Of a DNA stretch of 64,000 bases, positions 1-64,000 are shown one piece after another (within the stretch, counting starts at the first letter, position 1; each line of letters opens with the position of its first letter). The notes under the pieces were generated by a model, which was not told where the DNA came from, ran no database searches, and saw only the letters and a program-made list of their open reading frames with translations. Source of the DNA: Gavia stellata (Eukaryota > Chordata > Aves > Gaviiformes > Gaviidae); contig NC_082597.1 in assembly GCF_030936135.1 (NCBI RefSeq), positions 76,180,495-76,244,494 on the forward strand. Reading direction: 5' to 3'. The position numbers and the translations under genes were made by a program.

Positions 1-3000
1 TGTCCTTTGATACCTGAGACATCCCTGGAGATTGTCAGCAGGGAAGCAGGACTGCTATGCCCTCCACAGCTCTGCCTGCCTGTGGGCAACTGAAAGGGCC
101 CCGCACGTTTTGGCATTAAAAGAAGGTAAATTCAGGTCACTTTAGAAAATTATTAGCATTTGCTTACTGTGGCAAAGCCAGAACTGATAGTAGTCCTACT
201 TGCAGTAGTCTTTGCCTCTTTCCCTCCCAAGGAAATCAAGGCACAGGCTGCATTCTCCAGGCTTCTTCATCTTGGCTCGGGCTGGAGCGCGCCAGCAACT
301 GGAAGCTGTTACCACCTCGTAGCTCTCTAGTGATATATATGAAATGAACTGGAAATGTCAATCCAGTTCCAAGCAGTGATGGCTATTAACTAGAAATGAG
401 TCGTACGAAATCAGCGGTTTTGAGGAGAAAAAAAAAAAGTAACTGTCAAATCCCGAAGGCAGACAAGTATTCAAGCAAATGCTTCGTTTTAAACCTGTCT
501 TGTTAAAAGAGTCCAACAATCTCACTGAAGTTACCAGATTATTTATATGCTGAAAATAAACAAGCACTTACCACTTTTGTAGACCAGGTCTTAAACTGGT
601 ACCAAGATCACCCTGGAAAAGCAGATCTGAGGAACCCTTGCTGATCCTCTCCTTGCAGACAGAAAACTTAAGTAGTGACGGATGCTCCTCTAGCATTTTT
701 AAGAAGCATTAACCCCCTTCTATTAAAAATAATGATTGTGCCTCTCTGAGTGCTAGTTTTATGAAGATAGTATCTGGAAAAATTTAATTAAAATGAAAGA
801 GATTTTGTCATAACAAGTCTACACAGAAAAAAATAAAGCATGGTCAGAGATGGTAATGGAATATTGCTTCATTTATCTGGAGCAGAAATAAACCAAATTG
901 GTTGACAAATATGGATATTTTTACTACAGTTTTTAAGCTTGCAATTAGCTGCAGGGTGAAGGTGAGGCTGCTTAGTCAATAACTGGAATATGTTTTCCAT
1001 CAGTTATCTCTGGTAATCTTTTGTTCCATAGCTAAGAATACAGGCTTTGCTGTGAAAGAGGGCCCAGATGCAGAAATCATCAGCTAGTGCTGACAGACTG
1101 CCCCAGTGCACGTTACTCTACGTTAGAAAAGTGAAAAAGTCTTTCTTAGTCAACTTTCATTTCCAGTCTATTACTTATTTTCAGAGAAGAAAATATTTCT
1201 AGTGATGCTTGCAGTGGTATTCTAAAATTAGATCTCTATATGAAAGTATTTGGCAGAATTTTAATACAGAGAAATTTTAATACAGAGAAATTTTACAATG
1301 ATCTCTGCGTCCTAGATTTTGATGTTCATGCCGGTGCTGAGGCACAGAGGAGAAGCAGTTTATTCACAGAGAGGTCAACAGAAACACCCCATTGCAGCAT
1401 TGACCATTCACTTTAGACGTGAAATATACAATATTAGCAAGTAAGTGGGCCGACGTCTTGGTATTCTTGCTCCTTTTCCACCCCTCACATCTTGGGAAGA
1501 TGTCTGAATTGCCGGCTCATCTTGTCTAAACAGGGGAGGCTCCTGACAGAAGTTCAGTTTTTTATGGCTTTGAAAATTGTCTGATTGGAAAGACTTTAAT
1601 CCCACACCTACACAAGCCACCTCTTGTATGAAGTTACAGATATATAGGCCACTTCAGTGAAAGCAAACCGGACCAATTAGAGGCTTATACAACAGGCAGC
1701 ATTGATGTTTGTTTTCATGAAAGCAGAAGATAGTGCTTTCCAGCTGCAGGGGAAAAGAGGGAAGAGAAGAATGCCTTTAACTGTTTTAATACAATAGATA
1801 TAGTTGGGACCAGGCCAAAACTCAGGCAGGCACCCCCGAGCTTTAGCATGCAAGTGTATGAAAGTTTGGACCTAAAGCCTTGGGTTTGTTTCTCATCTTT
1901 CTAATGCACGGGGCAGGGGGGAGAGAATAAAGATCAGGCCATTCCAGACATTTTGATATTTAAAATCCAACACTGATTTTAAAGCCCATCTGTCACTGGA
2001 ATATTTTTAATATACTTATCTCAAGCAACGCACAATTACCAGCTTACTTGAGGAAGGCCTGGCTTTTAAAGGCACCTAATGAAGTTTCCCACACAAGCTG
2101 GAGACGCCCATTACCTTGTGGATATTAATATTTGAGACAGTCTAGCTCTTCCTTGAGCACAATGGCATTTCAAAACACTTGAATGTATAAAAGACGGCAT
2201 TACTTGGCCTACGAGTTGGATCAGAGAGCGCCAGAACAGCTTATTTTGACAATACCTGCACACAAGAATTGATTTATTGCTGGTAGTGCTTTGTTTTATT
2301 TTGCCTATAGCAAACGTCAGAGTACTAGATGATTTCTTGATAGATAGATAGCTGTGGGGACTCATTTTGCCTTTTTTCTCATTGTGGGAGTTAACTCTTT
2401 ACTGATGTTGTTTTAAACAATATGTTGGTATTGGTGCCATACAAAATACTAAGCATCTGGTTAAAAAAAAACAGAATACCCTGGGGAAAAAGAGGCCTGA
2501 CAGAGATAAATGTGATTTAGTAACATAATAAAACAGGAGCGCAGTGAATCATGCAAAATAAGCGTCATTATTTGGTTGAGAATGAGAAAACCAGAATATG
2601 GAGCATTCAGTGCCGGCCTACCCACTTCATTCCACCTGGCTTAGTAGGAACAGGAAATTCTAGCTAAATTCGTAACACCTCGTTTTATAAAGGACTTTCT
2701 ACTGGAAGGAAACACATTTTTCTCAACATTAGAGGTGGCCCTGAAAATGAACAGCTCTCACAAGTAACCTTTTGGGGGTTTCATTAGGGGATGGGTACGA
2801 GCTTTGCATCCTCACTATCCAGGCACGCTCATTCACATTATGGCGTGCATGCATGGACGGGGACTGGCTGACTTGCTCCTCATTACATCTGAATTTACAA
2901 GGGCTAATATAGGTATTAATTCAAGTAATTAAATAATTGCTGGTTTGCTATAATAATCTCTTGAAAGAAACAAACTTAGAAATAATGAAAACTGAAGTTA

Positions 3001-6000
3001 CTTGTGAGTTAAATATTTAAGTAAAAGGAGTTTAGATTAAAGAGGAAGCCTGGATGCCCTTCAAACCGTGGCACGATACAACAGCTATGTAAATAAACTT
3101 CTGAGAGCAGCTCCAAGCCATTCAAGTGAAGATATTTTTCCTTGCGATACATTCAAGCCTTTTGAAATAAGTTTCCAACTGTTTAACGACCAAAGTTGTT
3201 CATTCAAAGAGCCAAATACGAGAACTCAACCAAAGCAGAAAGTACAATGTGCCTTTCTTTGGAAACATCTATATAGAAAGGATGCTTTATTTAGAGGATT
3301 CAGGAAGTTGAAGCGTTGCCTTCTATCAGCTCGCAACCACAGAGCAAGCATCAGGAAGCGCACAAAAATGAACTTACTATTCCTATGCGGAACAAGTGCC
3401 AATGGTTACACCAAGTTTGCTTTCAACCTTGCAGAACTCACTGCCAGCCCCTGCAGACTTGTTAATCAGGCAGCGTCTCCTGGGGTTTCTTTTCTGCTTG
3501 GCTGCCTAAAAATGAAGACCTGCCCTACAAAATAGAGAGACGTACCTTGTTTGAATTTTCTCTTTTGCTGGCGGTCATGAGACTTCGGAAAGTTCAAACC
3601 TGAAAACGCAAGGAAAAAAGTGAAGCACCTTCATAGTAGGAAATGAAAAAAAGAATAGCCTCCTTTTCAGTCCTAGCCCACTCCTAGCCATGACCTATGC
3701 AACAGAAGAATCAGCGGGCCTGTAGAGTACGGTGACTGTAATTGCAAAGGAATTGTGTTTTGAGTCCTGTCATTAGTACCATATTACCAGCTGACCCTAT
3801 GGCAGGGGTTACAGCACAGTTAACATACAGCAGTTCTTTAACATAATCACAGGTGAAATCATATAAGGAACGATGAACATTTTGATTGATATATCTCACT
3901 GAAACTCAATATCTTAATTTTGGAGTAAAAATTACAAAAGTTTTGTGAAAATTTCCACAATAAAGTCTAAGAAAAACAACAGCTCTAGTAAGAAGCCTAA
4001 AAACGCAGTTATATTTGCAAGCTGGATAAAGTGGCAATAGTTAGTGTTCCTAAAGAATACAGCTAATATATTAAAAAAAGTGAACAATCTCCGTAATTGC
4101 CGTATAGCTACAATTTAATTGCAATCATGGAGCTTGAAAAGCGTACCTAAGGAATACCTCCCCACCTTTCTTAATTTTATCATGCAGAGCATCAGGAAAA
4201 ATATTTCAAACCTGTGGAAGCTTTGCACTTCAGGACTGCTTAAAAAGCCTTGTGCTTTTGACATTTTTTCTGATCAACAGATTTTTTTTTTCTTATTGAA
4301 AAGCTTTTTCAAAATTAAATACTGCTTTTTTGCAGGAAATGTCTCCTTCCACTAGCATACTGGCCATGTTCCTCTTTAGACAAAAAAAAAAAGGCTGTGC
4401 CAGCTTTTTTTTTTTTTTGACCACATTAAAAATTACCAGAGGGGAAAGAAAATTGCGATTAGTTTTGCCCAAGCAGCTGTCACCAGGCCCATCCTTCCTG
4501 GGCCACACTCGCGTTTCTAACCTGGGGATGAAAAGCACAGCACCAAATATCTGATGTTTCTGATGTTTCTCAGAAATGTGTTGAGAAAGAAAAAGTAGAG
4601 ATCAGGAAGAATTATTTTTTTTTCTATTGATTACTTTGTCTAGAGAATTATTTGGTAGGGAGGTACAAGAAATCCTCTTTGACAGTCTCAGCCCACCACA
4701 CCCTCACATCTGCGTTGGATCCTTCCAAAGCCTCTTCTACTTTTACCTGTTCCAAATGCAGATTACTTTCCAGGACATTATGGAATGATTTAATTAGTAC
4801 AACCGAATGACGGGGCTGGGATTCCAAGTAGGTGGAAAATGTCTTTGAAGCCAAATATGGACCAAGACTTGAGGATCACGCCACCAATATTTCAAACTGA
4901 TTTAATGCCTAGATGAAGGAAGTGCCCTATATGGGAGATGTTCTCAATGGATTTCTGTCATCTCAGCCCTGTTGTGCCCAGAAAATAAGAGGCTTGAATA
5001 AGGATGGATTAATTAGAAACAGGGTTGTTTTTTAAATTAATATGGAATTATGGACATCATCAAAACACTACTGCATGTTTGGATCCCCAGATTGGAGTTT
5101 CTATCTACCTACTGGTCCAGAATGCAGTAGGTTGAAACAAAAATCTTGTCTAAAAGCATGTTAATTCCTGAACTGCTAAATTTACCTGGAACTTAAAAAA
5201 AAAAAGCCTGCATACTAATCACATGGAAATGCCTGCACTGCTTTTTCATTTAGGAATGCCTCGTGCATTTACCTCTGTCCCCCACCACGCATCAGTATTT
5301 GACGTTGTACTAATGGTGTAAGTCATGAGTCACAAAACAGATGATACCAAAAAAGTCTGCATTAAGTTCATGCCTTGTCCCTGAGGAGTTGGGTTTTTTT
5401 TGTTTGGGTTTGTTTTGTTTTTTTTAAATATGTTCCTCATTTGGGTGTCTTCCTTAAATGCTTTAAAAGTTAACATAACACAGCTGGAAGGCTGAGACAT
5501 GCAATTTCATATCCTCTAGCATCATAATACTTAAATAGATAAGCGATGTGCATACTTAAAGAAATCCCTGTTTCAATGCTATACAATAACTAAATCAGTG
5601 AAATAATGTCCTATTTTTCAGTAGCTCTTGCAAGATGCTTTGCATCTTAGTAGTAGCTGAACTTAGAAATATGGACATGCTTAGGAAATTAGATTTTTAA
5701 CTAATCTGTAGGCAGCTGCAAAGGAGTGCACTAAAAAAGCAGAATCATTACCCATCGTTTCCATTTTGTCAATCTGAAAAAGGAAAAGTTAGCAGCAGGT
5801 AAGTTATTCTACTAGCGAAATAGGGTTTTGTTTAAAAGGCACAGAAGAAATGCATGTTATTAACATGTCATAGGCAAAGAAACTGTTGGAATTAGGTAAT
5901 AAGAACAAAATTTTAAAATGCATATAGATACATTTAGCACCACATGGCATTATCTCCTCAGTGCACTGCAGTAACATTAAACTGCTGGTTGAAAACAGAT

Positions 6001-9000
6001 GGGAAACACAAAAGTCAAGCCTGCTATCTGACATCAACACAATTAGCACCTCTGTTTCACAACCGTGGCTCCATCTGTGGGAATTGCTATCTTTTCAGTG
6101 GCAGGGACATAAATACACAAACAGAGGCAATGTCATGCTCGTTGCGTACTTGTTATTCAATAGCTGCAAGTACTAAGAACATGCTCACAAGATATATACG
6201 GAGCGGGACTGGATCATATCAGGCCACAGGCTGGATGGAGATTCACCCACAGATGACTAGAGGTAAAAGGTTTCTCCAAGGAAAATGAGAGTATAAAGGC
6301 AAAAACGAGTCCCCAGAGGAAAAAAAGTTGATTTCTACCCATTTTCTCATTACAGTACGGTTTTCTATCTGAGAGCTAGGAGAAAAACTTACTTCCCATG
6401 GCAACCAGAGCCTCTAGAAACCCCCCAAACTGCACCTCCATCAGCTGGGGCCATGCGGCAGCTGTCTGAGAACGCAAAAGGGGAACAGGCAACTACTTCC
6501 ACGGACACAGCAGAATGGAGCTGAGTGAAGATACTGCTGAACCGCTCTCCAAGACTGTGAAGATGACAGATGACGTGGTTCATACTTGGTGTCATTTCTG
6601 CTACAGTAATATGATACACAAGATAAAAACCCCAAACTAAACCAATATTTCTGCAGCATGCCGATACTGTGATGAACCCACCCCTCCTCCCAGTACGTGC
6701 TGCCAAACCACTACTGATCTGCAGCACAGCTGCACCCCGAGCTTCCATTTAATCCTTGCTCATCTCTTCCTACCCATTACCCTTGTTACCTCCTGTTTTC
6801 AGTCTCTTCAACAGCTACAAGGCCACTCCATCCTTCCATGGCAGGGACAGGTAATGTCTGTTTGTCTGCTGCTGCTGCTTCCTGATGTCCTTTTTGTTTC
6901 TCCTTTTCAGCCCCTTGGCTCATGCACACCACCTACAAATACCAGGGAGCACAGAGGATTTTAGAAGCAGTGGAGAAAAGCAGCCCTCCCCCAGCAGCAA
7001 GAATCTTTCAGTGTATTTTGATAGATAAAAGTTTCCTCTTGGCTATCTCATCTGAAAAACTGGTTTATCCTCCATGCCCACAGTACGTACACACCACATT
7101 AATGAACATATCTTGACAACCTCCATGTGAGAAAGCAAAGCATTACCCAAGTAGGGTACAGCACAGGTGAGGAATGGAAGAACTGAGATATCTGAAAAGA
7201 GATTTATGAATTTAGCCACTGAGGAGGAGGTATTTAGGAAGATTTATTTATTTTGTGAACCAGCTGAGCTGTTGAAGCATTTGCAGAGAACCATGAGACA
7301 TCAGTGCTTAACTTGTCTATCTACCATTGAAAAGCCTGAGAGGTTCCTACCTGAATCTCAAATGCAATTGAAAAGAGCATTACATGACATCTCCAAAGGC
7401 AGTGACAAGGCACAAGGGTTTTGTCTCCAAGTCCCAAGTCGGTGCTCAAACCACCAAGAAGTTCTGGCGTTAAGAAAGCAGCTGGATCTCATACTTTGAA
7501 GCCCAGGGATACAATGGAGGGAGGTTGTTTTGTTTTAAACTCATCCCATAGAAAGAGAGAATGCAGACTTGACTGACTGGTGTAGTCCTCTACAGACAAA
7601 GTCAAATTAATAGTGTTTGTACCACAGATCACCCACATCCAGTTGCAGTGTCTATTCATCAAAACAAATGCTCAGAAACCCTGCAGAATGAGAGGCAGAC
7701 AGCCCAGAGGGAGCAGGCTGTGGCAGGTCAGGGGCAGGATGTTCCTCCGTGGTAAATATTCCCCCACCAAGTTATGTGTGTGGGGCAAAACGACAGGAGG
7801 AGTGCCGGGATTGCTAAGGTTTATTATGTGTTACAAGTTTTCATTTTGATTTTTACAGCTAGCATGGAAGTATGGTACTTTTTTTGAAGCTGAAGTTCAG
7901 AGAGTTTCTATTACAAGTTGGCAAACCCTACTGAAAGGCTGTTGTACACATGGCAGAGAACGACCTTCTTCATGTGGGAGGTGCAGCGTTGGCTCAGACA
8001 GGACTTTGAGAACTGCGGTGTTTGCAGTGTACTGGCAGGTAAGCATCCCTGTAAAAAGAAATCATAGGTTACTGGGCAGAGAAAGGAAACTTGTTGCTTT
8101 TCTTCAGCTGCCAAACTAATAATTGGTATTTATTCTTCATAGTGCAGTAGTACCTTGGAGCCCTTGTCAGTCATTAGGACCCCGGTGTGCCGGACACCGT
8201 GCAAACACACCGGGCAGCAATTTTGCCTTTATATACGACCTCAGGTAAGGGCTAGGAAAGACTAAGGAAAAATTGGTGGTCAAGTGCACACCCTGTTTAG
8301 TCCCTGAAATGCAGAATTTTTACCATTTTCAACGGGCTTTTATTCAGGTTGCTCATCTGGGTGTGGTGCCTGCTGGTCTATTCCAGACACCCACCTGCAT
8401 GCACATACACAGCCTCATCTGCTGACAAATTTCTTTACATCACACATCAGTTTACTGGTTGCGAAGGGAATAAATTTATGTTCCCTCACCAAAATCCTTG
8501 AACTTGCTACAAAATCCTTACACTTATTTCCAGAAAGATACCAGTATATCAGTAACATACAACAATGTTAATGGCAAGGAGATACCCCAACAAATGAAAA
8601 GTAGGATTCAAATTAAGGGGAACACCCAGCAAATAAAGGAGCCAGCTTATATGTTTGTAATGAAGTTAAAGATTAATGGGAAAGACCATAAACAGAGAGC
8701 ATGAGGAATCATGTATGGTTTGTGTTGTGTGTGGAATTAGCTGCCTGTGTACTGTATAAAGCTCAGAGTAAATGAACTACACCAGGGAGCTTTTGGATGC
8801 TCTTGACTAGTAGCAAATCAGCCACATTTCATTATTTCCCACTGATGCTCTTATTGGAAGTATATTCAACTCATTTTTAAATGAAGTCTTTTCTGTATCC
8901 AAATGGCAAACAAATCACTGATTAAATGGAGAGATAGCACACCCAGATGATTTGCGTCTAACTGCACCTCAAGTCATATAATTATGCATTGTAACACCGC

Positions 9001-10675
9001 TGCAAAGGGCTTGAACCAAAATTCCCCAAAGACAAAGCTAGTAATTGCTGCAAAATGAGGTTACTAGTTTATTTTTTAGTATCACCCCCTGAGGGGTGTT
9101 GTGATGCCTGAAGATCCCCAGTCTCCAAAACAAGAGTAAACTTGACTCCAGCCTTTTCCACGTTATTTTGTGTTTACTAATAGGAAGGTGTTTTGTGGCA
9201 GTTTTTTCCTCCCAAATCTGCATGCAGGAGACCCCTTTCATTCCACAGCTATGGAAACCAAGGGGCAGACAAGGCCAGAACCAGAGTGATATCCCCTAAG
9301 TCCTCGTTGCTTGGTCTTCGCAGTGAGATGCAACAAACCTGCTGCTGACAATTGGACTCCTGACACCAGTGTTTGCATCCCAGCCCACCAGCTCTGCGGC
9401 ACAGGTCCTCGCTACTACACCTGCAGAGTGATACCATTTCCACATCCACAAAGGACTCGCCTCTGCGCTTCCTTGCGAGAGCACTGGGGGTAAGACAACT
9501 CCAAACCTGCACAAAGGCGATGGCAGGCAGGATAGGCAAGCTGTGACTGCTCTTCAACAAGCTTAAAAATGATATGTGACAGTTATTTGGGAGAGGGAGG
9601 CAGTACTAGTCATGGCTTGGATTAGAGACAGGAAAAAAGTGAAGCGAATATGACTTGGAGTGGAAAATAATTTGGCTTGTGGCACTTTTTTTGCAGCATT
9701 TATTGATGATCATTTAAAAACAGCTAGCTAAAGCCTTGGAAGAGGGGGAATGTCCTTTCCAGACCCTCTAACAGTATGGTCCCATTGCTCAGTGCAGGGG
9801 TTGTTAAAGGTTGACACTCTTCTCCTGTTTGGAGAAAAATAAGGAGCAAACCAGACAGTGGCTGTATTCCACTGCATAAAGCTAAGGGCAGCCCAGACCT
9901 CATGTAGAGGTGTAGTTCTGTCCCTCTGCTCAAAAATGATATATTAGAACATAAAAACGTTCAGAGAAGGGCAACAGTGGTAAACCAGCTTCCATTAAAA
10001 AGAAAAAAACAACCAAACAAATCCCACAACAACAAAAAAAACAACACTAAGTGCCCAGACATTCTCCAATAACTTACCACATCAGGACTGGCATGCAGAG
10101 AGCTTCCAGGGCCTGATGTTTGCCCCTCTCTGCTAGTGCAACTAAGAGGTGCAGAGCAAAGCCACAGAAAGGAGCCACACACAGAACAAAGCAAAGGCAC
10201 ACAGTCCTTTGCACAAGAGGCAGTGCTTCTGCAGAGCTCCTTCCCTCAGGATGTGGTGCATTGCCAGAAGTTCATGGGAAGACTGGGAAGGTTACAGAAA
10301 TCAACCAAGAATTGCTGTAAACAGAGACACCTTATCCAGCTCATGGATTTCCTGAATTGGCTGGAGGAAGCATCACTGCCTACGTACCTTGTTTTTGCTT
10401 CTCCTCAGGCATCCACCTCTGGCCATTGCTGGGGGAAAGGACACTGAGCCAGGTGAATTACTAGTCTGAGCTGGCGTCACCATTCTTGCATTCCTGTCAC
10501 TACTGAAGAAAATAGCTAAACTTTAACTGGTTTTAACAATTTTGGTCTTAAATCCATTTGGCTTGCTTAAAAAGGATAAGTTTATAAAGCAAGCTACAAA
10601 AAGTTTGGCATGCGGCTTGCAAAGCAAAGCCAACTATCGTCATCTTAGCTTAACCAAAGAAAATCCAACCAAATT
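1..10675. other. Intergenic DNA, no gene recognised
   Basis: This stretch is AT-rich and carries only short open frames without recognisable domains. The longest is a 155-codon frame at 3068-3535 that opens on GTG and has no homology I recognise. A 16-bp unit is repeated about 2.4 times near 1257-1295, and T- or A-rich runs lie at 4280-4430 and 5390-5430. In mammals the ITPR2 promoter lies on this side of INTS13, but I found neither an ITPR2 coding exon nor a CpG island here. Confidence 0.6.
1257..1295. repeat. Short tandem repeat, 16 bp x about 2.4
   Basis: The unit AATTTTAATACAGAGA occurs twice in succession and is followed by a partial third copy. It is a minor local duplication with no coding context. 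Confidence 0.7.
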
Positions 10676-10676
10676 A

Positions 10677-10727
10677 ACACACACACACACACTATATATA
10701 TATATATATGTATGGAGAGAGAGAGAC
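10677..10727. repeat. Compound microsatellite (AC)n(TA)n(GA)n
   Basis: An (AC) run of about 8 units passes directly into about 8 TA units and, after a short spacer, into about 6 GA units. Alternating purine-pyrimidine and TA tracts of this kind can adopt non-B DNA and are usually polymorphic in length. Confidence 0.9.
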
Positions 10728-13700
10728 TTATTGCTACTAGTGGACAGAATTCTCCTTGGGATTTGTCCTCAGCCCCAGCTGAAGCCTGAGAGAAAGCAGT
10801 CAGGCTCTGCACTATTGTTGAACTTTTTCATGCAGTGGGATTCAGACTGCTTTGTAACCTGCATGCCAAATTCTGCTCTCCATAATATCACATAATCCTG
10901 TTGGTTTTCAGCTGGGTTGTCTCCTTGCTTAAAAAAACCCCGAAATACACAGTTTTTCCACAGCATAATAATTGATTCCCACATTAGAGCCTTCTTTGGG
11001 GCTTGTTGAAGGTGGTGTCCTATTCCGAGGGTTGGACCTGAGTGTCTCATCATTGCCTGTAACACCACAAGGGAGAAATAAAGTGACGCCAAGGGCTGTG
11101 GTCTGCCAGCTCCCGAACCAAACCTGAAGCCTCAGATGTGCCATGGGAAGAACTGCCTCATGAATTTAGAATGTGTATACAAAATGGATCTCTGAAAGCA
11201 CAGCAATCCCCACCACCACTCCCAGCAAACCTCAGTCAGACAAAAACTTTCCTTCACGCTTCAGTTGGAATTTAGCCGGAGCAAAGACCGATGAATCTCA
11301 TTTCTTATTGTTTGAATAAGGAGAAACACTGCTGATATCCTGGCAGGGCAAGTTTGCCTTGTCCTGCCTGCTCCTGTGTCACAGGAACCAGCTGTAGAGA
11401 CAAGATGTTTCACTCAGATCGTTCTCTGTAATTGCCTAGACTGTCTCTTGTTTACCTTGGTGGAAACACCGGTACATGCAGAGCATGGAGCGTGCACCTC
11501 TGTTTTACCCGCACTGGCAAAAACACACAGAGTGAAGATCGAGAGATTAAAAAGAAAGCTTTTTCAGCATTCTGGCTGAGCTGTTCTGGAAACCCTAGGA
11601 ATTTGGGAGCAAGGATGTGCATAGACAGGTCTGGAGTGCTTCAAGCAGCCACTGGCTTTGCCAGCTCATCTCCTTCTTCCTGCTGCACTGAACCAAGAGG
11701 GAGGACGCGACATCGTCAGCCTCCTTTAAAAAAGGGGTGATGAAATGAAGCACAGCGTGGTTACCCTGCTGCAGAGCGGCACCTCAACAAGCACAGCTCT
11801 TGAAAGCCAGCACTGCAAATGGGGGACCAAGGGATTTGGTTTCTGCTGTGCCAGGGTTGAGGTTTCTGGCTTGGGTAAGGAGGGGTCCTTCCCTCACGCG
11901 CCAGCAGGTTTCTCTTCAAAGCTGTGAGCTGCCACATCGTTTTCAGACTCATTTCGTCCTGTGAGCAGTGCCGGGATTAGCCGTGCTGCATACGGTCATT
12001 TGCAGACCCGTTCCACCTCCAGGTATCCCCAGGTGATGACAGAGCCCCTGGTTTTGGTTTGTGATGGCACACGTTTACAGTCCCCGATACCTGCCCAGCA
12101 GCAGTCTGGTCTAGAGGGAGTGCTCAGGATTTACATCCCGATGACCTGACAGAAGCAACTCCACTGTTTGTTTTAATAATAACCATCTAAAGATTGCTTG
12201 GGGGATCTCTGGGAGCTCTCCAGCTGTGCTGGAAGGTGAGGAGAAAGGGGAACAGGGGGTGCTTCTTGCTCAGCACGTGCCTGGTCTGCTCCAACCCCCT
12301 GGTCCCATCAGCTCACCCACCTCTGAATTTAGCTGCTACAGTTCTTGTATTAGCCATGCCTGGACACGAGAGGGGGGGGCCTGTTCTTGGCCTCTCACAT
12401 GCCTATGCTCTACTGTATGTAAGGTCAGGCAAAACTGCTGTGCTCATGCTTTCTCGTGGAAGGTGCTGTAATGGGCTGACGCTAATGCATGTCAAGGAGA
12501 CGTAACTAGACTTTAATCAGACTGTGTCACGTTCAAGACCAAAAATGCAGTTAGCGAAACAGCAAGGCTTCAACCCTTCTTTATCTGTCTACACTCAGGT
12601 GGAGGAAAGGAAGGGGAGCACAGGAACTTCTGTAAAATCACAGAGGGAGTTTTTACAAGATAATTTCTGAGGTTCAAAAACTAGCTTAATTTTACAAGGC
12701 ATTTTGTTCCCCAGGTACCATTAGCTGGTATTATTTAAATTGTTGTATACTTAGGAAAAAAAACATTTTTTTCTAGCCAAAGCCTGAGTTGTCTCAGGAT
12801 AAAAGTTACGGAAGTACAGACTAATACCACAGTCTCTGCTGTACCACTACAATGTTTGACTCTTCCAATTTTTGTCCATTTTTCCTACACTTTCTTAATG
12901 TAGTTTCCATGGTCTCATCACTTGCCCGTTTTCCATCCTATGTGATCACTGGAGTTTTCCCTCTCCATTCTCTGCTCCTGGGCTTGCTCCTGCACAGGCA
13001 AAAACACCAGCCAGGCTACAGCAGATCAAAAGATCCAAGCTGTCAGTATTCAAACTGACTCCAAAGCAGATAAAAGCAGTTTGCCTGTACTCTGCTAACT
13101 GCACAGACAATGAAAGGCCATTTTCCCATGTAGCACTTCATTACAAGAGTCACTGACAACATGAACAATCCAGCAGAAGGACCTGATCCATCTTACAACG
13201 TTAACTTCACTATCTTTCACACTTTTCTAGTAAATCCCAGTTTGGAGACTACAGTGCAATAAACATCGCTGGAGAAAAGAAGCCTTCAAGCATAAAACCA
13301 GCACAAAGCCTACAGCAGCTCCTTAAGCTCTCAAAATAAAGTTTTTTGTTTACAGGTGTCAAATTCCCAAGGACAAATACCCATCTCAATTATAATTTAA
13401 TTCCCTGAACTGTAATTTATCTACTGAAAACAGAGCTGATTAATTCCCAAGAGTATCAACTCTTCAAAAAATTTTCCTCCTCCTTTTCTAAGAGAAGAAC
13501 CAATACCAAGGGTTTCAGATTCTGTTTTTTCACCCATGGTGAGAAACAAAACCTTAGGTCTGAAGACCACCAAGCTCTAAGGAAACATACTTGGTTTCCA
13601 ACATTGGGTCTAAGACAACTCTTAAAAGTTTTTCAAGGGAGCACATCCAACACCAGTATTTTCCTTTCTTTGACACAGGTAATCCTACGTGACAGCAGAT

Positions 13701-15350
13701 AAATATTTACTTTTCCCTGTTTGCAAGAGATGCCTTACACAGGAATGCATTACAGAAATCAGGGTGGTTTTTTTAAGCATACGCTCCAAAGTTGACACTA
13801 CCTTGTGATCCCAGGACTTGGGCCCCTTGCTGTTCCTGGCAAAACGAGCGGTTTACAATGCAGTTGGACCGCTCCTGACATAAGCATAAACTGCTTCCCT
13901 GATCCTCCCCACCGGGAGACTCTTGGACAGGCTTATTCTTTCCTTAGGTTACTTTGACAATAGCTCTCTTCTGCTTGAGGTTAATTTGGGCTGGTTTTTA
14001 GGGTATGACTATCTGGTAGGAAACATAAATTTTTATGTTGCTTTGACCACTGAGAAGAATGCCAAGGAGATGTATATTAAAAAATAAATCATACTTTCAA
14101 CAGAAATAAAAGCTGCTCCATGACACACTCATCAAATATTTGTAACCACCCACCTCCAATGCCACTCCGCAACAACTTAGGGCTTGCTGTAAAAATATTC
14201 TGAGGGAAAGGACAAAAAAGAAGTTATCAGCAGGAATTCTGTTAATTGTCACTGAAAGCCTTTCACTAAATCATTTCCTGTCCTCCGAATCCAGCTGGAA
14301 GCGTTCACCAGCTAGAAGGCGGACACACAATTGCACGGCCCCATCGCACGCTGCCAGACAAATGGAGGAAACTGCATCCTATCATAAATCTGTCAGTCAT
14401 GTACCAAATGGGTATCATGAGGGTTGGGTTTTTCTTCCCCCCAGTTATCACTTGGCAGACACACAGAAGCAGAGTCTGGAGATAAACTATTTGTATCATA
14501 GGCTTTTTTAGTGGCACAAGCCCACAAATTCAACTTACTGCAGACCCAATGCTAGAGCAGTGAAAGAGGCTGATCCATCGAGGAGGGGATCGGAGGGAGC
14601 TCAGGAGACCCGCCTGTAGTCCTGCTCTGCTGCTGGTCTGCAGGGCGAGCTTAAAAGATTTCTCCTTTAAAAAACCAGAACAAAACAAAAAACACAAGTT
14701 CAAACAAAACCAAACAGACAGACCAATAATACTGCCCTTCCTTTTAGGTGCTTTCAGTGGATGAGCTAGAGATCAATGATATCAGGAAGCACGAAGTTAA
14801 TTTATTTAATGCAAGCTGATCGGCGTTGTTTTGACACGTCCGGGCATATTCGAGAAATAGGTAAGTAGGTAGAAACAAAATAAACAAAGAAAACATCTGT
14901 GAGTTTCAGTAACAGAAGAACCATACCCAGACTCCTTTCTCCATCCAGTTGGTCCTGAAAAACAGTCAACATTTGCCCAGTGGCCTGGTGCTCCATTACG
15001 GATAAACAGCGGTACAGCCGTGAAGTCAACCAGTCTTGGTGAAGTCAACCAGTCCTGGTGAAGTCCGTAGGACAGACCAGGGGTCAGAAGGGAAATGGAG
15101 ACACCAAGAGGTAAATAGCAGGAGCTACAAAGGAATTTGGAGAAGCAGGGAGGTCTGGAGGCCATCCGGCCCAGGGGTGGACAGCAAGGTATGAGGAAAG
15201 CCCATGGGTATGGAAAGAGTCCTTTAGGCAAACATTTTGGATGCCAGAGGTTGCTAGGCAGGGTCTGGGTGGCTGCCCAACAACAGGCACCCAAAAAAAA
15301 TAATCACTGAAATGCTTTGCTGGTTCCTGCCAGGGGCAACTCAAGCAAAG
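10728..15350. other. Intergenic DNA, no gene recognised
   Basis: Only short frames without recognisable domains are present. GC content is somewhat higher around 11.4-12.5 kb. The longest frame is on the minus strand (162 codons, 14806-15294); it has no recognisable domain and overlaps a small tandem repeat, so I treat it as non-coding. Confidence 0.55.
15021..15065. repeat. 19-bp tandem repeat, about 2.4 copies
   Basis: The unit TGAAGTCAACCAGTCTTGG is followed by a second copy with one C/T change and by the first seven bases of a third. The surrounding 250 bp is unique-looking, moderately GC-rich sequence that could be an old, unclassified mobile element. Confidence 0.75.
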
Positions 15351-15416
15351 GCAAATGCCGGTGGCCGAGGCAGGATCGAAACACAGCTCCTGGCTCCCGG
15401 ACCAGCACCCAGCCGG

Positions 15417-15424
15417 GACGTCAT
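15417..15424 (+). promoter_or_regulatory. CRE-like half-palindrome GACGTCAT
   Basis: The sequence matches seven of eight positions of the CREB/ATF full site TGACGTCA. It lies in a small CG-richer patch together with the X-box and octamer noted separately. A function is inferred only from this clustering. Confidence 0.35.
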
Positions 15425-15474
15425 GGTGGTTGGTACTCTCGCCCTACTTTCAAAAGGAAACAACAGCGAAACCG

Positions 15475-15488
15475 GTTACCGTGGCAAC
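15475..15488. promoter_or_regulatory. Palindromic RFX X-box (GTTACC-GT-GGCAAC)
   Basis: Both half-sites GTTRCC and GGYAAC are exact and separated by two bases, which is the classical symmetric X-box bound by RFX dimers. There is no recognised gene start nearby, so it would act as a distal element or mark an unannotated transcript. Confidence 0.5.
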
Positions 15489-15526
15489 TTTTAGAGCGGT
15501 GACTGTTGCGGGAACAAACATTATGT

Positions 15527-15534
15527 ATGCAAAT
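15527..15534 (+). promoter_or_regulatory. Octamer ATGCAAAT
   Basis: This is an exact POU/OCT octamer 39 bp downstream of the RFX palindrome. An isolated octamer would be unremarkable; the proximity of the two exact sites is the reason for listing it. Confidence 0.4.
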
Positions 15535-15559
15535 AAAAGTATCCAGGCACAACAGCCTG

Positions 15560-18500
15560 CAAAAAAAAATATTAAAGCAAATAGCCAGACTAATATTTGC
15601 AAAAATAAGGGCCTGAAGTAAGGCTCGTAGATCCATAGCTAGGTCTTTAAATAAATAGTTTTGTTTCCAGAGGCTCTGAAGGACCACAAGAAAAGAACCT
15701 GAACTTTTCCTGAAAACTTAGTTTATCTGATGCCTCATCAGAGCATCAAAACCTACTGTTGAGATCTGGCTTTGAAAACGCAGCTCCACAAAGGCTGCTG
15801 CTGTTTTTTTGTAAGAGCAGTTACTAAGCTCAGCTAAAGGCTTTTCACATTATTTCATGCGTAATTTCGTTTCAGGCAAGAGGCATTTATACAAACTAAA
15901 TTGTTTTGGTTTTCTCCCATCCCCCCAGGTTCAACACAATTTATAGTCTGGGGCTGATTCTTATTGTGCTGCACCTTACTCTTTGCACAAGAGCATAGAG
16001 TAGACATGGCTCACAGTATGCTGCTTGGACTCATCTTACATTCAAAGAATATTAAAAAACTCTACTAACTAATGGGCATAAATTTGTGCTTCTGTTCAGA
16101 GGAGATCCCTTGTTGGAGAGCTAAGAACGTGTCCAAGGCGCTGTGCAAGACTGCGGTGCATTGATAGACCTGTAAGGAAAGTACATGCACAGCCCTTTCT
16201 CCCAGTATACTTAACTCCAGCTTCCTCACTTTACTTAGTCTTAGATTTGCTCAAAACCTCAAGAGCTGCCTTTCCCCCCACCTTTTTTTTCCTGTTACAC
16301 TGACAAGCCTCAAACACCCTTGAACATCCCAACACGTGTCACGCACATACTTACCAGGGTCTTGGAGCAAGTCTCAACCTGCTCCAAAATCTGACAAATT
16401 GCTTTTCTTTAATTTCTGGCATATTAAATATTTAGGGATTATATTCAATCCCCTATCAAAAGTCCTGGCTTCATCACTGATAAGTCATATGATTCCTCAA
16501 AGACACGAAAGCAGACTCATGGCTGTCTCTCTGTGGAGGCCTCAATAACTCTGCAATCATTAGTTTCACACACAAGACAACACTTTTTCTGAGCTGGGGT
16601 TTTATGGGCAGCACTTCCTTGATTTCACCTACAACAGGGAGAAGATTGGCATAAACTGAAAAATAAGTGAGGCAGAAACTGAATCCCACAGGTAACTGTG
16701 GGCCAACCCAATTGAAATTGAAATCGTCATCAAATCAAGAATGAACATAAATACTACTGTAACTATCATAGGATCTCCTTTATTTTAAAAAGCATTTAAG
16801 TGATACTGCACTTTTTTCCCCTCCTTTTGTTTCTTCCTTGCAACAGAGGCAGCCTAAAGTGTTTTGTTGAGGATACAGATCCTTATTCTGCTCAAGTGTT
16901 CTCAGAAGCAGCGGGAACAGCTCGCCCAGACAGCCTCGAGGGACACAGAAAACAGGTAGCCTTTTTAAAAAAAGACGACTTCCAGGAACGAACCTTCCAG
17001 CTTGGCGTTGTCAGGAAATGAAGCTTGTGTGATTGCAGCCTGCCTGTCCCCTCCGAGAACCCAATCCTCTCCCCAGCCAAAAACGCCTGACCCCGTTGTT
17101 AGCCAGTTTAGAGCATTTGGAAGGGGAGGGAATCTTAAGGACGCCTTGAAAATTATGTCCTTTCAAGTTTTTCTGAAAACTAAAGTTGGGTAAAGGGCAG
17201 AAATCCAGAAGTGTGCCCCCACTGAGGGAGGGGAAAGCCACAGACGGCCGCGCTCAGCTCTGTCCGGCTTCTCGCTGCCCTTCCCCGCGGACCCCGTGGC
17301 AGAGGACGAAGCTGAGATCATTGAGAGACGAAAGGGAACTGCAGAAAAACCTGAAGGAAACCAGACTCCATTAGCTCTGCTGCTCAGACAGCAATTTGTT
17401 TAGTAAATTGCCAAAGTAAAACAAACATAGAAAGAAAAACATCTGGGAGGAAAAATTGGTAAGAGGAATCTGGCTGTAAATTTGCTTCTTATCCCCCATC
17501 AGTCAACAGCCTCTCAGTTTCTGCAACACAAGAAAGGCACAGCACTTTCAGATGTTATTTGTTTGGTTTTTAAAGAGAGCACTTTAGGACTCACTTTAAA
17601 CAGCAAACAGAGGTGAAGGAGGGCAAACAGACCAATTGCCCCATTTCGACACCTTTGAAATCACCTAAAGGTGAACGAGGTCCACCGCACCCCCGAAACC
17701 CAGCGAGCCTCTCCTGCGCTGGGCAACGCTGCTGTCTCCTCTGCATCTTCCTCATTACTTTCAGGCAGGGCTGAATTAACTCTCCTTATGAGAAAGGTCC
17801 ACATCTGATCATGGGGAAACGTCATTTTTCCTTTTTTCCAGCAAAGCAGATAGGAACCGGCTACTATAAAGACAGAGCAATGGCAACAGCATCTGTATTA
17901 GTGGAGAGACAGTGCTGAATTTAACAGAGTGCTTTGAGCCGAATTCGGGGCTGGTGCCAGGGGAAGGGAGCTCTGTCCCAAGCTGTCACATCAGCTAAGG
18001 GCAAAGCTAAACCAAGCCCACTGACCGAGACAAAAAAACATTATCCAGTGATTACAGTAACTTGTTTAAAAATCTGCTGTGGGGAGCCAGCAACACTGGC
18101 TGAATGCAAAAGCTGAGCCCGGGAGCAGCAGCAGGCACCATAAATAAGGTTCTGTCAGCGTGTCCGTTATAGACCTTGTGTTCCTGGTTTGGTACGTAAC
18201 CCACCCCCTTCTGAAAAAAATCACATGAGGCTGGAACTTGGCATGCCAGCCTCCATCCCGCCCCGGTGTTTGTACAAATCTCAGCTCTGCTCAGGCTCCT
18301 CCATTTGACAAAAAAAAAAGGCAGAGGGGGGCCCAAAAAAAAAAAAAGATGAGTACATTGCCAAAAGATTTCAGTCAGTAGCTCCCTTTGCCATGAAGGA
18401 CAGTTTAGAGTAATATCAGCTGATAGGATTTCAAAATCCCTTTTGAAGTGATGGCCCGTGTTTTTATTAACGGCTAGAGAGAGATGCAGGCAGTTTTCAA

Positions 18501-19405
18501 GATTCGCAGGTCTCAATGAATTTAACAAAAGGTGCAAAGCCAAAAGTCCTGCTTTATGGGCAGCTCTAGCACCGTCTCCTGTCTCCCTTCCCACAGAGCA
18601 CAGCATTAAAAAAAAAACCCTTCCTACAACAGCGCATCTTTATTCAAGCCAATCTAGTGACCTTTTCCTTATTAAATAGCTAATAACTCTGAAAAGGTCA
18701 AAATTTAAAGTTTTATCAAAAGATGATCTTTAAAAAAAAGGGAAACTTTTAATTTAATCCTTTTTCCTCATTTTCAAAGAAGTTGAAATGGAAAACAAAA
18801 GGATGGCACTTCAGAAAATGAAATCATTGAGGTAAATTCTTTCTTCTCAGTTTTTAACTCTCCCTAGGAAAAAAAACAAACCTAAGATGAAATAGTGAGG
18901 GCTTGTCTGAGCAGGAAAGTTTTATCTGCTAGATATACAGCTGTAACTACGTAAGTGCCCAAGTCCTTTTACTACAACCTCTTCCAGCTCAGTTTAAGCA
19001 GATTGCAATGTCATAAGCTAAGCTTTAAAGAGGGAAAAAACCCGTAATTTGAAAAAAATGCTCGTAGCGAAACAAGAGTGTTCACCTGGGTAGTTAAAAC
19101 CAAATTTAACCCTGGTATAAATTCATACCTTGGCTTTCATGTTTAAACTTTCCCACGTCGACAATTTCTCAGAGGAAACATGAGGGTTTGGGAGGGAAGT
19201 GAGGTGGGAAGTAAAAATACTTTCCCAGTGCAAAGCCGAATGAGAACTAGAAGCAAGTAAAGACAAGGTATAAGAAGCAGCTTTCTCTCAGATGTTGTTC
19301 CTCAGCCCTTTCCACTCTTTCCCCCATTCATTTTAAAATAAAAAGAAAGAAAACCTGAGGCAGCAACTCAAAGATAAGCACTGGCATGTTTAAAATTCAT
19401 AAAAT
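15560..19405. other. Intergenic DNA, no gene recognised
   Basis: I saw no exon or RNA gene. A locally GC-richer piece is present at about 17.2-17.33 kb, and poly-A runs lie near 18.3 kb. The 184-codon minus-strand frame at 18052-18606 has no domain I recognise and crosses these A-runs, so it is left out as a gene. Confidence 0.5.
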
Positions 19406-19407
19406 TA

Positions 19408-19440
19408 TGGATTTTTTATTATTATTATTATTATTATTTT
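19408..19440. repeat. (ATT)n microsatellite
   Basis: About eight ATT/TTA triplets in a row. A T/G-rich stretch and a CR1 tail follow within 100 bp. Confidence 0.85.
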
Positions 19441-19537
19441 GAAATAAGAAAAGGCATGAAAAGAAACCCAACTCTTTTTCTGGTTTTTGTTTGTTTGTTT
19501 TGGGTTTTTGGGGGTTTTTTTTGTGTTGTTTTTTTTT

Positions 19538-19597
19538 TATGGTTGGACTTGATGATCTTGCAGGTCTTTTCCAACTTTAGTGATTCTGTGATTCTGA
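19538..19597 (+). mobile_element. CR1 LINE 3' end, severely 5'-truncated
   Basis: The segment reads from TGGTTGGACTTGATGATCTT through the tandem TTCTGTGATTCTG ending typical of the CR1 3' UTR. Only about 60 bp remain. It is nearly identical to the end of the longer CR1 copy at 38.8-39.5 kb, so the two belong to closely related families. A long T-rich run lies directly upstream. Confidence 0.9.
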
Positions 19598-19599
19598 CA

Positions 19600-22500
19600 C
19601 TTATCACGGCTACCAAAACCTTGACTTTCTCCATAATTTGCATTAACCCACACTAGACATCTGCCATTTGACCCCACTGAATAGGCAAGGGGGGAAGCAA
19701 CACCTCAGCGATGACCCTAGACTTCCTCCCTATCAAAAACAAAGCGTGCATACCCCTTTAACACAGCCCTGGGCAGAGGGGTGAGCTGTTAAAAATGAGC
19801 CTACTTAATAAAAGGAACACATCTTGGAAGTTAGTGCGTCTTGTCCCCTGAAACGTTTTATCCCTGTGTAGAAAGGGTGCGTTACCGTGATCACGCTAGT
19901 TCTGGCTGGCCTGTCACACAGCAGCGACATCGGTTTAGACACACAGGAACATACCGGCTCCTTTCTTCCATCATATGCATTCATGTCTTTCCCAACATCC
20001 AGTTACCAGGCTTCTGTCTTCCAGAAACACTCAATCTGTTTATTGCAACGGTTCAAACAAAAACATCTCCCATATTTTGTGTAAGACTCAATGCACCAAC
20101 AGCCAATTTGAGGGCCTATCTCTGTATGTTACTAGGCAACTCCAACACAGGAGTCTTTTCCTGGAATATAATGAAAGTTAAAGGAAAAAGGTGGAAAACT
20201 CCTATACTGAACAATTCAGCAGAAAATGTGCTACCACCAGACTTCCTGTTATGTCAACGCAAACCATTCTGAAACCGCCCAGCAAGTTATCAAGGTGTGG
20301 ACTCCAGGGCTCTCAGCCCTGCCAGCTTCAGACATTCAAAAAATAGGGAATCAGACCTCCTAAGAGAACCCAAAATATTATTTTTAAGTCACCCTCTGCT
20401 TGCCGAGTTATCTGGGGATACTGGGAAAATATCTAATTTCCTTTGCAGCAGAGAAGAAGTCTGGAATATCAACGTGTCTCAAAAGGCAGTTAAAATTGCC
20501 AAGCGATTACTTGATTCCAGGTGCTGGGGCTTTAACAGATATAAAAACCAACCTCATCAAAACACATTGGCTTTGTGGTAGAGGCCGTAAAACTCAACCA
20601 TTCCAGGCTATTTTGGATGTTGCGGGAGACCCTAAACCCCTCCAAGCAGGCTTGCTGGACGTTGCACAGAGAAGTATTAGACATTTGCTCCCCCTGTCCT
20701 CTAAGCAGGAGTGACAAGAGAGCATCTTAGGCAGGGGCAGCACAGGGAAACAAGACAGTCATGATTTCCACTTTAGAAGTTTGTGTTTCCCCTCCCTTGT
20801 TTGATCACTGAGTCTGTCTTGGGGGGAAAAAAAAAGAAAAAAGATAGAGTGTGTCCCTCAGTTGTGTTCTTTGGTGTTGCAGATAAAGATTTAGGGATGG
20901 TTTTTTTCAGTTTCAGAGTCATATCTGTGTAAATGTACTACAGACTTGTAGGAAAAAAAATGTGTCTAAAGCTAGAAGTGAAGCAAAGTAAGCCATTTTT
21001 GTCTTCACAAGTACTTACAGGTGCCCCAAAAAGATTCTGTTTGATTCAGGTGAGCTTTGGATTACACTTGCCCACCTTTATCTACGTACCTGGTTCAACT
21101 GAGTCTCACCATGAAATCACATGAGAATGAAGTTATTCCATAAAACTTTTGATACTTCTTGGTTCTGGGTGGGGAATAAATACTTTTAGCCAGGAGTCCT
21201 TGTTTCTGGATGGACTACACCTGTTCACAAGTTTTCCTGCATTTAGCCATAGAGCGGCACTTTAGATGGTTTCTGTTTTTATCAAAAGGCATTTATCCAA
21301 TGGACTGCCACATGCCTCTGTTGCACTTCAGCTAGAAAAATTAATTATGAGCTCAGTAATTGTACTACAGTGAGACTTACAGGAAGTCTCCAGAGAAGTT
21401 TTAAAAATCTAATTATTTTAAGCTTCCCTAGCACATTCACGTGAAGTTTTAGTAAGTTTATATCCAGAGCACCAAGACAACACGCAATGTGAAAACATTC
21501 TGCCTCACCTGACACTACAAAGCAAATACACAGTATTTGCTGCTGTCAAAGCCAGTAGGTCAAAAATTACTAAGGAGGAATCCAAATAGGTGAAACACTC
21601 ACTGGTATTTCCCCACCTGAAGTGCAGGTGGGTCCATGGGCTTTGGATCCCTGAGCTGGGGCAGACGCTGAATGTCTGGAGGCGGTTTTGACTACTTTCA
21701 GCTCACAGCAACCAAGGGATCTCAGTGCGTTCGCATCATTTTAGAGCACACTGATGATTCATACATGGTTACATGGCAATATTTACTAAGCTCTCAGGAG
21801 GCAAATTCAGTAGGAGAGATTAGTCAGCTGTCAAGCACCCATTCCCTTGCATAAGAATTATACGCTCTAAACAAAAGTTCTCATCTCCAACTTGAACTTC
21901 CGCCCCACCACCTACTCGCTCTTTTCATAGTTTCACAATCAGTGAATGAGGCCATGCCGTTATGTTTCCAGAGGCTGCGGAAGAAAGGAACATGGGAGAC
22001 ACTGGCAATGAAAAACGGAGATTTGAGTGTAGCAACTTGTTTCTCAGCGTAACTGAGCACAATCAAAGAGACACAACTTTTGATTTATTCAGAGCCAATC
22101 ACAGTTGCAATGGAAACAGACTTAGCTGGATACGGATTCATCTCTGTCCAAAAGCAGCCAACAGCCTCAAGCGTATTCACTGCTGAGCTCTGCACACCTA
22201 TCAGCAGGGCAATTGGCTTTCTGGTTTTTTTCAAAGTGTACTTCCAGTAGGACACACTGCAGGCTCTAGTAAACCCCTGTGTTTCAGGAGATATCACACA
22301 ATTTTTGTCTTTACATATGAATAGTTAGGAGTATGATTAATGATTGTGGCACTATTTCTCACTCTATCCAAAGCATACTCCACTCATCGCTAAAATGGAA
22401 GGGATCTGGGCAACGGAGCATGACAAAGTTTGGCAACTACTACAAAACACACTGCAAACACATATACAAACAGAAGGAAGAAAACACTTGTTAAAAACCA

Positions 22501-22610
22501 GCAGAGCAAGACCTCATTCCTAGATACATGGCCATTGAGTTTGTAGAGCCAACGCAAAGAGGGGCCGTGGTTTTCAAGACATCCTACTGTAAGAGCTGTA
22601 GCAAGAAAGG
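19600..22610. other. Intergenic DNA, no gene recognised
   Basis: Short frames only, for example 143 codons at 19841-20272 without recognisable features. I see no RNA gene and no clear repeat in this interval. Confidence 0.5.
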
Positions 22611-22619
22611 AGTACTCAC

Positions 22620-22831
22620 TGCACTGCTTCTGCGGTCATCGGGGTCCAAAAGATTGTTCATGCTTTTCCAGCTGTATCAATTGGTTGAGTAAATGTTGTT
22701 GCTGCTGCCTGCGATTATTTTCTTCTTGTGTGCTTTTAAATAAAGCTATCCTAAGCAGGACAGACCAAGCATATTTTATGCCCTTCTCATCCAAAAGTTG
22801 GAAGCCACTCACAGGTTTGAGAGCCCCACAC
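22620..22831 (-). other. Exon-like minus-strand segment with 64-codon open frame
   Basis: Read on the minus strand, a CTGCAG acceptor precedes 22831. One frame stays open for 64 codons to a TGA at 22638-22636, and a strong GCA|GTGAGT donor follows at 22620/22619. The frame contains a polar, Gln-rich stretch (EENNRRQQQQHLLNQL) that looks like a short coiled coil. It has no start codon of its own, and the other two frames are closed. I do not recognise the product. It may be a terminal coding exon, an exon of a noncoding transcript divergent from the dystroglycan-like gene, or chance. Confidence 0.25.
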
Positions 22832-23439
22832 CTGCAGGAATTATTTAAGCCCTTGTTATTGCTTTCATCTCCTCTTGAAAAAGAAGCATCAAATGCAGCA
22901 AGTCAAAAGTCCAGCCCTTGATGCTACAAAGCAAAGGATATTGACTCTCAGACTGTCTTCGCCCTCACAATTTGTTTGCCGTATGCCATACTCACCTTAC
23001 TCTTTGCTACTACTATGCCACAAAATCCTGACGGGTCAGGTTACTGAACTGTTTACCTGGCTCTCCTCTAAGCCATATGTTGAAGGCCCCCCTGATGAGG
23101 CCCTAGTGTAGCATTTCATCTCCTGGAGACCAAGCGGGCTTTTATCATGACAGCAGCGGGGATGGGAGCAACAGCAAGTCTGAAAGAAGCTGGGTTAAGA
23201 AGCATTATGAACTGGCTTTGTGCTACATGGTGTTTTCTCATGGAAAATCTTCAGCTGAATGGAGCGGCAATGGTAAGTACCAAGGCTTTTTAAAAGCCTG
23301 TATCCCTCCCCAGATGTCACTGGGGCCCAGACAGACCAGCAAGGCTGTAACAAACGCAACATGAGGCCTTGCCACATCTGACAGCTTTCTGCCTCCCCGC
23401 GAGATGAAGTTGGCTGATCTGAAGTGCATGTGCATATGG

Positions 23440-23623
23440 GTTTGCTTTTTTTCTTTCCCCTACGGCTCCGAAGCGCAATGCAGTAGCAGCACCCGGCTGC
23501 CAGCGGCGCGCAGCCCCGTACGCCCGCTGGGTGAGGATGGGTGCCTGCAGGGACCCAGCGGGCACCCGTGACAGGTTTCCTGCCTCGGGGTCCCCTTTGC
23601 TCCCAGGGACGCGAATCTTATCC
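23440..23623 (+). promoter_or_regulatory. Probable 5' region of the dystroglycan-like gene
   Basis: This is a CG-richer patch directly upstream of the signal-peptide ATG. A donor-like CTGG|GTGAGG at 23530/23531 and a good pyrimidine-tract acceptor ending at 23606 (CTCCCAG|GGAC) could remove a 76-bp intron from the 5' UTR. Without that splice, an in-frame ATG at 23537 would add 29 residues before the signal peptide. I saw no clear TATA box. Confidence 0.4.
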
Positions 23624-23815
23624 ATGCTCCCTCTTCTCTTTGCGCTGGTATCTGTCTGTGTAAACATGCCCGCTGTGGTTGCCAATGGATCAAATAACAG
23701 ACGGGAAGAAACAAAGAGCCTGCAAGGAATCCCAGACGCAACCATCCTTATGGGAAAAATATTCTATTATCCACTGCCAGTACTTGCCTTTCAGGGAATG
23801 ATAACTCATTACAAG
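23624..23815 (+). CDS. Dystroglycan-like, coding exon 1 (aa 1-64)
   Basis: It encodes the signal peptide (MLPLLFALVSVCV then a small-residue cleavage region near VVA) and the start of the first cadherin-like domain (GIPDAT motif). It ends THYK|GTAATG in phase 0. Human DAG1, from memory, has its single coding intron after the equivalent lysine (about K95), so the intron position looks ancestral. Confidence 0.88.
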
Positions 23816-26800
23816 GTAATGGTATTAAATACGCTTCTTGGTACAATCCTGCAGCAAATGGGCATTCACTTTATGGTTAAAATGAACTCATTAAAAATCT
23901 CTTTATAGAGAAGTGCCTCAGATGTATTAGAAATAAGTAGAACTGATGGCAAAAATCTCACCATCATTCACTGCTAACGTAGCAGTTACGTACCATGCAA
24001 ATAAACAACCCCCCTGCACGACATGTATTTTATTTACCTGCAGTCTAAAGAATGCAGGGTCTTAAAAATGGACAGAAAGTGTTGGCACTACATTTAAAAA
24101 CACACAAACAAGCGCTACACGAAAATCAAGGCACTGTGGTTTCTAGATTTTCAAATGGATCATTTGTGGCTGTTCCTGGATTTCTGTCCAGTTAGAACTT
24201 GCAGTATGTAAAACTAGAGTAGTAACACCATTTCCTATCTCTAATTCTGCTTACCTGACACCCTCTCACGGAGCAGGTCACTTTAGCCAGTGGTGCAGAT
24301 TTGCCAAAATGGTTGGACTTCAACCCCAATACAAACACGCTGCAAGGACTGCCAATGGCAGGGGAGAGCGGAGTATACCTGCTGAACATAGCTGCCTCCG
24401 GAAGGACGCATGCCCGGAAAACATTGAGAGCTGCTGGAAATGTCACCATCCACGTTCAGGATGGCATCGTATTCCTGGACACAGAGGGGAGCTTGAACCA
24501 CATGCCAAACAGCTACCAGTGAGTACTGCTAGCTTCCAACAGCTTTTGCCCTGATCAGTTGGGGGGAATTTTAAAAAAGAGATGGGTGCTCCCTAGCTGA
24601 CACTGGGTGGTTTTTTCTTACCATGGAAATATGACATTGGGAAAACAAAACCAAAACAAACAAAACCCCCTGAAAAATACTGAATAAGCACATGTTGAAT
24701 CTAAAAGCAAGAGGCTTTGTTGTCCCAGGGTGGTAGTGCACAGCAAATATAGGCATGAAGACTGCATGCCCAGCGGCGTTGGGGCACCGATTCTCCAGTT
24801 GGCCACTGTACGGGCGGCATCCAGCCTCCCTGCCCCAGTTAGGAACTGGAGCTCTTCTGTCAGCAGGGAGGGAGGCAGGCTCCCAGCAAGGCTCTGAATT
24901 GCCTCCACACTTCCACTGATGGTACTTTCTTAATGTAACTACCTACATTTGATGTCTAAGGGACTGGGAATATCTCTTAAGTGAATTATTTCCAAGTCCA
25001 CATAATAAGGATAGTGTTTGGTAAATTCAGACCATGCTGCTGTATTCTACAGAAGCAATGGGATCAAACTTAGTGCTCACTGACGTTAATAGAATGGGAA
25101 ACATTCATATATCCAGTAGGAGGAAGTTTTGGACTAAGAGGTAAAATTTTGAGTGATGTATGTGCATAAGATGATAGACTAAATCCAAACAGGCATCTTC
25201 ACGAAAACAGGGGGGCAGATAAATGACTCTTAACCAATGCAATTTTGGACTTCCAATATCAGGTGTGGGAAGGAAGTTCCCATCACTTCTGCTGAAATCA
25301 TTCTCCCTACTGGAGCTGAAACCCTTGAAGTACAGGAACGCCTCTACATCGTGCGCACAATGGCCGAATATCTCCACCTGGATTCCTCCCGACTAACCCT
25401 GTTGCAATACGCAGATTCGGCACACACAGGCTCGCAGAGCCTGACTGTACTGGCTGAAGACACTGGGCACATCGACTTTGCAGTGAACCATTACATAGGA
25501 CTCTCCTGGCCTGTGAAGTGTGGAGGGTTTGCTGTGCTCCCTGAATTCATCCAAGTCCTACGACACAACATTGACTCACGTCACCTCTCACAGCTGCTAG
25601 GGTATGAAATTGCAGGCTGGAGAATACTTAGGAGAGGCAATTATGAAAGAAAGTCTCCAAGACGACAACGTAGGCGATTAATGATCACGCCAACACCTAC
25701 ATTAAAACCAGTTAGAATTACCCAGAGATCAGCCACAGGAGATGCTTCCAGGCCTTTGTCCTCTACTGTGCCAAGCCACTTACTCACAGGACTTGCGGTA
25801 TCACCTACTCAGAGTTTATCATCTTTCTGTGAAGAAAGTATGACAGCAAGTTACAAGATGCAGAATAATATCCATCTTATAAGTCAAGAAAGTTTGGTCA
25901 CCTTAGAAATGGACTCAGCATGGGACATGCCAACTAACCCACCAGTATCTGTTACGTTTGCAGACTCCAATTTTCCAGGTCTTTTGCCTTCACTGATTAC
26001 TAAAGCAACACTTCTCTTCACTGAACTGGAAGTGCTGCCTACTAGAGCTTCTGGCACGCCCTTGCTGCTAGAGCAGCCGGAGCCTCAGGTGCCTGGGACA
26101 GACTCTAATTTCCTTTCTAATAAATCAGAAGTATCCACATATCATTTCCTGCAGGGCATCACTTCAGACACAGACCAGCTTTCCAGGCCCATGTCCACTT
26201 GGGTGATAAACACTCTTCAGGAATGGCCTCACAGCTCAGCAGAGGCATTTCCTTCTAAGGCAGAATTTCATGTATTTTTTCCAGAAGCAACGTCAGTGCC
26301 AGATTACAGCAACAAGACAAAAAGCCACTTTCCAGAACTTCAAATGCTTTCTAGTGCACCCCTCTGTCCAGAAACACTCCCTTCACTATTCCCAAAAGCT
26401 TCAGTAAGAGCCGCCACTTTGTCTGACTTTGCATTTCCCATCGATGACACATTTCCACCTGTGCTAGCAAGTAGCAGTCTGAGCCAAGTGTTCACTAATG
26501 ACTATGAACAGTTATCTAAACCTTTTATGACTATCCCACATACCACTGGGTTTCCATTTGCTGAAGGGAAAAGCACAGTTTCTTCTGTAACCCGGAGGGA
26601 AGCGCAGACCCTCTATCCCAAAATGAATTTCAGTCCTGAAGCCCCAGCCTGCTTTTCTAGCATATTATGCAGCACTTTCCCTAGTAAAGCTGAAGCATCT
26701 TACGAACCAACTCTGATCATTCTGTCCCATCCTGATACTGCTCCAGTTCTCACTCTGCCAGTAGACTTTTCTAGCTTTGACACGTCTGAGCTGTCCAGAC

Positions 26801-29800
26801 GACCAAATGTACTTCGTTCGTCTTACGGTGGCAGCACGCTCAGAACAGAGATGCAGTCTACAAGTGTTTTATCCAGCTGCACAAAGGAACTGCATTCAGG
26901 CAGAGATCTGGGAACAAGAAGGATTTTGCCAAACATCACTGAGCCTACCCTGGAGTCACACAAAATCTCAGACATCATGTCGGATGCTGTAGAAGTACCT
27001 CTGGTGACGTTATTTAATGCCACTTCTCATCTATCCAGCAGTATACCAGGTATGTTTAAGATTTGACTTTCTGTTCTTCTTTCCTGCCCTGAGAGTCCTG
27101 ACAGAATAGTTCAACACAGTTTCTTCTGCAAAAACATGACTTCACTGCACTAGGGGTGTGTCAGCAGCAGTGTTCCTTGTAAGGGAAAGTAATTTTTTCG
27201 CTCAACTTGGTACAGGTAACAGCTCGGCTGAACAATCAGACCCAGCTTTGGCCATCCTAGCTAAGGAAAGATGTGGACCCATTGAAAAAGCTCCAAAGGA
27301 ACACAAGGATGGTCAGAGGTCTAGAAAACATGACAAACTGAAATAATTAGTCTAGAAGACTGAGGAAAGATGCAGGTTTATGTAACAGTTCGCTGAAAAG
27401 ATGAAAGAAGTGTTCTCAGTATCCTCTGGGAACTGAAGCAGTACTAAATGACCTTCAATTGCAGTTAAGATTATTTAAGTTAGATATTAGATAAACTTTC
27501 TCACAGTAAGGATAATAAAACATTAGAAGAGATGCTTGGGGAACATTGTGGAGGGTTTTTAAGAACAGAACAATAAATATTTATCAGAAATGACACAGCA
27601 GTAGCTGAGTATCCTACAGAGTAAAGAATTAGACCAGACACCCTTTACAGTCCGCCTTCTCCTCCAGCTGCATGAATCTGTGACACAGGTTGAAATATAT
27701 ACTAGACTACAGAGATGGTATGTTTGTAGGACCAGTTGGATAAGTCTGCAGGATTATGTCTGAATCAGCTTATATTACATCCATAAAAAGGTACACATGG
27801 TAGATGTTAAATACTTACTAAGTGCAGCATTCAGAACCAAACTATTCCTTCATTCTAGAGTGACCTGACTGCCCCTATTTTTAATGCATTGACCTTGTTA
27901 ATGCCCTTCAGAACCATCTTCTTTGTAAAACTTTACTAGACCTACGTTGTCTATACCCATAGCGCAAGACTGTGGTCTGAATATTTAGGTATGCCAACAG
28001 GTGTCCAAGCAAGCATCTGTCAAAGCCCACAGATGGACAACACAGCCCTAACACAATACCTTTATTAACACTCTTGCAAACACAGGCCATCTAGAGATGT
28101 TAAAAAATATCTTTCTGCTCCAGTGAGAGAAACCACTTGGGTGAAGAGTTCCCTCACTTTCTAAAGGGGAGGTTGAACTCTAGCTTCCTTCCCATGCTGG
28201 CAGATGCTGGCAAAGAGTTTTCAATCTCATGCCATAAAAGCTTTTAAACTACATTCCCAACCCTACAGCAAATTATTAACATAAGATCCCTTTTACATAA
28301 ATCTAAACCACCTTTCACCTTAAACTATAATGATCTTCCCATTTTCACAGAGGTGGTGCAGACACTACTGCCATCGCAGCAGGATCCAAGCACCTTGCTG
28401 TTTCCCACATCTGAAAGACTGCAGTCCATGGAAAGTGCATGGATTCCTCCTCCATTTTCTGTTTCACAAGAGCTTCAGAATATAATCCCAGGTAAAAGGA
28501 AGTTTAATTCCATGTTCTTACTTCTGAACGTGGCTGTCATCAACCTTTTTATCCATCTTGCAAGGTATCTCTGGTTTCCTGTACTAGAACCCATGCAGTC
28601 CTCAAACTATTATGACTTAAAGATTCATGTCCTTCTGAATTAATCCCTCCCTATTATTTACATTAAGTAATACAAAAGGAGAGGATAAGATTAGGGCATG
28701 ATTTTACTCAATCTTGCAAATTGGTCCCTATCCGAAAGTGGAGAAAAAAACCAAATAAATGAGATCCAGAAACGGCAGAAAGAAAGGAATGTTTCTGTCA
28801 CAGGTTGCAGGAACTCCCTGTGTCCTGATCTTCTCCCTTGCTCCTTGAGCCGGTCAGCAAACTTCACCTAACAGTCACAGAGAGATTTCCTTTCAAATTT
28901 GTCACCACATGTTATTATCCTACAGCTTACTTGGTGTCCGCTCACATATTCATAGGAGCTCTTCAAAGTGGGCAGATGCGCAGCACTCAAAGTAGTCCTG
29001 TCCCAGGCAGGGTGTCTGCCACCTCCAGAAGTGGGGTGCTGAGGCACCCAGTGCTTCCCCAATTAATCTGAAATATTCCTGATGCTAAACACAGCTCAAT
29101 GGGATAAAGAAAAACCAAACATATTCTCATAAAATCCCCAAACAAAAAAATCCACGATTAGTGTTAGAAGATGAAACAATAACATGTTTTAATGATTACC
29201 TCATACATGAGCTCTGTTTCGGAATCTGATGAAGCACTCGGACATCAGGGCTGGGATTGATTCTTTGCAGAGTTAAGAGCTGTTTCTTCAGGAATTGTGT
29301 TTCCCAAGAGGTCACTTCATGTGGAAACATAATCATGAGCTTCTGCACTTTCTGAGGATCTCAGCTTGTGCAAGCACAATCCCAGGGGTTCCTGCAAACT
29401 TAATGCTGGGAATGAAGGCAAATCAAGGTAACACCCTGCTAACGAGATACCCGTGCTAGAGTCTTTGATAGGTAAAGTATCGCAGTACCAGGCAGTCTCC
29501 TGCTGCACAGCTTCAAACCGTAATCCAAACTCGGATTTTAGTAGACCATCCAATCGTACAAGGAGGGGCCTTGAAGTTTACGTAAGCTTTCCATAACACA
29601 AAATGAAAAAAATAATTTCAAGCAAGACTTTGCAATAATAGGAAGGAACACTGCCCTTATTCTTCCATATTTAAAGCATTAGAAATGAGACATACTTAAC
29701 TGCCTCCATAAAGTAAATGCGTCACCTGAGAGGCATATTGTGGTGTTTCTGTGTAAAAGTTACTAGAATAAGATATTATTGTTTGGGAAGGCACTATACA

Positions 29801-32238
29801 AGACCTGACTAATCTGTTAGACTAGAAACAGTGTTGTACATATTTATAACTCTTTAAATAAACATGTATCTAAATATGCTTAAGCCAATGAAGTTGTTAA
29901 GATATGATCACTTTACAGTACTGTTGCAAGCTTAAGTTTCAGTAGAAGTGAGGCAAGTCCAGAATTTCCCTTACCAGTCCTCAGCATCCACCATCATCAT
30001 TCGCAGGTCAGATGCTGCACGAGGTGACGGCCACAATGTCCACTGAAAAAACAAATGCCATCCACCCAGCTGAGTGCAGGCTTAGAAAGGACAGCAGCTG
30101 AACTGGCTTGCTTCTGATTTACAAGACATTAGCAATCAGTTAACACACGATGTAAAGCAGATTTTAAGATAATTTGTTTTCATTTGTTTTCTATATTTTA
30201 GCTTTGAATTAACCTGTTTAAGATTAAAATTTGAACTTGAACCTTTTTAATTGCTTTTGAGATTATCCTCTGATTATATGTTGAATTGGTCTTGTTAGCA
30301 TTGGGTTTGGAAAAAATACAGATTAAACAAACAAGAGTGCTTTATTGCATTTTAGATAGTTATCAGCCATGTATTTTCAGTCTAAGTCTCCCAAGGCCCA
30401 GTATGTGAACCCCATTTAAGGTTGCTACACAAAATCCAGATTACCAACACATTTCCATCTTAATGCAGTCAAAGTATTTTAAAAAAAATCTTCAGATTGT
30501 CTTCCAAAATGATGCTGTGCTAAGTGGTTGTGCTCAGTTACTCACTTCACAGGAAAGAACGATTTGCAATGTCCATCACAAAGGGAAATAATGTAAGAAA
30601 AGCAGTGGGGAGTTCTGTTGACCCTAAACAAAACCCAAGAAGTACTGTTTCTCAAAAAGGACTCTAGAGGGCAATGTAATGTTTCTCTTCTGAAAAGTGA
30701 CAGATAATATAACAAGGGGCAATAGTCACAAAACTGCATCTCAGGGGGTTCAGACATCAGGAAAACTTTTTCACTTGGGGGTAACACAGCAATGGAACAA
30801 GTTACCCAGAGAGACTTGGGACCCTTCATCCTCAGAAGTTTTTAAGACTCAGCTAGGCAAAGCCATGCTTGATCTCATTTCGTGTTGACTACAGATCTGC
30901 TTTGAGCAGGGGGCTGGCCAGATGACCTCCAGAGGTCCCTTCTAGCCAACATGCTCCATAATCGTATGAGGCTGACAAGATTTCTTTGCTATCATTCAGT
31001 ATCAGATAGCTATTTTTATCTCATAATTCTTTCCCTTCCTTTTCTCCCTCCTCTCTAAAGGGCAAGCAAACACTTCCCCAAAGGTTGTTCAGTCCATTAA
31101 ATTCCTAACAGCAACTATCGGATGCCTCTTCTTTTTTCCTATACCTGCCAACACATTTTATGATGAGGAAGATGGCAACTCAACTCAGTTATCTCTACAA
31201 ATCATTCCAGCTGATGGCTCTTCATTGGGATCAGAAAGCTGGCTGCAGTTTAACAGCTCTCAGCAAACCATGCACGGCTATCCCCTCGATATTGATTTCC
31301 AGTATTCACCTCAGGAGTTTGTGCTGTCTGCCACAGATTCAGGAGGACTGACTGCCTGGGAATCCTTCACCATTGAGCTTCTGAAGCCCACCAATGTACC
31401 CTGCCACCTTTACACCGTCAGAACAAAAAACAGCTACTACTCTTTCCTGAGAGAGAGGAAAAGGATTAGTTTGTTTCTAGAGAAGCTCTCCCTCTATTTG
31501 AACTCCAGCAGTCCCAAAGACATCATGGTGATGGCTCTCAAACCTGGGTCCACGGTAATCTCATGGTATAACAGTTCCCTGTGTACAAGTGCCAACAGAA
31601 CTTCCAGCTGGTGTGCAAAAAATGAAATCCAGGAAGCACTAGAGAAATTAAGAGTGCCGGATGGGTATGTTAGCCCACACTTTGCCCAAGCAATGTTGCC
31701 AGAATACAAAATTGATGTCATTTTCAAGATTGCATATAGTGAAGCCTGCTTTCCCGCTACAAAGCCATTCGATGGGTCTTTCAACAGTACTGTGCCTACA
31801 CTTCAAGACAAGAATGACTCCATGACTAGGAAGACCACATCTGCCTTACTAAGCAGTCTTTGTGTCACTGTTGCGGTGGTTCTAATATTGGTTTACTGGT
31901 TTTGCAAGTGTCACAGGAGGATTCCTGGATCACAGTCTGTGACGTTTCAGAGAAACTCCCAGTTAAGCCACGCTGATGTGGAACTGGATGTCCTGAAACC
32001 TCGCAAAGCACCTGTACACGAGTGCAGGGCTTCACCTGCACCTCAGTTATGGATACCACCTTCGACATCACCTACCTCCCAAGAGCAGTATTCTAGGTCA
32101 GTAAGACCGCCGCACATTATACCATCTTTCCAGCCACCAAAATACCAACTCCCTCCCCGTTATCAAGAGGGTATGACTACCCAGAATGACCAGGACAATA
32201 TCCACAGACTTAAGTTAAGATCTTTTAAATTATACTAA
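23624..32238 (+). CDS. Dystroglycan paralogue (DAG1-like), 5 coding exons, 1,179 aa
   Basis: This is a laminin-receptor-type membrane glycoprotein of the dystroglycan family. Joining exons 23624-23815, 24277-24518, 25263-27049, 28351-28491 and 31061-32238 keeps one frame. Seen in order: signal peptide (1-20); cadherin-like CADG domain (about 35-124); alpha-DG-N-type domain with two cysteines (C146, C231); furin site RRQRRR (278-283); TPTPT (287-291); Ser/Thr/Pro linker (about 292-790); second CADG (about 800-897) with a TFYDEED signature; SEA-like domain with Gly950-Ser951 in a PGSTV context; cysteines 962 and 1017; membrane helix (about 1045-1068); tail with PPKY (1146-1149) and PPRY (1152-1155). 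DAG1 has the same order in about 895 residues; the excess is in the linker. From the family I infer cleavage into alpha and beta chains and tail binding to dystrophin-type WW domains. The start at 23624 gives the cleanest signal peptide. The alternative, DAG1 itself, is unlikely: sequence identity to DAG1 is partial and DAG1 sits in a different synteny. Confidence 0.9.
24277..24518 (+). CDS. Dystroglycan-like, coding exon 2 (aa 65-145)
   Basis: The acceptor is GAGCAG|GTC and the donor is CA|GTGAGT (phase 2). It encodes the rest of the first CADG domain, including PKWLDF, LQGLP and GVYLLNIAAS. These align with the DAG1 motifs PSWLHW, LEGLP and GVHYISVSA. Confidence 0.9.
25263..27049 (+). CDS. 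Dystroglycan-like, coding exon 3 (aa 145-741)
   Basis: The acceptor is AATATCAG|G and the donor is CCAG|GTATGT (phase 1). This large exon encodes the alpha-DG-N second domain, the YEIAGWRI motif (DAG1: YPVVGWHI), the furin site, the TPTPT motif and most of the linker. The linker is Ser/Thr/Pro-rich, with repeated FPSKAE and [DE]QLS[RK]P motifs and several cysteines. Translation reaches a stop 17 bases past the donor if the exon is not spliced. Confidence 0.92.
27240..27682 (+). mobile_element. Ancient CR1 LINE fragment
   Basis: Decayed CR1 3' sequence lies in the intron between coding exons 3 and 4. Recognisable landmarks are TTAGATATTAGATAAACTTTC, the GGGTTTTTAAGAACAG segment, TTAGACCAGACACCCTTTAC and a final GAATCTGTG. 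Divergence is high, so it is one of the old CR1 families. Confidence 0.75.
28351..28491 (+). CDS. Dystroglycan-like, coding exon 4 (aa 741-788)
   Basis: The acceptor is TTTTCACAG|AG and the donor is CCCAG|GTAAAA. Both ends are phase 1, so the 141-bp exon could be skipped without a frame change. It encodes only Ser/Pro/Gln-rich linker (for example LLPSQQDPSTLLFP). It is the least certain of the five, but frame and splice signals agree. Confidence 0.75.
28620..30690. other. Intron of the dystroglycan-like gene
   Basis: Unique AT-rich sequence up to the CR1 copy that begins near 30.7 kb. I saw no further exon of the gene here; frame and phase join exon 4 directly to the exon at 31061. Confidence 0.6.
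30695..30968 (+). mobile_element. Old CR1 LINE 3' fragment
   Basis: Diagnostic CR1 landmarks are present: ACAAGGGGCAATAGTCACAA, GGAAAACTTTTTCAC, GGAACAAGTTACCCAGAGAG and GATGACCTCCAGAGGTCC. The copy is 5'-truncated, diverged, and lies about 90 bp before the last coding exon of the dystroglycan-like gene. Confidence 0.9.
31061..32238 (+). CDS. Dystroglycan-like, coding exon 5 (aa 788-1179, stop)
   Basis: The acceptor is CTCTCTAAAG|GG, restoring a Gly codon, and the stop is TAA at 32236-32238. It encodes the second CADG domain (NTFYDEED, SWLQFNSSQQTMHG; DAG1 has DTFYDHED and SWVQFNSNSQLMYG). Next come the SEA-like domain with PGSTVISWYN (DAG1 RGSIVVEWTN), the transmembrane helix and the tail. 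The juxtamembrane basic cluster of DAG1 (RKKRKGK) is reduced to CKCHRR, and 24 residues follow the last PPxY. Confidence 0.93.
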
Positions 32239-32786
32239 GTGCAAATCTACAAAAAGACAATTTGTACTAGAATGTACTATCCTTACTACTCAGGAAAAAG
32301 TCATAAGCAGTTAGTGATTTTATCATTTTTCAATTTAAAATAGAATATACTTAACCTATGCCTGATGAAGAGGCAGTAGCAACATCAGAACCCTGAAATT
32401 AAGTACTAGAACAAAGTAAAGCAGTTAAAGGAATCTATAGATGAGGTGGGTACAGTGATACGCCTGTACAAGTCAGAACAAGAAAATGCATACCAAGCTG
32501 GTGCCAGTGGGAGTGAGGGGTCGCAGCCAGTGCTGAGAAAAACTAACTCCATTATGACTCCCCGATTCATAAATACACATTCTACATAGAAGAGGCAGAA
32601 CTGTCAGAAGGACCATCACAAAACATGATGTTTCCATTGAAATTCAAAGGTGCTACAACCTTGAGTCTCTATGTCATCTTGGAATTTTAGATTAGTATTA
32701 TCAAAAAATGCATCCAGAAATTGTCCCTCTCTCATCAGTGACATTGTCCCTGTCCTCAATCTTTCAAAACTTTTTTTAGTGTTTCT

Positions 32787-32792
32787 ATTAAA
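32787..32792 (+). terminator. Possible polyadenylation signal ATTAAA
   Basis: This is the first recognised hexamer downstream of the dystroglycan-like stop codon, 549 bp after it. A canonical AATAAA lies further on at 34493-34498. Which is used cannot be told from sequence. Confidence 0.3.
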
Positions 32793-34492
32793 TACATTAT
32801 ATGTAGCATTTATAAAGGCAATGGTTGCTACTTAACATGAAACTTCCTGTTAGGTAACTGCATGATGTACTTTTTAAAATACTTTTTACAGGCTTGCTTT
32901 CTTACAGTAAAACCAGCTCTCTTCGTCTGCTTTCACCCATGACAGTTCAAGGACTATAGGAAAGAAAACGTGTAAAAGAATTTCTAAAAACTTTTTCAAA
33001 TAGTTTGAAATCCTTTCAGTTTAATAGATTAACTTATACAAAATTTAATCCATACATTAATTATGGATTAAACTACTTAATCCACAACTTCAAATTTTAA
33101 CCTGTACACTGTTTTAGAACTGAGAAAATCTTCCTTGAACCTGAAAGTACAGTGTGAAACAGGAGCAAAGTACCACCAGTACCACCACATAGAGAGGAAG
33201 GGAGGTACCTTTCCAGAATTGCCACAGGACTTTACTGGAGAAGGTGGATTGCCGAAGAGCCTCACACCACTGACAACTCTGGAGATAGTGTCTCTCTGAG
33301 CTCTCTAGGAACAAGAACTCACAGGGTAACTATCCTGTCATGGTGTGCTCTTGCTGACATGGTATGTAGTGGCCACCCACTGTCCTGATGAACTCTGACT
33401 GAGCAGAAGTACACAGGGCAGCCCAGCCACCACAAACACTGCTCTAGCACAGTGAGCAGACACCGGAGAGCAGCGAGTTAGCTAAAGAACACAGGCACAA
33501 ACACATACTCTTACCATAAGGAAACCAGGCAGACCTGGATCCAGTTTGGGAGCAGGCTGCTGACCAGTCTGAAGGGAATCCAGCCCAGGGGTAGATCTGG
33601 GAATGGTCCACAACCAGATGAGAACAGCTCTCCAGTGGTCCACTTTTATGTTGTAGTGCAGATTAATGTTTGCAAACAACCAGATGCCAGCATGACATAC
33701 CAACGCAGGTCCCTGCAGCCTCCCCTGGCTTGCCTTCTCTCCAAACGTAAGATTCACACCACCTCGCAATCCCAACAACAGTACAGCTCAACCAGTAGTC
33801 GTGGCATAGAAAGAGAATTTGAACAGCTCACTAGCCACGAGTGTACCAAGAGCTACAGGGCCAAAGTATATGAACAGATTAAATTATACTGGTGTGTACA
33901 TTGTACACGTGAAATCCACCTCTAGTTACAACATATTTGTGGCAGCAGATGAACAACATGCACTAGTTAGCTGTGTGTGACAATGTTGCTAACATGTTAC
34001 GTTCTTTTTATGAGACAGCAGTTGCCCTGTGAATATGACAGTAGTGACAGGATTTACATCTTTTCCCATGAACAAGTAGCACTTGTCTGGGTTTACAGAG
34101 TTGAATAACTTTTTCGATAAATATGAATTCCTCTAGATGACTACTGCTTTCCAGAAGCCATCCAGCTATAAACCAGCTCTAAAGTTTGATGTAAAAAGTC
34201 AAGAAAGCAGCAGTAATCCACGGTAGTCAATAGTCTAGACATAAGGTTGGTAAAATATAAATCTGAAGGATTACTGCAGAAAAAAAATTAACCCTTGTAG
34301 TATCTCATGTCTCAGTATACTCTTCAAGTACTTAGAATACAGACCCACAGTCAACTACCTCGGAGAATTGGGCCCCGTTCATTTAATCATTTAACAGTCT
34401 TACCCCCGCAGATGTTCCAAAAGTGGAAAATGCAGTCAGTAAACAAGCTAAACAAATACATATTTTAATAGCAGGTGCAGTTCTTTTCCTCT

Positions 34493-34498
34493 AATAAA
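34493..34498 (+). terminator. Possible polyadenylation signal AATAAA
   Basis: A canonical hexamer on the strand of the dystroglycan-like gene, 2.25 kb after its stop codon. It would give a long 3' UTR if used. Confidence 0.3.
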
Positions 34499-35623
34499 GT
34501 ATTTCATTCCTGTGCATATTTAAAGGCTGCAGCTGAATATTAACGGCACATCAGGAGATACAACACAATTCCCCAAGGCACAGGACAAGCTTTTCAGTTA
34601 TACTTCTCTAGACTAGCAACAAATTGCAGAATGCTGACATTTACATGCTCCCTAGGTTCCAGACTTTAAAACTCCTTTAGTAAACATGAGAAATATCCAG
34701 ACTTATATGCAGTACAATCTCATTTAAAAACCCAGAAACTTCTGAGAACCAGTAATTCCATGGTAGTTTTCTCCATCAGAACATTTCAGATAGGGTATCA
34801 AGAGAAGTGGAGTTGCAGGACATCCTATTTTCAATTAAGTAATGAAAAAAATCTTCAGACTTTAGGAACTCCAAAAATTACACATTACTTCTATAAAAGC
34901 TACGTAAGTTTTAGAACATGATAAAAAAATAGTATCATGCAAGTACTCGTTAATCACTCTGTAAAAATGGTTGTAAAATCGTTTAACAGAAAACTCATCT
35001 GCATCACAGTGGCTAAATAATTACCTTGAAAGTATATATGGTACTTTAACACAGTTGAAGAAAGGACTCAGCTACCAATGTGAGCAAAGAATACTTGCAT
35101 GATATTTGTGTTCAGATCTAGTCATCACGAACTATGGTATTTAAAGTTTCAGGTGAAGATATATGAATATATTAATTTAGTTTTAGAAAAGCTCACAAAG
35201 ATGCGTCTTAAATCAACTTAAGCTATAACATCAAATCTGTGAGACCTTCAGCTGCTTATACAAGCTAGAGTAAGGCAACGGACAGAGATCAGAGGAAGGC
35301 TGATATACTCGGAGAGCTTAGCTATTCATCTTCCCTTAGCCCACTCAAGTTGACCCATTTGGAGGCCAACCCAAAATCTTACAAGGGATTAGATCGCAGA
35401 CATCGGGTGAGAGAGTCTTCCCGTTTGCAAATTCTACTCTCCGTTAAGAGAAAAAAGAGGCACTACTCAAAGAAACTGAAGACAGATCATCTACTTTGTC
35501 ATTTCATAGCCACTAATATTCAAAATAAGTCTCCCCATGACATTCAAAAAGCTTAGACCTAAAACCACAGGTGTCATAGAGGGCATATTTAATCAAAAAA
35601 ATAATTTAATGATTAGCAAAAAT

Positions 35624-35629
35624 TTTATT
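35624..35629 (-). terminator. INTS13: Possible INTS13 polyadenylation signal
   Basis: The plus strand reads TTTATT, so AATAAA on the minus strand. It lies about 640 bp past the INTS13 stop codon, a usual 3' UTR length. Confidence 0.4.
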
Positions 35630-36270
35630 TTACTTTTGCTTACAAAGAGTTAACTCCAGCACAACAACCTGAAAGGCTTTGCTTTCTAAAGGTAATTTCT
35701 AGTCAATTTTTAAAAGTCCTTAAACCAACAGTTTTTACCTGTAAAACCATTCACTCTCCCACCCCTTAGTTGAAAACTGACTGGCATTTTCTCAGCTCAG
35801 TGACTAGGTACTCAGTGTGTGGTTTTTTCCACAATTCTGGACTCCTGAGGAATTTTCATATAAATAAAAGTATACATGAACAAAAATTAACAATATTATC
35901 AGTTAATTATCAATTACTTGATTTTTTTTTTTAAACAGTCATTGCTGATTTTGAAATATTAAACAATACTTATGGGAAAGGACTTCAAACTCTGACTAAC
36001 ATTTTTGTTTACTTGATTTAGTCCATGGCAGCACAGGTTTTCATCCTAAAAACATAACTGTAAAATACTTCAGGACAGCTCCTGTTTGCACACTATTCAT
36101 TTAATGTGATATGCGGATTTCATATTTCATAGCAAAAATAAGAATAGAAAAATGTAAAACCCAATCAAAACAGAGCTATACAAATGTACTGTAATGGTAT
36201 CAATATCAATTCCAGCATTAAGTATTTTTGCAATTCAGCCAAGTTTTATCCAAAGAAACAAAATTAATCG

Positions 36271-56213
<19,943 letters not shown>

Positions 56214-58134
56214 TTTCTTCCTAAAAGAAACAGATAATAAAATCAGAAAGAAATTGTACAAGGCAAAAAATCACATCACAAGATTACTGTGCAATTTATA
56301 TAGTACAAAATCATCTTACTAGAACACGCAAGTTTTAAAGAGGTTACCTCTTGCAGTATTTAGATTACATACTGCACACATGAGTTACTACAAAACTTAA
56401 GCTTTTAAAAAACTACAAAAATCCCCATTTTAAGAATTTGTTTACATGGAGACAAATATCCTCTCGAACTCTTACTAGTCTGTATATTTAGTATACTAAT
56501 TCTCTAATCAGAAGAAACTATTTTTTTCAGGAGGAAAAAATATAGAAAATGTGAAAGTATACTATTGAAAAGGCAACAACGATGCACAGTATTACCCTCC
56601 CCACTTTTCTGATTAAAGAAACTTAAGAAAAAAGTACAGAAACTGCTTTCTATTTAAAGCTTATTTCTGAAAATAAGCAATATGGAAAAAATAATTTATG
56701 ATTAGGCTATACAGACCTTGAAGTAGTATAAACACGAGACTTTTAAGTAGATTTTCAGCCTTCACTTTGCTAGGTACATCTTTCTATTTTTACATGAATA
56801 TCTGCCTCTGTACTTTGATCTCTCGCTGACAGACATACCAAGTCTGAAATGATAATGTAAATGTTTCTTATCCAGCAAGACTCATAGGAGGACCCCTTGT
56901 ATCCTTCCCAACTACGGAGCCTGAGAACTCTGGAATGTCGTGTGGTTCATTTTGCTGTTTCGCATGGATAGACTGGGTTTCCCTCTCCTAAGAAATACTT
57001 TTGAAGCAACTATAACGTCAGATCCTTGTGTTAGGGTGGACATCGTAACTTGTAGACCCAAACTACATATGAAAAATAATCTCATACTAGTGCTCCTTAG
57101 ACCAAACACTCTTCATATCGAACTTACTCAACGTCTAGATGTTTCCATAACGTTTCTAGCATAAAAATCCATTTCGACCACGCAAGTGCTGCTGAATTAC
57201 AGAGTACACAACACCAAAAAAATATGCACGAGCTCATTTAAGAGACTAAAGCACCGGGGATTTACAGAAGCCAGACTGCGGGCGCAGGTTTCGCGGCCGC
57301 CCTCAGCCGCCGCGGCAGCCCGCAGCCCTCTCGGCAGAAGCCGAGGCCGGCGGCAGCCCGGGCCAGCCCAGCGCCGGGGGCCCGGCCCAGGGCCTGCACC
57401 CTATCCTGGGCCTGGCAGAGGGCCGGGGGGCCGGGGACGCCGCGCCGGCCCCTCGAGGGCAGGCAGGGAGGCAGGCAGGGGGGAGGCACGGCCGCAGACG
57501 GCCGGCGGGGTCCGGAAGAGGCGAGGTCGGCCCCCGCCCGGGGGGCGGGAAGCGCTTCTTACCTGGGCCGGCTCCTCCGCTGGTGCAGAAGTCCCGGCCC
57601 TGCTCCGCGCCGCGCCCGGGCCCGGCCGCGGGCTCGCTCCGAGGAGGAGGAATGGGGCCCGCGGGGCGCCCTAGACAGGGTCGGGCGCGGGCGCCTGCGG
57701 CCGGGCGACCTCCATGCCCCTGCGCCCGCCTCCTCCGCCGCCGGCTCAGCGGCGAGCGCGGGGCCCAGCTCCTGCCTCCGCGCCCGGCGCCCGCGGGGGT
57801 GGGAGAAGCGGCCGAAGCCCCCCCCGCTCCGCCCACCCCTGAGGCCGCGAGACCCCCGCGCGGCCACTTACGCCGCTGGCACAACGGCTCCCCCAGCGCT
57901 GGCGGGGGGAGCGCCTCTCCCCTCCTTCCCTCCTCCCCTCGCACCTCCCCGCCCGCGGCGGCGCCAGCCACCCGGGCCCCGGCGCCCGGCCGGCCTCACT
58001 CACCCCCCATGCCCGCCCCAGCCCCACCGCTCGGCCCTCCGCCTGGGCGCGGGCCGCCCCGCCCTGCCGCGAGACACCGCCCGCCCGCGCGCGCGCCACT
58101 TCCCGCACGGCGCGGAGGAGGAGGAGCCCGACGA

Positions 58135-58144
58135 TCTCGCGAGA
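58135..58144. promoter_or_regulatory. TCTCGCGAGA element 1
   Basis: An exact palindromic CGCG element, known as a strong CpG-island promoter motif bound by BANP and also linked to ZBTB33. This copy lies on the INTS13 side of the TATA-like palindrome. Confidence 0.85.
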
Positions 58145-58159
58145 CGCCAGAAACACACA

Positions 58160-58185
58160 CCCCCCCCCCCCCCCCCCCGGGGGGG
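58160..58185. repeat. Poly-C/poly-G tract (about C19 then G7)
   Basis: A run of about nineteen C directly followed by about seven G inside the promoter. It can fold as a hairpin, i-motif or G-quadruplex. Its length is a likely sequencing or assembly weak point. Confidence 0.85.
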
Positions 58186-58209
58186 CGGGCAGGCGGCGGA
58201 GGGGCCGGC

Positions 58210-58221
58210 CTTTTATAAAAG
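58210..58221. promoter_or_regulatory. Palindromic TATA-like element CTTTTATAAAAG
   Basis: A perfect 12-bp palindrome gives TATAAAAG on both strands. It lies between the two genes and could position start sites about 30 bp away in each direction (near 58.185 kb for INTS13 and 58.245 kb for FGFR1OP2). A CCAAT box (58222-58226) directly abuts it. Confidence 0.6.
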
Positions 58222-58226
58222 CCAAT
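58222..58226 (+). promoter_or_regulatory. CCAAT box
   Basis: GCCAATAGG, an NF-Y-type site next to the palindromic TATA-like element. Confidence 0.5.
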
Positions 58227-58265
58227 AGGGAGGCGCGGAGAAGCGACGGGAGCCGGAGAGGTGTC

Positions 58266-58275
58266 TCTCGCGAGA
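58266..58275. promoter_or_regulatory. TCTCGCGAGA element 2
   Basis: An exact second copy on the FGFR1OP2 side, centred about 55 bp from the centre of the TATA-like palindrome. Confidence 0.85.
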
Positions 58276-58317
58276 GCTGGGAGGGGCGGCGGGGCGGGGA
58301 GCGGCAGCAAGGTGTCC

Positions 58318-58327
58318 TCTCGCGAGA
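58318..58327. promoter_or_regulatory. TCTCGCGAGA element 3
   Basis: An exact third copy, 52 bp after the second. The surrounding GTGTC(T/C)CTCGCGAGAG context of copies 2 and 3 is similar, so one may be a local duplicate. Confidence 0.85.
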
Positions 58328-58439
58328 GCGGCGGGCGCTCGCCCGGCGCCGCTGGCAGGTAGCGCGGCCGCCCTCGCCTCACGCCGCCCTCGCCTCACGC
58401 CGCCCCGCCCACTGGCGGGGACGCGCCTCCCCCGCCCCT

Positions 58440-58538
58440 CCTCCGCTTCCCCCTGCGGCCCACCGCCATTTGACAGCGGGGCGGGCCGGTCGGGGCTTCA
58501 CCCCCGGCGCCGGGCGCTGCCGGAGCCGCCGGTCATGA
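58440..58538 (+). other. FGFR1OP2: Probable FGFR1OP2 noncoding exon 1
   Basis: GC-rich sequence with a YY1-like CCGCCATTT at about 58464, typical just downstream of start sites, ending at a strong donor TGA|GTGAGT at 58538/58539. Another donor-like site, CAG|GTAGCG, is at 58358. The 5' end is not defined. Confidence 0.5.
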
Positions 58539-58674
58539 GTGAGTGGCGCGAGGCGGGGAAGGGGCGTTTGGGGGCAGCCTGGCGGGCGCGGGGGAGGGGA
58601 GGGGACGCCGTTGCCGCCGGGCGCTGGGGAGTCCAACGGACTCGCGTTGGGGCGCGCGGGAAGCCCCTGGGCCC

Positions 58675-58682
58675 TGACGTCA
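58675..58682. promoter_or_regulatory. Full CRE TGACGTCA
   Basis: An exact palindromic CREB/ATF site inside the CpG island, about 137 bp after the putative FGFR1OP2 exon-1 donor. Confidence 0.55.
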
Positions 58683-59109
58683 CGAGGGGTGCGAGGGAGG
58701 AGGACCCCCCCCCCCTCGCCCTCCGGTACCGCCGGCTGGGGTGGGCCGGGGCCAGTCCTGCCGCTCGGCTTCGCCGAGGGAGCCTTCGTCGGCCCTCGCG
58801 TGCCCGCCGTGTCAGGGCAGGTGCCGGTGTCGCGACAGTCCTGCCCGGCGAGCCTCAGCATCCGTGGCGGCGGCGGCGGCGAGAGAGGGGAGGAAGCGGC
58901 GCTCCCTGAGGGCGAGCTGCCGCCCCCCCCTCGCCGCCGCCCCCTGCGCCCCTCCCGCGGCCGGCGAGCGGCGGGAGACCGCAGGTCTGCCGCGCGTGTA
59001 ACTGGGCTGCCGCGGTGGCGGCGTTGACGGGCCGGGCCTGTTTGCCCTGGGAGGCTCATTGTTTGTTGCGCGCTGCTGGAAGCGGCGGTGGCGCCGGCTG
59101 AGCCTGTGG

Positions 59110-62100
59110 GACTCTCCTTTTACGCGGAGGGTGCTACTGGGCGTCCGCACCCAGCCTGAAACTCGTGGAAACTGCGGCGCGGCTGAGCGCTGCTGAAGGG
59201 GTGGCTGCGGAGAGGAAAAGCCGAAGCATTAAGCTGTGGGAAAAGGTAGTTTTCAGTGAGGATGTGGAAGAAAGAAGAGAGAGAAAACCAGAGGAAGGCT
59301 ATAGTCGCGCAAAAACCTTTATTCTTTGGCGTTGTTTTCTTTTTAAAGGCAGCCAAATTTGATAATGAAAGCAATTAGTAAATAGCAGGAAGTGACAGGA
59401 AATGAATACGTAGTAACAGTATTGCTATGTTGTTCGAGTTGTTGCTCTTGCTGCCTCTGGGCCCTGTTGGTAGGATTGCAGACTAACTAATGTATTTGCA
59501 ACTGGGCATCTCTTGTAGGGTAGAGTTCAGGAATCATTAAGTTTAGCTTCTATAGTCCTCACGCTTGTAAAAAACATTAATATACAATAAGAATTGGTTT
59601 GAATCAAATATATTTGATTCATTGGTTGGGGTTTTTTCCCTACATGTCCAGGTTAACTGACAGATTTAGATCTATTGTAGGATAAGGCAAAACTTTTGTT
59701 TTTCCTAGGCAGCCAGATGAGCAACTATAGAGAATTTTAAATTCTAAGGATTAGGGCCAATGCCTTGCCCAAAGGAGTCCTAGTCAAGATTTGGAGCCAC
59801 TACGAATTACCATGATACAAGTCATGAGTCTCCTTTTTGAGGTACAAATGCTGCCCTGAAAACAGGAGGTGGCCCCTGGCCTGCTGAAGCTGCTGCACGG
59901 TGAGGGTGGATAGTCACTGCTGAATTTGCGCGGCTGCATGCCACACAAGGCGCACGCGTGTCTTCCCCAACTCATCCGCTGTGAAAAAGAATGCCGGTGG
60001 CTTTGCTACAAACGAGTTTCTTTTTATCTTGTGCGGTTGGGCTGGGTCAAAATGAGAAAGTGCATGAGAGGGTGAATACATACTGCGTTTAAAAATTTAT
60101 ATTGATGCATACAAATTATCAGAGGTGTTAACTGCATTGTAATCTGAATGCCAAATGTATTCCAAGCTCATGGAGAGGCTTGAGAGGCTTTGTTTATACT
60201 GGCTAGAGAATTCATGACCCATGAATTGAGTTAAAGACTGCTCTTCAAATTCTCCTTAGATATGGATCTGATTAAATCCATTTCTGTAACAGTTTAGTCA
60301 GCTAGTGTGGAAGGTCATCTTTTGTCTGTGATATTTTTGTAGTCCAGTAAGAACATGAGACCAGAATGGGCAGGAGAAATGAGGAGCAAGAAAAGCAGAT
60401 GCTTAAAAACAATGCAGTATGATCCCTATCTACATAATATTAAAAAGAGTTCAAACTGCTAAACCAGAGTGAATAAACTAACTACCTCTGATAACACACC
60501 AGCCTGCTGAAGAACTTGATACCTCAAATACACATATACATCACATGGGAGTGAAAATGAAAACTCTAGTTGATAAATGGGAAGGAATTAACATTACAAA
60601 TGTGTATAGGAACCTTTTACATGTCAAAATGCTGATGCTTTCGGTAACACGTGAATCACAGAAAACACAGGTTAAAACAGTTGTGCTCTGTGCATACATG
60701 AAGCTCACTTACAGAAGCTCCTTTGTCAGTAAGCAAGTCTCAACCTTTCTGTGATGGCAGGGTCCCTGAAAAACCCTTCTACATAGAAAAAGTAAACTAA
60801 ATGCTTTTATATTACATGTGCTACTCGGAGCAGAGGGAGCAGTTAATGAGATTACCAAATTAAAATTATTTTGAGAGGTTAGACCTTGCAGGACGTTCTG
60901 GGTGCACAAGAGCTCTTTAGAGAGAACATTCCAAGCTCTGTGGCTGTATTGCATAGTTTTTCCGCACCTTAATGCATGAGGGTAAGATATTCCTGCTATG
61001 TTTGTGAATCTTTTGAGGGAAATGGTGGAATTTCTGGTGTTTGAAATATCCTTACTTCTAGTACTTACCTGGGGTAGTGGGAAAAGGTCAGTTGGGGAAA
61101 ATGTGAGGATTTCTTTAAGCTTGGCTTAAAAGATCCTAGGCTATGATTTGTCAAGGCGCCTAAGAAAGTCAGAAAATCAACTTGGAGTACATTTTTTTTC
61201 CTATAGCTCAGGAAAGGCTCACTGACCTTTTATGCTTACAGAAATCTCTCCTTTAGGCAAACAGCCTGGCTAAGAAATGGATTTAGTTGATTCTTTCAGT
61301 ATCTTAGAAAGTTTCCTGAAACAAATATCAAGCCTTATATTAATAAGGCCCATAACTTTCATAAGCCTCTCTCATTACTGTCTGATTGCTGAAGAACTGT
61401 TCAAGGAGTTTAAGTAGATTTCCTTTTCAGTAGGAAAAGTGCAAGGCTTCTTAAAAGAAAATAAAAACTCAGGCTGAAAATCTTGGTCTTGAAACTTAAT
61501 CTATCAAGAACCAGTATGAAAAAATTCAATGTAAAGGCCAGTGTTTTGGAAATGCTAGTATGTACAAGCATTTTGCAAGTTTAGCAATTCTAGCAACAGG
61601 TAATTTCTGCAAACAAACTACTGCAATTAGAAGGCTCGTATTTTAACTATGCAGTTGGTTCTTTTTCTCAACTAAGTTGCTGTCTTTCTCTATCCTGTTG
61701 AAAATTTTACAGTTTCATTCCATGCAGTGATGTTTGTGTTCATTTATAGACATGAAGAAAACACAAGCTTTTAGTTGTCTCAATTTTTCCCAAGTAATTT
61801 TCTCTACTCTGTCAGTTTGAGCTGTTCCTTCTCTGCTGATTTAATTCACCAAAATCTTCCAGCCCACTGTAGTCCTTTGGCATTCTCTTTTGCGCTGGAT
61901 TTATACTTCTCAAATATCTTGAAGTATATCTGACTGGTAGGAAGGCACAGTAAAAAAAAAAGTAGTATTGAAAAATGAAGTAGTTAATGTAATACTCTTT
62001 TTTTTTTTTTTTTTTTTTCCCCCTCTGCTACTTACAGGAGGGCATGCACTGCTCAGTCTCCATATGTTCAATAGTCCTCTCACAACACAAAGTTTACTTT

Positions 62101-62360
62101 CATTTCCTTGCTCTGATACATGGTTTCAACAGCAGTTAAAAAGGAGGGAAAGGGAAGGCAGACTTTAGGGTATTCTTAGGATATATACATTTTTCCTACT
62201 CCCAAAAGACCACAAAATGTCTGGATGTTTCTGAGGGAAAGGTTGTATTCAGCTGCTTTGGAGTAACAAAAAAATTTTATATATATATATAATATATAGA
62301 TAGCTGTTCTCTGTACAGCAAACAGCTGGTGTTGTAAAAATAATACATTTCTAATCTTTA
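59110..62360. other. FGFR1OP2 intron 1
   Basis: AT-rich intron without recognised exon. A long poly-T run lies at about 61999-62020 and a TA-rich run at about 62276-62300. The segment near 59.72-59.9 kb has a weak resemblance to an old SINE but is not assignable. Confidence 0.6.
62276..62300. repeat. (TA)n microsatellite
   Basis: About ten TA units with one interruption, roughly 60 bp before the first coding exon of FGFR1OP2. Confidence 0.8.
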
Positions 62361-62363
62361 GAA

Positions 62364-62498
62364 ATGAGTTGCACAATTGAAAAAGCCTTAGCAGATGCAA
62401 AAGCACTGGTGGAACGGCTAAGGGAACATGACAACGCAGCAGAAGCTCTTATTGAACAAACGACAGCTCTTAACAAGCGGGTTGAAGCAATGAAACAG
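62364..62498 (+). CDS. FGFR1OP2: FGFR1OP2 coding exon 1 (aa 1-45)
   Basis: The acceptor is ATCTTTAG|AA, the ATG is two bases into the exon, and the donor is CAG|GTTTGT in phase 0. It encodes [20 protein letters not shown] through RVEAMKQ. Confidence 0.95.
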
Positions 62499-63760
62499 GT
62501 TTGTTTTTCAGTTTTGTTTACTCCATTAAAAGAACAACTTGGAAACACATAATTTAAAATCATTTTTGTGTGCTACTATACAACATAGAATCAGTATGTT
62601 ATTTGGTTAATCCTTTAATACCATACCGAGTATTTTCATTATAGGTGTGACTATGATCTAAAAATAGGTTGTTTATATATTTAGTTTGATCCCGTGAAGA
62701 TGTTTTCTCTGTTACTCTAGCTTAAATATTGAAAACTAGCATTTATTTGAAGAACACTGGTAGAAATGGGGTTGGTATCTTACAAACCATTGTGTGTTGT
62801 CTTGTGTTTTGCTCTTTTGTGAAATACCATGTGTTTTATTAATTTGAAGATGCACATTTAATCATACAGAGGCCCTGTCATGCTTTCTTCTGTTCAGAAT
62901 ACTTTCTCTTTTCACAGTCTCCTTTTGTTTCAAAGTAGCCTCTTAAGCTTATTCCTGATCATTTCCATTCTGATGTTAAGCTATCCCAGACACGTTGTTA
63001 GATTGAGCGAGACTTTCAGTAGAGAACTTCTGGAAAAACAAAGGTATCTACTGACTTTCCATATGGGAGTTCATCCTATCATTTTAATAGAACACAGGAT
63101 GTGTTAATGGGCCTGTAAAATAATAAAACCCTGCATGTGCTTCATCCCTGTAAAATTAGTCATGCAGAGGCTCCATGACTTCAAATCAAGAGTATTGCAT
63201 GTACTCATTTGTTGAGAGTCAGGATCCATTCATTCAGGTCCATGTGACTTGTACCCATACAGCCTTGTGGTTTAAGGTATTGGGAAGCCACAGTAAATAT
63301 CTAGAGGTTAATACCCCATGGTTTTTCTTTACCATATATGCATATCAGTTTTAAATCACTTGATGGAGAATTTGACCTGCATTAATTGAAGGTTAAATCA
63401 TGCCCACTACCCACATCTGAGGTATGAAACTTGTTTAAAAACAAAGATGATACTCTGCAGGGCAGTATGTTAGCAATACCTTCAGAAGTGTTTTTGTTTG
63501 TTTGTTTGATATTATTATTTAAAAGCAAGCATTATCTTGCTGGTTACAGACTTTGACTGACATTAGAACTGGTCCTCGGTGACTCGCCGAGTAATGCTTG
63601 CCTTCAGTTACTCAAATACGTTGTTTTATTTTTTATAACTAGTACCAAGAAGAAATTCAAGAGCTCAATGAAGTAGCAAGGCATCGTCCTCGGTCTACGT
63701 TAGTGATGGGTATCCAACAAGAAAACAGACAGATTAGGGAATTGCAACAGGAGAATAAAG
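62364..63760 (+). CDS. FGFR1OP2: FGFR1OP2, N-terminal part (first two coding exons; gene continues past window)
   Basis: This coiled-coil protein of the SIKE family is known as the fusion partner of FGFR1 in a myeloproliferative rearrangement and as a component of STRIPAK phosphatase-kinase assemblies. The two exons joined here give 84 codons plus one base. They start [20 protein letters not shown], as in the mammalian protein, and continue heptad-like to IRELQQENK. The full protein is about 250 residues, so roughly two thirds lie beyond the right edge. The gene is transcribed away from INTS13 from the shared CpG island. Confidence 0.95.
63643..63760 (+). CDS. FGFR1OP2: FGFR1OP2 coding exon 2 (aa 46-84)
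   Basis: The acceptor is TATAACTAG|TAC and the donor AAAG|GTAAGA (phase 1). It encodes [20 protein letters not shown] through IRELQQENK, all predicted coiled coil. The window ends in the following intron. Confidence 0.96.
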
Positions 63761-64000
63761 GTAAGACTTGACTATTCTGTCCTTTTCAAGTTCCAGCCTG
63801 CACCACTGGAATCAGTGAGACTTTTACCATTGATCTATTCTCAAAAAATTATTGTAGAATAATTTTTTCTTCTAATCTTAATTTGTCAGTTTAACTGAAA
63901 ATAATGTAATCTAATAAAGAGTCCTAATGTCCAACCACTGGGACTACGATTAACAAAAAATCAGGGTTGTGGAAAATTACTTTTTCAGTCCTTATCTAAT

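What the first reader, a model, noticed from the sequence alone, without database searches (positions are those of the whole stretch)
23624..32238. A second, divergent dystroglycan gene next to INTS13
Five exons join in frame into a 1,179-residue protein with the entire DAG1 layout: signal peptide, CADG, alpha-DG-N domain, furin site, Ser/Thr/Pro linker, second CADG, SEA-like domain, membrane helix and PPxY tail. Sequence identity to DAG1 is clear at motif level (NTFYDEED, SWLQFNS, LQGLP) but low elsewhere. I know of no such gene in the mammalian INTS13-ITPR2 interval.
Basis: partly seen in the sequence, partly recalled or inferred. Interest (0 to 1): 0.9.

Follow-up and report, generated by a model that had tools for sequence, protein, structure and literature searches.

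The report
Second, divergent dystroglycan gene in birds
This genome, probably a bird's, carries besides the normal dystroglycan gene a second and very different one that keeps the layout of this cell-anchoring receptor, and it looks like an ancient duplicate that has been overlooked or mistaken for the normal gene.

Summary
Five GT-AG exons join in frame into 1,179 residues, homologous to dystroglycan at both ends (PDB alpha-dystroglycan E 8e-32; own DAG1 E 2e-26 and 1e-18). It is not DAG1: an intact 896-residue DAG1 lies on contig C12, and two searches, which score only the best candidates, showed no third locus. The family-wide IG1 intron sits at the same codon and phase in both genes, so this is no processed copy. 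Two cysteine pairs, the furin/TPT region and the Gly-Ser alpha/beta cleavage pair are kept; the tail does not align but has two PPxY motifs. Where bird and mammal DAG1 differ outside the linker, the gene sides with neither (23 v 20), which favours a split before or near the bird-mammal divergence. Four marker families, chosen from recall, pair C12 with C4, favouring a 2R ohnologue. A chicken paper lists a BLAST-named "DAG1" beside INTS13 on chr1, probably the orthologue. Papers seen report vertebrate duplicates only in teleosts and lampreys. Untested: expression, range, glycosylation, dystrophin binding, species. New member of a known kind.

The parts
23607..23815 (+). exon 1 (coding from ATG 23624): signal-like N-terminus and first part of CADG1/IG1; an acceptor-like ctcccag ends at 23606, so a pre-ATG exon may lie upstream
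   Evidence: the start at 23607 is inference from the acceptor-like context
24277..24518 (+). exon 2: rest of CADG1/IG1 (LPKWLDFNPNTNTLQGLP)
   Evidence: preceded by the IG1 intron at the same codon and phase as in own DAG1
25263..27049 (+). exon 3: S6 (alpha-DG-N) region, furin-type site RQRR (aa 279-282), TPT motifs (aa 287-291), most of the linker
28351..28491 (+). exon 4: 141 bases (47 codons' length) of linker
31061..32238 (+). exon 5: CADG2, SEA-like region with Gly950-Ser951, membrane helix about 1048-1068, tail with PPKY at 1146 and PPRY at 1152, stop
37153..56201 (-). INTS13 (neighbour; span of 10 PF10221 exon matches), not part of the gene; gives the position

Best explanation
An intact, protein-coding second dystroglycan gene ('DG2'), most likely an ohnologue of DAG1 left from the early vertebrate genome duplications. 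It evolved fast and is kept in this genome and probably in chicken. Inferred working: the precursor enters the ER by its signal peptide. The N-terminal CADG1+S6 module is clipped by furin after RQRR. The TPT threonines just behind the cut are O-mannosylated and carry a core-M3/matriglycan-type glycan, for which the S6 module is the usual LARGE docking unit. The SEA-like domain self-cleaves at Gly950-Ser951 into non-covalently joined alpha and beta subunits. The alpha part binds laminin-G-type matrix proteins, and the beta part spans the membrane with a tail that offers two PPxY motifs to WW domains. Shown here: gene structure, homology, conserved sites, a separate DAG1, the paralogon position. 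Inferred: expression, processing, glycan, ligands, WW partner (dystrophin/utrophin or another).
For: Intact five-exon frame. Homology at both ends to solved dystroglycans (8 of 8 chain sequences matched at E up to 1 are dystroglycan) and to own DAG1. IG1 intron at the identical place: phase 0, with the Trp of LPxW as the 12th residue of the next exon in both genes (K64|V65 here, Q94|I95 in DAG1); this intron is universal in the dystroglycan genes surveyed in PMC5216574. Cysteines 146/231 and 972/1017 align with DAG1 181/263 and 670/714. Furin-type site with the first Thr five residues after the cut, as in DAG1, and an RxRxxIxxTPT match at 281-291, seen in 8e-5 of 50,000 shuffles of that 60-residue segment; DAG1 has two such sites. 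The Gly-Ser of the alpha/beta cut is aligned; solved chains 9c3c_A and 9c3c_B end and begin exactly there in DAG1. Two loci in the genome. Paralogon: ITPR family on C12, C4 and C30; Hairy_orange at C12:23.76 Mb and C4:75.83 Mb (2 of 12 hits; 10 elsewhere); Cast/ERC 24 of 24 hits on C12 or C4; IQSEC 6 of 6 on C12 or C4. Site tests 23 v 20 and 19 v 14. Chicken chr1:67.94-67.98 'DAG1*' (asterisk = named by BLAST) beside INTS13 (PMC13064311).
Against: No transcript, protein or dN/dS evidence. No orthologous sequence could be fetched, so the age rests on three sequences and on synteny. The linker columns left out of the site test lean to the bird (11 v 3; all columns together 30 v 17), though that part is barely alignable. 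The four marker families were chosen from recall of human 3p/12p ohnologues, not at random, with no control family outside that set. ITPR also has a third copy on C30. DAG1 (C12:5.8 Mb) is about 18 Mb from ITPR1, so the contig, not the neighbourhood, is shared. Tail homology to DAG1 is not detectable. A bare RxRR furin-type site appears in 16% of whole-protein shuffles, so it counts only through its aligned position. The protein has 17 cysteines against 7 in DAG1. The three extra introns are unlike the vertebrate DAG1 genes in the part of the 2017 survey that I read.
Confidence: 0.73

Rival explanations
1. A lineage-specific (sauropsid or avian) duplicate of DAG1 that moved to the ITPR2-INTS13 interval with its introns and then diverged very fast.
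For: The surveys seen report no such gene outside teleosts and lampreys (PMC5216574, PMC4582122). Extra introns and low identity fit rapid change. Linker columns side with the bird 11 v 3.
Against: Outside the linker, siding with bird v mammal DAG1 is 23 v 20 or 19 v 14. A recent split from the bird line predicts about 37 v 8 (P 1e-5 and 6e-4, with an assumed 6% chance match); an early sauropsid split is not excluded. Position in the partner block of C12 would be coincidence.
Confidence: 0.17
2. A decayed or decaying gene (recent pseudogene) that only still looks open.
For: No expression evidence; weak Kozak context at ATG 23624 (read).
Against: About 3.5 kb of open frame with GT-AG introns; key cysteines and cleavage sites kept; a dystroglycan-like gene reported in the same place in chicken.
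Confidence: 0.06
3. A rival on function, compatible with the gene's origin above: a dystroglycan-like matrix receptor that no longer couples to dystrophin; its tandem PPxY tail recruits other WW proteins (NEDD4- or YAP-type), or it acts as a decoy.
For: The tail does not align significantly to DAG1; PPKY-QL-PPRY lies 24 residues from the end instead of near the C-terminus, and the basic juxtamembrane stretch of DAG1 (RKKRKGK) is not matched. Two or more PPxY in the 110-residue tail occur in 0.15% of 20,000 shuffles, one or more in 6.6%.
Against: PPxY is also the core of the dystrophin WW epitope (recalled), so binding may persist.
Confidence: 0.4
4. Orthologue of teleost/lamprey Dag1a.
For: Those are the only vertebrate second dystroglycans in the papers seen.
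Against: The teleost hallmark S6 mini-intron is absent: exon 3 runs through S6 without a break. The lamprey Pm2 exon after the IG1 intron is 975 bp; here it is 242 bp.
Confidence: 0.08

Closest known systems
DAG1 (dystroglycan 1), same genome C12:5811938-5828030 minus
   Same: Domain order, IG1 intron place and phase, furin/TPT region, two cysteine pairs, Gly-Ser alpha/beta site, single membrane helix
   Different: 22.9-26.6% identity in the two main BLASTP segments; longer linker, less S/T/P-rich; one RxRxxIxxTPT site instead of two; 17 cysteines v 7; three extra introns; tail not alignable
Teleost Dag1a/Dag1b and lamprey paralogues (PMC1885269, PMC5216574)
   Same: Second dystroglycan gene in a vertebrate, IG1 intron kept
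   Different: Teleost Dag1a is close to ordinary fish DAG1 (sea bass v zebrafish 76.9% identity) and has an S6 mini-intron, the lamprey one a mucin-region mini-intron; here there is no S6 intron and very low identity
Chicken chr1:67.94-67.98 'DAG1*' (PMC13064311 Table 4)
   Same: Position beside INTS13 and BLAST likeness to dystroglycan; probably the orthologue
   Different: Its sequence and gene id were not seen here; the paper treats it as DAG1 itself, whereas chicken DAG1 is listed as ENSGALG00000027710 in PMC5216574 (chromosome not given there; chr12 is recall)

Membership tests
Dystroglycan family | Pfam DAG1 (PF05454) above curated cut-off | tested here: met
   25.9 v 23.3 bits in the protein, 107 of 290 profile positions; 29.1 bits in the genome search
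Dystroglycan family | CADG1/IG1 and CADG2/IG2 domains | tested here: met
   He_PIG, two stretches; alignments to PDB chains over both regions
Dystroglycan family | S6 domain with its cysteine pair | tested here: met
   alignment to alpha-DG-N chains 5n4h, 5llk, 4wiq, 5n30, 1u2c; C146/C231 align with DAG1 C181/C263; no Pfam hit, no fold prediction possible
Dystroglycan family | IG1 intron, universal in the DG genes surveyed | tested here: met
   same codon, phase 0 (PMC5216574)
Dystroglycan family | SEA-like domain with Gly-Ser alpha/beta cleavage pair and cysteine pair | tested here: met
   G950-S951 aligned with G654-S655; C972/C1017 with C670/C714; the cleavage itself is untested
Dystroglycan family | Matriglycan site (TPT after the furin cut) | tested here: inconclusive
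   sequence motif present; glycan not testable
Dystroglycan family | C-terminal dystrophin-binding PPxY epitope | tested here: inconclusive
   two PPxY motifs, not terminal, no alignable context
DAG1 orthologue group | Is the genome's DAG1 / groups with bird DAG1 | tested here: not met
   separate intact DAG1 on C12; site test 23 v 20 outside the linker; only three sequences
Teleost Dag1a | S6 mini-intron | tested here: not met
   exon 3 is uninterrupted through S6
2R ohnologue of DAG1 | Lies in the partner block of the DAG1 chromosome | tested here: met
   ITPR, Hairy_orange (BHLHE-type), ERC and IQSEC families pair C12 with C4; families chosen by recall, no outside control
2R ohnologue of DAG1 | Orthologues in other jawed-vertebrate classes; tree rooting before them | not testable with these tools
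   the tools' descriptions name no vertebrate collection besides this genome

The most novel reading that the evidence does not exclude
Jawed vertebrates started with two dystroglycans. The second (DG2) survives in birds, and perhaps in reptiles, as a matriglycan-bearing receptor with a rewired cytoplasmic tail. It was lost in mammals, so mammal-based models describe only half of the ancestral system.
Probability: 0.5. Interest if true: 0.8.

Novelty: new member of a known kind. Interest (0 to 1): 0.62.

Why it matters
Dystroglycan is treated as a single gene in tetrapods, the main carrier of matriglycan and the hub of the dystrophin complex (recalled). A second, intact, divergent copy would offer a natural test of which parts of dystroglycan are needed for glycan addition, cleavage and dystrophin coupling, and would add a candidate matrix receptor for avian tissues. 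It also warns that a chicken 'DAG1' placed on chr1 is probably a different gene: one 2026 selection scan reads it as DAG1.

Tried and rejected
Rejected: processed copy (the IG1 intron is kept); copy of the resident DAG1 or assembly duplicate (22.9-26.6% identity in the two main BLASTP segments; bird and mammal DAG1 agree at 406 of 517 columns outside the linker); teleost Dag1a (no S6 mini-intron).

Not done or led nowhere: a tree with fish, reptile or lamprey sequences (no vertebrate collection besides G000 is named in the tools); the viral, metagenome and prokaryote contig collections were not scanned. Structure prediction failed, so no fold search was made. SSPN (sarcospan, recalled to lie between BHLHE41 and ITPR2 in human) was sought with PF04103 and never answered, so its closeness is not claimed. 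To place the species I tried lysozyme (PF00062; one exon found, read, not the egg-white gene as far as I can recall it, not used) and cytochrome b (PF00033, never answered). Ten other window ORFs gave no Pfam hit at E 0.01 (one search lists 27 ORFs of 125 aa or more, some in the gene). NCBIfam gave no hit for the S6 and exon 5 stretches. The motif RxRxxIxxTPT was not found in the paper library in the wordings tried, so its role as the POMGNT2 substrate motif is recalled; PMC4924997 (passages) has TPT 317-319 as the M3 site.
Full report
Observation. Exons 3 and 5 sit in the two longest stop-free frames of the window, 610 and 403 codons. The chance of exon 3 being stop-free at its base composition is 2e-13, and its other two plus-strand frames hold 41 and 26 stops. 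Introns are AT-richer than exons (38-44% v 45-53% GC).

What it is. Pfam gives He_PIG (two stretches) and DAG1 just above cut-off. Against PDB sequences 8 distinct chain sequences match at E up to 1 and all 8 are dystroglycan. The best is 9c3c_A, E 8.1e-32, over residues 27-317 and 774-896; 8yt8_O covers 793-1064. The S6 (alpha-DG-N) part is thus supported by alignment, though Pfam has no S6 hit. Hydropathy shows a signal-like N-terminus and one membrane helix.

It is not DAG1. A search of the window's own genome (1.32 Gb, 1,185 contigs, window at C4:76180495-76244494) with PF05454 found 2 places: this gene (29.1 bits) and C12:5811941-5812810 (520 bits). A search with the protein found its own five exons plus the C12 gene (6 matches). 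Both searches score only the best candidates. The C12 gene is an intact DAG1 of 896 residues in two coding exons with a 13,402 bp intron. BLASTP between the two gives 26.6% over 787-1074 (E 2e-26) and 22.9% over 2-290 (E 1e-18).

Species. It is unlikely to be chicken: contig C4 is 85.8 Mb long, while chicken chromosome 1, where the chicken gene lies, is much longer (recalled).

Shared anatomy. The DAG1 intron falls after codon 94 and this gene's first intron after codon 64. Both are phase 0, and in both the Trp of LPxW is the 12th residue of the next exon (read; the aligner put a two-residue gap before it). Brancaccio and Adams (PMC5216574; abstract, Results part 1 of 2 and Discussion read) call this the IG1-intron and find it in all species surveyed. 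This gene has three more introns (after codons 144.7, 740.3 and 787.3), at places not reported for vertebrates in the parts I read. DAG1 Cys 181, 263, 670 and 714 align with 146, 231, 972 and 1017; this protein has 17 cysteines in all, DAG1 7. RQRR at 279-282 aligns with DAG1 RMRR, and the first Thr of TPT is the fifth residue after either cut. A bare RxRR site turns up in 16% of 2,000 whole-protein shuffles, so the aligned position is what counts. One RxRxxIxxTPT match lies at 281-291, against two in DAG1. In mammalian alpha-DG, TPT 317-319 is the M3 site (PMC4924997, passages); the longer motif is recalled. Gly950-Ser951 aligns with DAG1 Gly654-Ser655, where the solved subunits divide.

Differences. 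Residues 291-787 are 35.6% S/T/P, against 53.1% for DAG1 317-493; the whole protein has 15 N-glycosylation sequons v 8. The tail does not align significantly. It has PPKY and PPRY (two or more PPxY in 0.15% of 20,000 shuffles, one or more in 6.6%), not at the extreme end.

Age. In a three-way alignment without the linker, bird and mammal DAG1 agree at 406 of 517 columns. Where they differ the window gene sides with the bird 19 times and the mammal 14. The linker columns, left out because barely alignable, give 11 v 3, which leans to the bird; all together 30 v 17. With separate pairwise alignments the count outside the linker is 23 v 20 of 131. A late split from the bird line predicts about 37 v 8 (assumed 6% chance match; P 1e-5). 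This favours a split before, or close to, the bird-mammal divergence. Three sequences cannot root a tree.

Origin. ITPR/RYR-family matches (13) lie on C4:76.13 Mb (minus, 67 kb before this gene), C12:23.5 Mb, C30, C2 and C7. Hairy_orange matches (12) include C4:75.83 and C12:23.76 Mb; the other 10 lie elsewhere. Cast/ERC matches are 24 of 24 on C12 or C4, 12 each. IQSEC matches are 6 of 6 on C12 or C4. INTS13 is at window 37153-56201, minus (10 matches). The gene names ITPR1/2, BHLHE40/41, ERC1/2, IQSEC1/3 and the human 3p/12p relation are recalled. So DAG1 and this gene sit on two contigs that share at least four other duplicate pairs, as expected of a 2R ohnologue. The four families were picked from recall, without control families, and DAG1 is about 18 Mb from ITPR1.

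In print. PMC4582122 (passages and one section), PMC5216574, PMC1885269 (passages) and PMC8478517 (passages) describe vertebrate duplicates only in teleosts and lampreys, in what I saw. The searches aimed at a second dystroglycan (listings capped, e.g. 20 of 28 and 15 of 174 rows) listed no paper that describes one in birds. One paper touches it: PMC13064311 (passages and section 15) lists chicken chr1:67.94-67.98 with 'DAG1*', starred as annotated by BLAST, beside INTS13, and discusses it as DAG1. That is most simply the chicken orthologue under the wrong name. Databases may hold it as an automatic 'dystroglycan-like' model; none could be consulted.

How it probably works, and verdict. A cleaved, O-mannosylated, matrix-binding adhesion receptor with a changed set of cytoplasmic partners is the best guess. 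Shown: gene structure, homology, conserved sites, separate DAG1, paralogon position. Inferred: expression, glycan, ligand and tail partner. It is a new member of a known kind, of real interest if its range and expression are confirmed.

Noticed in passing
window 57165-59228: GC-rich stretch (64% GC in 58001-60000) with overlapping long open frames on both strands and no Pfam hit in the two tested; looks like a CpG-island promoter just upstream of INTS13.
   Followed up: partly
window 23423-23623: The coding frame stays open upstream of ATG 23624 to 23423, with another ATG at 23537 in a better Kozak context; an acceptor-like site ending at 23606 suggests a pre-ATG non-coding exon, as in DAG1.
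   Followed up: partly
G000:C12 and C4 (outside the window): C12 and C4 share ITPR, BHLHE40/41-type, ERC and IQSEC duplicate pairs, a paralogon in this assembly.
   Followed up: yes
PMC13064311, chicken chr1:67.94-67.98: A published selection scan interprets a BLAST-named 'DAG1' beside INTS13 as the muscle gene DAG1; it is probably the second gene.
   Followed up: partly
G000:C4:75.83-76.13 Mb: In human, sarcospan (SSPN), another dystrophin-complex gene, is recalled to lie between BHLHE41 and ITPR2, which would put two dystrophin-complex genes close together; the search did not complete.
   Followed up: no
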